This document shows, in pieces, positions 1 to 64,000 of a DNA stretch of 64,000 nucleotides. Position numbers and translations under genes: made by a program. Every line of letters starts with the position of its first letter. The stretch's first letter is position 1. Source of the DNA: a virus; the IMG/VR virus record IMGVR_UViG_3300020471_000623, positions 1 to 64,000 of that record, one strand, 5' to 3'. The notes beneath the pieces are model-generated. The model had not been told where the DNA came from and made no database searches. It worked only from the letters and a program-made list of their open reading frames with translations.

Positions 1-1665
1 TTAGATGACGATACAGCCCGAAACGCAGTAGCGTCAGGCACAGCAACGTTAATTAAAAACGATGACGACTATGTAAATAACCACGGTTCAGGTGAAGGTT
101 CAAATGGAATGTGGGCAGCTAAGTATCCAGGCGCTATGGGGAACTCCCTTAAAGTGTCATTTGCGGATTCTAGTAATTACGACACTAACTCAGTAGCAAG
201 TGTAACTATAACAGCAGGAGGCTCAAGTTATACTTCAGCACCTACTGTAACTTTTAGTGCACCACCAGCTGGCGGAGTTACTGCTACAGGAACAGCTACA
301 ATAAGTGGCGACGCTGTATCAGCAGTTACAATTACTAATCCAGGTAATGGATACACATCAGCACCTACAATTTCATTCTCAGGTGGAGGCGGTTCTGGAG
401 CAGCAGCAACAGCAGTTCTAGCAACAGATTGGGCATATAAAAGCTTCTTTAGCTTTGCTCCATTAACTTCACTTTACACTCAAGCTAAATTAGGCTCAAA
501 TGACGAGTTGCATTTAGTAGTAGTTGACGAGGACGGACTATTTACAGGAACAATAGGAACAATCCTAGAAAGATATGAAGGTCTTTCAAAAGCATCCGAC
601 GCTAAAGGCTTAGACGGCGAATCAATATTTTATAAAGATGTGATTAATGCACAATCTAAATACATTTATTGGACAGACCATCCAGCAGGCGACAGCACTT
701 GGGGTAACTCCCAGGCAAACCAAGCATTTACATCAGGCTTTACAGCAGCAGAATCAACTGTTTCGCTTTCAGGCGGTGTAGATGATGCTCCAGACAGTGG
801 CGACATTCAAACAGGATGGTCATTGTTTGCAGACAAAGAGAGTATAGACGTAAGTCTATTAATAACAGGGGAAATTAGCACAACAGACCAAAAATGGGTC
901 CAAGACAATGTTGCTAGAGTCCGTAAGGATTGTGTAGCATTTGTATCACCTCAGAAAGCTAGTGTTGTAAACAACTCAGGCTCAGAGGTAACAGACACTA
1001 TTGCTAATAGGAACGCTCTAACAGGAACATCTTATTCCTTTTTTGACGGTAACTATAAGTATATGTATGACAGATACAATGATGTCTACAGATGGGTTCC
1101 ATTAAACGGAGACATTGCAGGGTTATGTGTAATCACAGATAACAACAATGATCCTTGGTTCTCACCAGCAGGTTATAACAGAGGTATTATTAAAAACGCT
1201 GTTAAACTAGCATATAATCCTACACAAGCACAAAGAGATGACTTATATAGTGCACAAGTCAATCCAATAATTAATTCTGCAGGAAGTGGAATTGTATTGT
1301 TGGGAGACAAAACTATGTTAGCAGCACCTAGTGCTTTCAATAGAATTAACGTGAGAAGGCTGTTTAACGTTGTAGAAAAAGCAATTGCTACAGCAGCTCA
1401 ATTTCAATTATTTGAATTTAACGACGCATTTACAAGGTCACAATTCACATCGTTAATAACACCTTTCCTCAGAGACGTTCAAGGACGTAGAGGACTATAT
1501 GACTTTAAAGTAATTTGTAACGAAAATAATAACACTGGAGAAGTAATTGACAGAAACGAATTCGTAGCTGACATATTCCTAAAACCAGCCAAGTCTATTA
1601 ATTTCATACAACTAAACTTTATTGCTACTAGAACGGGTATTAACTTTAGTGAAATTGGCGGGTAA
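1..1665 (+). CDS. 18: Tail sheath protein gp18, 5' end cut by window
   Basis: Contractile tail sheath subunit. The frame stays open to base 1, so the N terminus lies outside the window; the ATG at 109 is internal. The stretch around WAAKYPGAMGNSLKV is the conserved early block of T4-like sheath proteins, and the C-terminal part (VRRLFNVVEKAIATAA, then FNDAFTRSQFTSL) is the conserved domain that packs on the tail tube. About 78 residues (bases 193-426) form two Gly/Ser/Thr-rich repeats, each holding GYTSAPT or SYTSAPT, that look like a surface insertion. The tail tube gene follows, as in T4. Confidence 0.93.
   Translation, partial: LDDDTARNAVASGTATLIKNDDDYVNNHGSGEGSNGMWAAKYPGAMGNSLKVSFADSSNYDTNSVASVTITAGGSSYTSAPTVTFSAPPAGGVTATGTATISGDAVSAVTITNPGNGYTSAPTISFSGGGGSGAAATAVLATDWAYKSFFSFAPLTSLYTQAKLGSNDELHLVVVDEDGLFTGTIGTILERYEGLSKASDAKGLDGESIFYKDVINAQSKYIYWTDHPAGDSTWGNSQANQAFTSGFTAAESTVSLSGGVDDAPDSGDIQTGWSLFADKESIDVSLLITGEISTTDQKWVQDNVARVRKDCVAFVSPQKASVVNNSGSEVTDTIANRNALTGTSYSFFDGNYKYMYDRYNDVYRWVPLNGDIAGLCVITDNNNDPWFSPAGYNRGIIKNAVKLAYNPTQAQRDDLYSAQVNPIINSAGSGIVLLGDKTMLAAPSAFNRINVRRLFNVVEKAIATAAQFQLFEFNDAFTRSQFTSLITPFLRDVQGRRGLYDFKVICNENNNTGEVIDRNEFVADIFLKPAKSINFIQLNFIATRTGINFSEIGG
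193..426 (+). repeat. Two Gly/Ser/Thr-rich YTSAPT repeats inside the sheath gene
   Basis: Two roughly 36-residue in-frame repeats, each running VTIT, G/N-rich turn, YTSAPT, V/I-S/T-FS and a Gly-rich tail. The copies differ at the base level, so this is a diverged protein repeat and not recent DNA duplication. Similar YTSAPT repeats occur in other phage virion proteins (general knowledge). Confidence 0.8.
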
Positions 1666-1667
1666 AT

Positions 1668-1675
1668 TATAAATA
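1668..1675 (+). promoter_or_regulatory. T4-type late promoter box TATAAATA
   Basis: Exact match to the T4 late promoter octamer, just after the sheath stop codon. It lies 18 bp before the tail tube ATG at 1694, with AGGAG in between. gp55, the sigma factor for such boxes, is encoded at 13909-14505. Confidence 0.75.
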
Positions 1676-1693
1676 GGTATATAGGAGAATAAA

Positions 1694-2251
1694 ATGCCAG
1701 ACATATCACAATTTAGAGCACAACTAGGAGATGGTGGTGCAAGACCCAACCAATTCGTAATAAAGATCAATTGGCCGAGCGTCTGTCCTTCAGGATTAGG
1801 TCTAGACTCTAATACAAGTTTACTTGTAACGGGTGCAGCTGCCCCAGCTTCAACTGTTAATCCAGCGATTATACAGTATAGAGGTAGGGAAGTTAAGTTC
1901 GCAGGAGAAAGAATTTTTGACCCATGGACTATTACAGTCGTTAATCCTAACGATTTCGGAATGCGTGCAGCATTTGAGGAATGGTTAGATGCAATGAATG
2001 CAAAAGATTCCAATGAGGGTGCACTAAGACTAGAAGATTACGGAGCAGAAATCATCGTTCAACACTTAAACAGAAACGATGACCCAATTTGTGAATGGAC
2101 TTTAAGAGGTGCTTTTCCAATTAACATGTCAGAAATTGCATTACAATATGCACAGAACGACATTTTGGAAGAATACACAGTTACATTCCAATACCAAGAT
2201 TACATTGGTGGAGAAGGCAGAAGCTCAGTAACAGCATCACTTACAGCGTAA
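1694..2251 (+). CDS. 19: Tail tube protein gp19
   Basis: Subunit of the inner tail tube through which DNA passes. At 185 residues it is close to the usual T4-like gp19 size (about 163-210). It has the expected order: an N-terminal RPNQFVIKI strand, a central block around FAGERIFDPWTITVVN, and a C-terminal YTVTFQYQDY strand. It starts at ATG 1694 behind AGGAG, downstream of its own late promoter. It sits between sheath and portal, as in T4 (18-19-20). Confidence 0.9.
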   Translation: MPDISQFRAQLGDGGARPNQFVIKINWPSVCPSGLGLDSNTSLLVTGAAAPASTVNPAIIQYRGREVKFAGERIFDPWTITVVNPNDFGMRAAFEEWLDAMNAKDSNEGALRLEDYGAEIIVQHLNRNDDPICEWTLRGAFPINMSEIALQYAQNDILEEYTVTFQYQDYIGGEGRSSVTASLTA

Positions 2252-2261
2252 GTGAGCCAAT

Positions 2262-2276
2262 TAACCAGAATGGTTA
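2262..2276 (+). other. Small hairpin before the portal gene
   Basis: TAACCA, GAA, TAACCA complement (TGGTTA) gives a 6-bp stem with a 3-base loop in the 35-bp gap between tube and portal genes. There is no T-tract, so this is not a classical terminator; it may shape the mRNA between the two genes. Confidence 0.4.
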
Positions 2277-2286
2277 GGTAGAAATT

Positions 2287-3870
2287 ATGGATTTATTTGG
2301 ATTTGAAATAAAGAGGAAGGATAAGTCTACAAATGAAAAATCGTTTGTAGCTCCCTCCGAAGATACGGCGATAGAAAGTATAAGAGCCGGTGGTTATTAT
2401 GGCACCTACATGGATTTGGAAGGTGTCGCACAAACCGAGGCAGAACTTATAAAAAGATATCGTGACATCGGCATGATGGCTGATGTAGACACAGCAATTG
2501 AAGACATTATTAATGAGTCAGTTGCACAGTTAGAAAACGAAGCGCCGGTAGAACTTAATGTTGACAATGTCCAATTATCGTCAGCAGTTAAGAAAAGAGT
2601 CCTAAGTGAATTCGAGGAAATTAAAAGTATCCTGGACTTTAAGGACAGAGCCCAGGATTACTTCCGTAGGTGGTATATAGATGGACGACTATACTTCCAC
2701 AAGGTTATAGACCTTGAAAATCCTAAGGCAGGGATAAAAGATATTAGATATATCGACCCTCGTAAAATTAGGAAAGTCCGAGAAGTCAAGAAGGAGAAAA
2801 ATCCTTCTGGAGTTCAAATGGTTAAGAGTGTTGAAGAATACTTTATCTATAATGATAAAGGTGTAACACAAAAGCCTGGAGCATATGTAGCACCTGAAAA
2901 CCAACAAGGTTTGAAGATTACAAAAGATGCTATTACATATTGTCCAAGCGGATTAGTAGATCAAGATAAAAACATACCTTTATCTTATTTACATAAGGCT
3001 ATTAGGCCAGCTAACCAATTAAGAATGATGGAGAACGCAGTAGTCATTTATAGGATTACAAGGGCTCCAGAAAGACGTATTTTTTATGTAGATGTTGGTA
3101 ACTTGCCAAAGATGAAGGCAGAACAATATCTAAAAGACATCATGGACAGGTATAGAAATAAACTTGTTTACGATGCTAACACAGGAGAGATACGTGATGA
3201 TAAGAAATTTATGTCTATGTTGGAAGACTTCTGGTTACCTAGAAGGGACGGCGGAACAGGGACACAAATTGATACATTGCCAGCAGGTCAAAACCTAGGG
3301 CAAATAGAAGACGTAGAATATTTTCAACGTAAATTGTATCAAGCATTGAATGTTCCAGTATCACGTTTAGAACAACAGGCAGGATTAAACTTTGGTAGAG
3401 CAGCTGAGATAAACCGAGACGAGATGAAGTTTACAAAATTCATCATCAAGTTAAGAAGGAAGTTCTCAGTTATGTTAAGTGATCTTTTAAGAACACAGCT
3501 CTTACTAAAAGGTGTTTTAACTGAAGACGACTTTGATGCTATTAAAGACGATCTAGAGTTTGAGTTTGCTACAGATGCTTACTACACAGAATCTAAAGAA
3601 CAAGAGATTCTAAGAAGTAGAGTAGAAGTATTAAATGGATTAGCAGCTTACATAGGAACATTTTTTAGTAAGCGTTATATACAGAAAAACGTATTAATGC
3701 TTACCGATGAAGAGATTGAGACTATCGAAACAGAATTGTTAAGTGAGCCTCAATATCAAAGACAATATCAATGGAGTCCATTAAGTGCAGTTCAACAAGA
3801 AGCACCTGAAGGACCCGAAGGACCAGCCGGCGAAGGAGTTCCAGAACCCGGCCCAGATAACGGAGCATAA
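2287..3870 (+). CDS. 20: Portal vertex protein gp20
   Basis: Dodecameric head portal, the channel for DNA packaging and the docking site for the tail. At 527 residues it matches T4 gp20 (524). Recognisable blocks are RYIDPRKIRKVREV, RITRAPERRIFYVDVGNLP, the segment LEDFWLPRRDGGTGTQIDTLPAG, and LNVPVSRLEQQ. The C-terminal 30 residues are Pro/Gly/Glu-rich and probably disordered. The next gene starts 5 bp downstream. Confidence 0.95.
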   Translation: MDLFGFEIKRKDKSTNEKSFVAPSEDTAIESIRAGGYYGTYMDLEGVAQTEAELIKRYRDIGMMADVDTAIEDIINESVAQLENEAPVELNVDNVQLSSAVKKRVLSEFEEIKSILDFKDRAQDYFRRWYIDGRLYFHKVIDLENPKAGIKDIRYIDPRKIRKVREVKKEKNPSGVQMVKSVEEYFIYNDKGVTQKPGAYVAPENQQGLKITKDAITYCPSGLVDQDKNIPLSYLHKAIRPANQLRMMENAVVIYRITRAPERRIFYVDVGNLPKMKAEQYLKDIMDRYRNKLVYDANTGEIRDDKKFMSMLEDFWLPRRDGGTGTQIDTLPAGQNLGQIEDVEYFQRKLYQALNVPVSRLEQQAGLNFGRAAEINRDEMKFTKFIIKLRRKFSVMLSDLLRTQLLLKGVLTEDDFDAIKDDLEFEFATDAYYTESKEQEILRSRVEVLNGLAAYIGTFFSKRYIQKNVLMLTDEEIETIETELLSEPQYQRQYQWSPLSAVQQEAPEGPEGPAGEGVPEPGPDNGA

Positions 3871-3875
3871 ATAGT

Positions 3876-4229
3876 ATGGCAGAAAATGAGAACAATGAAG
3901 TTGAAGTAGAGGTTCACGAACCTTCTACTAATAGTATGTTGGACAATATGATTGCTGGTAAGGCATCAGACGTTCAAGATAATTTTAACGATTTAATGCA
4001 CAGTAGGGCAACCGAAGCATTAGACCAACGTAAGGTAGAGCTTGCTAAAGATATCTTTAGACAGTCTATAGAAGGAACCGATGGTTCTGACATCGAAGAG
4101 TTTGACAAAATGGGTCTTACTCCAGGAGATGAGCCAATAATCGGAGATAAACTTGAAGACAATCTAGTTGATATAAATATGGAGACAGGACTACCTGTAG
4201 ACAAAGAGGAGACAAATGAAAACACTTAG
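3876..4229 (+). CDS. Small acidic prohead core protein (gp67/68-like position)
   Basis: A 117-residue acidic protein between portal and protease genes, where T4 has the small prohead core genes 67 and 68. The middle segment LDNMIAGKASDVQDNFNDLM followed by EALDQRKVELAKDIF looks helical, as expected for a scaffold core component. The C terminus is Asp/Glu-rich and overlaps the next gene by 14 bp. The assignment rests on position, acidity and predicted helices; I see no diagnostic motif. Confidence 0.6.
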   Translation: MAENENNEVEVEVHEPSTNSMLDNMIAGKASDVQDNFNDLMHSRATEALDQRKVELAKDIFRQSIEGTDGSDIEEFDKMGLTPGDEPIIGDKLEDNLVDINMETGLPVDKEETNENT

Positions 4230-4518
4230 AGAATTCAGAGAAAGACATGGCATCGAAGAAGCTAAAGTCGACGGTGTTGCTAAAGGTTCATTAGATGGTG
4301 ACTCTCACATGTGCGCAAGCAAGATATTCCACAAGGAATGGAAAGAGGGAACACCTATTATTGGTGAACACGCAGAACCTGTAGATGGTAAAGTCGCTTG
4401 GTATAAAGTTATGTTTGAACACGGTATAGAAACAGTTGACGTGAATGACCCTGATGTTGAAATCGTAGCAGAAGCAGGACATGGTAACCATGCTAAAAAG
4501 CCTGCTAAAAAATATTAA
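4216..4518 (+). CDS. Conserved small head-cluster protein, unknown function
   Basis: A 100-residue protein whose start overlaps the preceding core gene by 14 bp, with AAGAGGAG just upstream of ATG. The N terminus (TLREFRERHGIEEAK) resembles the short leader seen on several T4-like proteins processed or assembled in the prohead. The centre has CASKIFHKEWKEG and an Asp/Glu/Val-rich stretch; the C terminus is Lys-rich. I recognise no enzymatic motif. Location between core and protease genes suggests a head assembly role. Confidence 0.6.
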   Translation: MKTLREFRERHGIEEAKVDGVAKGSLDGDSHMCASKIFHKEWKEGTPIIGEHAEPVDGKVAWYKVMFEHGIETVDVNDPDVEIVAEAGHGNHAKKPAKKY

Positions 4519-4540
4519 TTTTTAACAAAGGAAATAACAA

Positions 4541-4966
4541 ATGGCAGTCACAGTAAACACATTAAAACTGACCCAAGTCCAGGGTGTGGTTAGTGTGAGG
4601 GGGACTGCAGCGACGGGAACAATAGATATTAGTTCAACACTAAAGAAATCGTCCGAAACGCAGAGCTCCCCAACAGTAAACATAAAAGGACTAACATGGG
4701 CGCTTTCAAGCGGTGCTAGTGCAAAGGTGCAACGTAACTCCGTTGTGCTTTATGAACTAATGGAAAGCGGCAATATAGACATGTATGGTTATTCAGACAA
4801 TTCAGAAAACACATCAGACATAGAGGTAGTTATAGCGGGGGGAGCCGGTGGAACTGTCATTGTAGATTGTGCTAAAATATCTGGATATGGTAGCCAACAA
4901 CACCAAAACGCGCCACTAGACACTAATGATAGTGGAGACGTATATGACGGAGGAAGTTTAGGATAA
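4541..4966 (+). CDS. Putative virion protein between prohead core and protease genes
   Basis: A 141-residue protein rich in Ser, Thr, Gly and Val with alternating hydrophobic residues, consistent with an all-beta structural protein. No charged clusters, membrane segments or catalytic motifs are visible. ATG 4541 follows AAAGGAAATAACA. Its last base is the first base of the protease start (TAATG), so the two genes are translationally coupled. A head decoration or tail role is an inference from composition and location. Confidence 0.6.
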   Translation: MAVTVNTLKLTQVQGVVSVRGTAATGTIDISSTLKKSSETQSSPTVNIKGLTWALSSGASAKVQRNSVVLYELMESGNIDMYGYSDNSENTSDIEVVIAGGAGGTVIVDCAKISGYGSQQHQNAPLDTNDSGDVYDGGSLG

Positions 4967-5625
4967 TGAGATTAATAAAAGAATTTAACGAAAGTATTAC
5001 ATACTTAACTGAAGAGAGTAAAGATCCTAAAAAGCCTAACGTTTTTATAGAAGGCGTATTTTTACAATCAGATTTAAAGAACAAGAACGGTCGTGTATAT
5101 CCTAAAGAGATAATGCAACGAGAAGTGCAGCGTTATGTAGATGAGAACGTAAAAACTAAAAGAGCATATGGAGAATTAGGTCATCCTGAAGGTCCAACAG
5201 TTAATTTAGATAGAGTCTCACATATGATAACATCTCTTAAGGAAGACGGTAACAACTGGATTGGTAAAGCCAAAATTATGGATACACCAATGGGCCGTAT
5301 TGTTAAAGAACTCATTAGCGAGGGTGCTCAACTAGGTGTTAGTTCACGTGGTTTAGGTAGTCTCAAAGAGAGAAACGGCATTAATGAAGTTCAAGGGGAC
5401 TTTATGCTTGCCACAGCGGCAGATATTGTAGCTGATCCTAGTGCTCCAGACGCTTTTGTAAGCGGCATAATGGAGGGCAAAGAATGGGTTTTTGTTAATG
5501 GGAAATGGACAGAACAAGATATTGAGGAAGCAAAAAGCACTATTTCTAGAGCCAATATAAGGGATTTAGAAGAAGAAAAGATGCAAGTTTTCTCAAATTT
5601 CTTAGATAAACTGTCCAAAATTTAA
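4966..5625 (+). CDS. 21: Prohead core protease gp21
   Basis: Serine protease that cleaves scaffold and capsid proteins during head maturation (herpesvirus assemblin-like fold). At 219 residues it is near T4 gp21 (212). The catalytic His is in GELGHPEGP and the Ser in LGVSSRGLGSL; the following FMLATAADIVADPSAPDAF block is also characteristic. The start is an ATG overlapping the previous stop. Scaffold and capsid genes, its substrates, lie directly downstream. Confidence 0.93.
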   Translation: MRLIKEFNESITYLTEESKDPKKPNVFIEGVFLQSDLKNKNGRVYPKEIMQREVQRYVDENVKTKRAYGELGHPEGPTVNLDRVSHMITSLKEDGNNWIGKAKIMDTPMGRIVKELISEGAQLGVSSRGLGSLKERNGINEVQGDFMLATAADIVADPSAPDAFVSGIMEGKEWVFVNGKWTEQDIEEAKSTISRANIRDLEEEKMQVFSNFLDKLSKI

Positions 5626-5630
5626 ATAAA

Positions 5631-5638
5631 TATAAATA
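5631..5638 (+). promoter_or_regulatory. T4-type late promoter box before gp22
   Basis: Exact TATAAATA 6 bp after the protease stop and 60 bp before the scaffold ATG. It lies in a very AT-rich 72-bp gap that also ends with AAAAGGAGAAAGAC as ribosome binding site. Confidence 0.75.
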
Positions 5639-5697
5639 TATTAGATTAATACTATTATATTAATATATAATCCGACTTTTAATAAAAGGAGAAAGAC

Positions 5698-7044
5698 ATG
5701 GGAGTAGAATCCAAAATCAGAGAACTTCTAGAAGGCAAAGTCCAAGACGAAGCCGTAGAAGTTATAGACGAGCAGATTGCTGGAGATCAACAACCACCTA
5801 TGCAAGGTGGCAGTTCTAAAGCTAATTTGCCAGTATCCTCTGCGGATGCCCACCGTCCTTTAGATAAGAAGAACAATGGTGATGCTAGTAATCCATTACA
5901 AGGCAGCTCAAATGCTAACCCTGAAATGCAAGACCTAAGCGGTTCAAGCAATCCAGAAGGTGGCTTAACAAGCCCAGTAGGACAAGCAGCATCAAGCAAA
6001 GCTTCTAAAGCACCTGGACTAGAAGGTTCAGGAGCAGGTCAGGCACCTAACTACAGCGGTTCTGAAGACGCATCGTCTGTTGTAAATCAATCTAGCAATG
6101 CTGGAAACGTTTACAAAGAAGAAGACGAAGTTGAACCAGAAGGCGAAGAAGAAGTTCTAGATTCAGTTGAAGAAATTGATGACGAAGTAGAAGAACTTGA
6201 TTCTGATGTAGAGGTTGAAGAAGAAGAGGAAGTCGTAGCAGAAGACGTTGAAGACGAAGAAATCGTTGAAGACGAACTAGAAGCAGAAACACTCTTTGAA
6301 GATGACATTGCTAACTTATTTGAGGAAGAAGAGCATCTATCAGAAGAATTTAAAACTAAAGCAGCTTCATTATTTGAAGCAGCAGTAGTTGCCCGTGTAA
6401 ATCAACAAATAGACCTTATTGAGGACGAACTTGTTGAGGAAGCGGAAAAAGCTTTTAACGAAGCTAAAGAAAAACTCGTGGAAAACATCGACAAGTATCT
6501 GTCTTATGTGACAGAACAGTGGATGGCAGAAAATGAGATTGCCGTTGAGAACGGTTTGAAAAATGAAATCAATGAGAGCTTTATTAAAGATCTTAGAGAA
6601 ACATTTGCTAACCATTACATCGAGGTTCCTGAAGAGAAATACGATGTATTAGCATCTCAACAAACAGAGATTGATGAGTTAAAATCTAAATTAGATGAAG
6701 AGATTAACAAATCTATTTCGATCAGCGAAGAAAGGGAACAACTACAAAAGGATAAAGTATTCCGTTCCGTGGTTGACGATCTAGCTGACACTGAAGTTGA
6801 AAAGTTTGCAAGTTTAGTTGAAGGTATTACATACGACAACGAAAACATGTATGCTGAGAAACTAAATGTTATCAAGGAAAATTATTTTCCTAAAGCTAAA
6901 ACTGATGACTCAGATAGGCTAGAAGATAGCGTTGATCAGGGAGCATTATCAGAGAATACTGTAATGGACAGATATGCGAGAGCAGTAAGTCAATCCGCTA
7001 AATTTGGCGGAGTTGCAGCAGACTTCGATAAGGCAAAAAATTAA
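5698..7044 (+). CDS. 22: Prohead scaffold core protein gp22, with long acidic N-terminal part
   Basis: Major scaffold on which the capsid assembles, later degraded by gp21. At 448 residues it is much longer than T4 gp22 (269). Residues 1-30 resemble the usual N terminus (ESKIRELLEGKVQDEAVEV). Residues 40-140 are Ser/Asn/Gly/Ala-rich low complexity and 140-215 are almost all Glu/Asp/Val. The conserved helical scaffold region follows (LSEEFKTKAASLFEAAV, then long coiled-coil-like helices). It has its own late promoter and the capsid gene follows. Confidence 0.88.
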   Translation: MGVESKIRELLEGKVQDEAVEVIDEQIAGDQQPPMQGGSSKANLPVSSADAHRPLDKKNNGDASNPLQGSSNANPEMQDLSGSSNPEGGLTSPVGQAASSKASKAPGLEGSGAGQAPNYSGSEDASSVVNQSSNAGNVYKEEDEVEPEGEEEVLDSVEEIDDEVEELDSDVEVEEEEEVVAEDVEDEEIVEDELEAETLFEDDIANLFEEEEHLSEEFKTKAASLFEAAVVARVNQQIDLIEDELVEEAEKAFNEAKEKLVENIDKYLSYVTEQWMAENEIAVENGLKNEINESFIKDLRETFANHYIEVPEEKYDVLASQQTEIDELKSKLDEEINKSISISEEREQLQKDKVFRSVVDDLADTEVEKFASLVEGITYDNENMYAEKLNVIKENYFPKAKTDDSDRLEDSVDQGALSENTVMDRYARAVSQSAKFGGVAADFDKAKN

Positions 7045-7049
7045 TTTTT

Positions 7050-7057
7050 TATAAATA
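7050..7057 (+). promoter_or_regulatory. T4-type late promoter box before gp23
   Basis: Exact TATAAATA 6 bp after the scaffold stop codon, 49 bp ahead of the capsid ATG. The leader carries AAGGAGAAACTG as ribosome binding site, as expected for the most strongly expressed late gene. Confidence 0.8.
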
Positions 7058-7105
7058 ATTAGGTTATAGAAAACATAACAAAACGTTAAAAACAAGGAGA
7101 AACTG

Positions 7106-8371
7106 ATGTATCTTTCAGAAGAACTACAGAAAAAGTGGAGCCCAGTTTTGGATCACAAAGATCTCTCTGAGATTAAAGATCCTTATAAGCGTGCGGTAAC
7201 CACGGTTGTTCTTGAAAACCAGGAAAAAGCTCTCCGTGAGGAGAAGGAAGCCCTTTTCGAGGCAACTCATGCTAACCAGACAGGTGCAAGCGTTGATAAC
7301 TACGATCCGATATTAATATCGTTAGTTAGACGTGCTTTACCTAACTTGATGGCATACGACGTTTGTGGTGTTCAGCCAATGTCAGGACCTACAGGTCTAA
7401 TCTTCGCAATGAAGTCTCACTTTACCAGCCAGACTGGAACAGAGGCTTTATTTAACGAAGCAGATTCAGACTTCTCAGGTGGTGGCACACACGCAGGCTC
7501 TAACCCAGTTGATGGAACTTACACAACTGGTGCTGGAGTATCCACAAGCACAGCTGAAGGCTTTGGTGACTCAACAACTCTAAACGAAATGGCTTTCTCA
7601 ATCGAGAAAACTACTGTAACTGCTAAATCAAGAGCACTTAAAGCAGAATATACTGTTGAACTTGCTCAGGACTTAAAAGCAATTCATGGTTTAGACGCAG
7701 AGTCAGAACTAAGCAACATTCTTTCACAAGAAATTTTAGCTGAGATTAACCGTGAGGTTATTAGAACTATTTACAAAGTAGCAAAAACAGGCTCAGCCTC
7801 AACTGCTACAGCTGGAACATTTGACTTAGATGTTGACAGTAACGGTAGGTGGTCAGTAGAAAGATTTAAAGGTCTTTTATTCAATATCGAACGTGACGCT
7901 AACGTAATTGCACAAGACACAAGGCGTGGTAAAGGTAACTTCATCATCTGTTCATCAGATGTTGCTAGTGCTTTAGCTATGGCTGGTGTTTTAGATTACG
8001 CTCCAGCTTTATCAACTAATTTAAATGTTGATGACACAGGTAATACATTTGCTGGTGTGTTAAACGGTAGATATAAAGTATATATTGACCCTTATTCAGC
8101 AAACACAGGAGCTGCTAGCCAGTTCTATGTTTGTGGTTATAAAGGCACAAGCCCTTATGACGCTGGTATTTTCTATTGTCCATACGTCCCACTACAAATG
8201 GTTAGGGCTATTGACCCAAGCACATTCCAACCTAAAATTGGTTTCAAAACTAGGTATGGCATGATTGCTAACCCATTTGTAATGAAAGCAGATGGAACTA
8301 CTGATGCTGATTCATTCACAGCAGACAGAAACCAGTATTACAGATCTGTTAAAGTTACAAACTTAATGTAA
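7106..8371 (+). CDS. 23: Major capsid protein gp23
   Basis: HK97-fold capsid subunit forming the head shell. At 421 residues it is shorter than T4 gp23 (521). Conserved T4-like elements include the block around DYDPILISLVRRALPNLMAYDVCGVQPM, then PTGLIFAMKS, the KSRALKAEYTVELAQDLKAIHGLDAE region and the C-terminal GFKTRYGMIANPF. The N-terminal 50-60 residues are probably removed by gp21. It has its own late promoter and is followed by a strong terminator. Confidence 0.96.
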   Translation: MYLSEELQKKWSPVLDHKDLSEIKDPYKRAVTTVVLENQEKALREEKEALFEATHANQTGASVDNYDPILISLVRRALPNLMAYDVCGVQPMSGPTGLIFAMKSHFTSQTGTEALFNEADSDFSGGGTHAGSNPVDGTYTTGAGVSTSTAEGFGDSTTLNEMAFSIEKTTVTAKSRALKAEYTVELAQDLKAIHGLDAESELSNILSQEILAEINREVIRTIYKVAKTGSASTATAGTFDLDVDSNGRWSVERFKGLLFNIERDANVIAQDTRRGKGNFIICSSDVASALAMAGVLDYAPALSTNLNVDDTGNTFAGVLNGRYKVYIDPYSANTGAASQFYVCGYKGTSPYDAGIFYCPYVPLQMVRAIDPSTFQPKIGFKTRYGMIANPFVMKADGTTDADSFTADRNQYYRSVKVTNLM

Positions 8372-8380
8372 TTCAGGTCT

Positions 8381-8395
8381 TTCCAATCATTGGAA
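8381..8395 (+). other. Palindrome TTCCAA-TCA-TTGGAA after the capsid gene
   Basis: Perfect 6-bp arms with a 3-base spacer, immediately upstream of the terminator hairpin. It could protect the 3' end of the capsid mRNA or be a binding site; nothing else is visible. Confidence 0.45.
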
Positions 8396-8398
8396 ATC

Positions 8399-8430
8399 GA
8401 AAAGCCCTACAATAGTAGGGCTTTTTTTGT
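8399..8430 (+). terminator. Rho-independent terminator after the capsid gene
   Basis: Stem of 11 bp (AAAAGCCCTAC with its complement at 8415-8425) around a 4-base AATA loop, with the 3' arm running into a T-tract. Because the loop side is A-rich on the left, the structure can also work for the convergent minus-strand gene ending at 8442. Confidence 0.88.
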
Positions 8431-8441
8431 GTCTTAAGATA

Positions 8442-8675
8442 TTAACCTAATTGATATTGGCCTTTTTCAGTAACGAATTCGTTTAACTGTCTTGCAGTAT
8501 CAATAACATCTTGTGCATTTATTGACATTGTAGGTAAAGGCTTTTTGTCATTTGGAAAGTTTTCGTTATGTTCACGTATCGCATCAACTTGTCTGTGATA
8601 GTTATCCATAAGAATACCTTGTGCTTGGTTTAGTAAGTCGGCTCTGATCTCGAACCCTGATTTGCTGTTTGACAT
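8442..8675 (-). CDS. Conserved small protein on the minus strand
   Basis: A 77-residue protein, the only gene I can support on the minus strand. Read on its own strand, CAGGAGAAAATT lies right before ATG, a strong ribosome binding site. The protein is soluble and mostly helical (FEIRADLLNQAQGIL and AQDVIDTARQLNEFV segments). It is of a type I recall next to capsid genes in marine T4-like phages. It converges on the capsid gene with a shared terminator. Function unknown. Confidence 0.75.
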   Translation of the reverse strand: MSNSKSGFEIRADLLNQAQGILMDNYHRQVDAIREHNENFPNDKKPLPTMSINAQDVIDTARQLNEFVTEKGQYQLG

Positions 8676-8720
8676 AATTTTCTCCTGTGTATGTGTATGT
8701 CGTCCTTAAGTGGACTATAT

Positions 8721-8728
8721 TATTTATT
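8721..8728 (-). promoter_or_regulatory. Possible minus-strand late promoter box (AATAAATA)
   Basis: On the minus strand this reads AATAAATA, 7 of 8 matches to the late octamer, about 45 bp before the ATG of the minus-strand gene. Weak by sequence alone; position is the main support. Confidence 0.3.
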
Positions 8729-8773
8729 ACTTTGGTATAATACCTACTTTACTTCTGGTTAGATAGAAAGTAT

Positions 8774-8781
8774 TATAAATA
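8774..8781 (+). promoter_or_regulatory. T4-type late promoter box before iscU
   Basis: Exact TATAAATA 18 bp before the IscU ATG, followed by TAGGAGGACTT as ribosome binding site. It implies that the Fe-S genes and the downstream tail-tube-like gene are expressed late. Confidence 0.75.
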
Positions 8782-8799
8782 CTATTACTAGGAGGACTT

Positions 8800-9258
8800 A
8801 TGGCTTATAGTAAAGAAGTAGTAAAAAGATTTGAAGAAGTAACAAACAATCCAGCAGCACACGGAGTAGGTAGGTTTGACCCTAACGACCCACATGTAGC
8901 TACAGGACTTACAGGCGCACCTGCTTGTGGTGATGTTATGAAGTTAGATCTAAAGTTAGACCCAGAAACAGATAGAATTTTAGATGTTAAGTTTAAAACC
9001 TATGGTTGTGGTTCTGCTATCGCTAGTTCAAGCATGTTTGTTGAAATGCTAACAGGTCTTACAATCCAAGAGGCAAAAGAAATAAAGGATAAAGATATTG
9101 CAACAGCACTAGATTTACCACCTATTAAGATACATTGTTCTGTATTAGCAGAAGATAGTATTAAGAGAGCTATCCAGGATTGGGAAGAAAAGAAAGCAGG
9201 AAGAAACACTACTTGGTTAGAACAAATGGGAGCTACTAAAAAGAATGACAGTAAATAG
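8800..9258 (+). CDS. iscU: IscU-type Fe-S cluster scaffold protein
   Basis: Scaffold on which [2Fe-2S] clusters are built before transfer to target proteins. All three family cysteines are present: C43 in GAPACGDVMKL, C70 in TYGCGSAIASS and C113 in KIHCSVLAE; the D45 two residues after the first Cys is also conserved. At 152 residues it is slightly longer than bacterial IscU (128) because of a polar tail. It overlaps the IscA gene by 14 bp. It has no local cysteine desulfurase, so sulfur must come from the host or elsewhere in the phage. Confidence 0.93.
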   Translation: MAYSKEVVKRFEEVTNNPAAHGVGRFDPNDPHVATGLTGAPACGDVMKLDLKLDPETDRILDVKFKTYGCGSAIASSSMFVEMLTGLTIQEAKEIKDKDIATALDLPPIKIHCSVLAEDSIKRAIQDWEEKKAGRNTTWLEQMGATKKNDSK

Positions 9259-9610
9259 TTTTATACCTGTTCAAACTGTTAGTCGTATGATAGACTTTAC
9301 GCCTATAGGCAGAGAGAAAGTTATTGAAAGACTATCAGAAGAGAATAAAAAAGGTGTAAGATATAGTTTACTAGGTGGTGGGTGTGCAGGATTTAGTTAT
9401 GTATTTGACTATGCAGACGAACCACAAGAAGGAGATATAGAATTAGACTTTGAAGATTTTAAACTATGGGTCTGTCCTATATCAGAGAAATATTTAAAAG
9501 GAACAGTTATAGATTGGAAGAAACAAGGATTGAATCAACAGTTTATATACATGAATCCTAATGAAGCTAGCTCATGTGGTTGTGGAACATCTGCTAGTTT
9601 TGAATTATAG
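9245..9610 (+). CDS. iscA: IscA/HesB-type Fe-S carrier protein
   Basis: A-type carrier that receives or delivers Fe-S clusters. The three ligands are present: C47 in GGGCAGFSY, and C111 and C113 in the C-terminal SCGCG. Length 121 is typical. The ATG lies inside the end of iscU, so scaffold and carrier are translationally coupled. The first 15 residues are an extra polar extension compared with IscA, and ATG codons at 9245 and 9287 are both possible starts; I keep the first for its overlap with iscU. Confidence 0.92.
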   Translation: MTVNSFIPVQTVSRMIDFTPIGREKVIERLSEENKKGVRYSLLGGGCAGFSYVFDYADEPQEGDIELDFEDFKLWVCPISEKYLKGTVIDWKKQGLNQQFIYMNPNEASSCGCGTSASFEL

Positions 9611-9619
9611 GAGTATATT

Positions 9620-9775
9620 ATGGCAAGAGTAACAAATTATGTAAGCATTACGCCTACAAAGAAAAGTTCATCACAAGGACAAGGTGGCAGAGGTAGAAGC
9701 ACAAAGATTTCTATGTCCACGATGAATAAACACAAAAAAAGAAGCCACAAAAAATATAGAGGACAAGGTAGATGA
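9620..9775 (+). CDS. 51-residue highly basic protein
   Basis: Short gene between IscA and the tail-tube-like gene, with TAGGAGTATATT before ATG. Its stop overlaps the next start (ATGA). The product has many Lys, Arg, Gly and Ser and ends in an HKKRSHKKYRGQGR tail, so it would bind nucleic acid or acidic proteins. No homolog comes to mind. Tight spacing on both sides and a good ribosome site support a real gene. Confidence 0.65.
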   Translation: MARVTNYVSITPTKKSSSQGQGGRGRSTKISMSTMNKHKKRSHKKYRGQGR

Positions 9776-10359
9776 CACTAACAAATATAACTAACGTATC
9801 AGATGCAGCATTTAGTGCTAACAATCCTGGTGAGTTGGATTACTTACGACCCAATAGTTTTAAATTTATGGTTCATAATATTCCTAATGTTAGTTATTTT
9901 TGTCAAGCAGCTAATATACCTGAAATAAACATTCCAGCAGCAGAACAATCTACACCTTTAGTAGATATACCTTACCCTGGAGACAAATTACAGTTTGGTC
10001 CTTTAATGATTAGATTCTTGGTTCAAGAAGATATGGCTAATTACAAAGAATTATATGATTGGTTAATAGGTTTAGGTTTTCCAGAAAGCCATAAACAATC
10101 TTCTGAATATACACAGAAACAAGAATATAGATTCCCTGATGCTAATCCAGATAAACTACAAGGAATAGCATTACATTCAGACGCTAGCTTATTCATGTTA
10201 GATTCTAACAACAATCCAATTACCAAAATTATTTTTAGGGACGCTTTCCCTATAAGTCTACAAGGATTAGACTTTGAAATATCTTCAGGTAACACAGACT
10301 ATCTAGTAGGTGTTGCTATGTTTAGATACAGAGATTATGTTATTGAGACAGTTACCTAA
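9772..10359 (+). CDS. Tail-tube-like structural protein
   Basis: A 195-residue protein with the pattern of the tail tube fold: an N-terminal RPNSFKFMVHNIPNVSYF strand, a centre with PGDKLQFGPLMIRFLVQED and WLIGLGFP, and a C-terminal VGVAMFRYRDYVIE strand that parallels the end of gp19. It may be a tail completion protein, a tube initiator or a minor tube subunit; the family level is clear but the exact T4 counterpart (gp3, gp54 or a gp19 paralog) is not. Its placement before uvsY fits marine T4-like phages. Confidence 0.65.
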   Translation: MTLTNITNVSDAAFSANNPGELDYLRPNSFKFMVHNIPNVSYFCQAANIPEINIPAAEQSTPLVDIPYPGDKLQFGPLMIRFLVQEDMANYKELYDWLIGLGFPESHKQSSEYTQKQEYRFPDANPDKLQGIALHSDASLFMLDSNNNPITKIIFRDAFPISLQGLDFEISSGNTDYLVGVAMFRYRDYVIETVT

Positions 10360-10376
10360 AACGGTATTACACTTAC

Positions 10377-10405
10377 TTGACTCTTACTATGTAAGAGCTT
10401 ACAAT
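10377..10405 (+). promoter_or_regulatory. Host-type promoter for uvsY, with dyad in the spacer
   Basis: TTGACT, 17-bp spacer, TACAAT. The -35 end and spacer contain CTCTTAC-TAT-GTAAGAG, perfect 7-bp arms. The start site expected 7 bp after the -10 box is about 10412, only 4 bases before the ATG at 10416, so the transcript would be nearly leaderless. Confidence 0.7.
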
Positions 10406-10415
10406 AGACTATATT

Positions 10416-10859
10416 ATGATAAAACTCAACGAAATACAAGAAATGTGGGAGGAAGACTGTAAACTAGATGAATTGAATCTAGGTCAAGAGTCTACTAAAA
10501 TCCCAGAGTTACATTCTAAATACTTGAACATGCTGACAACGTTCAAGTTACAATTACGAAAAAACAAAAGTAATTTACTATCTCTTAGACGTTTGAAATG
10601 GAAATACTTTCGAGGCGAACTAACACAAGAAGAACTAAACAAATTAGGCTGGGACCAATATTTAGGCAATGCACCGTTGAACAATCAGATGAATGAATAC
10701 TTAGACTCAGACCCAGACATTATTACATTACAAGACAAAGTAGAATACATAGAAGCTTGTCTTACACAATTAGATTATATTATGCGCTCTATTAATAGTA
10801 GATCTTTTGATATTAAGAATGCTATTGAATGGAGTAAGTTTACAAGTGGAGTATTATAA
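10416..10859 (+). CDS. uvsY: UvsY recombination mediator
   Basis: Loads UvsX recombinase onto ssDNA covered by gp32. At 147 residues it is close to T4 UvsY (137). The order of features agrees: an N-terminal helical region, a basic middle (RLKWKYFRGELTQEEL), and the C-terminal block with IMRSINSRSFDIKNAIEW, matching the ending of T4 UvsY. The gene is next to uvsW, as in marine T4-like phages. No Shine-Dalgarno is visible, in line with a leaderless transcript. Confidence 0.85.
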   Translation: MIKLNEIQEMWEEDCKLDELNLGQESTKIPELHSKYLNMLTTFKLQLRKNKSNLLSLRRLKWKYFRGELTQEELNKLGWDQYLGNAPLNNQMNEYLDSDPDIITLQDKVEYIEACLTQLDYIMRSINSRSFDIKNAIEWSKFTSGVL

Positions 10860-11002
10860 TGGTAGAGAAAATAGCAGAACAGATAGAAATATGTAAATGC
10901 CATTGGAAAACTATTTTCGTAGGTAGTTTTATAATGCACTTCGTATTTGATTGGTTTATATTTGGATTAGGCATTCTATTAGGAATGCACATAGGACATT
11001 AA
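10859..11002 (+). CDS. 47-residue single-span membrane protein
   Basis: Starts in a TAATG overlap with the uvsY stop and ends one base before the next ATG. The N-terminal 18 residues are polar with CKC; residues 22-45 form one hydrophobic segment (around FIMHFVFDWFIFGLGILLG). It is coupled to uvsY for translation. No family recognised; a small inner-membrane protein is the only supported description. Confidence 0.6.
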   Translation: MVEKIAEQIEICKCHWKTIFVGSFIMHFVFDWFIFGLGILLGMHIGH

Positions 11003-11003
11003 C

Positions 11004-11576
11004 ATGAACATATTCTTACTACACGAAAATCCTACTATATGTGCTGAAATGCACTGTGATAAACATGTGGTTAAAATGGTTATTGAGTATGCACAACTTA
11101 TGTCCACAGCACACAGAGTCTTAGACGGAGATATGTATGAAAGTAAAACTGCAGCAGGCAGACGAATTAAAAGGTGGCTTCATCCTAACAGCAATATGGA
11201 AAACGTTCTATACAAGGCGAGCCATATCAACCATCCAGATGGTTTGTGGGTTAGAAGTAGTGATGCCAATTATAATTACCTTTACAATCTATGGTGTAGG
11301 TTATGTGAAGAATATACTCATAGGTATGGTAGGACACATCTAACAGAAGAAAAACTAAAAGATCTTCTTAGGTTCCCACCTAGTAATATACAACATGCAT
11401 CTATGGCAGACATTCATGGTTTGCCACTAGCTATGCCAGATGATGTAAAAGGCAGAAGTGTAGTAAAATCTTATCGTAGGTATTACAAGAAATACAAAAT
11501 GCCTTTTGCAAGATACACAAAAAGAGAAACACCTGAGTTTATGGTTGAAGAACTACACGCAGGTTATGCATCGTAA
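11004..11576 (+). CDS. Conserved phage protein, unknown function
   Basis: A 190-residue protein starting MNIFLLHENPTICAEMHCDKHVVKM, a pattern I know from many phages without an assigned function. Conserved polar residues cluster in the HCDKH motif (residues 18-22) and in a later WVRSSDANYNYL block, and a basic C-terminal part (SYRRYYKKYK) suggests nucleic acid contact. It ends overlapping uvsW by one base (TAATG). I do not see the T4 endonuclease V fold, despite the repair setting. Confidence 0.65.
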   Translation: MNIFLLHENPTICAEMHCDKHVVKMVIEYAQLMSTAHRVLDGDMYESKTAAGRRIKRWLHPNSNMENVLYKASHINHPDGLWVRSSDANYNYLYNLWCRLCEEYTHRYGRTHLTEEKLKDLLRFPPSNIQHASMADIHGLPLAMPDDVKGRSVVKSYRRYYKKYKMPFARYTKRETPEFMVEELHAGYAS

Positions 11577-13054
11577 TGACTATCAGTGTAACCAAGAAAG
11601 ACGAAGTATATCTTAAAATAAAAACAGATCTTAGCACAGACCAAGAACTGAATGACTTCTTTACCTTTGATGTTCCTGGTGCAAAGTTTATGCCACTATA
11701 TAGAAACAGAATGTGGGACGGCAAAGCAAGGCTATACAGTTTATACAAGAAAGAATTATATGTAGGACTTCTGCCCTACTTAAAAGAGTTTGCAGAAACA
11801 TTAGAATACGATTTAGACATAAACATTCCAGATATAGGAGAAGAAACAGATGTCAAAAAACTTACAGAAGCTCTCAAATTACATGCTGGAGGAAAACCGA
11901 TACAGGCTAGGGAGTATCAACAGGATGCAGTTGATCATTGTATTAAGCAGGGCAGAACTTTGTTGCTCAGTCCTACTGCTAGTGGGAAGTCTCTTATTAT
12001 ATACAGCCTTATAAGATATCATCAGGCAAAAGGTCGTAAGCAACTTGTTATTGTTCCTACTACATCATTGGTAGAACAAATGTATGGGGACTTTCAAGAC
12101 TATGCCACAGCAGACAAACATTGGGCAGCACCTGATAACTGTCATAGGATATATGGAGGCAAAGAAAAGAGTAATGAATATCCTATTACTATTTCTACAT
12201 GGCAATCTATATACAAGTTTCCTAAGAAATGGTTTGAACAGTTTGATGTCGTGTATGGAGATGAGGCACACTTATTTAAGGCAAAGTCTTTAACAACATT
12301 AATGAATAAACTTACTAATACACCTTATAGAATAGGAACAACAGGAACATTAGACGGAACAAAGACACATAGGTTAGTATTAGAAGGTGTGTTTGGACAA
12401 GTTCATAAGGTTACTACAACTAAAAAATTAATGGAAGATAAACAACTTGCTAATCTTAAAATTGTATGTTGCACACTAAATTATAAAGACGTTATACGAA
12501 AAGAAATGAAAGGCAAAACATATCAAGAAGAAATAGATTGGCTTGTTACTAATCCAGATCGTAATGAAATAATAAAGAACTTAACTATTGCACAAGAAGG
12601 TAATACACTTGTTCTATTTCAATTTGTAGAAAAACATGGTTCAGTATTACATGAAATGATTAGCAATAGTGTTAAGAAAGGTAGGAAAGTGTTCTTTGTA
12701 TATGGTGGCACAGAAACAGAACAAAGAGAACAAGTTAGAGCTATAACAGAAAAAGAAAATGATGTAATTATTATAGCTTCATACGGCACATTTTCCACAG
12801 GTATAAATATAAGAAACCTTCATAATATTGTTTTCGCCTCTCCTAGTAAGAGTAGAATTAGAAATCTACAAAGTATAGGTAGAGGGCTTAGAAAAGGAGA
12901 TAAGAAGGTAGTATGTAACTTGTTTGACATTGGTGATGATTTATCGTGGAAATCTCACAAGAATTACACACTTAACCATTTAATAGAGAGGGTAAAACTT
13001 TATAACGAAGAAGGCTTCGATTATAAGTTAGTAAAAATAGATGTCAGAAGTTAG
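11576..13054 (+). CDS. uvsW: UvsW helicase
   Basis: SF2 helicase that unwinds branched DNA and R-loops and helps shift replication from origins to recombination. At 492 residues it matches T4 UvsW (503). Motif I is SPTASGKSLI, motif II is YGDEAHLF (DEAH), motif III IGTTGTLDG, and motif VI QSIGRGLRKGDKK. The N-terminal domain with FFTFDVPGAKFMPLYRNRMWDGK is the UvsW-specific DNA-binding part. It overlaps the next gene by 14 bp. Confidence 0.95.
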   Translation: MTISVTKKDEVYLKIKTDLSTDQELNDFFTFDVPGAKFMPLYRNRMWDGKARLYSLYKKELYVGLLPYLKEFAETLEYDLDINIPDIGEETDVKKLTEALKLHAGGKPIQAREYQQDAVDHCIKQGRTLLLSPTASGKSLIIYSLIRYHQAKGRKQLVIVPTTSLVEQMYGDFQDYATADKHWAAPDNCHRIYGGKEKSNEYPITISTWQSIYKFPKKWFEQFDVVYGDEAHLFKAKSLTTLMNKLTNTPYRIGTTGTLDGTKTHRLVLEGVFGQVHKVTTTKKLMEDKQLANLKIVCCTLNYKDVIRKEMKGKTYQEEIDWLVTNPDRNEIIKNLTIAQEGNTLVLFQFVEKHGSVLHEMISNSVKKGRKVFFVYGGTETEQREQVRAITEKENDVIIIASYGTFSTGINIRNLHNIVFASPSKSRIRNLQSIGRGLRKGDKKVVCNLFDIGDDLSWKSHKNYTLNHLIERVKLYNEEGFDYKLVKIDVRS

Positions 13055-13445
13055 TATATTAAAATTAAGAGATGGAGCTACAGTAGTGGCAAAAGTAAGT
13101 TCAGAAGATGGAGAAAAGTTTTTAGTAGAACATCCTATAGAACTTGTATCAGCAGCAGGAATGTTGAAACAAGGATTAGGAGAAGCTATTAGTTTGAAAC
13201 CTTGGATATCCATTGCAGAAGAACATGCGTTTACTATTGAAAGAGCACAAGTAATAACAGTAGCAACATTACAGGAAAAGTTTATAAACGGATATCATAA
13301 TATGGTTGAAGCTATATACTTTAAAGATCCTCAATGGATGGGAGACTTTGTTGAAGAAGAAGAGGCTCTTACAACTGAGGATGATATTAACATAGATGAA
13401 TTAGCAGATTACGCAGATGCTATCATAAAAAACAAAATACATTGA
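13041..13445 (+). CDS. Sm/Lsm-like small beta-barrel protein, copy 1
   Basis: A 134-residue protein with an N-terminal SILKLRDGATVVAKV strand pair, which resembles the start of Sm/Lsm-like folds, and a second half with ISIAEEHAFTIERAQVITV. It shares layout with the protein at 41374-41727 (LKL/IKL start, then PW or P-rich turn, then I-E/H-V strand, and Y-N near the end), so the two look like diverged paralogs. The C terminus is acidic. Such a protein could bind RNA or act as an adaptor, but this is inferred from fold resemblance. Confidence 0.55.
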   Translation: MSEVSILKLRDGATVVAKVSSEDGEKFLVEHPIELVSAAGMLKQGLGEAISLKPWISIAEEHAFTIERAQVITVATLQEKFINGYHNMVEAIYFKDPQWMGDFVEEEEALTTEDDINIDELADYADAIIKNKIH

Positions 13446-13446
13446 T

Positions 13447-13896
13447 ATGAAAGAATTAGGAATGGTATTATTAGGTTGTCTTGTATTCGTAGGATTCTTT
13501 GCAGGTGTTGTATATCCTGATTTAGAATACAAAGGTTATCCTAGCACACATAATTGCACAGGCGAGTGTTATGATGAGTATGTTAGAACACATGGAACAA
13601 CTGTAGAAATATTAAAGGCTAAACAGGCAATAGCAGCAGGCGACCCGTTTAGCAGTATTAGAGGCTTATACGCAGGTTGCGCTGCCTGTCATGGTAGGAA
13701 CGGAGAAGGTAGTGGAATGTTTCCTCAGTTAGCAGGTAACAGTGCAAGTTATATTAGTGGACAACTAATCAAGTATAAGAATAGAGAACAAATTGGAATG
13801 AACAGTTCTATGATGTGGGGACAAGCAGGCAACTTGTCTGATAAAGAAATTGAATTATTAGGGGAATACATAGAAGCAGGTTTCCCAGCTGAATAA
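13447..13896 (+). CDS. Membrane-anchored c-type cytochrome
   Basis: Class I cytochrome c. Residues 5-23 form one hydrophobic segment, either a signal anchor or signal peptide for export. Heme attachment is C78-A-A-C81-H82, and a Met for the second axial ligand lies at 118-123. The following FPQLAGNSASYISGQL and the LSDKEIELLGEYI helix fit the c553/c4 type. Cys37 and Cys41 before the heme domain are an odd extra pair. It would need the host's heme ligation system. It sits between uvsW and gp55, with only one base after the previous stop. Confidence 0.85.
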   Translation: MKELGMVLLGCLVFVGFFAGVVYPDLEYKGYPSTHNCTGECYDEYVRTHGTTVEILKAKQAIAAGDPFSSIRGLYAGCAACHGRNGEGSGMFPQLAGNSASYISGQLIKYKNREQIGMNSSMMWGQAGNLSDKEIELLGEYIEAGFPAE

Positions 13897-13908
13897 TAGG
13901 AGTATATT

Positions 13909-14505
13909 ATGGCAAAAAGACGTGACCCTAACTCGGCTCACTACATTGATAACAAAGAATTTTTAGCAAAAATATCTGATTATCGTGAAAAGAGAATAGA
14001 GGCAGAAGAATGTGGTGACCCAAGACCACAAGTAACTAATTACTTGGGAGAGTGCTTTGTGAAGATTGCTAATCACTTGGCATATAAATCCAACTTTGTA
14101 AACTATACATTTAGAGATGAAATGATTCTAGATGGGATAGAAAATTGTCTTACATACATGGACAACTTTGACCCAGCAAAATCTAAAAATCCTTTTGCAT
14201 ACTTTACACAAATCACATACTATGCTTTCATTAGACGTATCCAGAAAGAGAAACGTCAGATGGAAACAAAGTTCAAATATATAAAGTCATTAGATATAGA
14301 ACAAATATTAGAAGCAAGTGCAGATGGCACAGAAGGTTCTAATGAATATATCAGTTATATGAGAGGCATAATTGAACAAGCAGAGGCAGATAATGCAGCA
14401 GCAGATAAAGCCAATGAAGGTAAGAAGATGCCTAAACGTCGTCCTAAATACTTAGACGAAAAAATTAAAGCAGAAGAAGCTAAAAAAGGTAAAACTGACT
14501 CTTGA
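13909..14505 (+). CDS. 55: Late transcription sigma factor gp55
   Basis: Small sigma70-family protein that directs host RNA polymerase to TATAAATA late promoters with the sliding clamp as activator. At 198 residues it resembles T4 gp55 (185). The MILDGIENCLTYMDNFDPAKSKNPFAYFTQITYYAFIRRI region corresponds to sigma region 2. The C-terminal 50 residues are Ala/Lys-rich and lack a region 4, as in gp55. TAGGAGTATATT precedes ATG. About a dozen matching boxes in this window support its role. Confidence 0.92.
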   Translation: MAKRRDPNSAHYIDNKEFLAKISDYREKRIEAEECGDPRPQVTNYLGECFVKIANHLAYKSNFVNYTFRDEMILDGIENCLTYMDNFDPAKSKNPFAYFTQITYYAFIRRIQKEKRQMETKFKYIKSLDIEQILEASADGTEGSNEYISYMRGIIEQAEADNAAADKANEGKKMPKRRPKYLDEKIKAEEAKKGKTDS

Positions 14506-14531
14506 ATCTAGGTTCAGGTTTCATATATAAT
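14502..14531 (+). promoter_or_regulatory. Host-type promoter for queE, leaderless spacing
   Basis: TTGAAT, 18-bp spacer, TATAAT, with GGTTC in the same register as other promoters of this class and partial TGAA/TTCA symmetry. The expected start is about 14538, two bases before ATG 14540. Confidence 0.6.
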
Positions 14532-14539
14532 ATCACACT

Positions 14540-15421
14540 ATGGGAAAGTTAAGATATTCAGAGGTATTTTATAGCGTCCAAGGCGAAGGCAGATTCGTAG
14601 GTGTTCCTAGTGTCTTCCTCAGAGTCTTTGGTTGTAATTTTGAATGCGCTGGCTTTGGACAAGAACGTGGTAAACTAATTGCTACAGATCAGATGCCTTA
14701 CTTTACAGACCCTAAAGCAGATAAGAATCATCCTGAGGCATATAAGAGTATTGAAGAATTGCCTGTTACTCCTATAGGTTGTGATAGTTCTGCTAGTTGG
14801 GCTATGAAATATAAACATTTACAATTAACTGAAACAATAGAACAAGTCCAACAAAGAATTATAGATTTACTTCCTAATGGTAAGTATGATGAAAGAGAAG
14901 ATATACATCTAGTTATTACAGGCGGAGAACCTTTATTAGGTTGGCAAAGAGTATGGCCTGAACTATTAGAACTAGGCAGAAGTATAGGATTGAAGAACGT
15001 TACATTTGAAACAAATGGAACACAGAATTTACAAGATCAATTTATAGAATATTTAAATGGAGATGGCAAAGATATACATGTTACATGGTCTACATCTCCT
15101 AAACTATCTATCTCAGGTGAGGAACAATTTGACGCACTTGTTCCTGAAGTATTGGTAGATATGAATAAGGTTACGAATAGTCATTTATATAATAAATTTG
15201 TCGTTAGGGATATAAATGACTTTGAAGAAGTAGATACTTTCGTGAACGCATACAAAGAGGCAGGTGTAAAATTAGATGCTGTCTATTGTATGCCTGAAGG
15301 TGCTACATTAGAACAACAAACACTAACGGCAAAAGGTGTTGCTGAGGCATGTATGAAAACAGGCTACAAATATAGCCCTAGGTTACATATAGATTTATTT
15401 GGTAATGCCTGGGGAACGTAA
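14540..15421 (+). CDS. queE: QueE, 7-carboxy-7-deazaguanine synthase
   Basis: Radical SAM enzyme converting 6-carboxytetrahydropterin to 7-carboxy-7-deazaguanine (CDG). The N terminus SEVFYSVQGEGRFVGVPSVF is the family signature. C32 and C36 (GCNFECAGF) plus C81 (PIGCDSSASW) are the likely cluster ligands: the third Cys sits after an insertion of about 44 residues, in place of the compact CxxxCxxC. GGEPLLGW at 128-135 binds SAM. At 293 residues it is longer than E. coli QueE (223). It works with FolE and QueD downstream. Confidence 0.9.
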   Translation: MGKLRYSEVFYSVQGEGRFVGVPSVFLRVFGCNFECAGFGQERGKLIATDQMPYFTDPKADKNHPEAYKSIEELPVTPIGCDSSASWAMKYKHLQLTETIEQVQQRIIDLLPNGKYDEREDIHLVITGGEPLLGWQRVWPELLELGRSIGLKNVTFETNGTQNLQDQFIEYLNGDGKDIHVTWSTSPKLSISGEEQFDALVPEVLVDMNKVTNSHLYNKFVVRDINDFEEVDTFVNAYKEAGVKLDAVYCMPEGATLEQQTLTAKGVAEACMKTGYKYSPRLHIDLFGNAWGT

Positions 15422-15423
15422 AT

Positions 15424-15618
15424 ATGAAATGGTGGGAAACTTTATGGAAACAAGATGTTGAAAAAGACACTTGGACAGACCCAGACCCTGATGATTTGAC
15501 AGTAGATAATGCTTACAAAACCAGATGGATTTGGTATCACACAATCCTAGGAATAGGAATGTTCATGACAAACATATTATTGATTGCTATTTTACTACTA
15601 TTGGCGATAAAATTATGA
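15424..15618 (+). CDS. Small C-terminally anchored membrane protein
   Basis: 64 residues: a polar N-terminal half with KWWETLWKQDVEKDTWTDPD and a 25-residue hydrophobic C-terminal segment (about 37-62). It starts two bases after queE and overlaps the next gene by ATGA. The ribosome site is weak (GGGGAACG). No family recognised. Translational coupling on both sides supports it. Confidence 0.6.
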   Translation: MKWWETLWKQDVEKDTWTDPDPDDLTVDNAYKTRWIWYHTILGIGMFMTNILLIAILLLLAIKL

Positions 15619-16037
15619 GTGAACATGGAGTAATAATTGTATCTTGGCAGGACATTGATGAGATGGTTGAAACACTATATCAAAAATTAAAAGACGAGAA
15701 CATAGATAAAGTGGTAGGCATATCACGTGGTGGACTTATACCAGGTGTTATGTTATCACACAAACTAAACGCAGGCTTTGAACCTCTTGAATGGCAAACC
15801 AGAGATGGAGAGTTTCAAGATAAGATTAAAGCTAACGGATTCAATAAAAATTTAAAAGGCACTATTTTTGTTGATGATATTTGTGATAGTGCCTTAACAA
15901 TAAATCAAATCAAGGAAATAATACCCAATAGCAGGTGGGCTGTATTACACCAAAAGGCAGACATAAGTCTTGACTTTGTTGCTGAAAGATTGTATTCTAA
16001 TGATACTAGGTGGGTAATATATCCTTGGGAAGAATAA
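15615..16037 (+). CDS. Purine-type phosphoribosyltransferase
   Basis: PRTase fold protein, 140 residues, like xanthine/guanine phosphoribosyltransferases. The PRPP-binding loop is GTIFVDDICDSALTI; the earlier KVVGISRGGLIPGVML carries the substrate-binding loop. An upstream in-frame extension to 15525 exists, but ATG 15615 is chosen because it overlaps the previous stop (ATGA) and begins directly at the fold. In this setting, between QueE and FolE, it may handle guanine or a deazaguanine base; the substrate cannot be read from sequence. Confidence 0.75.
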   Translation: MSEHGVIIVSWQDIDEMVETLYQKLKDENIDKVVGISRGGLIPGVMLSHKLNAGFEPLEWQTRDGEFQDKIKANGFNKNLKGTIFVDDICDSALTINQIKEIIPNSRWAVLHQKADISLDFVAERLYSNDTRWVIYPWEE

Positions 16038-16056
16038 TCTCATACAGGAGAATAAA

Positions 16057-16737
16057 ATGATTAGTAAGGAAATAATAGCAAGGTTAAAGGACAAAGGCAT
16101 TAGATATTATGCTGCTGACAATATTTCAGAAGTCCTAGAGCCCGGTGACAAGGAAAAACTAATTGAAGAACTATCTGGCAAGTTCCATGAAGTTCTAAAG
16201 TCATTAGTTATTGACACAGAAAACGATCCTAACAGTATTGATACTGGCAGGCGTATGGCTAAGATGTATGTTAATGAAATTATGGGTGGTAGGTATAAAA
16301 CTATGCCAGATCCTAATAGTTTTCCTAACTATATTGAGAATGGATACGAAGGTATGTTGGTTGTGAGAAGTGAATTGAAAAGTGTATGTTCACATCATCA
16401 CCAGCCTGTTACAGGTATAGCATACATAGGAATAATTGCAGGTGATAAACTATTAGGTTTATCTAAATACACAAGGATAGCACAATGGTGTGCTACAAGA
16501 GGCACATTACAAGAAGAACTTAATGTAATGATAGCAGATGAAATTCAGAGACAATGTGAAACAGAACATGTAGGAGTCTATATACAGGCAACGCATGGTT
16601 GTTGTGAGAACAGAGGCATTAAAGCACATAGTTCTTTAACACAGACAACTGTTTTACGAGGCGGTTTTAAGAAAGAAGATTTGAAGAAAGAATTCTTTGA
16701 TAATATTACACAACAACAAATGGTATCACCTAGATAA
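16057..16737 (+). CDS. folE: FolE, GTP cyclohydrolase I
   Basis: Converts GTP to 7,8-dihydroneopterin triphosphate, the first step towards deazaguanines. At 226 residues it equals the bacterial enzyme (222). The zinc and catalytic residues are visible: C111, H113 and H114 in VCSHHHQP, and C182 in THGCCENRG. The block GLSKYTRIAQWCATRGTLQEEL is characteristic. CAGGAGAATAAA precedes ATG. It forms a pathway with QueD and QueE in this cluster. Confidence 0.95.
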   Translation: MISKEIIARLKDKGIRYYAADNISEVLEPGDKEKLIEELSGKFHEVLKSLVIDTENDPNSIDTGRRMAKMYVNEIMGGRYKTMPDPNSFPNYIENGYEGMLVVRSELKSVCSHHHQPVTGIAYIGIIAGDKLLGLSKYTRIAQWCATRGTLQEELNVMIADEIQRQCETEHVGVYIQATHGCCENRGIKAHSSLTQTTVLRGGFKKEDLKKEFFDNITQQQMVSPR

Positions 16738-17249
16738 TGAATGTAAACGGAAAACAAGTAGTCGTTGACTTAGAAACATTAAGCACACATGCTAACGCAT
16801 GTATTGTTTCTATAGGCGCTGTCTTGATTGACGATTTAGAAATAGTAGATACATTCTATACGAATGTTGATGCTAACACATGCAAAGAAGTAGGATTACA
16901 TATTGAAAAAGATACACTTAATTGGTGGGCTGAACAACCACAAGAAATTAGAGAGGCGTGGCTTAAGAATCCTCAACCTCTTTCTAAAGCTCTCATGGAC
17001 TTTAGTGCTTGGTATGGGAATGACAGTATTCCTATTTGGGGCTACGGGGCTAATTTTGATGTTGTAATATTAGAGTCTGCCTACAGAGCAGAAAAAGTTA
17101 TACCTATACCTTGGAAGTTCTGGGACATTTACTGCCTTAGAACTCTCATGAATGTATTGGATAAAAGACTACCTAAGGAAAACAATCATAATGCTTTAGA
17201 CGATGCTACAGCACAAGCAAACATGCTTATTGAGATATTGAAAACATGA
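16737..17249 (+). CDS. DnaQ-like 3'-5' exonuclease
   Basis: 170-residue DEDDh-type exonuclease. ExoI is VVVDLETLST (Asp and Glu for metal), ExoII is WGYGANFDVVILESAY, ExoIII is HNALDDATAQANML with the catalytic His. It resembles the small phage exonucleases related to T4 DexA. It starts with a base overlap on folE and ends in an ATGA overlap with the transglycosylase-like gene, so it is expressed inside the deazaguanine block. Confidence 0.82.
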   Translation: MNVNGKQVVVDLETLSTHANACIVSIGAVLIDDLEIVDTFYTNVDANTCKEVGLHIEKDTLNWWAEQPQEIREAWLKNPQPLSKALMDFSAWYGNDSIPIWGYGANFDVVILESAYRAEKVIPIPWKFWDIYCLRTLMNVLDKRLPKENNHNALDDATAQANMLIEILKT

Positions 17250-18577
17250 GTAATATATTAGAATATGTAGTTAGTGGAACCTCTTATATGAGGTTAAGTA
17301 ATCCTGCTATATGTAGAGATGAAACTAATACAGAAATTGTAAACATGCTAATTGATAAACTTGTTCAAGATCAATTCTCACATAAGTTTAGTATGCTATA
17401 TAATGGACACACAGAATCTAGTTTTGGAGAAAGATTTAAACCTTACAAACCATATCAAGTCCATGCAGATAGTGGTGGCTTACAAATGGTTACATTAGGT
17501 TTAGATATAACAGATGAACTAAAAGACAAAGTTTATGAGAACCAAGCACAATTTGCTGACGTAGGCATGTGCTTTGATGAGATACCTGTTAAGGTAGCAG
17601 ATGGTAGAAGTGAACGTAATGATACAAAAGGTAGATCTTTTGACAAGGATAACTTTGAAGACTATGCTAGAAAGACAGGACAAAACATAAAAAGACAATT
17701 AGAAGTATTTGACAAACACGAGAGCAGCTGTAAGCCCTTTGTTATCTTGCAGGGTAATGATGTTGATACATACCTACAATGGTATGAGTATATAATGGAA
17801 GAAGTCCCTAATGAATGGCACAACAGATTAGGTGGTGTGGCTTTGGGTGCAGCTGCTCTCGGCACAGGTGCCTTAGAAGATATAAAAAGAGGCTTTATTG
17901 CTAGTGAAGTTAAAAAGATGTGGCCACAAGATGAAATGCACTTACACGTCTTAGGAATAGGTTCCATTAGACGTATGTTGCCTTATCTAGTTAATTTACA
18001 GAGTGGTTTATATAAAGATATACATATATCTTATGACTCTACAACACATAGTAGAGCCGTAGAAACAGGTTTGTTTTACAAAGGACAGGGCACAATAAAG
18101 TATTCTAGAGAAATGTCCAATTACTATTACGAAATGCACAAAAACTGCATGGAAACTATCAATTTAGGTGTAGAATTAGACGAATTTTATCAACTTTTAA
18201 ACTTACCTAGTTTACAGGCAAAAGAAAAATATGGAGACTTACATAAGTGGTTATATGTAAGGACTGCTTTTATATTAATGTCTGTAAGAAACTTTATGCA
18301 ACACTTAGAACAAATGATGTTAGATGAAAAACAGTTATTAAAGTTTGCAGGTAGAATGAAATTGAAAGAAGTATTTGCTACTCTATATCAAGTTAAAGAT
18401 AGAGATGATTTTGACTCTTGGTTAAATGCTACAAGGAATGTTCATGCACTAAAAAGCCAGGCAATAGGAACAGGTGATGAAGGTTCTTTAGATATAGAAA
18501 TGACACAGACAGATCAAGAAGCTTTAAAACAATTTAAGAAGAAAAATTTTAAGAAAGACACATTGGAGTTATTTTAA
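17246..18577 (+). CDS. dpdA: DpdA-like DNA deazaguanine transglycosylase (TGT superfamily)
   Basis: Related to queuine tRNA-guanine transglycosylase. VHADSGGLQM (D75-S76-G77-G78) corresponds to the TGT DSGGFQ active-site loop, and GMCFDEIPV and the LHVLGIGSIRRMLPYL block match further TGT core strands. The Zn-binding CxCxxC of tRNA enzymes is absent. At 443 residues and in a cluster with FolE, QueD and QueE, it best fits phage DpdA, which exchanges guanine in DNA for a 7-deazaguanine. Which deazaguanine it inserts is unknown, as QueC is not in the window. Confidence 0.75.
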   Translation: MSNILEYVVSGTSYMRLSNPAICRDETNTEIVNMLIDKLVQDQFSHKFSMLYNGHTESSFGERFKPYKPYQVHADSGGLQMVTLGLDITDELKDKVYENQAQFADVGMCFDEIPVKVADGRSERNDTKGRSFDKDNFEDYARKTGQNIKRQLEVFDKHESSCKPFVILQGNDVDTYLQWYEYIMEEVPNEWHNRLGGVALGAAALGTGALEDIKRGFIASEVKKMWPQDEMHLHVLGIGSIRRMLPYLVNLQSGLYKDIHISYDSTTHSRAVETGLFYKGQGTIKYSREMSNYYYEMHKNCMETINLGVELDEFYQLLNLPSLQAKEKYGDLHKWLYVRTAFILMSVRNFMQHLEQMMLDEKQLLKFAGRMKLKEVFATLYQVKDRDDFDSWLNATRNVHALKSQAIGTGDEGSLDIEMTQTDQEALKQFKKKNFKKDTLELF

Positions 18578-18960
18578 TGATTAAGAATAGATATATTAAG
18601 GTATCGTTTAGACGTGAAGGCGTTCATATGTTTCCAGGAGCTGATACAAATCCTAAATATGCTACAGGCGGTTGGGACGATGTAAGTTTCCTAGGTTATC
18701 CTCATAGACATAAATTTTATTTTTATGTAACTGTAGGTGTTACACATAATGATAGGGACATAGAGTTCATACAATTTCAACGTGAACTAGAAAGACTTTA
18801 TGGTAACGAAGAACTACAACTTGATCACCGTTCATGTGAAATGATAGCAGAAGAGTTAATAAATTATATAGAAGACAAATATCCTAACAGAGCTGTTAGA
18901 GTTGAAGTATATGAGGATGATGAAAACGGAGCAATACTAGAAAATGATTTATTTGTTTGA
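18577..18960 (+). CDS. T-fold (QueD/PTPS-like) protein, probably paralog of QueD
   Basis: A 127-residue protein with YPHRHKFYFYV (H43, H45) in the position of the PTPS zinc site, a helical RSCEMIAEELINYIEDKYP segment like the PTPS dimer helix, and a final VRVEVYEDDENGAIL strand like the QueD end. The usual Cys is missing, so the classical reaction may not occur. It overlaps the previous gene by one base and the next by 17. I infer a T-fold enzyme or binding protein acting on the pterin or base of this pathway. Confidence 0.6.
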   Translation: MIKNRYIKVSFRREGVHMFPGADTNPKYATGGWDDVSFLGYPHRHKFYFYVTVGVTHNDRDIEFIQFQRELERLYGNEELQLDHRSCEMIAEELINYIEDKYPNRAVRVEVYEDDENGAILENDLFV

Positions 18961-20002
18961 TCTAGAGTATGTAGAAACACGCTATACTGCACAATGGAAA
19001 ACAGAATTTCCACAGTCTATAGCAGACTCTACAGGCAATGATGTAACAATTATAGAAGGTCCAGCAGATATAGCTGGAGAACCTACACCTGGTGCCTTCT
19101 TAGACTTTGCAGGCACAAACATTTACAAGTCTGCACAAGTAGCACAGATGTCTATGTTCTTTAGAGAAGGCAAAGTAAAAGATGGAGATCATTTTGTATT
19201 TGCAGATGCTTGGCACCCTGGTATTTTACAACTTAAATACATGCTAGAACTATTACAAATAAAAGGCACTATACATGCACTATGGCATGCAGGCAGTTAT
19301 GATAAACATGACTTCTTAGGTAGACTAATAGGAAACAAACCTTGGGTAAGACTTACAGAACAAGCACTATTTCATTCTATAGACAAAAATTATTTTGCTA
19401 GTAACTTTCATATAGAATTATTCCTAAATACATTTGGAGAAGATTGTGCAATACAAGAAAAAATTGTAAGAACAGGCTGGCCTATGGAATACTTAACACC
19501 TGTATTACAAGCAGATACAGTAGGCACAGAAAAACAAAATTTAATATTATTTCCTCACAGAAATGCACCTGAAAAACAGTTGAACATATTTGAGGACTTA
19601 AAGAAAGAATTACCTGAATACAATTTTATGAATTGTCAGGAACATAAATTAACTAAAAAGGATTATCATAAACTTCTAGGCGAGGCAAAGATGGTCTTTA
19701 GTGCTAATTTACAAGAAACATTAGGTATATCTTGTTATGAGATATTAAGAACAGGAGGTGTTCCATTTGTTCCTAATAGATTATCTTATACTGAGATGTA
19801 TGAAGATATATTTTTATATCCTAGTGAATGGACAGAGACTTGGAAGTCCTATCAGGAACACAAAGAAGAAATAAAAGAAAGAATTGTTTATTTTATGGAC
19901 AATTTTAATAGCAACGAAATACAAGGTGCTATTAATACAAATAGAGACATGCTCGAGGAACAATACTTCTCGGCATATAACTTATATAAGGAGCTTATAT
20001 GA
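18944..20002 (+). CDS. GT-B type glycosyltransferase
   Basis: 352 residues. The C-terminal NLQETLGISCYEILRTGGVPFVPNR is the donor-binding signature of GT4-like glycosyltransferases (E, then G-x-P), and NLILFPHRNAPEKQLNIF resembles the start of the donor domain. The N-terminal half holds HALWHAGSYD. Because it stands between the DpdA-like gene and QueD, it may glycosylate modified phage DNA, but a protein or glycan acceptor is equally open. It ends in an ATGA overlap with queD. Confidence 0.75.
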   Translation: MIYLFDLEYVETRYTAQWKTEFPQSIADSTGNDVTIIEGPADIAGEPTPGAFLDFAGTNIYKSAQVAQMSMFFREGKVKDGDHFVFADAWHPGILQLKYMLELLQIKGTIHALWHAGSYDKHDFLGRLIGNKPWVRLTEQALFHSIDKNYFASNFHIELFLNTFGEDCAIQEKIVRTGWPMEYLTPVLQADTVGTEKQNLILFPHRNAPEKQLNIFEDLKKELPEYNFMNCQEHKLTKKDYHKLLGEAKMVFSANLQETLGISCYEILRTGGVPFVPNRLSYTEMYEDIFLYPSEWTETWKSYQEHKEEIKERIVYFMDNFNSNEIQGAINTNRDMLEEQYFSAYNLYKELI

Positions 20003-20460
20003 ATATGAGAAATTTTAAATATTTTTCTACAAAGACTTATGGACATGAAGAAGGATTGTCTTGTGCTTTTAGACAACCATTGGCAACACATAGTCATTGC
20101 AGTCTATTACATGGATACGCTTTATCATTTTCATTTAAGTTTGGTTGTGATATGTTAGATGACAAAAATTGGGTCGTAGACTTTGGCGGTTTGAAAGAAC
20201 TAAAGACTTGGTTAAAAGATAACTTTGATCATAAGATAACTGTATGTAAAGATGACCCTGAAATAGAAAGAATACTAAAATTACAAGACGAAGGATTGGC
20301 AGAAGTGGTTGTAATGAATGGTGTAGGCTGTGAAAAGTTTGCAGAACATGCGTTCCATTTTGCTAATGATCTTGTTAGTAAACAAACTAACGGGAGATGC
20401 TTTGCAGTCTCTTGTGAAGTAAGGGAACACGGAGCTAACAGCGCTATATACGAGGGCTAA
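19999..20460 (+). CDS. queD: QueD, 6-carboxytetrahydropterin synthase
   Basis: Converts dihydroneopterin triphosphate to 6-carboxytetrahydropterin, the QueE substrate. The site ATHSHCSLLHGYAL gives H31, C34 and H38; the normal HGH is HGY here, so the second of the two histidines is replaced. NWVVDFGGLKELKTWLKDNFDH (D77-H78) and the end CEVREHGANSAIY are family blocks. Length 153 is standard. Possibly a phage variant with a different third zinc ligand. Confidence 0.85.
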   Translation: MNMRNFKYFSTKTYGHEEGLSCAFRQPLATHSHCSLLHGYALSFSFKFGCDMLDDKNWVVDFGGLKELKTWLKDNFDHKITVCKDDPEIERILKLQDEGLAEVVVMNGVGCEKFAEHAFHFANDLVSKQTNGRCFAVSCEVREHGANSAIYEG

Positions 20461-20462
20461 AC

Positions 20463-21524
20463 ATGAAAATAGCCCTAGTTACAGACACCCACTTTGGTGC
20501 CAGATCAGACAATTTAGCTTTCGATGCTTACTTTGAAAAATTTTATACTGAATGTTTCTTTCCTTATCTAGAAAAGGAAGGCATAAAAACAATATGTCAT
20601 TTAGGTGATATATTTGATAGACGTAAGTATATAAATTTTAATACACTAAGATCTTGTAAAAGATACTTCTTTCAGAAGGCAGAAGACTTAGGTATTGAAA
20701 TACACATGATACCTGGTAATCATGACACTTACTTTAAAAATACAAATGAAGTAAACAGTCCTAACTTATTACTAGGAGAATATAACAACATAACATTATA
20801 CGAAGAACCTACAGAGATAATGTTAGACAGACATAAGGTATTATATTTACCTTGGATATGTGGAGAAAATTATGACAGGACTATGGCCAAAATTAAAGAG
20901 TCTGACGCAACGACTTGCTTCGGACATTTTGAATTCGCAGGTTACTTCCTTTTGCCTGGAATGCCTAATATCCATGGCATGGATACTGACGCTTTTAGTG
21001 GTTTTGACCTTGTGGTTTCTGGCCACTTTCATCATCGCCATAGCAGAGGGAATATTACATATATGGGCAACCCTTACGAAATCACTTGGTCTGACTATGA
21101 CGACCCTCGTGGATTCGCCATATTCGACACAGTTAAAGGAGATTTGGAATACATCAACAACCCGTTTAGAATCTTCCACAAAATTTATTACGACGATAGT
21201 GATTTCGAGGGCGTCAATGATATCAGCAATTTTGATTTTAATAGTATTGTTGGTTCTAATGTTAAGTTAATTGTAACTAAGAAACAGGACTATGCTAGGT
21301 TTGATCATTTCGTAGACAAACTTTACCAATGTAATCTAATAGATTTAAAAATTATAGAAGACTTATCTGAATTTGAAGATGAGGCATTAGATGAGAACAT
21401 TGACTTAGAAGATACTATGACATTATTAAAAGAATATGTAAATGCTGTTGAAACAGACTTAGACAAACAAAGGATAAAGAACTTGTTACAAACATTATAT
21501 ATTGAAGCACAAGATACAGTATGA
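20463..21524 (+). CDS. 47: Recombination nuclease subunit gp47 (SbcD/Mre11-like)
   Basis: Metallophosphoesterase nuclease that works with gp46 to resect DNA ends. Metal-binding motifs are LVTDTHFG, HLGDIFDRR, IPGNHDTY, and VSGHFHHRH, followed by the capping part. Length 353 compares with 339 in T4. It ends in an ATGA overlap with gp46, so the subunits are coupled, as in T4. Confidence 0.95.
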   Translation: MKIALVTDTHFGARSDNLAFDAYFEKFYTECFFPYLEKEGIKTICHLGDIFDRRKYINFNTLRSCKRYFFQKAEDLGIEIHMIPGNHDTYFKNTNEVNSPNLLLGEYNNITLYEEPTEIMLDRHKVLYLPWICGENYDRTMAKIKESDATTCFGHFEFAGYFLLPGMPNIHGMDTDAFSGFDLVVSGHFHHRHSRGNITYMGNPYEITWSDYDDPRGFAIFDTVKGDLEYINNPFRIFHKIYYDDSDFEGVNDISNFDFNSIVGSNVKLIVTKKQDYARFDHFVDKLYQCNLIDLKIIEDLSEFEDEALDENIDLEDTMTLLKEYVNAVETDLDKQRIKNLLQTLYIEAQDTV

Positions 21525-23218
21525 TAAATTTTAAAAATCTTAGATGGAAAAACTTTTTATCTACAGGCAATGCCTGGACAGAGATAGACTTTGAAAGAAG
21601 TCCTTCTACATTAATTATAGGTGAGAATGGCTCTGGTAAATCTACATTACTAGACGCTTTAACCTATGCCTTGTTTAACAAGCCTTTTAGAAATGTATCT
21701 AAACCTCAGTTAATTAATTCTATTAATAATAAACATTGTCTAGTAGAAATTAATTTTAGTATAGGCAGTAAGAATTATTTGATAAGACGTGGACTACAAC
21801 CGAGAGTATTTGATATAGAAATAAATGGTGACAAAGTAGATAAGAATGCTAATATAAGAGACTTTCAGAAGTATTTAGAAGAGAACATTCTAAAACTTAA
21901 TTACAAATCTTTTACACAGATAGTGATGTTAGGTAGTGCATCTTTTACTCCTTTTATGCAGTTACATTTAGGAGCGAGACGTGAGATTATAGAAGATATA
22001 TTAGACATTAGTATCTTTACAAGTATGAACTCTGTATTGAAAACAAAGTATGCAGAACTAGAAACTAAACTTAGAGTAATTACAGGTGAAATAGATGTAG
22101 CAAAGCAGAAAGCAAATATTCAAGAACAATATATACAAACATTAGAAACAGATAAACAGTCTAAAGTAGACAAAATACTGGAAGAAATAGATGAGACGAC
22201 AAAACAGGTCAAGATTTATCAGGAGAATGCAGCAGCAACAACAGAGGAGAAGGAGAGCCTGGGTAATGCAAAAGAAAAACAACAACAGCTCGACAAATAC
22301 AGAACAAAGTTTGAACAACAAATCTCTTCTCACAGAAAACACTTAGACTTCTTTCATAACACAGACGAATGTCCTACTTGCCAACAAGGCATAGAACACG
22401 ATCATAAAGAGGTAATGACACAGAGAGATGAAGACAAAATCTCTGAACTTGAAAAGGCTCTAGTCGAACTGGATACGCAGTATAGCGAGGTAGAAAAACT
22501 TGTTGCACAGATACAAGAATTGGACAATAAGATAATGGAAGCTAACAACGAAGCTATATCACAACAAAGGCTCTTACAACGATTACAATTAGAATATCAG
22601 GATACACAAAACAAAGTAGGTGATATAGATGTTGAGAAAAAGAAACTTAGAAAGTTAGCAAAAGAAGCTGTAGGAAAGACAGAAGAAAAGATTACACTTA
22701 CAGAAGATGAACATTACTTTGATGTAGCAAAAGCAATGCTACAAGATTCTGGTATTAAAACTAAAATTATTAAGGCATATTTGCCTATAATTAATAAGTT
22801 AGTTAATAAATACCTGGCAAGTATGGATTTCTTTGTTCAGTTTGAACTTGATGAAACATTTAAAGAAACAATAAAATCCAGACACAGAGATGAATTTAGT
22901 TATGCATCTTTTAGTGAAGGAGAGAAACAAAGAATAGACTTAGCATTAGTATTTACATGGAGAACTATTGCTAAGATGAAGAATTCTGCTAGCACAAATA
23001 TCTTATTATTAGATGAGGTGTTTGATAGTAGTTTAGATAATAATGGAACTGAATATGTGATGCAACTGTTGAACACAATAGGAGAGGATACAAATGTCTT
23101 TGTAATATCTCATAAAGGTGATCAATTGTTTGACAAATTTAGAAGCGTTATTAGGTTTGAGAAAAGGCAAAACTATTCTGTATTAGAGAATAGAAAAATG
23201 GAAAACGAATTTCAATAG
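21521..23218 (+). CDS. 46: Recombination ATPase subunit gp46 (SbcC/Rad50-like)
   Basis: ABC-type ATPase with long coiled coils that pairs with gp47. Walker A is IIGENGSGKST (residues 32-42). A zinc hook CPTCQQG lies between two coiled-coil arms near residue 285. The signature SFSEGEKQRIDLAL and Walker B NILLLDEVFDSSLD follow near the C terminus. Length 565 matches T4 gp46 (560). Confidence 0.95.
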   Translation: MINFKNLRWKNFLSTGNAWTEIDFERSPSTLIIGENGSGKSTLLDALTYALFNKPFRNVSKPQLINSINNKHCLVEINFSIGSKNYLIRRGLQPRVFDIEINGDKVDKNANIRDFQKYLEENILKLNYKSFTQIVMLGSASFTPFMQLHLGARREIIEDILDISIFTSMNSVLKTKYAELETKLRVITGEIDVAKQKANIQEQYIQTLETDKQSKVDKILEEIDETTKQVKIYQENAAATTEEKESLGNAKEKQQQLDKYRTKFEQQISSHRKHLDFFHNTDECPTCQQGIEHDHKEVMTQRDEDKISELEKALVELDTQYSEVEKLVAQIQELDNKIMEANNEAISQQRLLQRLQLEYQDTQNKVGDIDVEKKKLRKLAKEAVGKTEEKITLTEDEHYFDVAKAMLQDSGIKTKIIKAYLPIINKLVNKYLASMDFFVQFELDETFKETIKSRHRDEFSYASFSEGEKQRIDLALVFTWRTIAKMKNSASTNILLLDEVFDSSLDNNGTEYVMQLLNTIGEDTNVFVISHKGDQLFDKFRSVIRFEKRQNYSVLENRKMENEFQ

Positions 23219-23237
23219 ATAAAATAAGGAGAAAATA

Positions 23238-23447
23238 TTGAAAAAGTTAATACCTGTATTATTACTTCTGGCAGGTTGTAATTCACAAGGTTACACCAAA
23301 GGAAATTTTTATGATGACCCAGACAACTTCCGTTGTCCTAATACACATTTTGCATTGTGTGAAGGTCATATGAGAACCCAAATGGAATGTCAATGTGTTG
23401 ATAAACAACTACAAAGGCAGGTCCTACAAGGATTAAGTGGCTGGTAA
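23238..23447 (+). CDS. Small lipoprotein
   Basis: 69 residues starting at TTG 23238 behind AAGGAGAAAATA. The N terminus KKLIPVLLLLAGC is a short lipoprotein signal with an LAGC lipobox, giving a lipidated Cys at residue 14. The mature part has four more Cys in pairs (RCPNTHFALCEG and ECQCVD), which may form disulfides in the periplasm. Function unknown. It overlaps the next gene by 11 bp. Confidence 0.65.
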   Translation: MKKLIPVLLLLAGCNSQGYTKGNFYDDPDNFRCPNTHFALCEGHMRTQMECQCVDKQLQRQVLQGLSGW

Positions 23448-23745
23448 AGGTAGCAAACGTAGACCTGGAAAAGGCTATGAAGATAATTGGGACAGGATAT
23501 TTAGAAAGGAAAAGAATATGATTACAATATATGGAAAGTCAAGATGTAGTTTTTGCACACAAGCAAAAAATCTATGTGAACAGAAAGGTTTAGATTATGA
23601 ATATAAAATGTTAGATGCTGATTATACATCTGATGAATTCTTTGAAACCTTTCCAGGTGCTAGAACCTTCCCACAAATTATTATGAACGGAGAAAAAATT
23701 GGTGGATATGCTGGTCTAGTTGAGTTATTAACTAACGAGGAATAA
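23437..23745 (+). CDS. Glutaredoxin with N-terminal KGSKRRP peptide
   Basis: The C-terminal 76 residues are a glutaredoxin: ITIYGKSRCSFCTQAKN (CxxC active site), then TFPQIIMNGEKIGGY with the cis-Pro and GG. The first 27 residues, from GTG 23437, read AGKGSKRRPG then DNWDRIF, a motif I know as a free small phage protein. The two are in one frame. ATG 23518 with AAAGGA upstream could start glutaredoxin separately, so one transcript may give both a fused and a short form. Confidence 0.85.
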   Translation: MAGKGSKRRPGKGYEDNWDRIFRKEKNMITIYGKSRCSFCTQAKNLCEQKGLDYEYKMLDADYTSDEFFETFPGARTFPQIIMNGEKIGGYAGLVELLTNEE

Positions 23746-23748
23746 ATT

Positions 23749-24201
23749 ATGAACGTATGGAGTTTGTCTGAGATACAGACAAATCATATCATAGATAGTC
23801 AGCCTAAAAAAATGTTGGAATGGGGAAGTGGAGAAGCTTCTCAAAAATTTGTTCAGGCAGGAATAGATCTTACAAGTATAGAACATAACGAAGGCATGTT
23901 TCCACATGCAGGTAATTATAAAGTCGTCCCACCTATACTAAGAACACACTTTGAACCTAAACAATTTATAGATTGGTCACCATATGTAATGGTAGAAAAC
24001 TTAGAACAATACGATTGCATACTAATTGATGGAGAGGCAAGGGGAGAGTGTTTAGCATGGACTGCTAGATATGCAGATAGAAATGCCAGAATATATTTAG
24101 ATGATTATCAACGTGGATGGTATGGTTGGGCATTAGACTTCTTTGATGTTATAAATGTTATAGAAGGTTTTGCACACATGGCAGAGCTAAAAATAAAATG
24201 A
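23749..24201 (+). CDS. SAM-dependent methyltransferase-like protein
   Basis: 150 residues with a class I methyltransferase pattern: KMLEWGSGEASQKFV at the SAM-binding loop, IDLTSIEHN for the acidic residue after strand 2, and YDCILIDGEARGECL at strand 4. It is short for the family and may lack a substrate domain. The stop overlaps the deformylase start (ATGA). Substrate unknown. Confidence 0.6.
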   Translation: MNVWSLSEIQTNHIIDSQPKKMLEWGSGEASQKFVQAGIDLTSIEHNEGMFPHAGNYKVVPPILRTHFEPKQFIDWSPYVMVENLEQYDCILIDGEARGECLAWTARYADRNARIYLDDYQRGWYGWALDFFDVINVIEGFAHMAELKIK

Positions 24202-24854
24202 GTGAAAAAGAACAATTACCAAGTGCAGTAGATGACGCAGCAGATGTAATGTCTAAATATGATAGGCCATCTTATGATGACCCTGCACCAGAACCTGTTG
24301 CAACATATGATGGTCCTGAACTATTACATATGACTCACCCTTCTCTAAAGAAAGCACCTTCAGAAGTTAATGTAGAAACAGAAGATCTTAAATTACTAAA
24401 AGAAAAATTACTAGAAGCTATGTATTTTTATGGTGGCGTAGGATTATCTGCTAATCAAGTAGGCATAGATGGCAAGTATTTTGTTATGGGCTCTAAGTTA
24501 GTAACAGAAGAAGAAGAGAATACATTCGAGAAGTGTTTTTTCAATCCTAAAATTGTATCTGTATCTAAAGAAGAAACATCACAGAAAGAAGGTTGTTTAT
24601 CTTTTCCAGGACTATGGTTAATGGTAAAAAGACCTGAAAAGGTAACTTTACAATACATCAATTCTGATGGAGAAGAGATGGTAGAAACATACGAAGGCGT
24701 ATCTGCTAGAGTTATTTTACACGAATATGATCATATGTTAGGTGCAAACTTCACAGGCAGAGTATCTAGACTAAAGCTAGAACGTGGTTTGAAGGCAGCA
24801 CAGAAAAAGTATAAAAAACACCAAAGGCGTATGCAACGCTTTCCACAGGCATAA
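24198..24854 (+). CDS. def: Peptide deformylase
   Basis: Removes the N-formyl group from new proteins. Three family motifs are intact: GVGLSANQVG, EGCLSFPG with the metal-binding Cys, and HEYDH with the two His and catalytic Glu. At 218 residues it has a 40-residue polar N-terminal extension and a basic C-terminal tail (RGLKAAQKKYKKHQRR), so it could associate with ribosomes. Marine phages often carry such genes. Confidence 0.94.
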   Translation: MSEKEQLPSAVDDAADVMSKYDRPSYDDPAPEPVATYDGPELLHMTHPSLKKAPSEVNVETEDLKLLKEKLLEAMYFYGGVGLSANQVGIDGKYFVMGSKLVTEEEENTFEKCFFNPKIVSVSKEETSQKEGCLSFPGLWLMVKRPEKVTLQYINSDGEEMVETYEGVSARVILHEYDHMLGANFTGRVSRLKLERGLKAAQKKYKKHQRRMQRFPQA

Positions 24855-24857
24855 ATA
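24850..24857 (+). promoter_or_regulatory. Late promoter variant CATAAATA
   Basis: 7 of 8 matches to TATAAATA, at the end of the deformylase gene and 26 bp before the next ATG, with AAGGAGTAAGCA as ribosome binding site. Confidence 0.5.
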
Positions 24858-24882
24858 GTTATTTAACACAAAGGAGTAAGCA

Positions 24883-25233
24883 ATGGCAGAAGAATTTGAT
24901 TTTGGTTTTACCGCCGTAGACGAGCCCGACCAAGGGACACCTGCGCCGGCCGCTCCTTCTATTGATGAAGACAAAATCATGGATAAATTACAGCAGTTAG
25001 AAGCTAAGATATTATCAGCCGATAACTCCGGGATGATCAACGAACACAGATCATTAATTGAATCAGACGTGGCAACAAAACTTCGTGATGTAGAGGATCT
25101 GGTCCTCCCTTTACTATTCAATTTACAAAAGAATCCTGAGAAGGAATATATACATTGGCCAAACAGAACGGCTATCATTGACAAACAAATTGAAAAGATA
25201 AAGGCAGTAACCAGATACTATGAGCGAATCTAA
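24883..25233 (+). CDS. Conserved helical protein upstream of ClpP-like protease
   Basis: 116 residues: an acidic, Pro/Ala-rich N-terminal third (about 1-27) and a helical remainder (IDEDKIMDKLQQLEAKIL and later VEDLVLPLLFNLQKNP) that ends IDKQIEKIKAVTRYYERI. It probably forms a coiled coil. It overlaps the ClpP-like gene by 14 bp and follows a late-type promoter, so it may be a virion or assembly partner. No function can be named. Confidence 0.65.
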   Translation: MAEEFDFGFTAVDEPDQGTPAPAAPSIDEDKIMDKLQQLEAKILSADNSGMINEHRSLIESDVATKLRDVEDLVLPLLFNLQKNPEKEYIHWPNRTAIIDKQIEKIKAVTRYYERI

Positions 25234-25816
25234 ACCAATACAACAACAACCAAATCCTAGCAACATATATGAAAAACCCGTTGCTAGGATGTTTGACTTC
25301 TATTTGACAGGTCACATAGAAGAAGCAAAACAATTCCAAGACTGGAACCAGATAATGAGAACAGCAACAGAAAATGATGCTATTATCATACATATAAACT
25401 CTGGTGGAGGCGACATGTTTACAGTAATTCAATTACTAAGAAGCATGACAGAAAGTCCAGCAACTATTGTAGCCTCAGTAGAGGGACAATGTATGTCAGC
25501 AGCTACACTAATCTTTTTATCAGCAGATGTATGTGAAATATCAGAACATAGTCATTTTATGTTTCACACATATAGCTCTGGTAATTGGGGAAAAGGTAGT
25601 GAGCAGTTGGCCTCGGTAACAGCAGATGATAAATGGGCTAGACATCTATTTAATTCTGTTTATAAAAATTTCTTGACCCCACAAGAAATAAAGGAGATAG
25701 TAGACGGTAAGGACCTTTGGATGAATCCTGCAGAAGTGAAAAAACGTTTAGAAGAAAGAAACAAAAAAGCACAAAAATCTAAAGGACCAAAAAAGCCTAA
25801 AAAAGCTTTACTCTAG
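25220..25816 (+). CDS. ClpP-like serine protease
   Basis: 198 residues of the ClpP/crotonase fold. The nucleophile is S93 in VEGQCMSAATLIFL, the His is H116 in HFMFHTYS, and the early IIIHINSGGGD gives the oxyanion loop. An acidic partner residue is likely in the SVTADDKWAR helix. It has a Lys-rich C-terminal tail. Marine T4-like phages often carry such a protease; a host ClpX/ClpA partner or a phage-specific target is possible. Confidence 0.85.
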   Translation: MSESKPIQQQPNPSNIYEKPVARMFDFYLTGHIEEAKQFQDWNQIMRTATENDAIIIHINSGGGDMFTVIQLLRSMTESPATIVASVEGQCMSAATLIFLSADVCEISEHSHFMFHTYSSGNWGKGSEQLASVTADDKWARHLFNSVYKNFLTPQEIKEIVDGKDLWMNPAEVKKRLEERNKKAQKSKGPKKPKKALL

Positions 25817-25835
25817 GTTCTAGAACGTCTAATAT
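25807..25835 (+). promoter_or_regulatory. Host-type promoter with GTTCTAGAAC palindrome
   Basis: TTTACT, 17-bp spacer with GGTTC in register, TAATAT. A perfect 10-bp palindrome occupies 25817-25826. The expected start, 25842, is the A of the ATG of the next gene, implying a leaderless transcript. Confidence 0.5.
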
Positions 25836-25841
25836 TATATT

Positions 25842-26255
25842 ATGAAAAAGAAAGTATATTTAGATTTAAAAGTAAAATCGATTATTTCAGTGCTAGTAAT
25901 ACTAGGTATCATACTTTACGCAGCTCCTATTAAGGCAGCTGATACAAGAGATGTAATAGCTGGTGTTATTATAGGTGGGATTATAGGTTCAGAGATTGAG
26001 AAGGCAAATGAAAGAGCTGGAACAACTGTTATATATCCTAATAATCCTAGAGTGCCATATGGACATAACTCTGTAAGAGAGTATCGTTACTATGAGAAAC
26101 TTCCTAATGCTATAACATATTGCAGAATGCCAATGGATACAATATATGTTCCAGATAAAAGGAATTTTGATCCTCGTCGTGACCCTTTATATTTAGGTGA
26201 ATGGCATTGGTCAGCACATGAGCAAGCGTGGATAAGAGACACTCGACAAAAATAA
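25842..26255 (+). CDS. Exported protein with glycine-zipper segment
   Basis: 137 residues. Residues 1-32 form a signal peptide or anchor (basic start, hydrophobic ISVLVILGIILYAAPIKAA, cleavage near Ala32). Next is DVIAGVIIGGIIGSEI, a short glycine zipper as in outer-membrane lipoproteins, and then a periplasmic Tyr/Arg/Pro-rich part. It lies upstream of the TonB-dependent receptor gene by 18 bp and could be its partner, but that is only context. Confidence 0.65.
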   Translation: MKKKVYLDLKVKSIISVLVILGIILYAAPIKAADTRDVIAGVIIGGIIGSEIEKANERAGTTVIYPNNPRVPYGHNSVREYRYYEKLPNAITYCRMPMDTIYVPDKRNFDPRRDPLYLGEWHWSAHEQAWIRDTRQK

Positions 26256-26273
26256 TATTAATTAAGGAGTGAT

Positions 26274-27839
26274 ATGAAAAATATTATGTATTGTATGGCT
26301 ACGGTCATACTTTTATTCAGCATGTCTGGAGCTTATGCCTCAGATATTGAAGAGGTAATTGTTGTAGGAGCTAAGGTTAGTTACAGCAACAGTGACCCAG
26401 AAAGTGAGTCAAATGCTATGGAAGCAATTGACCCAACAAGAGTATTCCAAGCAGGAGGCTTAGGTGGTTTTAATGCAGCTACAATAAATGGAACTGATAC
26501 TAAACACACAGCAGTCTATAGAAATGGAATACCTGTAAATGACGTAGGTAATGGTTGGTATGATTTTGGAACAGAACTATCTCAGAACCAAATATACAAA
26601 ATAATATCAGGACCTAATAGTGCTATATACGGCAGTTCTTCTATGGGAGGAACAATACTTATTGAAGACTCATTTGAAAGACAAGCATTCTTTCAAGCAG
26701 GTGAGGATACATATAAAGTTATGGCAGGTAATGAGTTCATTAATGTAGGACAATATAGAGGTTCTACAGGAAGTGCTAAATCAAATAACACAGAAAAAGA
26801 TTTCTTTGAAAACACAACGGCTAGAAGTAAATTTGTATTTGGAGATTGGTCTATCAATACCAATCATCAGAAATATGAAACAGATTATGACGGTTGTTGG
26901 AATGCTAATTGGGAAGAAGTAAATGATTGTGTCAGTAAAGGAGAGAAACATGATGTGTCTATTAGAGGTGATTGGCTAACAGTTGGTTATTCTAGAAATG
27001 ATGCACAGTTCTATACAGAAGGAGTTCAAACTTGGTCAGCAGTAAGTGAAAGATATTTTGCTGATGCTAATAAAGAAGTAACTGAAGGTGTAGTAATAGG
27101 ATTACAAGGACATAGAGAGGAATACGGACCTAATTGGGACGAACACCTAGCAGCTTATTTAAATGTTGAACATGTAGATGACGACATGAATAAGATTGGT
27201 TTCTCATATAGATTTGAGGAGAAGGAAAGTATATTTAGATTAGGTGGTGAGTATGGATTATTTAGAATCTCAGCAGCTAATAGTATTCGTAAACCTAACC
27301 TATATGAAAGGTATGGAGATGGATTTGTAAGTGCTAATCCTTTTCTAAAACCTGAAATAGGTAAAGGTATTGAAATGGGATACGACCACTTCTCGGCATG
27401 GTTTTATAGATTCTCAGAAAGTATTGAGTATGACTTTGTAGGTCAACAATATATAAATGCTGGTGGTTATGAATCTAAAGGTGTTAAGTATGACAATTAT
27501 ATAATGTCAGACTATGGAAATTTTGGTGTGTTATTAGTATATCAAGTTACTGATAAAATTAGAATTCCTAAATACAAATCTAAACTATCATGGTTTGATG
27601 GTGACGATGAATTTGATTATGAACTATCTTGGATTGCACAAGTAGACAGAGGCAATGACTTTGATGGCTCTGCAATAGAAGATGTAAACACAATCAACCT
27701 AGATCTTGGCTGGAATTTAGGACCTAATTATAGGATATCACTAGCTATAAATGACATTCTCGATCGAGAATTTGAGGTTTTACCAGGATATGGAGCTGGC
27801 GGAAGAACAGTTTATCTTGGTTTGCGCCTAACTTATTGA
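26274..27839 (+). CDS. TonB-dependent outer-membrane receptor
   Basis: 521 residues. A signal peptide (MKNIMYCMATVILLFSMSGA, cut after residue 22) is followed by a TonB-box-like DIEEVIVVGA. The plug spans about 55-130, with VYRNGIPVNDV and IISGPNSAIYGSSSMGGT, the usual GP-S-x-YG-x-x-x-GG element. The rest alternates aromatic beta strands; the last strands (AINDILDREFEVLPGYGAG, then YLGLRLTY) fit the BtuB-like end with a terminal aromatic. It is shorter than most receptors (600-800) but no plug or barrel end is missing. Ligand unknown; neighbours suggest cobalamin. Confidence 0.85.
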   Translation: MKNIMYCMATVILLFSMSGAYASDIEEVIVVGAKVSYSNSDPESESNAMEAIDPTRVFQAGGLGGFNAATINGTDTKHTAVYRNGIPVNDVGNGWYDFGTELSQNQIYKIISGPNSAIYGSSSMGGTILIEDSFERQAFFQAGEDTYKVMAGNEFINVGQYRGSTGSAKSNNTEKDFFENTTARSKFVFGDWSINTNHQKYETDYDGCWNANWEEVNDCVSKGEKHDVSIRGDWLTVGYSRNDAQFYTEGVQTWSAVSERYFADANKEVTEGVVIGLQGHREEYGPNWDEHLAAYLNVEHVDDDMNKIGFSYRFEEKESIFRLGGEYGLFRISAANSIRKPNLYERYGDGFVSANPFLKPEIGKGIEMGYDHFSAWFYRFSESIEYDFVGQQYINAGGYESKGVKYDNYIMSDYGNFGVLLVYQVTDKIRIPKYKSKLSWFDGDDEFDYELSWIAQVDRGNDFDGSAIEDVNTINLDLGWNLGPNYRISLAINDILDREFEVLPGYGAGGRTVYLGLRLTY

Positions 27840-27868
27840 TAAATAAGTAAATAAGATTTCAAAAGATT

Positions 27869-27909
27869 CACTCTGAGGGCTTGACAATAGGTTCCTCAGA
27901 GTGCATAAT
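27869..27909 (+). promoter_or_regulatory. Host-type promoter with long inverted repeat, before cobT-like gene
   Basis: TTGACA (27881-27886), 17-bp spacer, CATAAT (27904-27909). CACTCTGAGG (27869-27878) and its exact complement at 27894-27903 enclose the -35 box with a 15-bp gap. The spacer carries GGTTC and AGAG. ATG 27948 is 39 bp downstream with AAGGA in between. Confidence 0.8.
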
Positions 27910-27947
27910 ATACGCATAATTAGTAAAAAGTAAGGACTTTATTAAAT

Positions 27948-30380
27948 ATGAACCAAATTCAAGCACAATCAATATTAGCAAAATGTTTAGCAACAGAAAA
28001 CATTGACATTATTCATGACCCAAAAATGGAAACTGCAGCATTCGATGTTAAGAATCGTAAACTGTATCTTCCAGTATGGCAGGAAATGTCTAAAGACTTA
28101 TATGATTTGCTTATTGGACACGAAGTAGGACATGCACACGAAACTCCAGAAGCTGGATGGCATGATACAGTCATTGACAATCCTCAAAAGAAAGCATTTC
28201 TTAATGTTGTTGAAGACGTTCGTATAGAAAGAAAAGTTAAGGCAAGGTATCCTGGTTTAGTAAAGTCCTTTTACAAAGGTTACCAAGAACTATTTGATAA
28301 AGACTTCTTCGGTATCCAAGATTTAGATATTCAAGACCTTCCTTTAGTTGATAGAGTAAACTTACATTTTAAAATTGGACACTTACTAGGTGTTGAATTT
28401 GCAGACGGATTTGAAAAAGATCTAGTTGAAAGAATTGGTAAGGCAGATACTTGGGCAGAAGTTGAAAAACTAGCTGACGAACTATACAAGAATCATCAAC
28501 AAGAAAGACAAGACAAGCAAGAAGAATATGATGAACTTCTTGAAAAACTTATGCCACACAGATTTACTTCTGAAGGACAACAAGAACAAGAAGAACGTCA
28601 ACAACAAAGACAGCAAGCTCGTCAGAAAATGGAAGACAAAAAAGATGAGCTACAAGAAGCTTATGATAAAGAAGAACAAAGACGTAGAGATTTAAGAGAC
28701 GAGGCATACGACAAAGGCGAAGACTTTGACTATGATCAGTTCAAAGATGAGAACGGTAACGACGAACATGATGAAAAATATTATGACGGCACAACTCGTC
28801 AGGACAGAGAGGACTTCTACAATAAAGAAACAGAACTTGAAAAAGAAGAACAAGCAGATAAAGCTACAGAGGCAGAAGATCAAAAGATCAAAGATAGACT
28901 TGACGAGATTCAAAAGTTCTTAGACGAAGAAGGACATTCAATTACAGACGCTAACTACAGAAAGAACGAAGGTGATTTAGTAGACCAAGACGCTGTTAGT
29001 AACTTATACGCTAAGCCATTCAACGACTTTGATGTTGAAGAAGTTATAGTTCCAATGGACGAACTATATGATTGGAACAAATGCGCAGATCTTACAAAAA
29101 TATCTAGAAGCGAAGACTATGGTTGGGACGAGTCAACAGTTCCAACAGAAGAGTTACCAGGTTTAGGTCAAGAACTTTGGAAAAAATACCAAGCTCAACA
29201 ACAACCTATTATCAACGCTATGGCTCAACAGTTTGAACTTAGAAAAGCAGCTACAGGTTTCAAGAAATCTAGAATTTCTAAAACAGGTAAGTTGAACGAG
29301 GACAAACTTTGGGCTTACAAGTTGACAGAAGATATTTTCCAACAGACACAGATTGTTCCTAACGGTAAGAATCACGGTATCCTAATGTATGTAGATATGT
29401 CAGGAAGTATGCACAAGAACTTCTACGGCACCCTACAACAAATGGAAACGGTTGCAATGTTCTGTAGAAAAGTAAACATTCCATTTGATGTGTATGGTTT
29501 TTCAAGTGAAGCAAGAAAAGGAGCCCTACAATATGATGAGAATGGTTATGTTACTGATGAAAGACAAGTAGGTGAGGAAGGTAGAATAGTTCTTAACAGA
29601 CATGATTCAATGGTCCACATTCTTAGTTCTAAGGCTAACAAGAAGGATTGGAACAATGCAATGGCATACCTACAAGTTATTAAAATTTGCTACATGGGTT
29701 ACAGATACTACGGTGACATCAATGATACAGATACACCTTACTATGGTTATGCAAGTAACAGACACTTTAGACTAGGTTCTACTCCACTTAACTTTGGAAT
29801 TATTGCAGGCACAGAAATTGCACAAAGATTCCAGAAAAGATACAATGTAGAGAAGTTGACTACAATCTTCTTAACAGACGGTGGTGCTACAGATTATGTT
29901 ACTGTTAGGACTGAAGACAATGGTAGAGTTCAAGCAGGTTCATATGAAACTAAAAGATTGGTTATCCAAGACGGTAGTTCAACATGTGCTCTTCCTCAGA
30001 AGTCATCATACTATGGTGGTAGAGAAGAAACAACTAACACTCTGCTTACATACTACAAGCAAAAGACAGGGTCTACAGTAATTAATTTCCACATATTAGA
30101 GTCAGGTAAAAGATATGACTTTGATAGAGAGATAGGTGGTTACATGGACGACTTATCCTGGAAAAAGATTCTTAAGGACAAGTTCACAATGTTCACTCCT
30201 AAAGCAGGATACGATGCAAGGTTCCTACTTAAAGGTAAGGACGATCTTAAAATTAAGAGCACAGAACTTGAAGTAAAATCCAACAAAAAAGGAGATTTAC
30301 TTAGAGGTTTTAGACAGTTTAACAAAGGAAAGTCAGGACAAAGAACTTTCCTCAACCAAATCATAGAGTTAGTAGCATGA
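27948..30380 (+). CDS. cobT: CobT-like protein with HEXXH and von Willebrand A domains
   Basis: 810 residues in three parts. The N terminus holds LIGHEVGHAHE (H58-E59-x-x-H62), a zinc-metallopeptidase-like motif, followed by NVVEDVRIERKVKARYPG. Residues 190-340 are a Glu/Gln/Lys-rich coiled linker. The C-terminal half is a VWA domain with MIDAS DMSGSM near residue 482 and TIFLTDGGATD. CobT pairs with a CobS-like AAA ATPase in the aerobic cobaltochelatase; the partner gene is next. In phages the pair may serve another remodelling task. Confidence 0.85.
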   Translation: MNQIQAQSILAKCLATENIDIIHDPKMETAAFDVKNRKLYLPVWQEMSKDLYDLLIGHEVGHAHETPEAGWHDTVIDNPQKKAFLNVVEDVRIERKVKARYPGLVKSFYKGYQELFDKDFFGIQDLDIQDLPLVDRVNLHFKIGHLLGVEFADGFEKDLVERIGKADTWAEVEKLADELYKNHQQERQDKQEEYDELLEKLMPHRFTSEGQQEQEERQQQRQQARQKMEDKKDELQEAYDKEEQRRRDLRDEAYDKGEDFDYDQFKDENGNDEHDEKYYDGTTRQDREDFYNKETELEKEEQADKATEAEDQKIKDRLDEIQKFLDEEGHSITDANYRKNEGDLVDQDAVSNLYAKPFNDFDVEEVIVPMDELYDWNKCADLTKISRSEDYGWDESTVPTEELPGLGQELWKKYQAQQQPIINAMAQQFELRKAATGFKKSRISKTGKLNEDKLWAYKLTEDIFQQTQIVPNGKNHGILMYVDMSGSMHKNFYGTLQQMETVAMFCRKVNIPFDVYGFSSEARKGALQYDENGYVTDERQVGEEGRIVLNRHDSMVHILSSKANKKDWNNAMAYLQVIKICYMGYRYYGDINDTDTPYYGYASNRHFRLGSTPLNFGIIAGTEIAQRFQKRYNVEKLTTIFLTDGGATDYVTVRTEDNGRVQAGSYETKRLVIQDGSSTCALPQKSSYYGGREETTNTLLTYYKQKTGSTVINFHILESGKRYDFDREIGGYMDDLSWKKILKDKFTMFTPKAGYDARFLLKGKDDLKIKSTELEVKSNKKGDLLRGFRQFNKGKSGQRTFLNQIIELVA

Positions 30381-30397
30381 TTCTTTTGAAAAAATGC

Positions 30398-30426
30398 TTG
30401 ACTCTTGGTTCGCCAGAGTGCATAAT
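30398..30426 (+). promoter_or_regulatory. Host-type promoter for cobS-like gene
   Basis: TTGACT, 17-bp spacer, CATAAT. CTCTTGG-TTCG-CCAGAG is an almost perfect dyad running from the -35 into the spacer, with GGTTC and AGAG in register. ATG 30465 follows 38 bp later with GAGGA. Confidence 0.8.
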
Positions 30427-30464
30427 ATACAGTATAAATTAAATTAATAAGTGAGGACTTAATT

Positions 30465-31652
30465 ATGAAGAAAATAGATAGAGAAAACCTAGTAGCCAGA
30501 CTCCAAGAACAGGACAACGGCACAGGTGTTTTTACTCGTAGGCAGATTATAGATACTGCCGAGAGCTTAGGACTAGGCTTCCCAGCTTGGTTAGTAAATG
30601 GTAGGAAAGACCTTAAAGTAGACAGAGGTGTTTACAACCTTACAGCAATGTTCGGTGGTCAGGCAGTAGCTCCAGTAGCTCAACCTACTATTCCAGCAGC
30701 TCAACCAATTGAGGTTGTTGAAACTAAGAATCCTGAATTTGTAGTTCAGGCAAAACTTCAAGTAGAAGTTGATAACTTGGTTCCAAACAAAGACGAAACT
30801 TTCGTCCCTTTTGGTTTTTACAAAGATTTGAAAAAGGTATTACAAGGTAACTTGTTTTATCCAATTTTCATAAGTGGCTTATCAGGTAATGGTAAGACTA
30901 CAATGGTAGAACAAGTATGTGCTAATCTTAAAAGAGAGGCTATACGAGTTAATATTAGTATTGAAACTGATGAGGATGATTTAATCGGTGGCAATACTCT
31001 AGTTGACGGTAACGTCGTTTACAGAGAGGGACCAGTCCTCACCGCTATGAAGCGTGGTGCCATTCTAATACTTGATGAAATAGATAGAGGCTCAAATAAA
31101 ATGATGTGTCTTCAGGCAATACTAGAAGGCAAGCCTTATTTCAACAAGAAAACAGGCGAAACCGTAGCTCCTGCTCCCGGCTTTAACATTGTTGCAACAG
31201 CCAACACAAAAGGTCGAGGTTCAGACGATGGCAAATTTATTTCAGCCAACATACTCGACGAGGCATTCCTAGAAAGGTTTGCAATTACCGTGGAGCAGGA
31301 GTATCCTACAATGGCAACCGAGAAAAAGATTGTCCTAAGAAAAATGGACAGAGCTAATATCCAAGATGAGGATTTTGCTACACACTTGGTTACATGGTCA
31401 GATGTTATTCGTAAAACATATTACGAAGGTGCAATTGACGAGTTGATTTCAACACGTAGGTTAGAACACATCGTGAACGCGTTTGCCGTATTTGGCGACA
31501 AACAAAAAGCAGTTCAACTTTGTGTCAACAGGTTTGACGAAGATACTAAACAAGCATTCATTGACTTGTATAGTAAAGTTGACCCTACAGTTGAACTTAA
31601 CGAGGCTGATGTAGACTCTGAACAAGAGATACACGAAGATGGCGAAAGTTAA
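30465..31652 (+). CDS. cobS: CobS-like AAA+ ATPase
   Basis: 395 residues. An N-terminal helical DNA-binding-like part (TRRQIIDTAESLGL) and Pro/Ala-rich linker precede a MoxR-family AAA+ core: Walker A ISGLSGNGKTTM near 136-146, Walker B AILILDEIDRGSNK near 199-212, and sensor IVATANTKGRGSDD. CobS forms a ring driving CobT in cobalt insertion. The gene is common in marine T4-like phages. It overlaps the next gene by 14 bp. Confidence 0.9.
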   Translation: MKKIDRENLVARLQEQDNGTGVFTRRQIIDTAESLGLGFPAWLVNGRKDLKVDRGVYNLTAMFGGQAVAPVAQPTIPAAQPIEVVETKNPEFVVQAKLQVEVDNLVPNKDETFVPFGFYKDLKKVLQGNLFYPIFISGLSGNGKTTMVEQVCANLKREAIRVNISIETDEDDLIGGNTLVDGNVVYREGPVLTAMKRGAILILDEIDRGSNKMMCLQAILEGKPYFNKKTGETVAPAPGFNIVATANTKGRGSDDGKFISANILDEAFLERFAITVEQEYPTMATEKKIVLRKMDRANIQDEDFATHLVTWSDVIRKTYYEGAIDELISTRRLEHIVNAFAVFGDKQKAVQLCVNRFDEDTKQAFIDLYSKVDPTVELNEADVDSEQEIHEDGES

Positions 31653-32097
31653 GTTAAACGAAACTGTAACTCATAAGGTCACCGAATATAAATTCGGTGA
31701 TCTTACATCTGAGGAACTGAAAGAAACATTTCAAGATGGCAGGATTGCTTCTTGGTTTATGGAACAACAATTACCATATTGGTATCCAGAATTAACCAGA
31801 GTAACAGGCCAAAAAGATCATGATCATATAGATAATACAGGCAGGTTATTTGATCAGAAGACGTTTACTGCCAGAGGTGTAACTTGTTTACCTAGTAACC
31901 AGCAAGGTAAAGGCAGAACTTTTAATGAAGAGGCTGCTTATGAAAAGGCAAACAAGTTAATTTATATTATTACAGACGTGAATGACTTTCCAAATATTCA
32001 TGTAAGATTTGTAGAGGGTAAAGAATTAATTAATAATTATCCTCAATTGAAAGTTAAATTCACACAACGAGAGGAGTTCTTATGGCCAAAGATATAG
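31639..32097 (+). CDS. Conserved protein after cobS, unknown function
   Basis: 152 residues, starting inside the end of cobS and overlapping the next gene by 16 bp. Features: EYKFGDLTSEELKETF, a Trp/Tyr-rich MEQQLPYWYPEL, a GQKDHDHID stretch, and a later NDFPNIHVRFVEGKEL. The aromatic and His/Asp-rich middle could hold a nucleotide or DNA. I find no known motif. Confidence 0.6.
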   Translation: MAKVKLNETVTHKVTEYKFGDLTSEELKETFQDGRIASWFMEQQLPYWYPELTRVTGQKDHDHIDNTGRLFDQKTFTARGVTCLPSNQQGKGRTFNEEAAYEKANKLIYIITDVNDFPNIHVRFVEGKELINNYPQLKVKFTQREEFLWPKI

Positions 32098-32387
32098 ATT
32101 ATAAATTTAATGAAGGTGAACTTACAAAAGAACTAGCAGATTATATTGATGCCACATACGATGGACACTATTCTAAAAACAAATTCCAATCTACGGAATT
32201 CATTGTTGATTGTGGACATGGTATTGGATTTACAATAGGAAATATTCTAAAGTATGCACAACGTTACGGTAGAAAAGGCACCACAGAGGACCATAGAAAG
32301 GACCTAATGAAGGTTCTACATTATGGCATTATTGCTTTATCCATTCACGATAACGAAACTACACAGCACTATTTAGACGAAGAGTAA
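32082..32387 (+). CDS. DUF3310-like small protein
   Basis: 101 residues. The C-terminal part GNILKYAQRYGRKGTTEDHRKDLMKVLHYGII fits the DUF3310 pattern known from many phages (GN-x-x-KY, GKK, then DL-KA-x-Y). Two His (DCGHGIGF and HRKD) may bind metal. Function is not established for the family. Neighbours are CobS and ferredoxin. Confidence 0.65.
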   Translation: MAKDIDYKFNEGELTKELADYIDATYDGHYSKNKFQSTEFIVDCGHGIGFTIGNILKYAQRYGRKGTTEDHRKDLMKVLHYGIIALSIHDNETTQHYLDEE

Positions 32388-32390
32388 CCA

Positions 32391-32714
32391 ATGACATTCG
32401 TCGTCGGTTCACCTTGTGTAGGTTGCAAAGATACAAAGTGCGTTACAGTATGCCCTGTGGATTGTTTCCACGAGGGTCCTAACATGCTTGTAATCAATCC
32501 CGACGACTGTATTGATTGTGGACTTTGTGTTCCTGAATGTCCTGTATCAGCAATATGGAGTGAAGATGAAGTCCCTGCTGAGGAGATAGAATTTATAGAA
32601 ATAAATGCCAAAAAAGCATATGAATGGCCTGTTATAGATGAAGAGAAAGAGCCTATGGCACATAAATCTCCCCACACAACAGCAGAAGCTATAGCAGTAG
32701 TTCTACTAGACTAA
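32391..32714 (+). CDS. fdxA: FdxA-type ferredoxin
   Basis: Low-potential ferredoxin with one [3Fe-4S] and one [4Fe-4S] cluster expected. The sites are [18 protein letters not shown] and [16 protein letters not shown], and the 107-residue length is standard for FdxA. It starts four bases after the previous gene. It could donate electrons to the radical SAM enzyme 12 bp downstream or to host reductases. Confidence 0.92.
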
Positions 32715-32720
32715 TAAATA
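32713..32720 (+). promoter_or_regulatory. Possible late box AATAAATA before the radical SAM gene
   Basis: 7 of 8 matches. The expected start 6 bp after the box is 32726, exactly the A of the ATG, so it would be leaderless. Weak by itself. Confidence 0.3.
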
Positions 32721-32725
32721 CATAT

Positions 32726-34279
32726 ATGAATCATGGAATGATATTAGGTTGTCTCCAGGCACATCCTGGTTGGCAAGGGCAGGGTAAAGACAATAATTGG
32801 ATAAGTCTAAAACGTTCTGCTGGTTCTCATAAAATTGCTAGTTTTATGAGGAAAGAAGGTTGGGATATTGAAGTCATAGATTATTGGTTAGCATTTACTG
32901 AGGAAGAGTTTCAAACATTAATTAGAGCTAGAGTAACAAGTGATACAAAATTTATAGGAGTATCTGTTACATTTGGTTTCAGAGGAGATACTCTAAAAAG
33001 AGCACAAGATAATCTTACATGGTTAAAAGAAAACTATCCAGATATCATGATCGTTGCAGGTTCTAAATCCATTAGTGATACAATGAACTTACCTTGTGAT
33101 TATTATGTAACAGGTTACGGAGAGTTTGGACTACAACATCTATTAAATGGAACAGCAAAGATAACAGATTTTCAAGGCAAGAAGGTTGTAAATTCAGATA
33201 AAGATCATCCATGTTTTCCTCAAAAAGATTTAGTAACAAGATACGAAGAAAGAGATTTTATACAACCAACGGATACTTTAACCTTAGAACTATCCAGAGG
33301 ATGCAAATTTAAATGTAAATTTTGTTCTTACAATGCTATAGGATTGAAAGGCGACATTGATAGAGATATGTCTACACTATATGCAGAGCTAAAAGAAAAT
33401 TATGAGAAGTGGGGTGTAACAGATTACCACGTAGCAGATGAAACAACAAACGACAACACAGAAAAATTAAGACGAGCTGCTGAGGAGATTAGAAAATTAC
33501 CTTTCACACCTAACATGACAGGATTTATTAGAGCAGATCTTTTAATATCCAGAGAACATGATAAAGAGTATTTGGCAGAGATGGGATATTGGGCACACTT
33601 CTATGGTATAGAAACTTTTGACCAAAAGGCAGGACAAGTAATTGGTAAAGGTATGAATAGGGACAAACAGAAACAAGGTTTGTTAGATCTCAGAGATTAC
33701 TTCTGGAAACAATGTGGTAGATATCGTAGCACAACATCTCTTATTGTAGGTTTACCTTACGAAACAAGACAGTCATTATTTGATGGTTTAGATTGGCATA
33801 AAGAGAACTTTCCAAAAGAAAACTTACAGATAAATATATTGTTCATAAATAAATTTGCAGAACATTTAGGAGATATGTTTTCTCAATCTGATTTTGATAT
33901 GACTTGGAAAGATGGAAAACACTTTCACGAAAGATTAATACAGGATGATGAGGAAGTAGAAGCAACACCAGAAGCATTTGTTGATGGCCTTAAACATTTA
34001 TGGTTTAACTATAAAAGACATTCTGCTTTACCCTGGTCTCATGATACATTTAATTGGTGGACAGCACATCTTGCAACAAGAGATATCTACATGTCTAATA
34101 AAAATTATATGAGAGATAGAGGCCCTATGAATTGGGACTTATTTAATTTTACAACTCCTGGAACATATGATTGGGATAGTGTATTAGAAATGTCTTATGA
34201 TGATTATGATGAAGAAAGATTGGAAAAAGATACAAAATTACATATCCAAAAATATAAAAATGCTAAGTTAAACGTATAA
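32726..34279 (+). CDS. Radical SAM enzyme with N-terminal B12-binding-like domain
   Basis: 517 residues. Residues 1-150 have the Rossmann-like pattern of cobalamin-binding domains in radical SAM proteins (strands with IEVIDYWLAF, KFIGVSVTFGFRG and IMIVAGSKS). The cluster motif CKFKCKFC is at about 193-200, followed by the barrel with HVADETTNDN and SLIVGLPYETRQS. No His loop for lower-axial cobalt binding is certain. With ferredoxin upstream and CobS/CobT nearby, a cobalamin-using radical SAM enzyme is likely; substrate unknown. Confidence 0.75.
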   Translation: MNHGMILGCLQAHPGWQGQGKDNNWISLKRSAGSHKIASFMRKEGWDIEVIDYWLAFTEEEFQTLIRARVTSDTKFIGVSVTFGFRGDTLKRAQDNLTWLKENYPDIMIVAGSKSISDTMNLPCDYYVTGYGEFGLQHLLNGTAKITDFQGKKVVNSDKDHPCFPQKDLVTRYEERDFIQPTDTLTLELSRGCKFKCKFCSYNAIGLKGDIDRDMSTLYAELKENYEKWGVTDYHVADETTNDNTEKLRRAAEEIRKLPFTPNMTGFIRADLLISREHDKEYLAEMGYWAHFYGIETFDQKAGQVIGKGMNRDKQKQGLLDLRDYFWKQCGRYRSTTSLIVGLPYETRQSLFDGLDWHKENFPKENLQINILFINKFAEHLGDMFSQSDFDMTWKDGKHFHERLIQDDEEVEATPEAFVDGLKHLWFNYKRHSALPWSHDTFNWWTAHLATRDIYMSNKNYMRDRGPMNWDLFNFTTPGTYDWDSVLEMSYDDYDEERLEKDTKLHIQKYKNAKLNV

Positions 34280-34291
34280 ATATTATAAATA
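34275..34291 (+). promoter_or_regulatory. Two late promoter boxes, 9 bp apart
   Basis: Two exact TATAAATA copies at 34275-34282 and 34284-34291. ATG 34314 lies 22 bp after the second, with AGAGGTAAAC. The tandem could raise late output or shift the start site. Confidence 0.7.
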
Positions 34292-34313
34292 GTAAAACAA
34301 GATAGAGGTAAAC

Positions 34314-34673
34314 ATGGCCTATAAAGTAACAGTAACATACAAAAGACCTAACACAGGAGTTGACTTTCCTAAGGCAGCAGATCATGACAGTGATTACTAC
34401 GATTGGTTAAGACAAGAATACCAAGACCGTAGTATTTCTCCTTCATTTGAATTGTCAGAAGATGAACTAACATTGAAGGCTTCAAGTGAATGTGCAGACA
34501 GAGCAACTTATGATGCTTGGAGAGCAGCAGATGATGCCGATGGTAGATATGCAGCTACAGTTAAAGCTGGCATTAATTCAGACTTAGCATCTAGAAACAT
34601 TACAGTTAAAATAGATGCTGAAGAAGATGGAACAGTTACTAATCTTGTTGCAGAAGGAAACGCACTTCCCTAA
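34314..34673 (+). CDS. Hypothetical protein with late promoters
   Basis: 119 residues with an YKVTVTYKRPNTGVDFP start, an Asp/Ala-rich middle and an NITVKIDAEEDGTVTN end, suggesting a small alpha/beta protein. Double late boxes upstream imply strong late expression and possibly virion association. No motif recognised. It stands alone, with the host-type gp45 promoter downstream. Confidence 0.65.
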   Translation: MAYKVTVTYKRPNTGVDFPKAADHDSDYYDWLRQEYQDRSISPSFELSEDELTLKASSECADRATYDAWRAADDADGRYAATVKAGINSDLASRNITVKIDAEEDGTVTNLVAEGNALP

Positions 34674-34680
34674 CCAAAAC

Positions 34681-34740
34681 GTAGCAATTGGTATGCTACA
34701 CTATTGATTTATACTATGAAAGATCCTATAATAATAGGAT
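34681..34740 (+). promoter_or_regulatory. gp45 promoter with two inverted repeats
   Basis: TTGATT (34704-34709), 17-bp spacer, TATAAT (34727-34732). GTAGCA/TGCTAC (34681-34686, 34694-34699) lies upstream and ATCCTA-N6-TAGGAT (34723-34740) surrounds the -10. Unlike other promoters here it lacks GGTTC. ATG 34764, with GGAG in the leader. Confidence 0.65.
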
Positions 34741-34763
34741 AATAAATTTGGAGATATTATATT

Positions 34764-35420
34764 ATGAAAATTAGTAATGATACTATTGAAGTCCTAAAAA
34801 ACTTTGCAGGTATTAACACAAACATTCTCGTTCGAGAAGGCAACACACTTTCCACAATTAGCACAGGCAAAAATATTTTTGCTAAGGCAGAATTGAAGGA
34901 AACATTTCCAAAAGAATTTGCAATCTATGATCTAAATAGTTTGCTATCTCTTCTTACATTAACTGAAGATGCTGATATTAGCTTTGAAGATGAAAGTCTA
35001 AAAGTTAGTAAAGGTAATTCTGTTTTTGAATATTTTTATGCAGACCCTAACATTATTGTTACTGCTCCTGATAAAAGTATTGAAGTAGATAACTTCTTCC
35101 AGTTCGACTTAACAAAAGATGATATTGATATGATCATGAAGGCAGCAGCTATTACAGCAGCTCCTATGTTAAGTATTGTAGGACAAGGTGGAGAAGTAAT
35201 TGTTACAGTAGGAGACCCTAGCACACCTAAGTCTAATAGTTTTAGACAAGTTATAGGAACTACTGATAAGGAATTTGATGCCAGACTTGCAGTGGAGAAT
35301 TTTAAAGTTATTCCTGCTAGTTATACAGTAACACTTTCTCAGAAGAAGTTTATGTTCTTGGAAAGTAGCAAAAGTGAATTGAAATATTGGTTGGCGCTTG
35401 AGCGTTCTTCCACTATATAA
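34764..35420 (+). CDS. 45: Sliding clamp gp45
   Basis: Trimeric processivity clamp that holds DNA polymerase on DNA and activates late promoters. 218 residues (T4 gp45 228). T4-like features: start MKISNDTIEVLKNFAGINTN, then DLNSLLSLLTL, the FEYFYADPNII turn, and the C-terminal KVIPASYTVTLSQKKFMFLE. It begins the conserved 45-44-62-regA-43 block, here interrupted by several extra genes. Confidence 0.93.
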   Translation: MKISNDTIEVLKNFAGINTNILVREGNTLSTISTGKNIFAKAELKETFPKEFAIYDLNSLLSLLTLTEDADISFEDESLKVSKGNSVFEYFYADPNIIVTAPDKSIEVDNFFQFDLTKDDIDMIMKAAAITAAPMLSIVGQGGEVIVTVGDPSTPKSNSFRQVIGTTDKEFDARLAVENFKVIPASYTVTLSQKKFMFLESSKSELKYWLALERSSTI

Positions 35421-35429
35421 GGAGACGTT

Positions 35430-35615
35430 ATGGACGAAGATAAATTAGAGGTTACTCTTAGAGAGGCAACCAATGGTTGGATTGTAGAATTCAACAGAAG
35501 TGGTGAAACTGTAGAATACATTTTCACAAGACCTAACCCAGCTATCTCATTAGTTAGAAAAGTAATGAAGGGAGAGCTAGATGTATTTGGAACGGAGGAT
35601 GACATCGATGAGTGA
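35430..35615 (+). CDS. Small protein downstream of gp45
   Basis: 61 residues, ATG 9 bp after the clamp stop with AAGGAGACGTT. LREATNGWIVEF and EYIFTRPNPAI look like a beta hairpin, then an acidic helical end. It overlaps the peroxiredoxin start by 8 bp. I know similar small genes beside gp45 in marine phages but no function. Confidence 0.65.
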   Translation: MDEDKLEVTLREATNGWIVEFNRSGETVEYIFTRPNPAISLVRKVMKGELDVFGTEDDIDE

Positions 35616-36198
35616 GTTAGCAACAAGTTTACCAGCAGTTAAATTTAAGAAACATGTAAAGGCAACTGATGGTATTGCAAGATGGGTTGATATAGACATA
35701 TCAGAGTTGGCAGAAGGTAAAAAGATTGTAATCTTTGGATTGCCTGGTGCTTTTACTCCTACATGTTCTAGTCAACAACTACCTGGTTTTGAGGAAAACT
35801 ATTTTCTATTTCGAGATGCAGGTATAGATGATATTTATTGTGTGACAGTAAATGATACTTTCGTATGCAGTAAATGGGCAATGGACCAAGAGCTTGCCAA
35901 TGTAAAAGTATTACCAGATGGTAGTGGAGAATTTACAATTAAAATGGGTATGGACGTTAGGAAAGATAACCTAGGGTTTGGTATGAGATCTTGGAGATAT
36001 GCAGCAGTATATGACGATGGCATGCTTGTCTGGTCAGGTGTTGAAGAAGGATTTGGAGATAATTTTGAGGGTGACCCTTATGAAGTTTCTAAACCTGAGA
36101 ATGTCCTAGAAGCTGTGAAAGGTTTGAACTTTACTAAAGGTAAAGAGATAAATTTGGACTTTTCAGATACGACAGATGTTAAGGAGACTTTTTCGTAG
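35608..36198 (+). CDS. Peroxiredoxin (Prx5/AhpE-like)
   Basis: 196 residues. The peroxidatic Cys is C53 in FGLPGAFTPTCSSQQLPG, the Prx5 pattern; C78 and C87 could resolve it. The ARWVDIDISELAEGKKIVIF start is typical. ATG 35608 is preferred over in-frame ATGs at 35581 and 35599 because GGAGG lies 9 bp upstream. It may protect from peroxide during infection, perhaps reduced by the glutaredoxin at 23437. Confidence 0.9.
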   Translation: MSELATSLPAVKFKKHVKATDGIARWVDIDISELAEGKKIVIFGLPGAFTPTCSSQQLPGFEENYFLFRDAGIDDIYCVTVNDTFVCSKWAMDQELANVKVLPDGSGEFTIKMGMDVRKDNLGFGMRSWRYAAVYDDGMLVWSGVEEGFGDNFEGDPYEVSKPENVLEAVKGLNFTKGKEINLDFSDTTDVKETFS

Positions 36199-36230
36199 AC
36201 CTTTTTCTACGGTCAAAAAACCGTCCGAAA
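36188..36230 (+). other. Nested hairpins between peroxiredoxin and gp44
   Basis: CGTAGA/TCTACG (36194-36199, 36206-36211) and ACGGT/ACCGT (36209-36213, 36220-36224) share bases, so only one can form at a time; an outer CTTTTTCG pairs with CGAAAAA to the right. No T-tract follows on this strand. Possibly a translational switch before gp44. Confidence 0.4.
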
Positions 36231-36274
36231 AAAAGAGCAAAAAAGTTTCTGACTAAATTATGATATGGTGAATT

Positions 36275-37213
36275 ATGGAAACAGGACAATTTTTATGGGT
36301 TGAAAAATATAGACCCATGCACATACAAGATTGTATTTTGCCTGAACAGGTAAAAGAACAATTCCAACAATTTATAGCAAAGGGAGAAGTTCCTAACTTG
36401 CTATTATCTGGTTCTGCAGGAACAGGTAAAACAACAATAGCTCGTGCTTTATGTAATGAACTAGGTTGTGACTACATTGTTATTAATGGTAGTGATGAAG
36501 GCAGACAGATAGATACTCTCAGAACAAAGATAAAGCAGTTTGCATCTGCTGTATCTTTTGAGGGTAAAACAAAGGTAGTTATATTAGATGAGGCTGACTA
36601 TATGAACAGAGATAGTGTTCAGCCAGCCCTTAGAGCGTTCATAGAAACGTTCTCTGAGAACTGTAGGTTTATATTTACATGTAACTACTCTAATAGGCTT
36701 ATAGAGCCCCTACATAGCAGGACTACTGTTATAGACTTTAAGTTAGCCCCCTCAGACAAGCCTGTATTAGCGTCTAAGTTCCTTAAACGTATGGAATACA
36801 TACTGAATAATGAGGGTGTAGACTACAATCAGAGGGTTCTGGCGGAGCTTTTAAACAAGTATTTTCCAGACTATCGTAGGGTTATAAATGAGCTACAGAG
36901 ATACTCTGTGGGAGGTTCTATAGATGAGGGTATATTAAGTAACTTCCAAGAAATCAATGCTAAGGCCCTAGTAGAGAGCCTCAGAGAGAAGGATTGGAAG
37001 AAGATGAGGCAATGGATTGCCAACAATATAGACACAGACCCACAACATGTATTTAGGCAGATATATGATATATTACTGCCTGAAGTTAAGGGTATTCCAC
37101 ACTTGGTCTTGTTAATTGCAGATTATCAGTATAAAGCAGCTTTCGTTGCAGATCAGGAAATTAACTTGACAGCCTGTTTGACTGAAATAATGGCAAATGT
37201 GGAATTTAAGTAA
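36275..37213 (+). CDS. 44: Clamp loader large subunit gp44
   Basis: AAA+ ATPase subunit that loads gp45 with gp62. 312 residues (T4 319). WVEKYRPMHIQDCILPE is the start signature. Walker A LSGSAGTGKTTIAR, Walker B VVILDEADYMNRDS, and SRTTVIDFKL for the arginine finger region are present. The stop overlaps the next start (TAATG). Confidence 0.94.
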   Translation: METGQFLWVEKYRPMHIQDCILPEQVKEQFQQFIAKGEVPNLLLSGSAGTGKTTIARALCNELGCDYIVINGSDEGRQIDTLRTKIKQFASAVSFEGKTKVVILDEADYMNRDSVQPALRAFIETFSENCRFIFTCNYSNRLIEPLHSRTTVIDFKLAPSDKPVLASKFLKRMEYILNNEGVDYNQRVLAELLNKYFPDYRRVINELQRYSVGGSIDEGILSNFQEINAKALVESLREKDWKKMRQWIANNIDTDPQHVFRQIYDILLPEVKGIPHLVLLIADYQYKAAFVADQEINLTACLTEIMANVEFK

Positions 37214-37368
37214 TGGCCAAAAAAGACGCTGTTCTGACTCTTAGGGTTTCTGCTCAAGAAAAAGAAGAAATCAAGAAAGAAGCAGAAATTAGAGAAATAA
37301 CAATTACAGAACTTCTGATGAAAGGCTTCAAAATCATGAAAGAAGGACAATACATTGACTTTAAGTAA
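37213..37368 (+). CDS. Ribbon-helix-helix-like regulator
   Basis: 51 residues. A beta strand AVLTLRVSAQ is followed by two helices (EKEEIKKEAEIREIT and ITELLMKGFKIMKE), the Arc/CopG pattern. It starts in a TAATG overlap with gp44. RHH dimers bind short inverted repeats, so it is a candidate for the dyads seen in the host-type promoters of this phage. Confidence 0.65.
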   Translation: MAKKDAVLTLRVSAQEKEEIKKEAEIREITITELLMKGFKIMKEGQYIDFK

Positions 37369-37519
37369 ATTATGGAGATTATGGTGTTTATCCCTAGGCG
37401 ACAAAGCAAGTGATAACACCAAGGATGCAGACATGGTGGCAATTATGAGGTCCATCGTTGTTTTAGTAAATTTTGTAACCTGTTTTTTCATTGTAGCAGG
37501 TATATTGAGGCATTGGTGA
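37355..37519 (+). CDS. Small membrane protein, TTG start
   Basis: 54 residues. TTG 37355 has GAAGGA about 9 bp upstream, and no ATG fits. The N-terminal part SKLWRLWCLSLGDKAS is basic and aromatic; a 20-residue hydrophobic segment (IVVLVNFVTCFFIVAGI) ends in RHW. I have seen this layout in marine T4-like phages. It overlaps the RHH gene by 14 bp and the next gene by one base. Confidence 0.65.
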   Translation: MTLSKLWRLWCLSLGDKASDNTKDADMVAIMRSIVVLVNFVTCFFIVAGILRHW

Positions 37520-37764
37520 TGACGTTTCCAGATATAATAGGACTAACAGGAGTTGCATTGCTTATAATTACATATGCTCTATTACAATTAGATAGAATTG
37601 ACCCTAAAGGGTTTTGGTATAGTTTCAATAATTTGATTGTAGCTATTTTGGTTACAGTTAGTTTGATATATACTCCTAATCTTGCTAGTATTGTAATAGA
37701 AGTGTTTTGGTTTATAATTAGTTTATATGGTGTTGTAATGTATTACAACAGGAAGAGAATATGA
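37519..37764 (+). CDS. Three-span membrane protein, CBU_0592-like
   Basis: 81 residues. ATG 37519 overlaps the previous stop. Three hydrophobic segments (GVALLIITYALLQL, then LIVAILVTVSLIY, then ASIVIEVFWFIISLYGVV) and the turn FWYSFNNL match the small CBU_0592 family of inner-membrane proteins. An earlier TTG extends only two residues. Function unknown; the ATGA overlap with gp62 puts it in the clamp loader operon. Confidence 0.75.
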   Translation: MTFPDIIGLTGVALLIITYALLQLDRIDPKGFWYSFNNLIVAILVTVSLIYTPNLASIVIEVFWFIISLYGVVMYYNRKRI

Positions 37765-38237
37765 GTGATAGTATATTAGAAGGATTTGGAGAACCTATCG
37801 TAGAGGTAGATGAGAAAGAGTTTGAAGACAAACTCAAGAAGATATCTCCTTTTGACTTCGTAAATAGCATAAACTATTCTAAAGAAAACTTAATTGTAGA
37901 TGAAAGAACAGAAAAAGAATATAATCCATTCATTGTAAATCGTGCAATGGGCTTTGGTCCTGATACAGTTATTGCAGGTAATGAAATGAATAGCAGGCAT
38001 CACTTAGACAACAAAATGCAGTATGACTTTCTAATGGCAACTGTTAGAAAGGCAAAGAGATATAATAAATGGATAAAAGCAGAAGAATCTAACATTGAAG
38101 CTATACAAAAGTTCTTCGGTTATTCCTTTATGAAGGCAAAAGAAGCACTAAAACTTTTAAATGAAGATCAAATTGATAGAATCAAACTACATTTAGCCAT
38201 GTCTCAAGGGGGCCAAAAGGTCCAAAAACATAAATAA
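37761..38237 (+). CDS. 62: Clamp loader small subunit gp62
   Basis: Non-ATPase partner of gp44 in clamp loading. 158 residues (T4 187). The block NPFIVNRAMGFGPDTVIAGN and the QYDFLMATVRKAKRYNKW part fit gp62 of T4-like phages. The place between gp44 and RegA matches T4 order. It ends just before a late-type box. Confidence 0.88.
   Translation: MSDSILEGFGEPIVEVDEKEFEDKLKKISPFDFVNSINYSKENLIVDERTEKEYNPFIVNRAMGFGPDTVIAGNEMNSRHHLDNKMQYDFLMATVRKAKRYNKWIKAEESNIEAIQKFFGYSFMKAKEALKLLNEDQIDRIKLHLAMSQGGQKVQKHK
38229..38236 (+). promoter_or_regulatory. Late promoter variant CATAAATA before regA
   Basis: 7 of 8 matches, overlapping the gp62 stop, 44 bp before the RegA ATG. RegA is early in T4, so late use here is uncertain. 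Confidence 0.35.
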
Positions 38238-38280
38238 GTTATTATAGACATAATAATTTACAAGAAACAGAGAATTGAGA

Positions 38281-38703
38281 ATGGTTGATCAAGACAATTA
38301 CTTTAATATAGACTATCCAGGTTATTCACCCTTAGAAGTTTCATTAAAGGACCCAGAAGATTTCCTAAAAGTGAGGGAGACTCTATCACGAATAGGTGTT
38401 GCTTCTAAGAAGGAAAAGGTTCTTTATCAGTCTTGTCATATACTGCACAAAAAAGGTAGATACTTTATTACACATTTTAAAGAACTATTTGCATTAGACG
38501 GCAAGGAAGCTGACTTCCAAGACAATGATTTACAACGAAGAAATACAATAGCAAAACTACTATCCGATTGGGGATTAGTAGACATCATTTCTAAAGATGT
38601 TGATGATTATGCTCCTTTAAGTCAGATAAAAATAATATCATTTAAGGAGAAGGGTGAGTGGGAGCTAATCCCTAAATATAACATTGGGAAGAAAGTCAAA
38701 TAA
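38281..38703 (+). CDS. regA: Translational repressor RegA
   Basis: RNA-binding protein that blocks translation of early mRNAs near their starts. The match with T4 RegA is direct: EDFLKVRETLSRIGVASKKE, KVLYQSCHILHKKGRYFI, HFKELFALDG and ISFKEKGEWELIPKYNIGK. It has about 18 extra N-terminal residues. ATG 38281 is preferred over TTG 38275. It overlaps the radical SAM gene by 20 bp. Confidence 0.95.
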   Translation: MVDQDNYFNIDYPGYSPLEVSLKDPEDFLKVRETLSRIGVASKKEKVLYQSCHILHKKGRYFITHFKELFALDGKEADFQDNDLQRRNTIAKLLSDWGLVDIISKDVDDYAPLSQIKIISFKEKGEWELIPKYNIGKKVK

Positions 38704-40012
38704 CCAGGAATACTGGCTCAACAAGATAAAAACAGACTTGGACGCAATTGGTCCAGGATTCTGTATCTTAAAATGGCACTATCTTGAGTTATCACTTGCA
38801 GAGGGACTGAAACATTCTTGTTATCATTGTCCACAACACAAAATACCTTTAAAATCAGATTTACACAATACACCTACAACAAAAGAAGTAAGGCAACAAA
38901 TGCTGGATGGACTAAAACCAGCCGAGGACAATTATTGCTACGATATCGAGAAAACAGGCAACTATTCTGATAGGCAATATCTTGCCGTTCAGTTCATAAA
39001 AGAAGACCCTAACATTATCGCCAAGACAGCAGCTTACGAACCTGATGAACAAATATATCCTAAATATCTAACAGTCAGTTTTACAAATAGATGTCAAATG
39101 TCCTGTATATATTGTGGTGCAGGAAAAAGTTCTACATGGAAAAAAGAAATAGATGAACATGGACCTTATCCTCTAAATGTAAAAGATAATTATGACAAGT
39201 ATATGCCTAGAAATGATATAATGAAAGTAGAAGATAATCCTTATGTAGATAAATTTTGGAAATGGTTACCAGATGCTTATCCTCACTTACAAACAATTAG
39301 ACTTACAGGTGGTGAACCTTTATTAGATGAAAATACATTTAAGTTATTACAATATGTTAAGGATAATCCTAAAGAACTATCATTTGAAATAAGCACAAAT
39401 TTAATGGTTACAGATAGGCGAGTATCTAATTATATAAATTTAGTGAAAGGCTTACCAGGACAGAAATGTTATGTAAGCGTAGATACTTGGGGAGAACAAG
39501 CAGAATGGATTAGAACAGGACTAAAAATAGAACAATTTGAACATAACCTACACAGAGTATTAGGTAACGGTATAAAAGTAGGTATTATGTGCACCTTTAA
39601 TCTTTTATCTATTCCTAACTTTGAAGAGTGGGTATTTAAAATGGCAGAACTAAAACAACAATATCCTGGACTGCTTACAGTTGATGTTCCTCAAATGGTA
39701 GAGCCATTACACCTAACTACAAGAATTGCTGATAAAAAGTTAATAAATATGTTGGATAAGGCATATAAGTCTATGCTAACGTATTCGCATCTATTTGAAG
39801 ATTACGAAATATCTAAATTTAAAAGAACAATAGCATGGACAAAGGCAAACCTTATGAAAGGCGAAGAATTAGAGAGAAATAGAAAAGACTTTGTTAAATT
39901 TGCCAATGAAAAAGATAGGAGAAGAGGCACAAATTTTTTAGAAACTTTTCCTGAATTGAAAGAATTTTATAATGACACAAGCACAACAATACAAGCTACT
40001 TCATCCATATAA
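38684..40012 (+). CDS. Radical SAM protein, twitch type
   Basis: 442 residues from TTG 38684. Cluster motif CQMSCIYCG at about 137-145, SAM-binding TGGEPLL near 210 and a short barrel. An N-terminal CYHCPQH adds a second Cys pair. Such proteins occur in marine T4-like phages without known substrate. It overlaps the oxygenase gene by 41 bp, so the pair may modify one target. Confidence 0.75.
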   Translation: MGRKSNNQEYWLNKIKTDLDAIGPGFCILKWHYLELSLAEGLKHSCYHCPQHKIPLKSDLHNTPTTKEVRQQMLDGLKPAEDNYCYDIEKTGNYSDRQYLAVQFIKEDPNIIAKTAAYEPDEQIYPKYLTVSFTNRCQMSCIYCGAGKSSTWKKEIDEHGPYPLNVKDNYDKYMPRNDIMKVEDNPYVDKFWKWLPDAYPHLQTIRLTGGEPLLDENTFKLLQYVKDNPKELSFEISTNLMVTDRRVSNYINLVKGLPGQKCYVSVDTWGEQAEWIRTGLKIEQFEHNLHRVLGNGIKVGIMCTFNLLSIPNFEEWVFKMAELKQQYPGLLTVDVPQMVEPLHLTTRIADKKLINMLDKAYKSMLTYSHLFEDYEISKFKRTIAWTKANLMKGEELERNRKDFVKFANEKDRRRGTNFLETFPELKEFYNDTSTTIQATSSI

Positions 40013-40628
40013 TCCTACAATATTAGTAGCAGACGATTTCTTTCCAGCAGAAAAATGTGATTTATTATTAGAAGCTGCACAAGAACCAGACTTTTTTAAG
40101 AAATCCTCAGTAGGAGATGACCCAGATAATCCTACATATGATTATAGACGAACAAGTAAGACAGGTTGGATAGATTATAACAATGTTACAGCTCACGAAT
40201 TTTTACAAAGAGCAGCTTCAATATTAAATGTGAGACCTGAACAGTCAGAACAATTACAAATAGTCAGCTATGATTTAGGACAAGAATATGCACCTCATCA
40301 AGATGCATTTCCTTTAGATTCATATCAACTTAATGAAAACGGCGGACAAAGAGTAGCAACTGCATTATTATATTTAAATACACCTACAGAAGGAGGAGCA
40401 ACATCTTTTCCTAGTATAAATGGTGGTAGAGGATATGAAGTGCAAGCAAGAAAAGGAAGATGTGTATTTTTTACTACTACATTCTTAGGATTACAAGAAC
40501 CACATCCGTTTTCACTACACGGTGCTATGCCATTAATTAAAGGTAGAAAGTATGTTGCTAACTGTTGGTTTAGACAACATCAAAGATGGGCATATAAAAC
40601 ACCAGAAGACACAGATCAAAGTGATTAA
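39972..40628 (+). CDS. 2-oxoglutarate/Fe(II) oxygenase, prolyl-4-hydroxylase-like
   Basis: 218 residues. The iron site HQD is in YAPHQDAFPL, the distal His in FSLHGAMPL and the 2OG-binding residue in KGRKYVANCWFR. The middle TALLYLNTPTEGGATSFP is a P4H signature. These enzymes hydroxylate Pro or other residues in proteins. The gene is typical for marine phages. Confidence 0.88.
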   Translation: MTQAQQYKLLHPYNPTILVADDFFPAEKCDLLLEAAQEPDFFKKSSVGDDPDNPTYDYRRTSKTGWIDYNNVTAHEFLQRAASILNVRPEQSEQLQIVSYDLGQEYAPHQDAFPLDSYQLNENGGQRVATALLYLNTPTEGGATSFPSINGGRGYEVQARKGRCVFFTTTFLGLQEPHPFSLHGAMPLIKGRKYVANCWFRQHQRWAYKTPEDTDQSD

Positions 40629-40631
40629 TTT

Positions 40632-40639
40632 TATAAATA
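40632..40639 (+). promoter_or_regulatory. Late promoter box TATAAATA
   Basis: Exact octamer 4 bp after the oxygenase stop. The next confident gene (Hsp20) starts 272 bp later, so an intervening small gene or long leader is implied. Confidence 0.65.
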
Positions 40640-40710
40640 GTATTACCTCGTTGACAAAACGACCTAGATGGGTTTTAAATCCATTTTGTTTAGGTAGTAA
40701 ATGTTTGGAG

Positions 40711-40917
40711 ATGTATAGGAGGCTTTTAGCCATACTATGTGTTCCAAAGGAATTTTACTACGCAACCTGGGAAGTTTTAGAGAGGTATTTGGGTATGAGG
40801 CAGAAAACTGATATATTCATTATTGAAACCGAAACCTCTACTCATCTTACTGATACGCCGGAAGGGTATCATTTTATATTAACCTTGCTAACTAATAGGA
40901 GGAAACTAACATGGTAA
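40711..40917 (+). CDS. Doubtful short gene before hsp20
   Basis: The 282-bp gap 40629-40910 holds a frame open to 40917. ATG 40711 gives 68 residues and ATG 40795, with GAGAGG 9 bp upstream, gives 40. The predicted product has an aromatic N-terminal part and an IFIIETETSTHLTDTPEGYHFIL end. It overlaps hsp20 by 7 bp, as real neighbours do here, but ribosome sites are weak. A TTGACA at 40651 without a good -10 also occurs. Confidence 0.35.
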   Translation: MYRRLLAILCVPKEFYYATWEVLERYLGMRQKTDIFIIETETSTHLTDTPEGYHFILTLLTNRRKLTW

Positions 40918-41357
40918 GATTAAGCACGACTAATTGGAACAATTTCGTTTCAGCATTCCCACAAGTAGAAAGTAGATTAATAGGATTTGACAGAGTATTT
41001 GACGCTGTCAATAGACTTCATAGTATTGAAGGCGGACAATCTAACTCTTTCCCACCTTACAACATCAAGAAACTAGATGATGAAAATTATGAAATCACAC
41101 TAGCTCTTGCAGGCTTTAAAAAGTCTGAATTAAGTGTTGTTGTGGAAGACGGCAACCTTGTCGTCAAAGGTGAGCAAGAAAAATCAGAAGATGAATTCTT
41201 GCACAAAGGAATTGCAGAACGCAATTTCACAAGAACATGGGCTTTAGCAGATGAAGTTAAAGTATCAGGTTCTAAACTTGAAGATGGAGTTTTAACTATT
41301 TCACTGGTTCATGAAATACCAGAGGAAAAGAAACCTGTCGATATAAAAATTAAATAA
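40911..41357 (+). CDS. Hsp20-family small heat-shock protein
   Basis: 148 residues with the alpha-crystallin domain: YNIKKLDDENYEITLALAGFKKSEL, VVVEDGNLVVKGE, FTRTWALADEVKVSGSKLEDGVLTISL. Binds unfolding proteins and holds them soluble. AATAGGAGGAAACTAAC precedes ATG. Common in marine T4-like phages, where it may help capsid or host protein stability. Confidence 0.95.
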   Translation: MVRLSTTNWNNFVSAFPQVESRLIGFDRVFDAVNRLHSIEGGQSNSFPPYNIKKLDDENYEITLALAGFKKSELSVVVEDGNLVVKGEQEKSEDEFLHKGIAERNFTRTWALADEVKVSGSKLEDGVLTISLVHEIPEEKKPVDIKIK

Positions 41358-41373
41358 TTACAGGAGAAGGAGC

Positions 41374-41727
41374 ATGTCTAAAAACATTCAAATAATCAAA
41401 CTCACAACGGGTGAAGACTTAATTGGAGAAGTAGGCGATACAGAAGTAGATGGAAAAGCATTTCTAACTATTGATAAACCTGCACTAATCATGATGATGC
41501 CTAAGCCTGGAAGTGATAATGAATTTGGTGTGGGACTTGCTCCTTACGCTCCTTTTGCCAAAGGGCACAAGGTTCCTATTTTTCCAGCGCATATTGTATC
41601 AGTCTATGACCCTGCAGAGGAAATACTATCAGCATATAACCAGAAGTTCGGAGCTGGACTTGTTATGCCGACACAGAAAGAAAAGTCGATTATAAATAAA
41701 CAAGTATTAAACGAACAGAAGAAGTAA
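41374..41727 (+). CDS. Sm/Lsm-like small beta-barrel protein, copy 2
   Basis: 117 residues. QIIKLTTGEDLIGEV fits the first strands of an Sm-like fold, then a Met/Pro-rich turn (LIMMMPKPG), and HKVPIFPAHIVSVYDP. It resembles 13041-13445 in layout. CAGGAGAAGGAGC precedes ATG. RNA binding is plausible but not shown. Confidence 0.55.
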   Translation: MSKNIQIIKLTTGEDLIGEVGDTEVDGKAFLTIDKPALIMMMPKPGSDNEFGVGLAPYAPFAKGHKVPIFPAHIVSVYDPAEEILSAYNQKFGAGLVMPTQKEKSIINKQVLNEQKK

Positions 41728-41728
41728 T

Positions 41729-42130
41729 ATGTATGAATACAGAATTAACGTTGTCAAAATCATAGATGGAGATACAGTAGATGTGGACATTGACCTCGGT
41801 TTCGGTGTCTGGCTCAAGAAGCAAAGAATACGACTGCATGGGATTGATACTCCCGAAAGTCGAACCCGTGACCTCGATGAAAAACGATATGGACTCATGG
41901 CAAAGAAATTCCTTACGGAACAAATCAAAGATGGAGCTATACTCAAAACAAGGCTCGATAAAAAAGGAAAATACGGTAGGATACTTGGTGAATTTCTTAG
42001 TTTAGATGATAGAACTAATATCAATGAACTAATGATATTGAAACACCATGCCGTCTCTTATCACGGTGCAAGTAAACAGGAAATAGCAGAAGGACACTTG
42101 CGCAATAGGACCAGAGTAAAAGAAATCTAA
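41729..42130 (+). CDS. Staphylococcal-nuclease-like nuclease
   Basis: 133 residues. SNase motifs: VVKIIDGDTVDVDIDLGF, the catalytic part RLHGIDTPESR, and KYGRILGEF. No signal peptide, so it acts inside the cell, likely on DNA or RNA for nucleotide supply. It starts one base after the previous gene. Confidence 0.88.
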   Translation: MYEYRINVVKIIDGDTVDVDIDLGFGVWLKKQRIRLHGIDTPESRTRDLDEKRYGLMAKKFLTEQIKDGAILKTRLDKKGKYGRILGEFLSLDDRTNINELMILKHHAVSYHGASKQEIAEGHLRNRTRVKEI

Positions 42131-42159
42131 TTGACTGTAGGTTCGTAAGAGCCTATAAT
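42131..42159 (+). promoter_or_regulatory. Host-type promoter for gp43
   Basis: TTGACT, 17-bp spacer with GGTTC and AGAG in register, TATAAT. Expected start about 42166, 20 bases before the polymerase ATG, with AAGGTG as ribosome site. Confidence 0.85.
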
Positions 42160-42185
42160 GTCTATATTATTAATAAGGTGTTGTT

Positions 42186-44684
42186 ATGAATTTCTATACT
42201 TATGCTCGACATTATGGGGACAAGATACTTGTCCGAGGTGTTAAGGATGGAAGAAGGTTTATAGGTAAACATGATTTCCGTCCAACATTATTCGTAAAGT
42301 CAGATAAGCCAAGCAAATACAAATCAATATATGGTGAAAATGTTTCGCCTATTCAGTTTGAATCCAACAAGGAGGCAACCGCCTTCTATGACAGATACAA
42401 AGATATATCCAACTTTCCTATATACGGACAAGACTATTATGGCTATCAGTATATTACAGAAAAATATCCTGGCATAGTAGAATGGGACGCTAAAAATATT
42501 AAGGTTTTTTCTATTGATATAGAAACAACTTCGGAAAGTGGATTTCCGAACGTGGACTCTCCAACCGAGAAGATGTTAGTTATTACCATGCAAGATAACA
42601 ACACCAAGAAAATAACAACCTTCGGAGTTGGAGAGTTCACACCTACAGACAATGTAAAAGGATATGATATAGATTATATCAACTGTAAAGATGAATATAC
42701 ATTACTAAAAACATTCTTAGAATGGTGGCAGGATAATTGTCCAGATGTTATTACAGGCTGGAACTCTGCCTTATTTGATATTCCTTATTTACTTGCAAGA
42801 ACAGAAAGAATATTGGGGGAAGGGGAGCATAAGAAGTTTTCTCCCTTCGAGCTTGTAAACAAACGAAAAGTTAGGTTTGCAGCAGGAAGGGAGATGACTG
42901 CTTTTGAGATTACAGGTGTTGCACAACTAGACTATCTCGACTTATACAAGAAGTTTACTTATGTGACTCGTGAATCTTATAAACTAGACTTTATTGCTGA
43001 AACAGAACTAGGCAAGAACAAATTAGAGTCTGGGTTTGATACATTTAAGGAGTTCTATGAGGGTGACTGGAATAGATTTGTAGAATATAATATTATTGAT
43101 ACAGTTATTGTTGATGAACTAGAAGATAAAATGAAACTTATTGAACTAGCATTGACAATGGCATATGACGCTAAATGTAACTACAATGACGTCTTCTCAG
43201 CAGTTAGAACATGGGATAGTTTACTTTACAATCACTTATGGGAGAAGAACATTGTTATCCATCAGAAAAGTGGAAAGAAAGATAGACAGATCGAAGGAGC
43301 CTATGTCCAAGAGCCTAAACCAGGCGGTTATGATTGGGTATGTAGCTTTGACGCTACAAGTCTGTATCCTTCTATACTTATGCAGTATAATATGAGTCCA
43401 GAAACTATTGTCCCTGGATTCAAGTATGATGTTAAGGTTGATGACTTGTTAGATAGATACAAGTTAGACAAACTGAAAGAAAAGAACTATGCTATGGCAT
43501 CTAATGGCACATGCTATACAAGAGAGAAACAAGGATTGTTTCCTGAGATTGTCCAGAAGTTCTTTAATGATAGATTAAAATACAAAAAACTAATGCAGGA
43601 GGCACAGAAGAAATATCAGGAGACAGGTGCTAAGGCATATCAGAATGAGGTTAGTAAATACAACAACTTCCAGATGGCTAGAAAGATTCAACTAAACAGC
43701 TTATATGGTGCCCTCGCTAATCAATACTTTAGATTCTATGATGACGATATTGCAGAAGGTATTACAATGACAGGACAACTTGTTATTCGAGATACTGCTA
43801 AGGCGTTAGATAATTACATGAACAAAGTATGTGGCACAGAAGATGAAATGTATTCTTTTTATAGTGATACTGACTCTTGTTATGTAACCTGTAAAAATCT
43901 AGTAGAAAACTTCTTCCCTGATAAAGGTGTAGATAAAACAGTTGAACTATTAGATAAGATAGGAACAGATAAAATAGAACCTGCTATAGATCAGGCAATG
44001 ACTAAACTTGCTAATTACACAAATGCTTTCGAGAATAAAATATTCTTTAAACGTGAGGTAATTGCAGATAAAGGTATATTTGTTGCTAAGAAACGTTATG
44101 CCTTGAACGTTTTAGATGATGAAGGATTACGTCTACAAAAGGCAAAACTAAAGGTAATGGGACTAGAAATAGTAAGAAGTAGCACTCCTGGCCCTATTAG
44201 AGAGTCTCTAAGGGAGGCAGTTAGGCTAATACTTACAAGCACACAAGAAGAATTACATAGTTTTATAGAGAATACGAAACAAGACTTCCATACTATGACT
44301 GCTGAGGATATAGCATTTCCTAGAGGTTGTAACAATATGGCAAAGTATCATTCTACAGCAGACATCTATAGTAAAGGCACACCTATACATGTTCGAGGTG
44401 GTTTACTTTACAATTATTATGTGAGTAAATTGAACTTGAACTTAAAATATGAACAGATACAAGAAGGAGATAAGATTAAGTTTTTATATTTGAAAGAACC
44501 TAATCCTCTGAAAGAAAATACTATTGCTTTTGTGGCAAAACTTCCTAATGAGTTTGGATTAGAAAAGTATGTGGACTATGAACTAATATTCCAAAAGGCA
44601 TTCTTAGACCCTCTTGATAATATACTAAAGCCTATAGGTTGGCATACAGAACCACAGGCAACACTCGAGGATTTATTTGCATGA
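42186..44684 (+). CDS. 43: DNA polymerase gp43
   Basis: Family B replicative polymerase with proofreading. 832 residues (T4 898). Exonuclease motif I VFSIDIETTS, ExoII near NSALFDIPYL, ExoIII around YNIIDTVIVDEL. Polymerase motif A SFDATSLYPSILM, motif B KIQLNSLYGALAN, motif C FYSDTDSCYV. No intein or split is seen. It overlaps the SET gene by four bases (ATGA). Confidence 0.97.
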   Translation: MNFYTYARHYGDKILVRGVKDGRRFIGKHDFRPTLFVKSDKPSKYKSIYGENVSPIQFESNKEATAFYDRYKDISNFPIYGQDYYGYQYITEKYPGIVEWDAKNIKVFSIDIETTSESGFPNVDSPTEKMLVITMQDNNTKKITTFGVGEFTPTDNVKGYDIDYINCKDEYTLLKTFLEWWQDNCPDVITGWNSALFDIPYLLARTERILGEGEHKKFSPFELVNKRKVRFAAGREMTAFEITGVAQLDYLDLYKKFTYVTRESYKLDFIAETELGKNKLESGFDTFKEFYEGDWNRFVEYNIIDTVIVDELEDKMKLIELALTMAYDAKCNYNDVFSAVRTWDSLLYNHLWEKNIVIHQKSGKKDRQIEGAYVQEPKPGGYDWVCSFDATSLYPSILMQYNMSPETIVPGFKYDVKVDDLLDRYKLDKLKEKNYAMASNGTCYTREKQGLFPEIVQKFFNDRLKYKKLMQEAQKKYQETGAKAYQNEVSKYNNFQMARKIQLNSLYGALANQYFRFYDDDIAEGITMTGQLVIRDTAKALDNYMNKVCGTEDEMYSFYSDTDSCYVTCKNLVENFFPDKGVDKTVELLDKIGTDKIEPAIDQAMTKLANYTNAFENKIFFKREVIADKGIFVAKKRYALNVLDDEGLRLQKAKLKVMGLEIVRSSTPGPIRESLREAVRLILTSTQEELHSFIENTKQDFHTMTAEDIAFPRGCNNMAKYHSTADIYSKGTPIHVRGGLLYNYYVSKLNLNLKYEQIQEGDKIKFLYLKEPNPLKENTIAFVAKLPNEFGLEKYVDYELIFQKAFLDPLDNILKPIGWHTEPQATLEDLFA

Positions 44685-45040
44685 TGAGAACATTTGGAGA
44701 AAAAACATATAGACCGTTACCTAAAGAGGTAACGATTACAACATCTAAAATAGATGGATTAGGATTACATGCCTTACAAAATTTACAGGCAGGAACAGTA
44801 TTAGGAGAGACTCATGTTCTAGTTCACGATAAGGATAGACTAGAATGGGTAAGAACACCTTTAGGAGGATTTATTAATCATAGTGATGACCCTAACAGTT
44901 ATATTGCTACAAATAAAGGAGATAGAATATTACATACTATCAAACCTGTAAAAGCAGGAGAAGAAATAACTGTTTATTATCGTTTCAAAGGTTATGATGG
45001 AACTACAGGTGATGACACAGAAGTAGAAATAGATGCGTAA
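44681..45040 (+). CDS. SET-domain protein
   Basis: 119 residues. SET signatures: SKIDGLGLHALQNLQAGTVL at the start, GGFINHSDDPNSYIA (NHSxxPN), and KAGEEITVYYRF. SET enzymes methylate protein lysines using SAM. Small versions occur in phages and bacteria. ATG 44681 overlaps the polymerase stop; an upstream extension in frame is not needed. Confidence 0.82.
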   Translation: MMRTFGEKTYRPLPKEVTITTSKIDGLGLHALQNLQAGTVLGETHVLVHDKDRLEWVRTPLGGFINHSDDPNSYIATNKGDRILHTIKPVKAGEEITVYYRFKGYDGTTGDDTEVEIDA

Positions 45041-45618
45041 TGTATATTAGATTGATGGAAAACCAAATAAGAAACATACCTAGTTTCTGGCCTCATGATT
45101 GGCCATTTAATGATATTGTAAAAAGATTGCCTGATACAGGTAAACTATTAGAGATAGGTCCTTATTTAGGAAAGTCTACAACTACATGGGCACAAGAATT
45201 TAAAAAGGCAAACAAGGATTGGGAAATACATACAATAGATGCTTTTGAAGGTATAAAGAAAGCATGGCCTGGAATGGAACATTTACAAATAACAGAAGAA
45301 GAACATTTAGAAAAATTTAAAAGTAATATATCTGGATGGGATAATATTACATGGGAAAAGACAAGATGGACACCTGATTATAAAGGGTTTAGAGAATATG
45401 ATGTGTTATTTTATGATGGCTTACATGACTATGAAAGTGTAAACAAAGTATTAGAACATTATATAAATGTGGAATGTATTGTAGTAGATGATTATGATAT
45501 GGAACACGAAGGAACTATGCAGGCAGTAGATGAATTTTATAATTCATTACCTTGGCCTAAGGAACTAGAACACATAGTTGAAAAAGGTAAGGGTATTGCA
45601 GTAATATGGAGAAAGTGA
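45040..45618 (+). CDS. Class I SAM-dependent methyltransferase
   Basis: 192 residues. KLLEIGPYLGKSTTTWAQ is the SAM loop, WEIHTIDAFEG the acidic strand 2 end, and YDVLFYDGLHDYESV strand 4. The type (Methyltransf_24-like) often acts on sugars or small molecules. The starts and stops overlap neighbours by one base. Target unknown. Confidence 0.75.
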   Translation: MYIRLMENQIRNIPSFWPHDWPFNDIVKRLPDTGKLLEIGPYLGKSTTTWAQEFKKANKDWEIHTIDAFEGIKKAWPGMEHLQITEEEHLEKFKSNISGWDNITWEKTRWTPDYKGFREYDVLFYDGLHDYESVNKVLEHYINVECIVVDDYDMEHEGTMQAVDEFYNSLPWPKELEHIVEKGKGIAVIWRK

Positions 45619-45797
45619 TGAAAGCAGAACTGAATGAAAAAGACTTTGACGAGTTTTTGAAAAAGACTGAAAAGTTAGAAGAGAAAGGTTACTCATTAGG
45701 TTATGAAGTAACTAAAACTAAAGAAGGAATGTTCTTAGTAGAAATTATTGGAGAACATGACATTAACGAATTAGATACATTAACAGAGGGTAGCTAA
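45618..45797 (+). CDS. Small hypothetical protein
   Basis: 59 residues from ATG 45618 (TGATG overlap). A charged helical half (EKDFDEFLKKTEKLEEKG) and a strand pair follow (LGYEVTKTKEGMFLVEIIGE). No known family. One-base overlap with the next gene. Confidence 0.6.
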   Translation: MKAELNEKDFDEFLKKTEKLEEKGYSLGYEVTKTKEGMFLVEIIGEHDINELDTLTEGS

Positions 45798-45982
45798 TGA
45801 AAATGAGAAAATACTCTGCCACAGGAGGCAGAAAGGCAAGGCGTGAGCGTGCATTAGAACGTTTACAGAAAACTAACTTCACAACTAAAGTCCTAAACGG
45901 CAAGGAACGCAATGAAAAGAACTGGACAAAGAAGAAAGAAGAGGCAATCAAAGTCCTTGAATCCAGAATTGCAGGGGCATAA
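45797..45982 (+). CDS. Small basic protein
   Basis: 61 residues, rich in Lys and Arg (GGRKARRERALERL and WTKKKEEAIKVLESR). Possibly nucleic-acid binding. Starts in an overlap with the previous stop. No family recognised. Confidence 0.55.
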   Translation: MKMRKYSATGGRKARRERALERLQKTNFTTKVLNGKERNEKNWTKKKEEAIKVLESRIAGA

Positions 45983-46036
45983 AATAAAATTTTTAGAAAA
46001 AAGAATAATAGATCAACAATCAAAAATAGAGGAACA

Positions 46037-46816
46037 ATGGCAAGAGATAAACAAGTTGCAATCATCGGATACGGATTCGTAGGCAAGGCTACAGAATATC
46101 TTTTAGATTATTTTTATCCTGGAACAGAAATACAAATCCATGACCCTGATCAAGGTCATGAGATAGAAGATTGGAATGGTATTGAATATGCCTTTATTTG
46201 TGTTCCAACTAACCTAAAGGGTGATAAATTAGACACATCTATTATAGATAAAGTGTTAAAAGGATTAAGTGAAAGGTCATGTGCTAATATAGTAACACCT
46301 GTAATAAGAAGCACAATAGGTCCTGATCAAGCACTTGATTATTCTCGAAACGGAGCAATAATTATGCCAGAGTTTCTTAGAGAACAACATTGGAAAGTAG
46401 ACGTTGTAGACCCAGACATACCTCTGCTTATAGGATGTGTTAATTGTGATGACTTTATATCTTTCATTATGGATTGTAATTTAAAAGGTAAGAAAGTTTT
46501 TCTTACAGAACCAGCAACAGCAGCTACAATAAAATTATTTAGAAATGCTGCACTAGCAGTTAATGTAGGATTAGCAAATGACATTCATGGCGTATGTGAT
46601 GTTTATGGTTTAGATTATCAAGATGTTAAAAACTTTATGATGAATGATAAAACAATGGGCACACATTGGGAAGTGCCTGGTCCAGATGGAGAGTTTGGTT
46701 TTGGTGGAACTTGTCTACCAAAAGATTTGACTCATGCTTCTGGCCTCGTGTATAATGAGAACAATATTATGAAAACGGCCTTAGAGGCTAACAAAACTAG
46801 GAGAGATGATGAGTAG
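46037..46816 (+). CDS. UDP-glucose/GDP-mannose dehydrogenase-like protein, short form
   Basis: 259 residues. NAD-binding AIIGYGFVGKATEYL, PVIRSTIGP, MPEFLREQ, and the catalytic Cys in FGGTCLPKDL. The usual C-terminal UDP-binding domain (total about 430) is absent, yet the gene ends cleanly into uvsX. It may still oxidise a nucleotide sugar or have a new substrate. AGAGGAACA precedes ATG. Confidence 0.85.
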   Translation: MARDKQVAIIGYGFVGKATEYLLDYFYPGTEIQIHDPDQGHEIEDWNGIEYAFICVPTNLKGDKLDTSIIDKVLKGLSERSCANIVTPVIRSTIGPDQALDYSRNGAIIMPEFLREQHWKVDVVDPDIPLLIGCVNCDDFISFIMDCNLKGKKVFLTEPATAATIKLFRNAALAVNVGLANDIHGVCDVYGLDYQDVKNFMMNDKTMGTHWEVPGPDGEFGFGGTCLPKDLTHASGLVYNENNIMKTALEANKTRRDDE

Positions 46817-47879
46817 TTTGATAGATAGAATAAAGAAAAATTCTACAATAAAAGAGTCTGATGTAATTGCAGATTCTAAATTCCTAAATGATAAGGACTT
46901 GATACAGACTTCTGTTCCAGCAGTTAATGTTGCATTGAGTGGTAAACTTGATGGAGGTTTGACTCCTGGACTTACAGTATTTGCAGGTCCTAGTAAACAT
47001 TTTAAGACTGCTTTTGCTATGTTATTGGCAAAGGCATATTTAGATAAGTATGAAGATGGAGTTATCCTATTTTATGATAGTGAGTTTGGTGCTCCACAAC
47101 AATACTTTGAAACATTTGAAATAGATACAAATAGAGTAATACATAGTCCTATTACAGATATTGAACAACTGAAACATGATAGTATGCAGCAGTTGAATAA
47201 TCTGGAGAGAGGAGATCATGTAATGATTATTGTAGACTCTGTAGGTAACTTGGCATCTAAGAAAGAAGTAGAAGATGCTTTAGATGGTAAGAGTGTAGCA
47301 GACATGACAAGAGCTAAACAAATGAAGTCCTTGTTTAGAATGATTACACCTCATCTAACAATTAAAGATATTCCTGCTATTGTAGTGAACCACACATATA
47401 AAGAAATAGGATTGTTTCCTAAAGATGTTGTTAGTGGTGGCACAGGCATTTATTATTCAGCAGACAATATCTACATTATAGGTAGAAGGCAACAAAAGAC
47501 AGGAACAGAAGTTACAGGTTATGAATTTGTAATTAATGTTGAGAAGTCTAGGTTTGTTAGAGAGAAGTCTAAGATTCCTGTAGAAGTATCTTGGGAGGCA
47601 GGTATTAGTAAATGGTCTGGCTTACTAGATATGGCTATTGAATCTGGACATGTTATAAAACCTAGTAATGGTTGGTATCAGAGAATAGATTCAGATACAG
47701 GTGAAGCAGTAGAGCCTAAGGTAAGATCTAAAGACTTAGGTAAAGACTTCTGGTTGCCTATATTACAAGACAAAACATTTTCTGATTGGATTAGAAATAG
47801 ATATACTATAGGCGCTGTAGATATGATGGCAGCAGAAGTATCGGACGAAGATATTGAGAAAGAATACGATAAAGTGTGA
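46806..47879 (+). CDS. uvsX: UvsX recombinase
   Basis: RecA-like strand-exchange protein. 357 residues (T4 391). Walker A FAGPSKHFKTAFA, Walker B MIIVDSVGNLASK, and the DNA-binding loop around GGTGIYYSADNIYIIG. The start could be ATG 46806 or 46809. It overlaps a zinc ribbon gene by 26 bp. Confidence 0.95.
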   Translation: MMSSLIDRIKKNSTIKESDVIADSKFLNDKDLIQTSVPAVNVALSGKLDGGLTPGLTVFAGPSKHFKTAFAMLLAKAYLDKYEDGVILFYDSEFGAPQQYFETFEIDTNRVIHSPITDIEQLKHDSMQQLNNLERGDHVMIIVDSVGNLASKKEVEDALDGKSVADMTRAKQMKSLFRMITPHLTIKDIPAIVVNHTYKEIGLFPKDVVSGGTGIYYSADNIYIIGRRQQKTGTEVTGYEFVINVEKSRFVREKSKIPVEVSWEAGISKWSGLLDMAIESGHVIKPSNGWYQRIDSDTGEAVEPKVRSKDLGKDFWLPILQDKTFSDWIRNRYTIGAVDMMAAEVSDEDIEKEYDKV

Positions 47880-48042
47880 TAGGTGTGGAGACAAACTTAA
47901 TCTAAAGAAAGATAAAGCATATTGTTTCCATAGTGATGAACAAGAAGTTTATATCTGTATCCCTTGCGTTCGAGAAGTATATACTGATTATGTAAAATTT
48001 AATGGTGATGGAAAGTTTATCCCAGATGAAGAACCGAATTGA
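47854..48042 (+). CDS. Small zinc-ribbon protein
   Basis: 62 residues from TTG 47854. C8-x2-C11 and C35-x2-C38 form a zinc ribbon; C24 and H26 lie between. It overlaps uvsX and the helicase gene. Ribosome site weak, but the Cys pattern supports a true gene. Role unknown. Confidence 0.6.
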   Translation: MRKNTIKCDRCGDKLNLKKDKAYCFHSDEQEVYICIPCVREVYTDYVKFNGDGKFIPDEEPN

Positions 48043-49402
48043 ACAAGTAATATTAGAAAATTTAATTAAGGATGATGACTTTGTAAGAAAAGTCATTCCT
48101 TTTCTAAAGCCTGAATACTTTATGGCATTTGAAGACAATAAAGTATTTAAAATTATTCATGACTTTGTAGAAAAGTATAACAATCCGCCTAGTAAACAGG
48201 CAATCGTATTAGCATTGAATGAAGATAAGAGTTTGAACGAAGACACTCATGCTAAATGTATGGAGGTTGTTAATACATTAAATGGTGATGAAGTAGATAA
48301 AGCCTGGTTAGTAGATGAAACAGAAAAGTTCTGTAAAGATAAGGCTTTGTATTTGGGTGTTATGGAAAGTATCCAGATAATAGATGGCAAAAAGAAAGAC
48401 ATGTCTACAGATGCTTTGCCCGAGATATTATCTCAGGCATTACAAGTAGGATTTGATACTAATGTAGGACATGATTTTATTGAAGATGCCGATAAACGTT
48501 TTGATTTTTACAACAGACTAGAAGAAAAAGTTCCTTTTGATCTTGAAATGTTTAACAAGATTACAGAAGGTGGATTATCTAACAAGACATTAAATATAGC
48601 TCTGGCGGGCACGGGTGTAGGTAAATCCTTGTTTATGTGTCATATGGCGTCTGCTAATATTGCAGCAGGCAAAAATGTATTATACATTACTCTTGAAATG
48701 GCAGAAGAAAGAATAGCAGAACGTATTGATGCTAATCTTATGAACTTGCCTATAATGGAACTCAAGGATTTATCTAAACCTATGTATGAAGACAGAATAC
48801 AAAAGTTGAAAGATAAGTATGAAGGCAGATTAATTGTTAAGGAATATCCTACAGCATCTGCACATTCAGGACACTTTAAGGCTTTGATAAATGAATTGAA
48901 ACTAAAAAGGAATTTCTTTCCTGATATAATTTTTGTAGACTATTTGAATATATGCACAAGTTCTAGATTTAGGCCAGGTAGTAGTGCTAACTCCTATACA
49001 ATTATTAAGAGTATTGCAGAAGAGCTTAGGGGCTTAGCAGTAGAACAAGATGTTCCTATATTTAGTGCTACACAAACAACAAGAGGTGGTTATAATTCTA
49101 GTGATGTAGATTTGACAGACACCTCAGAAAGTTTTGGTTTGCCTGCTACAGCAGACTTGATGTTTGCTATTATTAGCACAGAAGAACTAGAAAACATGGG
49201 ACAGTTTATGATTAAACAATTAAAGAATAGATATGCTGACCCTACAAGAAACAAAAGATTTATGATTGGTGTTGATAGAGCTAAAATGAAACTGTTTGAT
49301 TTAGAACAGTCTGCACAGACAGCACTTACAGACGCCAACATAGACGTTCCGGTATTTGATAGAGGAAAACAGGAAGACAAATATGGAGACATTAAATTTT
49401 AA
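48026..49402 (+). CDS. 41: Replicative DNA helicase gp41
   Basis: DnaB-family hexameric helicase. 458 residues from ATG 48026 (T4 475). Walker A ALAGTGVGKSLFMCHM, Walker B IIFVDYLNI, and FSATQTTRGGY for motif H3. An N-terminal helical domain (KPEYFMAFEDNKVFKII) binds partners. An upstream ATG 48002 would add 8 residues without a better ribosome site. Confidence 0.95.
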   Translation: MKNRIEQVILENLIKDDDFVRKVIPFLKPEYFMAFEDNKVFKIIHDFVEKYNNPPSKQAIVLALNEDKSLNEDTHAKCMEVVNTLNGDEVDKAWLVDETEKFCKDKALYLGVMESIQIIDGKKKDMSTDALPEILSQALQVGFDTNVGHDFIEDADKRFDFYNRLEEKVPFDLEMFNKITEGGLSNKTLNIALAGTGVGKSLFMCHMASANIAAGKNVLYITLEMAEERIAERIDANLMNLPIMELKDLSKPMYEDRIQKLKDKYEGRLIVKEYPTASAHSGHFKALINELKLKRNFFPDIIFVDYLNICTSSRFRPGSSANSYTIIKSIAEELRGLAVEQDVPIFSATQTTRGGYNSSDVDLTDTSESFGLPATADLMFAIISTEELENMGQFMIKQLKNRYADPTRNKRFMIGVDRAKMKLFDLEQSAQTALTDANIDVPVFDRGKQEDKYGDIKF

Positions 49403-50117
49403 TGATATCGAATGGGAAGTATTGGACACACCAATCGCGAAAAGATATTCTAAGTTTCTAAAAGATAGAGAAGACACAAAACAATTCTTCTATATGGGAG
49501 AAACAAAAACACAAATTAAAGACGAAATAGAAAAGATAGCATACATGAAAGGTGCTCCTACTATGGACTTGAATGATCTACATGAATATTTCGCAGATCA
49601 TGAGGACGATGAGGACTTACAAAGACTAAATCATCTTATTCATTATTATGAATTGATAGATAATAATTATCCTCCTCGATGGGGTTTTGAACCTACAGCA
49701 GATTATATTGGATTGCTTGAAGAAGACTTTGATCAGTTTACATTAACAAGACAATATGGTTATTTGTATATAGGTTATCCTCATGTAGGCAAACATTTTG
49801 CCGAGATAGTATTTTCTAATGATGTAGATATTAAAGAAGAACAATATCATCCTCAGGAAATATGTAGAACAAATTTTTTCTGTTGGCTAGGTAAAGAGAT
49901 TTCTAGTCCACCTGTAACGTTTTGGAATAAAGCACAAAAGGTTCATAAACAGGTAAAAGATAGATTAAATTTGCCTGAAATGGATGATCCTGCATTGCGC
50001 ATGGGCTATATTCCGTTTGCCAAGTTAAAGACTCGTATAAATAGTAATGAACTTGTTAGTCACCTATTGAAAGTGAAACAAAGTTCTACTAATTATACGG
50101 AGTTATTTAATGGCTGA
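49383..50117 (+). CDS. Conserved hypothetical protein after helicase
   Basis: 244 residues from ATG 49383 (the longer form from 49356 begins in helicase). Trp/Tyr/Asp-rich, e.g. YYELIDNNYPPRWGFEPT and YGYLYIGYPHVGKHFAE. The last has a PHVGKH turn but no clear P-loop. No known family recalled. Overlaps the next gene by 8 bp. Confidence 0.6.
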   Translation: METLNFNDIEWEVLDTPIAKRYSKFLKDREDTKQFFYMGETKTQIKDEIEKIAYMKGAPTMDLNDLHEYFADHEDDEDLQRLNHLIHYYELIDNNYPPRWGFEPTADYIGLLEEDFDQFTLTRQYGYLYIGYPHVGKHFAEIVFSNDVDIKEEQYHPQEICRTNFFCWLGKEISSPPVTFWNKAQKVHKQVKDRLNLPEMDDPALRMGYIPFAKLKTRINSNELVSHLLKVKQSSTNYTELFNG

Positions 50118-50466
50118 AGGTAAAAGAGAAAATTTTGTTGAAATCAGTTTAGATGAATACGAAGAACTCAAAGCACAAATACCAGACCCAGACGAAGAAA
50201 AACCTTCTGGTAAACCTTGGTGGCAAGCACCAGATGAAAGAGGTTGGATTTGGGTAGCACCTGAGTATTTTAGCAGATGGAGATTATTTCCACGTGCTTT
50301 TATATCCATGTATATCTACTTGTTATTTGAAGTAACAATGTGGTTCATGGCTTTACCAGACCCTAATTCACAACAAGCAGGACTTGTTTCTGTTATTGTA
50401 GGGGCTGGAGCTGCTTGGTTCGGACTATATGTAAACAGCACATCAACAGACTTTAAGAAAGATTAA
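50110..50466 (+). CDS. Two-span membrane protein, possible holin
   Basis: 118 residues. A 60-residue acidic/Trp-rich soluble N terminus, then FISMYIYLLFEVTMWFMAL and AGLVSVIVGAGAAWFGLYV as two membrane segments with a short turn, and a charged tail. Two spans and small size fit a holin, but a long acidic N terminus is unusual. Candidate only; spanins are at 57959-58670. Confidence 0.55.
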   Translation: MAEGKRENFVEISLDEYEELKAQIPDPDEEKPSGKPWWQAPDERGWIWVAPEYFSRWRLFPRAFISMYIYLLFEVTMWFMALPDPNSQQAGLVSVIVGAGAAWFGLYVNSTSTDFKKD

Positions 50467-50467
50467 C

Positions 50468-50881
50468 ATGCCTACAATAGAATTAAGCACATACTATGTT
50501 GAGTTCATAGGGTTTTTACTTACCTTGATGTTAGGTCTAGGTTTGAAAGACTGGGCTGGTTCTTTCATAAAGGGTATGAAATTCAGAATAAATCCTGCCT
50601 TTAAAGAAGGAGACAAAGTATTATTAGATGGTTGTCCAGCACTAATAGTTAAGATAGGATATTCAGAAACAGTATTTGGAGTATATGGAAAAGATGGTTA
50701 CACCTGGAGATATGTCCCTAATACTAGAATAGAGTATTTGAAACTAGAGAAGATTGTTGACCCTGAACTACATAGGGACACAGATCAAGAAAAAGCACAA
50801 AGAATAATAGACGCAATACAAGACGCTAATATTGAGGCCAACCAACAGGAGATAACAAAAATAAAAAATGGAGACAAGTGA
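50468..50881 (+). CDS. Membrane protein with MscS-like beta domain
   Basis: 137 residues. One N-terminal span (YVEFIGFLLTLMLGLGL), then INPAFKEGDKVLLDGCPALIVKIGYSETVFGV, similar to the MscS beta domain (F-x-x-GD-x-V, then G-x-V-x-x-I), and WRYVPNTRI like the N-x-x-I motif. A full channel pore is missing. It may interact with the host mechanosensitive channel or act as a small membrane adaptor. Confidence 0.6.
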   Translation: MPTIELSTYYVEFIGFLLTLMLGLGLKDWAGSFIKGMKFRINPAFKEGDKVLLDGCPALIVKIGYSETVFGVYGKDGYTWRYVPNTRIEYLKLEKIVDPELHRDTDQEKAQRIIDAIQDANIEANQQEITKIKNGDK

Positions 50882-51114
50882 TGCCGGCAAAATTCAAACC
50901 AAGCCACAAAGAGTCTATAAAAGGAGCTGATGGACGCCCAACCAAACGTTGGAGAATGAAACATTACTACCTTAAACAGACACCTACAGACGAGATAATC
51001 GAAGCTATAAACAAGGGTAAACCTAAACACAGAAACAAATTTATCAATGAATTGACCCGTAGAGGGGTAAAATTAGTGTGGAAAACCGAGGAAGAACTGG
51101 CTTTAGACACCTAA
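50881..51114 (+). CDS. Small conserved phage protein
   Basis: 77 residues; ATG 50881 overlaps the previous stop. Basic start PAKFKPSHKES, a DEIIEAINKGKPKHRNKFINELTRRGVKLVW core that I know from many T4-like phages. Unknown function; the Lys/Arg content suggests nucleic acid contact. Confidence 0.7.
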   Translation: MPAKFKPSHKESIKGADGRPTKRWRMKHYYLKQTPTDEIIEAINKGKPKHRNKFINELTRRGVKLVWKTEEELALDT

Positions 51115-51153
51115 CTTACTGTTATTAAACACAAAAAGATTTCAAAAAAAGGG

Positions 51154-51182
51154 TTGACAATTGGTTCACCAGAGTGCATAAT
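51154..51182 (+). promoter_or_regulatory. Host-type promoter before 51215 gene
   Basis: TTGACA, 17-bp spacer with GGTTC and AGAG in register and TGGT-TC-ACCA symmetry, CATAAT. ATG 51215 is 33 bp downstream. Confidence 0.85.
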
Positions 51183-51214
51183 AACGGTATATTTAGTAAA
51201 AAGGTAAAGAAAAT

Positions 51215-51601
51215 ATGAAAACATGGGAACAACTAACAGAGAGAGAACAGTTACTAACTTATATCTCTGATGTCCACAAGGACGCATATGGCTTTAGGCC
51301 ACGTGGTTCTTACGACAACTATTCTGTAGTTGAGCTCAAGGCTGAGTTAGACAGACTTTGTGAGATTGCTGAAGAAGAATACAAACAGCAGCAAGCTCTT
51401 GAAGCCGAGAACTACAAGGCTCTTCATAAGCACTTTGCAGATTTAGTGAATATGGGGGCTAAAGACTTCAAACAGGCTCTTGCTTGGGACGTTCAAGCTG
51501 AAGAATGTGAGTATGAAGGCTATGTTGATTATGGCTTTTATTGCTACAAAAAAGGCTTGGCTTATGGCAAGCAGAGAGTTCTAGAAAGATTAGCAAGTTA
51601 A
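51215..51601 (+). CDS. Conserved early-type hypothetical protein
   Basis: 128 residues. KTWEQLTEREQLLTYISDVHKDAYGFRPR is a widespread phage motif. The rest is helical and charged, with Tyr/Cys (ECEYEGYVDYGFYCYKKG). It has its own strong host-type promoter and stands alone, so it is likely made early. Function unknown. Confidence 0.75.
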   Translation: MKTWEQLTEREQLLTYISDVHKDAYGFRPRGSYDNYSVVELKAELDRLCEIAEEEYKQQQALEAENYKALHKHFADLVNMGAKDFKQALAWDVQAEECEYEGYVDYGFYCYKKGLAYGKQRVLERLAS

Positions 51602-51625
51602 TTGCGCTTTTGGTCCTATTGAGTG

Positions 51626-51654
51626 TTGACTCTTGGTTTACAAGAGTCTATAAT
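51626..51654 (+). promoter_or_regulatory. Host-type promoter with perfect 8-bp dyad
   Basis: TTGACT, 17-bp spacer, TATAAT. GACTCTTG-GTTTA-CAAGAGTC is a perfect inverted repeat spanning -35 to spacer. ATG 51684 follows after ATGGAGATGTT. Confidence 0.85.
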
Positions 51655-51683
51655 GTGATAGTAAATATAGAAATGGAGATGTT

Positions 51684-52052
51684 ATGTCAGAGCAACTATT
51701 CAAATATGCAGGCTATTCAGTAACAGAGTCAGGCCAGACTAAGGCTAGATTCGGTAATGATATGGTCTCGCGCATAAAAAAACTTACGGCAAATTCTAAT
51801 ACAAACACTTGGTTTGCAGAACTGCCGGAAGCTATGACCAAGAAGGATGCGTGTAATTACTTACTACAAAACAACGAGGAAATTGCCTCGAATTTTGAAG
51901 TAAAAGATGCGCTACAGAAGGTCGTATATCGTAATGCACCTCGTGTAACGAGAACGGTTAATTTAGGAAACCCTACGGTTTCTTCAACAACCGTTGTCAA
52001 CGAGAGTGTGAATTCAACCAATGAAATGGGAGGCCAAGATGGCAACAACTAG
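51684..52052 (+). CDS. Hypothetical protein in HTH operon
   Basis: 122 residues. YAGYSVTESGQTKARFGND start, a helical middle (EAMTKKDACNYLLQN), and a Thr/Ser/Asn-rich, disordered C terminus. It overlaps the HTH gene by 14 bp and shares its promoter. No known family. Confidence 0.65.
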   Translation: MSEQLFKYAGYSVTESGQTKARFGNDMVSRIKKLTANSNTNTWFAELPEAMTKKDACNYLLQNNEEIASNFEVKDALQKVVYRNAPRVTRTVNLGNPTVSSTTVVNESVNSTNEMGGQDGNN

Positions 52053-52290
52053 AGTAACTCAGGAACAAAAAGTTCTTAACTTTTTGAATACCGGTGCTTC
52101 ATTAAGCAATGCTGTGGCAACACACAAGCTTAAAGTAAATAGACTTCCTGCTAAGATTAATGTTCTTAGAGGTAAAGGATATCCTATTTACACAAACACT
52201 AACCAACAAGGTAATGCTACCTACAGGTTAGGAACTCCTAGCAGAGCAATGATCTCAGCAGCTTTTGCAGCTGGTGTATCTTTTAGCTAA
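52039..52290 (+). CDS. Helix-turn-helix DNA-binding protein
   Basis: 83 residues from ATG 52039, chosen for GGGAGG 6 bp upstream. EQKVLNFLNTGASLSNAVATHKL then RLPAKINVLRGKGYPI is the small winged-HTH pattern of phage regulators, and ATYRLG forms the wing. A candidate for the regulator of the dyad promoters, one of which drives its own operon. A terminator follows. Confidence 0.72.
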   Translation: MATTRVTQEQKVLNFLNTGASLSNAVATHKLKVNRLPAKINVLRGKGYPIYTNTNQQGNATYRLGTPSRAMISAAFAAGVSFS

Positions 52291-52300
52291 ACTGCTAGTC

Positions 52301-52349
52301 AACCAAGGGATATTGCTATCATAAGAACCATATCCCTTGGTTTATTTTT
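52301..52349 (+). terminator. Rho-independent terminator after HTH gene
   Basis: A 13-bp perfect stem (AACCAAGGGATAT at 52301-52313, complement 52330-52342) with a 16-base loop, then TTATTTTTA. Confidence 0.85.
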
Positions 52350-52356
52350 ATATACA

Positions 52357-52364
52357 TATAAATA
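52357..52364 (+). promoter_or_regulatory. Late promoter box TATAAATA
   Basis: Exact octamer right after the terminator, 22 bp before ATG 52387. It marks the switch to a late operon. Confidence 0.75.
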
Positions 52365-52386
52365 AAAGAACAAACACAGGAACACA

Positions 52387-52629
52387 ATGACCAATCCATT
52401 AGGTAAAGAATTACTAGAAGCCCTGGAGGCCAAATATAGGGGCGACATAGCTACAGCGGTAGCCAACATAAGAGTTTACATAGAAAATCCAGCTGGAATA
52501 GGCGAACACCCAGACGTAGTTCAAGCAATGGATACACAGATAGAGATTATAGCATCAGCACAAGAAAAATTAGATATCTTATTAAGTAGAAGATATAATT
52601 TTAGCGGAGCGAGGACTCCCGTTGAATAA
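52387..52629 (+). CDS. Small helical protein, late
   Basis: 80 residues, predicted as two helices (LGKELLEALEAKYRGDIATAVANIRVYI and AMDTQIEIIASAQEKLDILL). Similar small genes open late operons in marine T4-like phages. Possibly virion-associated. It overlaps the next by 8 bp. Confidence 0.65.
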   Translation: MTNPLGKELLEALEAKYRGDIATAVANIRVYIENPAGIGEHPDVVQAMDTQIEIIASAQEKLDILLSRRYNFSGARTPVE

Positions 52630-52843
52630 GGTGACTTGCTTTGGAGACGAATTTATAGGCGCAGAAGTATCTCAGACAGGAGATAATATGCACACGGTTA
52701 ATTATATAAGAGAAGGTGAGATAATCTTTTCTAATTATGTTTTTAATGATAACTTGGAATCAGGGAGACTTGATTCTATTGAAATGGCAACTAAATTTGT
52801 TGAGAGTGAGAAACTAAAGAATGGCAAACAATGTTTACAGTAA
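52622..52843 (+). CDS. Small hypothetical protein, TTG start
   Basis: 73 residues from TTG 52622 with GAGGA upstream. Strand-rich first half (VTCFGDEFIGAEV, HTVNYIREGEIIF) and a helical end. No family recognised. Overlaps the next gene by 23 bp. Confidence 0.5.
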   Translation: MNKVTCFGDEFIGAEVSQTGDNMHTVNYIREGEIIFSNYVFNDNLESGRLDSIEMATKFVESEKLKNGKQCLQ

Positions 52844-53318
52844 AATAATATTACAAGATGCTAATATAGATGCTGAAAAAGCTTTTGTAGAAGTATTTAA
52901 TTATTTAGAAGACAACGGTGAAAAAGGTCTAGAATATTCTCATATTCTTCCTGAAACAGAAATAATGGACAACTCATATTATGATGAGAACATTGGTCCT
53001 AGATTTGCAAACATCACAAAGTATATGGGAACAGAAGTAGAAATAACTTCTGGTTGGATGTCGCCTCACATATTTTTTGAAATACTAGGAGAACATCTAT
53101 CCTCATATGACCCTGATGTAAAACTAACTATGCAATATATAGATGAATATTATGTATTTGCAGGAGTTTATACATGGTTTGATGGTATGGAACAAAAAGA
53201 AGAATCAGGTGGTTGGTTTAGAGAACAACACGAAGAGATAGGAGGCAATCCTAGTGACTTGCCAGATTTTATATATGACACAATAGATGAATGGGTAGAA
53301 GATGAAATTAGATTATAA
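52821..53318 (+). CDS. Acidic hypothetical protein, Api92-like
   Basis: 165 residues, acidic. ANNVYSKIILQDANIDAEKAF and a repeated G-W pattern (TSGWMSPHIFFEIL, SGGWFREQHEE) recall Api92-type proteins with a ferredoxin-like fold. Tentative. Function unknown; overlaps the nucleotidyltransferase gene by 17 bp. Confidence 0.55.
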   Translation: MANNVYSKIILQDANIDAEKAFVEVFNYLEDNGEKGLEYSHILPETEIMDNSYYDENIGPRFANITKYMGTEVEITSGWMSPHIFFEILGEHLSSYDPDVKLTMQYIDEYYVFAGVYTWFDGMEQKEESGGWFREQHEEIGGNPSDLPDFIYDTIDEWVEDEIRL

Positions 53319-53742
53319 AGACGTAGGTAAAATAGGTATAACTTGTTCTACATTTGATTTACTACATGCAGGACATGTTGTAATGTTAGAAGAAGCTAAA
53401 CGTCATTGTGATTATCTAATAGCAGCCCTACAAGTAGACCCTACACAAGACAGAAAAGAAAAGAACAAACCTATACAAAGTGTCGTAGAAAGACAAATAC
53501 AACTAGCAGCAGTTAGATTTGTAGATGAGATTGTAGTATATAACACAGAAAAAGAATTAGATGATATATTTTTAACCTTGCCTATTAATGTTAGGATTAT
53601 AGGAGAAGAATATAAGGACAAAGATTTTACGGCAAAGAAAATTTGCTATAAAAGAAAGATAGAGATAATCTATAACAAGCGAGATCATTCTTTCAGTAGC
53701 ACTGATCTTAAAAAACGAACTAAAATTATGGAGATAAAATGA
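53302..53742 (+). CDS. Cytidylyltransferase-like nucleotidyltransferase
   Basis: 146 residues. HxGH motif in STFDLLHAGHVVML and the second motif HSFSSTDLKKR (like ISSTxxR). Such enzymes activate glycerol-3-phosphate, sugar phosphates or related molecules. It may feed the nearby glycosyltransferase. ATG sits inside the preceding gene; four-base overlap follows. Confidence 0.82.
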   Translation: MKLDYKDVGKIGITCSTFDLLHAGHVVMLEEAKRHCDYLIAALQVDPTQDRKEKNKPIQSVVERQIQLAAVRFVDEIVVYNTEKELDDIFLTLPINVRIIGEEYKDKDFTAKKICYKRKIEIIYNKRDHSFSSTDLKKRTKIMEIK

Positions 53743-53933
53743 AAACAAATGCAGTTCAAAGAATAGTAAATTGTCTAAAGGCAGAGAAGAAAGCATTACA
53801 TGGTGAATTCAAAGCCTATTGGAAAAAGACTGCTCAGGACATCGCTACAAAAAACAATATAGATATAGCAGATGTAAAAGAAAACTTGGAGCTTTATGAT
53901 GCAAGAAATTATCAAAGTGGTAGCTACCACTAA
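53739..53933 (+). CDS. Small helical hypothetical protein
   Basis: 64 residues, ATGA overlap at its start. Basic and helical (VNCLKAEKKALHGEFKAYWKK). The last 38 bp overlap the following gene. No family recognised. Confidence 0.55.
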   Translation: MKTNAVQRIVNCLKAEKKALHGEFKAYWKKTAQDIATKNNIDIADVKENLELYDARNYQSGSYH

Positions 53934-54231
53934 CATTTGGCAGAACTTCGGCGAAGTAAAAGAATATCCTATGTGGAGATCACAAGGAAGCGCTGAATAT
54001 ATTATAGGCTATTGCAAAGAGTTACCTTCTCATACTGAAGTAGGAGAAATGATTACAAAACTACAACATATATTAGAAGGCAAAGTAACAGACAATGTAA
54101 TAGAAATATTCTCAGGTTATGAGATATATGAAAAAGACAAACTAACACATAATGAATATTTCCAACTTAATCAAGGAGGGTCAATTGACTTCCCAGCAGA
54201 AGACATCACGAAAATCAAAGTCGAAGAATAG
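53896..54231 (+). CDS. Hypothetical protein before glycosyltransferase
   Basis: 111 residues; ATG 53896 or 53899. Contains WRSQGSAEYIIGYCKELP and a helical MITKLQHILEGK, then VIEIFSGYEIYEKD. A small alpha/beta protein of unknown role. It overlaps the next gene by 47 bp. Confidence 0.55.
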   Translation: MMQEIIKVVATTNIWQNFGEVKEYPMWRSQGSAEYIIGYCKELPSHTEVGEMITKLQHILEGKVTDNVIEIFSGYEIYEKDKLTHNEYFQLNQGGSIDFPAEDITKIKVEE

Positions 54232-54982
54232 ATTTACTGTAGGCTTCACATACTTTGATGAGCCACATATACTCAAACAACAATTTGAGATATGGAAAAT
54301 GTGGCCTAAAGATGTTGAAATTATATTAGTTGATGATGGGAGTGAACATTCACCTGCCAAAGATGTTATTGAAGAGGCAGGATTCAAGATGGAAGATTGG
54401 AATGCAGACTTTAGATTATTTAGAGTCACAAGGAATTTAGGATTCAATTCACATGGTTGTAGAAATCTAATAGCAAAATATGCTGAGACAGATACTATTG
54501 CCTTTTTGGATATGGATTGTAGAATACATGAAGGAGACATTGCACTCTTAAAACAAATGATATTCAATCCTGAAAAGATATATTTACATAGACTGTATAT
54601 GTATCAAGATCAAAAGTTATCTACTGCTCCAGGGCATAGAAACTGTTTTATAATTAACAAAGAACTATATTGGGCTGCTGGTGGTTATGATGAGTCCTTC
54701 ACAGGATATCATTATGGCGATTGGGAGTTTCATGAAAGAGTAGAAAAACTACAGGAGGAAAGAGGGACTTCTCCTACATGGGAAACGACTGGCATCACGG
54801 TTACCTGCACAAGAAAAGGCAGACATGGCTCTGTTAGACACGATGAGAATCTAACATTAGGTAGAACTACACATTATATTGATGATGAGTTATTCTATAC
54901 AGATAAAACAGAGGGTCAAGTTAAAAAATTACGAGGAACCAAGAAGCAAGTTATAGACTTTCCATTTATTGAAGTCTTATAA
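54185..54982 (+). CDS. Glycosyltransferase family 2-like protein
   Basis: 265 residues. FTVGFTYFDEPHILKQQ starts the GT-A fold; EIILVDDGSEHSP gives the nucleotide site and IAFLDMDCRIHEG the DxD-like metal site. Start TTG 54185 is chosen because AAGGAGGG ends 4 bp upstream; ATG 54152 in the same frame has no ribosome site. Acceptor unknown: virion, host LPS or DNA. Confidence 0.82.
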   Translation: MTSQQKTSRKSKSKNRFTVGFTYFDEPHILKQQFEIWKMWPKDVEIILVDDGSEHSPAKDVIEEAGFKMEDWNADFRLFRVTRNLGFNSHGCRNLIAKYAETDTIAFLDMDCRIHEGDIALLKQMIFNPEKIYLHRLYMYQDQKLSTAPGHRNCFIINKELYWAAGGYDESFTGYHYGDWEFHERVEKLQEERGTSPTWETTGITVTCTRKGRHGSVRHDENLTLGRTTHYIDDELFYTDKTEGQVKKLRGTKKQVIDFPFIEVL

Positions 54983-54985
54983 ATA
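54978..54985 (+). promoter_or_regulatory. Late promoter box with leaderless spacing
   Basis: Exact TATAAATA overlapping the end of the glycosyltransferase gene. The expected start, 6 bp after the box, is 54991, one base before ATG 54992. Confidence 0.6.
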
Positions 54986-54991
54986 CTGCTT

Positions 54992-56149
54992 ATGAGGTTT
55001 ACAGAATTTTTAACAGAACAATCCGAGGAAGATAAACTCAAACATTTAGAACATGTTGAGGACCACGTCATCCATTCAGGACATAAAGGTTTTGGACACG
55101 CATTTCATACATTAAATGACGTGCATAATAACCTACAAGGCAAAGGTGGCAAAGATACACAGGTAACAATGAAATATGATGGCAGTCCTGCCGTTGTATT
55201 TGGTAAGCATCCTGAAAATGGTAAGTTCTTTGTAGCATCTAAGTCAGCATTCAATAAAAATCCTAAGATAAATCATACACACGAAGATATACAAAAGAAT
55301 CACGGACATGCTCCTGGACTTGTTCAGAAGTTAAGTGCAGCATTAGATCACGCACATAAAATAGAGCCTGATGGAATCTATCAGGCGGACATAATGCACG
55401 CAGGAGATGTTAAGAAGAAAGGCAACAGAGTAGAATTTACTCCTAACACTATTACATATCACGCACCACATGATTCAGATCATGGTAAAGCAGCAGCTAA
55501 TTCTAAACTAGGATTAGCAGTTCATACAAAGTATGAAGGCAAAAATATAGCAGATTTAAAGGCTGTTCATGGTGCAGTAGATATGAAAAACTTTAAACAA
55601 CATAAAGACGTCCATATGATGGACGCTAATCACGATACAAGCACTCATAGATACTCTATGGAAGACAGACAAAAGGTGCAACACCACTTGGACCAAGCAG
55701 TGGCACACTTCAAAAATACACCAAGAGAGCACCACGATACTGTGGCAAAACACGCAGTAGCAAAGAAAACATACATCAATCATACTGTAAGAACAGGAGA
55801 ACCTTATAGTCATGAAGGATTTGTAAAACATGTAACTGCTAGCCACCAAAAGAAAGTAGATAAAGTAAAAACAGACGCAGCTAAGGCTAGGCATCAAACT
55901 ACAATGGATAACACATTAGATCATATAAATAAGAACAAAGAACACTTTGAAGGGCCTATGAACATGCACAAACACCTTCAAGCAGCAAAGAATATTATTA
56001 CTAATACTTTGTCGCAGAAGTCACAGTATGGACATGAGATAGCAGGCTCTCCTAGTAAACCAGAAGGTTTTGTTGCCATACGAAATGGCAGACCTTCTAA
56101 ATTTGTAGATAGAAAAGAGTTTAGTGCAGCTAACTTTAATAAAGGATAA
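54992..56149 (+). CDS. Nucleotidyltransferase/RNA-ligase-like protein (DUF6267 type)
   Basis: 385 residues, unusually His- and Lys-rich. VTMKYDGSPAVVFGKHPENGKFF fits ligase motif I (KxDG, Lys nucleotidylated) and KSAFNKNPK follows; GIYQADIMH is like motif III/IV. The middle (150-300) has many His, a feature of this phage family. RNA or DNA ligation or AMP transfer is inferred. No ribosome site is seen before ATG 54992, in line with leaderless start. Confidence 0.72.
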   Translation: MRFTEFLTEQSEEDKLKHLEHVEDHVIHSGHKGFGHAFHTLNDVHNNLQGKGGKDTQVTMKYDGSPAVVFGKHPENGKFFVASKSAFNKNPKINHTHEDIQKNHGHAPGLVQKLSAALDHAHKIEPDGIYQADIMHAGDVKKKGNRVEFTPNTITYHAPHDSDHGKAAANSKLGLAVHTKYEGKNIADLKAVHGAVDMKNFKQHKDVHMMDANHDTSTHRYSMEDRQKVQHHLDQAVAHFKNTPREHHDTVAKHAVAKKTYINHTVRTGEPYSHEGFVKHVTASHQKKVDKVKTDAAKARHQTTMDNTLDHINKNKEHFEGPMNMHKHLQAAKNIITNTLSQKSQYGHEIAGSPSKPEGFVAIRNGRPSKFVDRKEFSAANFNKG

Positions 56150-56784
56150 TGGATATTAATATAGAAGTAACAGAAAATGCAATAGAGTATTTGAAGGGAC
56201 TATTGGAAACAGTAGACATTCAAGACCCTAAAGGTCCTAAGACTAATATTAAAGTTTTTGTAGAAAACGGTGGGACTCCACATGCAGAAACAATGCTAAC
56301 GTATTGTAAAGAGTCAGAGAAAGGCGATTCAGAGGTAATAAACTTTGAACCTTTTGATCTGTATGTAGATAAAAACAGTATAAAATTTTTAGAAGACGCT
56401 AAAGTAGACCATAACAAGGATACTTTTGGAGGACAATTAACTATAAAGGCACCTAATTCTAAGGTATCTAAATTAGATGAAAATTCTACTTTAGAAGAGA
56501 AAGTTAATTATTATCTGTTCAATGATGTAGCTCCTATGTTAGCACAACATGGTGGTAATGTAAGACTACATAAAATTACAGAAGATAATATGGCAGTATT
56601 AGAATTTGGTGGGGGTTGTCAAGGGTGTAGTGCAGTAGATATGACACTTACTCATGGCATAGAACAAATAATTTTACAGAACGTTCCTGAGATAAAAGGC
56701 ATAATGGATATGACAGATCATAGTCTAGCACAGAATGCTTATTATAAGGACGAATCTGAAGCACAAGCATACGGAGGCTTTTAA
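56149..56784 (+). CDS. nfuA: NfuA-type Fe-S carrier
   Basis: 211 residues. The N-terminal half is an A-type-like domain without its Cys triad; the C-terminal NifU domain has APMLAQHGGNVRL and CQGCSAVDMTL (C157, C160). E. coli NfuA (191) has the same layout. It delivers [4Fe-4S] clusters and may repair stressed proteins. With IscU and IscA it gives the phage a near-complete carrier set. Overlaps both neighbours by one base. Confidence 0.93.
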   Translation: MDINIEVTENAIEYLKGLLETVDIQDPKGPKTNIKVFVENGGTPHAETMLTYCKESEKGDSEVINFEPFDLYVDKNSIKFLEDAKVDHNKDTFGGQLTIKAPNSKVSKLDENSTLEEKVNYYLFNDVAPMLAQHGGNVRLHKITEDNMAVLEFGGGCQGCSAVDMTLTHGIEQIILQNVPEIKGIMDMTDHSLAQNAYYKDESEAQAYGGF

Positions 56785-56837
56785 TGCAAAAGAAATGCAA
56801 ATGTTGTGAATGCTGTTCTTGCACTTGTTGCGGGTAA
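56784..56837 (+). CDS. 17-residue cysteine-rich microprotein
   Basis: MQKKCKCCECCSCTCCG: 8 Cys of 17 residues in a CxCCxCCxCxCC pattern, like a small metallothionein. ATG overlaps the nfuA stop (TAATG) and GGAGG lies 6 bp upstream (56773-56777), the best ribosome site around; the stop is 4 bp before the next ATG. Its codons are intact and no frame of a neighbour explains it. Zn, Cu or Fe binding is inferred. Confidence 0.7.
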   Translation: MQKKCKCCECCSCTCCG

Positions 56838-56841
56838 TTAA

Positions 56842-57708
56842 ATGGCAGACGAACAAGAAAAACATATAGTATTTTCATATGGACGTATGAATCCGCCTAC
56901 TGCTGGACATAGCAAAGTCGTAGATAAAGTTAAGTCACATGCAGAAAAAATAGGTGCTAATCATGCTGTCATTGTTAGTCATTCACAAAACAGTAAAACA
57001 GACCCTTTACATCATGAGCACAAAAAAGAATATCTAAGACATATTCATCCAGATGTAAACTTTGAACATTCTACAAAAGAACACCCACACTTCTTAGCAC
57101 AACTTAAAAAGTTTAATCAAGAAGGACATTCACACGCAACTATGGTTGTAGGTAGTGATAGAGTAAAACAATTCAAGTCGTTGGCACATAAATACAACGG
57201 TAAAGAGTATAATTATAAAAAGATAAACATACTATCAGCAGGACACAGAGACCCAGATGCTGAGGGTGTTGCAGGTATAAGTGGAACAAAGATGCGTAAT
57301 CATGCTAGTGGTAATGATTACAAATCATTTAAGGCAGGACTACATGCCAATCATAGTGATGAACATGCCAGAAAACTATTTAAAGCAACACGTCAAGGTA
57401 TGAATCTACAGAAAGAAGAGGTAGGCATGAAAGACTTTAAAACATTCCTTGCAGAAGATATGTCAGGTATGACTGTCGGAGGCGGACATAAAAGAAGTGT
57501 CAAGCAAGGAGCTGGACTTACTAAGAAAGGTGTTGCTAAATATAGGCGACAAAATCCTGGTAGTAAATTACAAACAGCAGTTACCACACCACCAAGTAAA
57601 CTAAAACCTGGCAGTAAAGCTGCCAAAAGACGTAAATCGTTTTGCGCTAGAAGTAGAGGATGGACAGGTGAAAGAGGTAAAGCAGCAAGACGGAGGTGGA
57701 ATTGTTAA
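56842..57708 (+). CDS. Nucleotidyltransferase fused to a basic DUF6321-like domain
   Basis: 288 residues. FSYGRMNPPTAGHSKVV is the HxGH-type motif and GISGTKMRNHA the ISGTxxR motif of NMN/cytidylyltransferases. The last 95 residues (from FKTFLAEDMSGMTVGGG) are Lys/Arg-rich with SFCARSRGW and end RWNC, as in the DUF6321 domain known from phages. It may be a nucleotide-transfer enzyme that binds nucleic acid. Confidence 0.78.
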   Translation: MADEQEKHIVFSYGRMNPPTAGHSKVVDKVKSHAEKIGANHAVIVSHSQNSKTDPLHHEHKKEYLRHIHPDVNFEHSTKEHPHFLAQLKKFNQEGHSHATMVVGSDRVKQFKSLAHKYNGKEYNYKKINILSAGHRDPDAEGVAGISGTKMRNHASGNDYKSFKAGLHANHSDEHARKLFKATRQGMNLQKEEVGMKDFKTFLAEDMSGMTVGGGHKRSVKQGAGLTKKGVAKYRRQNPGSKLQTAVTTPPSKLKPGSKAAKRRKSFCARSRGWTGERGKAARRRWNC

Positions 57709-57962
57709 TAGTTTATAGACTAATGTTGTCAGCAGTAACGGCAACATTTGGAACAGCATTTGCAAAGTGGTTTTTCACAACAAAGATAGGTATATGGGTT
57801 CAACAAAAATTTGAACAGTTCATGAATTACCTACAAGAAAAATACGACATTGAATTGGCAAAAAAGGAAGCAGCTTGGAGGAGAGATTATCCATTATTAG
57901 CACAACGTATTGATGGTTTAGAAGAGGATTTAGACGAGCTGTATAAAAAGGTAAATAAATGA
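57702..57962 (+). CDS. Membrane-anchored coiled-coil protein
   Basis: 86 residues from TTG 57702, with GGAGG (57692-57696) 5 bp upstream; GTG 57696 is too close. One N-terminal span (LMLSAVTATFGTAFAKWFF), then a helical coiled coil. It overlaps the i-spanin gene by four bases and may be part of the lysis cassette. Confidence 0.65.
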   Translation: MLIVYRLMLSAVTATFGTAFAKWFFTTKIGIWVQQKFEQFMNYLQEKYDIELAKKEAAWRRDYPLLAQRIDGLEEDLDELYKKVNK

Positions 57963-58333
57963 GTAAAATTTTTATAGGAATAATATTTGCTATGCTTTTG
58001 GCATTCGGAGGTTATTATTGGATATCAGAAAAGAGAATAGCTACTCTAACTGAGAATAATGCTAAACTAACAATAGCAGCACAAACTAATCAAGAAACAA
58101 TTAATAAGCTGGAAGAGGACAATCAGGCTTATGAAGTAGCTAATAAAGAATTACAATTGAAGTATAGAGAGGCAGAAAAATATGGTGACGAACTGTCTAA
58201 AAAATTAAGAGAACATGATTTAACAAGATTGACTTTGCGTAAGCCTGGTCTAATTGAAAAGAGAGTAAACGATGCAACAAAGAAAGTATTTGAAGAACTT
58301 GAGTCTTCTACTGCTGTTCAGCCTGACAATTAG
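57959..58333 (+). CDS. Rz: i-spanin (Rz-like)
   Basis: 124 residues. One N-terminal span (IFIGIIFAMLLAFGGYYWI) and a long periplasmic coiled coil (ENNAKLTIAAQTNQET onward) without signal cleavage. Next gene is a lipoprotein nested at its 3' end. Together they would bridge inner and outer membranes at lysis. Confidence 0.82.
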   Translation: MSKIFIGIIFAMLLAFGGYYWISEKRIATLTENNAKLTIAAQTNQETINKLEEDNQAYEVANKELQLKYREAEKYGDELSKKLREHDLTRLTLRKPGLIEKRVNDATKKVFEELESSTAVQPDN

Positions 58334-58670
58334 TGGCTGTTCATTAATACCTAAGCAAGTAGAAGTTCAAACAAAATTTATAGAAAGAAAGATTCCTATT
58401 CAGGAACCACCTAAAGGACTTACACTTTACCCTGTTACATTCTATGCAGTAACAGAAGATAACTACAAAGAGTTCGAGGAAAAGTTTAAAGATAAGAATG
58501 AAAACCTAGTCTTTTTTGCGCTATCAGTGCCAGATTATGAGAATATGTCGTTAAATTTAGCAGAAATGAAAAGATATATAGATCAACAAAAAACTATCAT
58601 TGTCTACTATGAGAAAAGTATAAATAATGAGTATAAAGCACAAATTGGCGTAGAAGAGGGTAATGAGTAA
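58272..58670 (+). CDS. Rz1: o-spanin (Rz1-like) lipoprotein
   Basis: 132 residues starting inside Rz (62-bp overlap) in another frame. Signal LSLLLLFSLTISGC with lipobox ISGC gives a lipidated Cys at 23. The mature part, from SLIPKQVEVQTK, is longer than lambda Rz1. Overlap architecture supports a spanin pair. Confidence 0.8.
   Translation: MQQRKYLKNLSLLLLFSLTISGCSLIPKQVEVQTKFIERKIPIQEPPKGLTLYPVTFYAVTEDNYKEFEEKFKDKNENLVFFALSVPDYENMSLNLAEMKRYIDQQKTIIVYYEKSINNEYKAQIGVEEGNE
58619..58626 (+). promoter_or_regulatory. Possible late box inside the o-spanin gene
   Basis: Exact TATAAATA, 36 bp before ATG 58663, with GAGGG in between. Internal to a coding frame, so less certain. Confidence 0.45.
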
Positions 58671-61260
58671 AATCACACAAGTATTCGAGGACTTAGCATC
58701 AGGTAGACCTATAAAGAAACCTGTAAAATCTAACCTGCTTAAGGCTAGAAAAGATGCTAACGAAAAGGCTTTGAAGTCAGGTTTTATGAAAATGCCTGAT
58801 TATGCTAGAAAAAAGTTTGATGAGGAAAAGGAAGAAGAATACAAACCTCATTACATGTATAAAGGTGATAAAAAAGTTTACGCCAAGAAAAAAGAAGATC
58901 ACGACAAATTAAACAAACAAGGTTACGATCACGACGACCCTAAAACTAAAAAGATAGAAGAAGGGAAGAAGAAAGGTTTGTGGGATAACATACATGCTCG
59001 TAGGAAAAAAGGACTACCACCTAAAAAACCTGGGCAAGAAGGATATCCTAAAACTCTAAATATAGAAGAGAAAAAACCTAAGAACTGTGGTTGTGGACAG
59101 GACCCTTGTATCACATACGGCAAAGGTGGTAAGATGGAAAAAGAACAAGTAAATGAAATTTCAGATGAAATGAAAATGAGATACATTTCTAAAGCTAACA
59201 AAGAAATTAGCTCAGCAGAAAAAGAAAGACTAGCAGGCAAAGGTCACGCTGTTAAAACAGATAAAGACTATGATAGATTAGTATCCAAACCACTTAAAAG
59301 ACGTAAAGGTGTTGTCCAAGCAAAAAGTAAATTAGGGGAAGAGAAAAAGAAAGGCCTAGACGGCAAAGAATGTTGGGACGGTTATAAACTACAAGGAACT
59401 AAAAAGAAAGGTGGTAAGACTGTAGATAATTGTGTTAAGATAAAAGAAGAAATGTTATCTGAAATATCTAAAGATATGAAACTAAGATATATTTCTCAAG
59501 CAAACAAGAGTATATCTAAAGATGAACACATGAAAGATTATCTTCAAAGGCAAATGAATAGGAGTAATGCAAAGACTCCAGGCACATTTAGTGGCATGAA
59601 CAAAAAATTTGTTGATGACAAATACGACAAGGATATAAACAAAAGACGTAAAGGTGTAGCAAAGGCTAAGGCATCTCTACAAAAAGAATCTAGTTCTTGG
59701 GTTCAACAAACAGCAGATACTTGGAACGATCACGCAGATCACCCACATCCTAAAGTTAAAAAACATATTAAAGCAGCAGAGAAGGCATACAACAATCAAG
59801 ACATGGAAGCTTTCCATCACCATACAAATAGAGCAGCAGATCACGCACATAGTTTAAAGAGAAATGAGGAAACTTTAGATGCTATAAGAAACGAAGGCTA
59901 TGGTCCTACTATCATGCAAACTCCTAAAGAAAGAGCTAAAACACAGCAGAAGGCAGGAATAGAGCTTGCAAAGAAAAAAGGAATGAAGCCAAGACCTTTT
60001 ATGGAAGCATGGTTTGATACTAATTCATGGCCTACACATAACAGACATAGACAAAGAACAGCAGCTAGGGTATCAGCAGATACTTTAAATAGTGATAGTG
60101 TAAGAGCTAAATTTAAAAAGATGCACCCTAGACAACAAGCGGCATACACCAAAAAAGTTAGAGACAACAACAATAAAAAGTATGGTTACCATCCTACAGT
60201 AGGACATCCTCAGAACAAAACAACACCATTACCTAAACACTTACATCACCCTAAGGTAGGACTAAACGATAGTATTCAAAGGGATATTTACATGAGCCTT
60301 ATGGAACTATCTCCTAAAACAATTAGTTCTTATCAGAAAAAAGCAGGTGCACAATATAGACAATTAAGAAAAGATACACCTAGCAGAGCATCAGCAGATG
60401 GTGGTTACTATAAAGGTTATATCTCAGATAAAGAATATGATTCTATAAACACAGCTAGAGACAAAATGAAAAGAAGAGGTAAAGGTCTTTCAATGTCAGC
60501 AGGCAAAGGTGTTAAGAAAGAATCTTTTGAAAACATATATGAATTAAAGAAGTCTACACTAGGTAGCTATGTTAAGAAGGCTACAGGAGATGCTATATCT
60601 AGATCACATACATCTCAATATAACATTCAAAAAGGAATGTCTGCAAGAGATAAAGGACAGGAAAAGATAGCACAAAAACATTTTAAAAAATCTGAGAAAG
60701 AAAGTAAAAAAACAATGGATAGATTCCATGGTATTAATAGGGCAGCAAATAAACTAACTCCTGGAAAAGACAAAGACGAATACTTAGCAGATAAAAATAA
60801 AACTAAAATGGGTGCAAGTGAGAAAACATTTAAACAAATGCACTCAGGTAAAGTTAAAGCTACAAATGAAGAAAAAATGTCTGGTAGTGAATACACTTCT
60901 TATATGAAAAATGTAAAATCTACAGACAGACAAGTTAGAAAAGCAGTTACTAATGTTTTAGATAAAGCAACTAAAGGTAGAGGCGCTTCACTACACAATA
61001 AACACAAAGACCATCCTGAAGTAAAGGCAGCTCAAAAGTATATGACTGTTGAAAGTCTAAACAAACTTATAGGACAGACTGTAAGTAAAATTAGAGATGC
61101 TGCACAAGAATACAAAAAGAAACAAGATGCTAGTATGAAAGCAGGCAAAGGTATATATCAAAATCCTATGTCAGGCGACAACATAGCAAAACGTTTAGGA
61201 CCAGTAAAAAAAAAGGTAGCGATAAAAGGGTCTCAAATCAAGAACAAGTCAACGTATTAG
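58663..61260 (+). CDS. Large Lys-rich protein, likely extended by -1 frameshift
   Basis: 865 residues in frame, very Lys-rich and hydrophilic. Repeated modules: ISDEMKMRYISKANKEIS near 165 and ISKDMKLRYISQANKSIS near 267, then a similar EL-S/K-x-T-x-x-SY-x-KKA element twice (near 548 and 627). A NCGCGQDPC cluster lies near 145. No enzyme motif. At 61206-61214 a run of nine A includes A AAA AAG; the -1 frame continues 61 codons with a known phage C-terminal motif to 61400. Possibly a packaged internal virion protein. Confidence 0.75.
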   Translation: MSKITQVFEDLASGRPIKKPVKSNLLKARKDANEKALKSGFMKMPDYARKKFDEEKEEEYKPHYMYKGDKKVYAKKKEDHDKLNKQGYDHDDPKTKKIEEGKKKGLWDNIHARRKKGLPPKKPGQEGYPKTLNIEEKKPKNCGCGQDPCITYGKGGKMEKEQVNEISDEMKMRYISKANKEISSAEKERLAGKGHAVKTDKDYDRLVSKPLKRRKGVVQAKSKLGEEKKKGLDGKECWDGYKLQGTKKKGGKTVDNCVKIKEEMLSEISKDMKLRYISQANKSISKDEHMKDYLQRQMNRSNAKTPGTFSGMNKKFVDDKYDKDINKRRKGVAKAKASLQKESSSWVQQTADTWNDHADHPHPKVKKHIKAAEKAYNNQDMEAFHHHTNRAADHAHSLKRNEETLDAIRNEGYGPTIMQTPKERAKTQQKAGIELAKKKGMKPRPFMEAWFDTNSWPTHNRHRQRTAARVSADTLNSDSVRAKFKKMHPRQQAAYTKKVRDNNNKKYGYHPTVGHPQNKTTPLPKHLHHPKVGLNDSIQRDIYMSLMELSPKTISSYQKKAGAQYRQLRKDTPSRASADGGYYKGYISDKEYDSINTARDKMKRRGKGLSMSAGKGVKKESFENIYELKKSTLGSYVKKATGDAISRSHTSQYNIQKGMSARDKGQEKIAQKHFKKSEKESKKTMDRFHGINRAANKLTPGKDKDEYLADKNKTKMGASEKTFKQMHSGKVKATNEEKMSGSEYTSYMKNVKSTDRQVRKAVTNVLDKATKGRGASLHNKHKDHPEVKAAQKYMTVESLNKLIGQTVSKIRDAAQEYKKKQDASMKAGKGIYQNPMSGDNIAKRLGPVKKKVAIKGSQIKNKSTY

Positions 61261-61400
61261 AGGTTGCACCACCTAGTGCTAAGTCAGAGAGAATGGTTAA
61301 GCACATAAAGAAAGCATATTCAAAAGACGGCAAACTAACAGACAAAGAAAAGTCTATTGCCTACGCAACAGCATGGAAACATCACAATGGCGATAAATAG
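61206..61400 (+). other. -1 frameshift site and C-terminal extension
   Basis: Zero-frame codons aaA AAA AAG (61207-61215) give the dnaX-type slippery heptamer A AAA AAG at 61209-61215. The -1 frame from 61215 reads GSDKRVSNQEQV and later SERMVKHIKKAYSKDG, LTDKEKSIAYATAW and a stop at 61398-61400. The next gene starts at 61387, overlapping this end by 14 bp. Sequencing error in the A run is the alternative. Confidence 0.65.
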
Positions 61401-62775
61401 ACACGGAGTTCCTAAAGACGCCACAAAGGCAGAACTTAAAAAGATTCGTGCCACAGGCTCTCCTGGAGCTAAAAAACTAGCACATTGGAAGTTAAACATG
61501 CATCACAATACAGAAGCAGTAGAAGATATCAAACAAAGATTACGAGCTAAAAGTAATCGTGTCAAAGATGCTTTGATGGTTAAAAAGATGCAAAAAGTAG
61601 CATTTCGCCATAGAACAGATGAACAAAAATTACCAATGATAAGTCCAGGACTAGAAATGCCTGATATGGTAAATGTAAAGAATACAGTAAAGAAAAAGAA
61701 AGACGAAAAGTGGGCAGAAACAAAACAACACGAAAGACCTAGACAACCACAAACTATGGGAGAGGACGCTAGATATAAAGCATCAATGGGTCCTGGTAGT
61801 ATGGAATGGGGAACTGATGTAGGAGATAATTACTACAGAAGTCTTACACCAGGACAAACTCCTACAGATAAAAAGGCACTACTTAAACCTTTACCTATTA
61901 AGGCGATCAAACCTGAAGATGTAAAAGCAAGACTTAGACAAAAGATAAGAGAAGATTTTGATATAGGTCATATTGAAGATAGACAGGCAGATCATACTAA
62001 ACATCAATATCCTATAGACAACGAAATAGATGCACAATGGAAGTCTAATATTGATGGTATTCTTACAGGAGCATATGAAGGCGGTAAGATAACAATGAAA
62101 GATGTTGAAGAACTAGATTACGAAGCAGAACATTATTCATTTGAAGACGCAGTAGAAGATGGATTATATGACCCTGATGAATTAATGGCTATGGATTTTG
62201 ATGGTGATGAGTATAATGATATAAACATAACAGAAGAAGTTCAATTATTCCTAGAAGCATTATCCGTTCAAGGAAGAATGAAAAGACGTTTTGCTGCTAG
62301 AAGAAACAGACAAAAATTAAGAGTAGCAAGACGTATAGCATTACGAAGAGGTTCTACACCAGACAGATTAAAACGTAGGGCTGTTCGTGGTGCAAGGCTT
62401 ATGGTTTACAAACGTCTATTAAGAGGTAGGGATAGAGCAGGACTACCACCAGCAGAGAAGGCACGTTTAGAAAGAATGATAACAAGATTCCAACCACTTG
62501 TTAATCGTATATCTGTAAAACTACTTCCTCAGATGAGAAGAAACGAAATCAAACGTCTTACAAATAGAGGTAAAGGCCCACAAAGAGCTAAGAAATATAA
62601 AGCAGCTAAGCCAATTAAAGGAGCAGCTTCTTACAAAGCAAAAAGATATAAAATTAAGGCAAAACCATTTAAAGCTAAATATAAAGCTAAACCAGTGTCC
62701 AGAATTAAATCAGGAGGCCCGACACTTAAGAAGGCATCAAGAGCCTATAAGGCGTTCAGTTATTCAGTAGGATAA
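61387..62775 (+). CDS. Arg/Lys-rich protein
   Basis: 462 residues from ATG 61387. MAINRHGVPKDATKAELKKIR starts a motif I recall from phage proteins. The middle (190-290) is acidic (YDPDELMAMDFDGDE). The C-terminal 190 residues, from ALSVQGRMKRRFAARRNRQK, are strongly basic and end in Lys/Ala/Tyr repeats (KAKYKAKP). Charge pattern suggests DNA or RNA binding in the virion. No catalytic motif. Confidence 0.7.
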   Translation: MAINRHGVPKDATKAELKKIRATGSPGAKKLAHWKLNMHHNTEAVEDIKQRLRAKSNRVKDALMVKKMQKVAFRHRTDEQKLPMISPGLEMPDMVNVKNTVKKKKDEKWAETKQHERPRQPQTMGEDARYKASMGPGSMEWGTDVGDNYYRSLTPGQTPTDKKALLKPLPIKAIKPEDVKARLRQKIREDFDIGHIEDRQADHTKHQYPIDNEIDAQWKSNIDGILTGAYEGGKITMKDVEELDYEAEHYSFEDAVEDGLYDPDELMAMDFDGDEYNDINITEEVQLFLEALSVQGRMKRRFAARRNRQKLRVARRIALRRGSTPDRLKRRAVRGARLMVYKRLLRGRDRAGLPPAEKARLERMITRFQPLVNRISVKLLPQMRRNEIKRLTNRGKGPQRAKKYKAAKPIKGAASYKAKRYKIKAKPFKAKYKAKPVSRIKSGGPTLKKASRAYKAFSYSVG

Positions 62776-62779
62776 TATT

Positions 62780-63718
62780 ATGAAACTAAATGACCGTTTT
62801 GATGAAATCAGGTCGTTATTCAATAACAAGACAATAGACCCTGTTAAAGAAGAGTGGCTAAAAAGACAGCTAAAAAACGATAAGAATCATCAATCACCTA
62901 ACTACAATATCCAATTCAACGAAGTAATATCTACAAATCCTGATTACCTCGCTACAATAAAAACACCTCATGATCTAATTCCATTTGGAGTATTGAAAAA
63001 CTTTACAGGACCTGGCCCTATTCAAAACATATATGGTTGGGAACGATATGAGTGGTCATATCAAATGAATGAGTATAATCACAGAGACCCTTGGCGATTA
63101 GATAAACCTAAATTAGTAGGATTATTTGGCTCTAGTGATACCTTTGGTGCTGGTTGTAATATAACATATGGAGAAAGATTACAGGAAAAATTACCACCAG
63201 ATTATGGTGTATGTAATTTTGCTACAGCAGGAGCAAACATTCTAGTCATGTTTAAAAAGTTTTTAGTGGTTACAAACATGATGAAATTTGATACTATAAT
63301 ATTATCTTTTCCTGAGGCAAAGTTAATAAGTATGCGAGATCAAGGTTTTATGGCATTGGGAGCATTAACACAGGTATTACCTCACACACCTGAATGGTTA
63401 CAATTATTAAGTAATTTATCACAACCTGATTATGAAGAACTACATGAAGAGATAAAACAAGGTAAAGAAGGCATACCTCTTACAGTATTTCTAATGAAAT
63501 ATGTAGATTATATGATAGATATAGCAGTAAAGAGTAAAGCAAAGGTTGTTATAAGTGGTTGGGATAGAAACTTATACTTCACAATTAAAGAAAAATACCC
63601 TGAAATCACTGCAGAACGCTGGGAATGGTTCGATAAAGCAGAATATGACAAAGCTCATCCAGGACAAGGTTCCCACGACAAATATGCTAATGACCTTTAT
63701 AAGCAGATGAAAGTCTAA
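62780..63718 (+). CDS. SGNH/GDSL hydrolase-like protein
   Basis: 312 residues. VGLFGSSDTFGAGC matches block I (GDS-like, Ser nucleophile), CNFATAGAN block II (G), and the end DKAHPGQGSHDKYAN matches block V (D/H near the C terminus). An acyl esterase on host glycans or cell wall is possible. The N-terminal 80 residues have no match. It lies 4 bp after the previous gene. Confidence 0.65.
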   Translation: MKLNDRFDEIRSLFNNKTIDPVKEEWLKRQLKNDKNHQSPNYNIQFNEVISTNPDYLATIKTPHDLIPFGVLKNFTGPGPIQNIYGWERYEWSYQMNEYNHRDPWRLDKPKLVGLFGSSDTFGAGCNITYGERLQEKLPPDYGVCNFATAGANILVMFKKFLVVTNMMKFDTIILSFPEAKLISMRDQGFMALGALTQVLPHTPEWLQLLSNLSQPDYEELHEEIKQGKEGIPLTVFLMKYVDYMIDIAVKSKAKVVISGWDRNLYFTIKEKYPEITAERWEWFDKAEYDKAHPGQGSHDKYANDLYKQMKV

Positions 63719-63722
63719 TTTG

Positions 63723-63730
63723 TATAAATA
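63723..63730 (+). promoter_or_regulatory. Late promoter box before the last gene
   Basis: Exact TATAAATA, 4 bp after the SGNH gene stop, 18 bp before ATG 63749; AGGAAGAAGT lies between. Confidence 0.75.
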
Positions 63731-63748
63731 CATGTAATAGGAAGAAGT

Positions 63749-64000
63749 ATGGAAATTGCAGAAAGTTTAGAATACTTACTAGAGTTAGATCAACAACAAC
63801 AAAGGTTGAACACGCTCATAAGACAAGGCATGTTGCCTGCTAGACAATTACCTATACTACACAGAGCTTTAGCAAACATGAGAGCAGGTAAACTATTACC
63901 ACCTTATGAAAGAGAAGCCCTAAGTAAGTTACTAGATAAAATGATGGGATTTCAATTAGGAGATGACATCACATACAATAGAGCAAGACTTCATACTCAG
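63749..64000 (+). CDS. Late protein, 3' end cut by window
   Basis: 84 codons to the window edge without stop. MEIAESLEYLLELDQQQQRL, then LHRALANMRAGKLLPPYER and ALSKLLDKMMGF: a helical start of a small protein known to me from marine T4-like phages, function not assigned. Late promoter upstream. Confidence 0.7.
   Translation, partial: MEIAESLEYLLELDQQQQRLNTLIRQGMLPARQLPILHRALANMRAGKLLPPYEREALSKLLDKMMGFQLGDDITYNRARLHTQ

Follow-up and report, generated by a model that had tools for sequence, protein, structure and literature searches.

BtuB, the vitamin B12 transporter of Escherichia coli (1NQH, 2GSK), consists of a TonB box, a plug and a 22-stranded barrel. Its cobalamin contacts lie in loops L2–L5, with residues 227–233 in L3, beside a five-aspartate calcium cage (PMC7360065), and the segment unfolded by TonB comprises residues 23–73 (PMC5413942). 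Among phages, SusC-type TonB receptors have been reported in marine megaphages such as Mar_Mega_1, with carbohydrate uptake as the proposed role (PMC9723777). In the pelagiphage Polarivirus skadi, a TonB-dependent receptor protein was reported and taken as evidence of receptor use (PMC10504331). The phage exclusion proteins T5 Llp and Cor are small periplasmic lipoproteins that jam a host TonB receptor (PMC9586334).

The receptor described here, from an uncultured marine phage, differs from each of these. The megaphage SusC-like protein is also a phage-encoded TonB-dependent receptor, but it has 805 residues against 521 here, belongs to a different phage group and shares only 11% identity (query TM 0.64). 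Among predicted viral structures, our receptor had a single significant match, a SusC-type receptor from a marine phage (BFVD A0A8D9FQQ5), and no SusC family model of Pfam or NCBIfam matched the receptor or its relatives. Polarivirus skadi is likewise a marine phage said to encode such a protein, but that protein lies among virion genes and no sequence match to the present receptor was found in the phage collection. Llp and Cor are also tied to an outer-membrane TonB receptor but are not receptors themselves. We found no BtuB-type phage receptor family in the literature searched, and the clade appears to be undescribed. Cyanophages and other T4-like phages carry auxiliary metabolic and nutrient-uptake genes, whose proposed logic is to supply a limiting nutrient during infection. 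Our receptor shares this proposed logic, whereas those genes encode an enzyme or a periplasmic binding protein rather than an energised outer-membrane vitamin-type receptor.

The receptor gene and its predicted fold

The window is a stretch of 64,000 nucleotides from an IMG/VR virus record of 82,084 bases (IMGVR_UViG_3300020471_000623), and open reading frames were called over the record. The phage gene set noted in the original prediction was recovered by name: capsid (gp23), portal, tail, UvsW, gp46/47, clamp and other genes place the record, on gene content, among the T4-like Kyanoviridae marine myoviruses. The gp23 major capsid protein was 71% identical to that of Methylophilales phage Melnitz and 70% identical to that of Pelagibacter phage HTVC008M.

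The receptor gene is an intact frame of 521 codons with an ATG start (Table 1). The original description of a signal peptide, a TonB-box-like segment and a plug in this frame agreed with the ORF, with inspection and with the Pfam Plug model PF07715 (30.0 bits, E 8e-7, cut-off 23.9), which matched 32 of 32 family members. The segment IEEVIVVGA is TonB-box-like as judged by inspection and by conservation in the alignment, with E26 kept in 78 of 78 members and V30 in 75. By eye, residues alternate in the C-terminus TVYLGLRLTY in the manner of an outer-membrane barrel signal. The Pfam barrel model PF00593 was not found above its cut-off in the window receptor; it matched 3 of 32 members and appeared in 2 of 30 records. 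This miss would reflect a receptor sequence too diverged for the model, and the predicted fold does contain a barrel. Searched alone, the receptor had no match by sequence in the PDB and one weak match, of unknown function, in PHROG.

Table 1. Positions in the window of the receptor gene, its parts and its upstream neighbour.
Feature	Position	Strand	Basis or remark
BtuB-like TonB-dependent receptor gene	26274..27839	+	ORF, PF07715, AF2 model, Foldseek BtuB
Shine-Dalgarno AAGGAG	26264..26269	+	sequence
Signal peptide, residues 1-22, predicted cleavage AYA/S	26274..26339	+	inspection; N-terminal hydrophobic stretch across members
TonB box-like IEEVIVVGA, residues 25-33	26346..26372	+	alignments
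Plug core, residues 60-132, the large domain with the highest conservation	26451..26669	+	Pfam, alignments
Predicted 22-stranded barrel, residues 137-521	26682..27836	+	AF2 secondary structure
Extracellular loop 2 region, residues 167-176, invariant N172, E174, D176	26772..26801	+	aligns with BtuB TDND 192-195 calcium/cobalamin loop
Region of extracellular loop 3 (residues 201-219); Y201, D206 and the Cys pair C208/C219 invariant	26874..26930	+	aligns with BtuB 225-245 cobalamin loop
Small glycine-zipper protein (exported; 137 aa), 18 nt before the receptor	25842..26255	+	no Pfam family

Relatives were found by stepwise alignment. A scan of viral contigs with the single receptor sequence gave no match, so that alignments were needed. 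A related 161-kb phage contig carries a full-length copy, 41% identical, at another position; an alignment of these two sequences retrieved 49 viral contigs, and a 32-member alignment (A2) retrieved relatives in at least 292. The view that phages use but do not encode such receptors was therefore too strong, given this family and the SusC-type proteins of megaphages. Each of the 156 full-length copies has an open frame, and at 95% identity 78 of them are distinct.

An AF2 model computed from A2 (pLDDT 83.7, pTM 0.83) contained a plug and, by DSSP count, 22 strands, and thus predicts a plug inside a 22-stranded barrel. In a Foldseek search of the PDB with this model, the top ten matches were all BtuB (best E 3e-20, query TM 0.78). 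The A2 profile matched E. coli BtuB over nearly its full length (E 6e-25, 91 bits), and the next TonB receptors scored 20–26 bits. Together with sequence and synteny, these results bear out the proposed BtuB-like barrel, and by profile and fold rank the receptor is closest to BtuB among TonB receptors. The best NCBIfam matches were also BtuB models (E 1e-11), at scores far under the curated cut-offs: 40.1 bits against 599.7 for TIGR01779 and 43.8 bits against 836 for PRK10641. TIGR01779, the TonB-B12 model, matched 28 of 32 members, none of which came near a curated BtuB cut-off. Because both these scores and the plug length fall short, we did not assign the receptor to BtuB itself. The receptor shares about 20% identity with bacterial BtuB, its barrel is shorter, and its N-terminal plug is shorter by about 18 residues.

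Conserved ligand side and possible roles

We compared conservation across the domains of the family. The mean fraction of the top residue was 0.72 in the plug core, 0.61 in the extracellular loops, 0.47 in the strands and 0.29 in the periplasmic turns, and the dN/dS of 600 receptor pairs had a median of 0.18 and a maximum of 0.30. These sequence comparisons indicate strong purifying selection on the TonB box and on plug and loop residues of the ligand side. Acidic and tyrosine residues of loops 2 and 3 align with BtuB: at about 20% identity, where loop alignment is uncertain, D193–D195 of BtuB fall on the invariant N172/E174/D176 and N228–D230 on D204-Y205-D206, and no counterpart of BtuB D241 was found. 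Unlike the aligned BtuB, the phage receptors carry in loop 3 a cysteine pair that is invariant in 78 of 78 members. Between the TonB box and the plug core, 17–18 BtuB residues are missing in nearly all members and about 21 in four; the missing stretch of about 18 residues falls within the segment of BtuB that TonB unfolds (residues 23–73). On present evidence, sequence and model suggest that the receptor works like BtuB.

Probably, the phage has a BtuB-like transporter of its own, through which infected cells would take up cobalamin or a related corrinoid by means of the host TonB-ExbBD; ligand, TonB use, timing and benefit are the parts that we infer. Of the roles originally offered, raised nutrient uptake of the cobalamin type is the one most favoured by the strong constraint on the TonB box and on plug and loop residues of the ligand side. 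During infection, Sec would export the receptor, and the Bam machinery would insert it into the outer membrane of the host. Ligand binding would fall to the plug apex and loops 2, 3, 7, 8 and 11, and host TonB-ExbB-ExbD would pull the TonB box and unfold the shortened N-terminal plug segment, releasing the ligand to the periplasm. A phage-carried energiser was considered and rejected, as ExbD was found in 0 of 30 related records. Many marine microbes are limited by B12, and infected cells would gain extra B12 for the steps that depend on it in B12-poor marine conditions. The sinks may be methionine synthesis and the methyl cycle of the host, whose methionine synthase is a possible consumer, and perhaps radical-SAM enzymes of the phage that carry a B12-binding domain.

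Genes for such enzymes occurred in 10 of 36 receptor-bearing records and 3 of 32 control records; as the records are fragmentary and related, this excess is suggestive only. At one locus (L089, 5377–6840), a B12-binding radical-SAM gene directly follows the receptor. In the window, a ferredoxin-like gene is followed by a radical-SAM gene (together 32391–34279; the latter 32726–34279), whose product had a weak B12-binding match of 22 bits, below the cut-off, and no match in a second search. Some further links to B12 were rejected. We searched for a cobalamin riboswitch that could control the receptor and found none. A link to a B12-dependent phage ribonucleotide reductase fails too, since the phage has class I NrdA/NrdB and the NrdJ cut-off was reached in 0 of 30 related records. 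In several loci of the UvsW gene order (L109:9560-12208, L118, L199, L200 and others), genes for SAM synthetase, APRT and a methylthioadenosine/SAH-nucleosidase-like protein, by sequence most of a putative methyl-cycle salvage set, lie a few genes downstream of the receptor. MetK and APRT are present in the receptor-less lineage as well, so this linkage lacks specificity. The nucleosidase turned up only alongside the receptor, a pattern confounded by lineage.

A more tentative, though quite plausible, proposal is that T4-like marine phages have for a long time inherited their own streamlined cobalamin transporter, whose pruned plug is opened by TonB with less unfolding, and that lytic infection thereby reprograms B12 uptake at the host outer membrane. 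If so, viruses would take a direct part in the competition for B12 in the sea. With a virus family that supplies its own vitamin-type receptor for the outer membrane, TonB-energised vitamin uptake would join the metabolic changes driven by viruses, and the naturally shortened plug offers a test case for how TonB opens such gates.

Another scarce ligand, such as haem, a siderophore-bound metal or a small molecule, could be carried by a phage-owned TonB-dependent transporter on the same BtuB-like scaffold. Haem/transferrin receptor models weakly matched 23 and 18 of 32 members, the invariant loop 3 cysteines are absent from aligned BtuB, and an iron-rich phage gene set (ferredoxin, A-type Fe-S carrier) would profit from iron. 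BtuB nevertheless ranks clearly first by profile and fold, and the conserved loops are those aligned with the ligand loops of BtuB, so that we regard a different ligand as rather unlikely, if a serious competitor.

BtuB-like receptors commonly serve as phage receptors, and other phages and bacteriocins would face a changed receptor landscape if a virus family brought its own. The protein might flood the outer membrane for superinfection exclusion or as a decoy, masking, displacing or absorbing competing phages or bacteriocins; T5 Llp achieves exclusion by jamming a TonB receptor (PMC9586334), and for the related phage Melnitz an exclusion role of phage-encoded surface proteins has been proposed (PMC9004378). 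The phage-facing extracellular loops are, however, conserved rather than diversified over 78 divergent members, which makes the masking role put forward earlier less likely, and a decoy has no need of a conserved TonB box and plug. We consider this role improbable.

The short plug might instead leave a leaky channel that aids lysis or nutrient leakage late in infection, as the missing residues lie in the very segment that TonB unfolds. This is a far-fetched reading, since the AF2 model keeps the plug in the barrel, the TonB box is retained and no late promoter is nearby.

Inheritance of the receptor in phages

We examined 206 loci, 179 of which contained a receptor copy. The receptor occupies only a small set of fixed positions among core phage genes: it lies between a ClpP-like gene, with or without a small exported protein gene, and peptidase and CobS genes (n = 17, including the window), after a membrane coiled-coil gene (n = 7), or between an AAA ATPase gene or one of two unknown genes and UvsW (n = 48); six cases were unclassified. 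On the receptor tree, which has only two bacterial outgroups, both on long branches, these contexts required only five changes. Of the 70 loci in the UvsW lineage that could be classified, 54 had the receptor and 16 had AAA directly followed by UvsW; its presence and absence required two changes on the AAA tree. Receptor distances correlated with the distances measured for core genes next to it (Mantel r 0.44–0.81, p 0.0005). The receptor is stably inherited, and it is a phage-owned gene rather than a lone host gene.

Host contamination, or recent capture of a useless host gene, could be imagined because a TonB receptor is unusual in a phage and no cultured phage record holds a relative (tblastn of 50,697 phage records), but identical gene orders in independent contigs, co-divergence with neighbours, the dN/dS of 0.18 and codon usage ordinary for the phage make it very unlikely, indeed nearly negligible, and no relative turned up in either of two scans with motifs over 84,980 bacterial and archaeal genomes.

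In many members of the UvsW order (L101, L115, L123, L124 and L127 among them), the hydrophobic segment is preceded by a conserved signal n-region of unusual length, MNxFDKNFHxNFSPLYA, unlike that of ordinary signal peptides. The gene preceding the receptor in the coiled-coil order is a relative of one for a protein of 474 aa that combines membrane segments at its N-terminus with a long coiled coil (L002:14157-15580, L086:27-1367).

Neighbouring genes and expression

Small exported proteins precede the receptor in most relatives of the ClpP-like/peptidase/CobS order (e.g., L218:1549-1992, L225:1501-1968, L230:1405-1998). They share a conserved glycine-zipper segment, ADTSDVIAGIIFGGILGSEIQK, and the small protein is a possible membrane partner of the receptor. 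The CobS-like and peptidase genes were considered as a cobalamin module and rejected; both occur in phages without the receptor, and their adjacency is probably incidental.

The T4 late consensus TATAAATA occurred in 16 copies, all on the coding strand; 5 of 100 shuffles also reached this number, so the count by itself carries little weight. None lay between 12810 and 34274, so late expression of the receptor as a virion part seems unlikely from the sequence. Between the receptor and peptidase genes, a perfect 10-bp inverted repeat, CACTCTGAGG...CCTCAGAGTG (27869–27909), sits within a strong sigma-70-like promoter (11 of 12) and looks like an operator or attenuator.

Elsewhere in the window are genes for an A-type Fe-S carrier and a peroxiredoxin (9245–9610 and 35581–36198). 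QueE-, QueD- and QueC-like genes (14540–15421 and 19999–20460 in the window; L002:11395-12081) suggest 7-deazaguanine synthesis, perhaps for DNA modification.

Follow-up and report, generated by a model that had tools for sequence, protein, structure and literature searches.

A family of 13- to 24-residue cysteine-array microproteins, probably metal-binding, encoded by viruses and SAR86 bacteria

Viruses and bacteria of the SAR86 order encode a so far undescribed family of microproteins of 13-24 residues, which probably bind metal and whose very short genes make them easy to overlook. The family falls into two classes, types I and II, that have in common only a dense CxC-type cysteine array. 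We consider it slightly better than an even bet (probability about 0.55) that both serve as soft-metal buffers, thiolate peptides of a metallothionein-like kind. The first member was recognized in the window, a 64,000-nucleotide stretch of viral DNA (positions 1 to 64,000 of IMG/VR record IMGVR_UViG_3300020471_000623).

The window's type I gene occupies positions 56784-56837 on the plus strand and is defined both by its sequence and by its relatives. Its product, MQKKCKCCECCSCTCCG, carries eight cysteines among 17 residues, and the translation bears out the CxCCxCCxCxCC spacing that a sequence-only reading of this DNA had described, as do the letters themselves for the start signals claimed there. 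A GGAGG Shine-Dalgarno site (56773-56777, plus strand) lies six bases 5' of the ATG (56784-56786), whose A is also the last base of the TAA of the preceding gene, giving the TAATG overlap. That gene (56149-56784, plus strand) encodes an NfuA-like Fe-S scaffold or carrier protein with Pfam Fe-S_biosyn and NifU domains; it gives a full-length match to the NCBIfam NfuA model TIGR03341 (E 1.7e-71), with 240 bits where the equivalog cut-off is 269, and has the NfuA arrangement of a degenerate A-type domain followed by a NifU domain with a CxxC motif, here CQGC. Four bases past the stop of the microgene begins a cytidylyltransferase-like gene with a C-terminal DUF6321 (56842-57708, plus strand), the most constant neighbour of the peptide within the lineage of the window phage, whose own ATG at 56842 is without a clear Shine-Dalgarno site. 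Upstream of nfuA is a DUF6267 gene (54992-56149, plus strand), which adjoins the peptide in those relatives that lack nfuA at this site. At the level of sequence the micro-ORF is confirmed as a real gene, and we infer that it is translated.

To find relatives, a viral collection was searched for C[KN]CC[KE]CCxCxCC with a degenerate DNA pattern, which matched 52 times, and not once when reversed. Every match lies in a micro-ORF whose ATG precedes the motif by no more than a few codons and whose stop follows it immediately, save for one that is cut by the end of its contig. A wider pattern added 13 viral micro-ORFs. Complete type I ORFs of 13-20 residues (C-x-CC-x-CC-x-C-x-CC) are found in about 67 viral contigs. 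Because an unrestricted pattern also matched many TGC/CTG-repeat frames, x1 was limited to K, N, E or D and reversed patterns served as controls. The Cys pattern and the start, on whose conservation in relatives the sequence-only reading had staked its claim, do recur there; for the cysteines this is in part ascertained, because the search patterns fixed their positions (the narrow one also x1 and x2), while the evidence from starts, stops and Shine-Dalgarno sites is free of this ascertainment. A Shine-Dalgarno match is present in 41 of the 47 distinct viral upstream regions, against 10% at control ATGs. Among loci fetched solely through the nfuA or cytidylyltransferase protein, and hence independently of any pattern, type I was present in L003, L127, L128, L136 and L152 and type II in L133-L135, and others carry neither. 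With blastn, a search limited by the low-complexity filter of BLAST, the microgene found nothing better than weak partial matches among 50,697 phage records, and no type I match turned up anywhere in the complete records of Pelagibacter phage HTVC008M and Synechococcus phage S-SM1.

Several features of these sequences suggest that type I is under selection at the protein level. The peptides are diverse (40 distinct viral and 26 distinct bacterial sequences), nearly every Cys position shows both TGT and TGC, and the spacers are polar, with a hydrophobic residue, C, P or G at x2-x4 in just 1 of 138 viral and 0 of 99 bacterial cases. In L003/L098, where nfuA is 73% identical, the microgene has a start displaced a few bases downstream and a different frame with respect to nfuA, and the Cys codons are kept.

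The link to nfuA holds for one lineage and not for the family. The same peptide does occur 3' of nfuA in related phages, where the sequence-only reading had proposed to look for it: it is next to nfuA in the window, L001/L212, L098, L220, L231, L237 and L244, and the order nfuA-peptide-cytidylyltransferase is common to L001/L212 and L098. The proposed coupling thus stands for the window phage and its lineage; for the family it does not, since L209, L216, L227, L230, L248 and L249 have no nfuA there, and the peptide is flanked by the DUF6267 gene and the cytidylyltransferase. In L004/L223 the peptide precedes nfuA, and the site downstream of nfuA in L004 is without it, the nfuA stop falling directly on the next start. 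With stops and starts a few bases apart, the peptide may also aid translation of the gene that follows it, as the sequence-only reading had proposed. Most of the remaining phage copies have other neighbours, and a universal coupling to nfuA was rejected on the ground that neighbours differ among the phage loci. Counted over the family, a gene for NfuA, IscU or IscA lies within 1.5 kb of the peptide at 11 of 67 type I loci (171 kb of near sequence), and the remaining 436 kb of these loci hold five Fe-S gene matches.

Type II was retrieved from viral contigs with a pattern for MCKCxxCxCxxCxC, which matched 66 contigs, 64 of them with micro-ORFs (loci L408-L473), and once in reversed order. In three contigs (L133-L135, also L408/L425/L430) the type II peptide MCKCESCKCDPCTCSN replaces type I in front of the cytidylyltransferase. 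An IscU gene lies upstream within 1.5 kb at 29 of the 64 type II loci and is directly adjacent at 22, where its stop usually falls inside the start of the microgene; beyond 1.5 kb, the same loci hold no IscU, IscA or NfuA homologue. The neighbouring protein matches PF01592 (NifU_N; E 5.7e-50) and has the three cluster cysteines, in PECGD, FGCGS and IHCSV. Many type II loci go on to encode a PF11123-family DNA-packaging protein, so that these phages differ in kind from the T4-like window phage. In phage C48C1, with an IscU 73% identical to the query, the gene that directly follows IscU is an annotated one of 774 bases and no microgene. The occurrence of iscU and erpA in HMO-2011-type marine viral genomes has already been reported, and microproteins go unmentioned in the available portion of that report (PMC9038755). 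A longer protein with a CxC chain was also seen: on the reverse strand of L415 (1572-2243, numbered on that strand) a 223-residue phage protein begins with such a chain at its N-terminus (MCKCEKCTCVDCKCTSDKCACVGC) and has no Pfam match.

The rest of the window phage genome offers some further observations. Two radical SAM proteins (PF04055) are encoded on the plus strand at 32726-34279 and 38684-40012, the first also weakly resembling B12-binding proteins, and a QueE-like protein with a weak 4Fe-4S single-cluster match at 14540-15421 (plus strand), so that one genome holds several Fe-S-dependent enzymes. A second Fe-S_biosyn (IscA-like) domain is encoded far from nfuA, at 9350-9586 on the same strand. 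The gene at 26274-27839 (plus strand) would not be expected in a phage: its 521-residue product, a host-type outer-membrane receptor, opens with a signal-peptide-like stretch and carries the plug domain of TonB-dependent receptors (PF07715). As a clue to the host, this product gave only weak plug-domain matches, to SAR86 and other gammaproteobacteria.

Among bacteria, the narrow type I pattern matched two SAR86 and two Porticoccaceae genomes. With free spacers, it matched 73 of 203 genomes of the SAR86 order (about 70 when low-complexity repeats are left out) and, reversed, 0 of 203; in an evenly drawn set of 369 gammaproteobacteria only two genomes, both of the SAR86 order, matched. The SAR86 copies examined are MCDCCDCCECSCCSK-like ORFs. 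A Shine-Dalgarno site was found in just 1 of 34 bacterial upstream regions. Instead, 33 of 43 SAR86 upstream stretches have a TATAAT-like box (at least five of six matches) at -12 to -7, ending six bases 5' of the ATG, and most of the others reflect alternative upstream ATGs or one-base shifts. The box is seen at loci L263-L292 and L312-L331. A box so close to the ATG predicts that the SAR86 microgene is transcribed from a conserved promoter into a leaderless mRNA.

The SAR86 gene is often found among genes for handling heavy metals. MerC (PF03203) lies within 6 kb of the peptide in 32 of the 57 SAR86 copies with a listed MerC coordinate, on the same strand in all 32, counts that are not independent because the genomes are related; the roughly 25 testable copies that are not near MerC count against a metal reading. 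In L255 the peptide is 73 bp from MerC and stands between it and a divergent set of genes for an HMA protein, a MerT-like protein and a CsoR-type metal repressor; a copper protein of the plastocyanin family is encoded nearby. No metal neighbours were seen for the Porticoccaceae copies. Close to the peptide in L256 (3699-4823), L323 and related SAR86 loci is a gene for a conserved His/Met-rich exported protein, possibly a metal protein, of which the L256 member has no Pfam match.

Two unlike thiol arrays interchange at one site and turn up repeatedly next to Fe-S scaffold genes of phages and, for type I, near metal genes of SAR86. Soft-metal binding is the simplest function that they could have in common. 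A free-standing microprotein of this kind would fold only by wrapping its eight thiolates around soft metal ions (Zn2+, Cu+, Cd2+ or Hg2+), and could be regarded as a metallothionein pared to a single metal-thiolate cluster. In SAR86 it would be made from a leaderless gene, often within a heavy-metal neighbourhood. In phages its translation would begin at a start that is coupled or driven by a Shine-Dalgarno site, and in several lineages its gene lies beside Fe-S scaffold genes that the phage itself carries (NfuA, IscU, IscA). There the peptide could keep free Zn or Cu off the scaffold cysteines so that Fe-S assembly continues during infection; the several radical SAM genes of the window phage would need such clusters. 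In E. coli, Fe-S assembly is blocked when Zn occupies the cluster cysteines of IscU and IscA, and Cu acts likewise at IscA (PMC6495748). Metal binding, the identity of the metal and the protection of Fe-S assembly are all inferred, and the metal handling that had been suggested from the nfuA link fits both the metal neighbours in SAR86 and the recurrent Fe-S neighbours in phages. Against a role as a buffer, a 17-mer may be rapidly degraded or may buffer little, and against Fe-S protection, most type I phage copies are without an adjacent Fe-S gene. A broader proposal, which we put forward tentatively and would not yet back at even odds, is that the two classes, ribosomally made and convergent, are at 13-24 residues the smallest metal-thiolate proteins known to be genetically encoded, that phages pair them with IscU, NfuA and IscA in a viral module for Fe-S assembly or protection, and that SAR86 expresses one class leaderless for metal homeostasis.

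The same gene neighbourhoods could also reflect a direct role in Fe-S biogenesis, in which the peptide accepts, holds or delivers iron, sulphide or persulphide, or a nascent cluster, to or from NfuA or IscU. The frequent placement of type II directly 3' of IscU (29 of 64 within 1.5 kb, 22 of them adjacent), that of type I after NfuA at seven loci, the radical SAM enzymes of the window phage and the CxxCxxC triple of type I, which could hold a cluster, are all consistent with such a role. Type II, however, is interchangeable with type I at one locus and has no such triple, many phage copies have no Fe-S neighbour, and the SAR86 copies lie near MerC, with no Fe-S gene noticed among the clustered neighbours there; we regard a direct Fe-S role as unlikely, if well worth keeping in mind. 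The poly-Cys content of these very short ORFs, the predicted leaderless mRNA in SAR86 and the frequent proximity of the stop to the next start would also suit a leader peptide, at whose Cys codons ribosomes stall when charged tRNA-Cys is scarce and so alter expression of the next gene, and leaderless poly-cysteine attenuator ORFs have been reported in mycobacteria. Stalling, however, needs neither the Cys spacing nor the polar spacers that are kept across phages and bacteria, and phage copies have their own Shine-Dalgarno sites. The idea is weakened further because the downstream genes vary by locus, with no constant target in cysteine or sulphur metabolism, and because terminators are absent after the SAR86 copies, a terminator-like element following 1 of 38 as against 13 of 190 controls; we therefore think a leader peptide improbable.

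It is also conceivable that the microgene merely couples translation of its neighbours, its product being incidental. The TAATG overlap and the 4-base gap in the window fit this, as do the short gaps in relatives, where the type I stop is often a few bases from the next start. Coupling would not require a fixed Cys array, however, and the peptide shifts between loci with different neighbours and also exists as a bacterial gene predicted to be leaderless, which leaves little credence for coupling as its only role. That the ORFs arise by chance or from low-complexity sequence might be suspected from their very short length and from the repeats that the unrestricted pattern also matches; the reversed controls (0, 0 and 1, against 52, 73 and 66), together with the start signals and the spacer statistics, rule this out. 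Metal buffering by a metallothionein-like peptide is thus the reading that we prefer, and the claim is directly testable because a peptide of 13-17 residues is cheap to synthesize.

If true, this reading would place a metalloprotein family near the lower limit of size, readily missed by gene callers and present both across viruses and in a group of uncultured marine bacteria that is among the most abundant, and it would point to a viral programme for supplying or protecting Fe-S clusters. Neither the peptide nor any phage metallothionein was described in the literature that we searched; catalogues of small ORFs, such as GMSC with its lower limit of 30 bases (PMC11364881), may contain these sequences unannotated. 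Members of at least 20 residues matched no Pfam, PHROG, NCBIfam or metallothionein model, in a scan that has little power at that length and does not extend to shorter members.

Among known systems, the HMO-2011-type phage genomes with iscU and erpA, as far as the available part of their description goes (PMC9038755), are alike in having an IscU-family gene, such as lies directly upstream of the type II microgenes found here. The mycobacterial attenuators are similarly short, poly-Cys, leaderless as is predicted for the SAR86 copies, and near a downstream gene; the microproteins differ from them in their fixed Cys spacing, conserved polar spacers and phage Shine-Dalgarno sites, and in having neither a common downstream gene nor a terminator. 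Ferredoxin-type CxxCxxC sites and Fe-S peptide maquettes share the CxxCxxC triple with type I, but the microproteins hold far more cysteines than a cluster needs, and type II is without the triple. Named metallothioneins are roughly 25-60 residues long or more, and the microproteins, which we class as metallothionein-like by their presumed mode of action and not as proven members, differ from them in having 13-24 residues, in occurring also in phages and in that their metal binding is putative. They nevertheless form very Cys-rich small proteins with a CxC/CC arrangement, and the bacterial metallothioneins of the SmtA/BmtA type, mycobacterial MymT and the Neurospora Cu-metallothionein likewise combine extreme Cys content and CxC/CC order with the lack of a hydrophobic core. 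Some SAR86 copies may share the heavy-metal gene neighbourhood of metallothioneins, and type II resembles a run of three CxC units.
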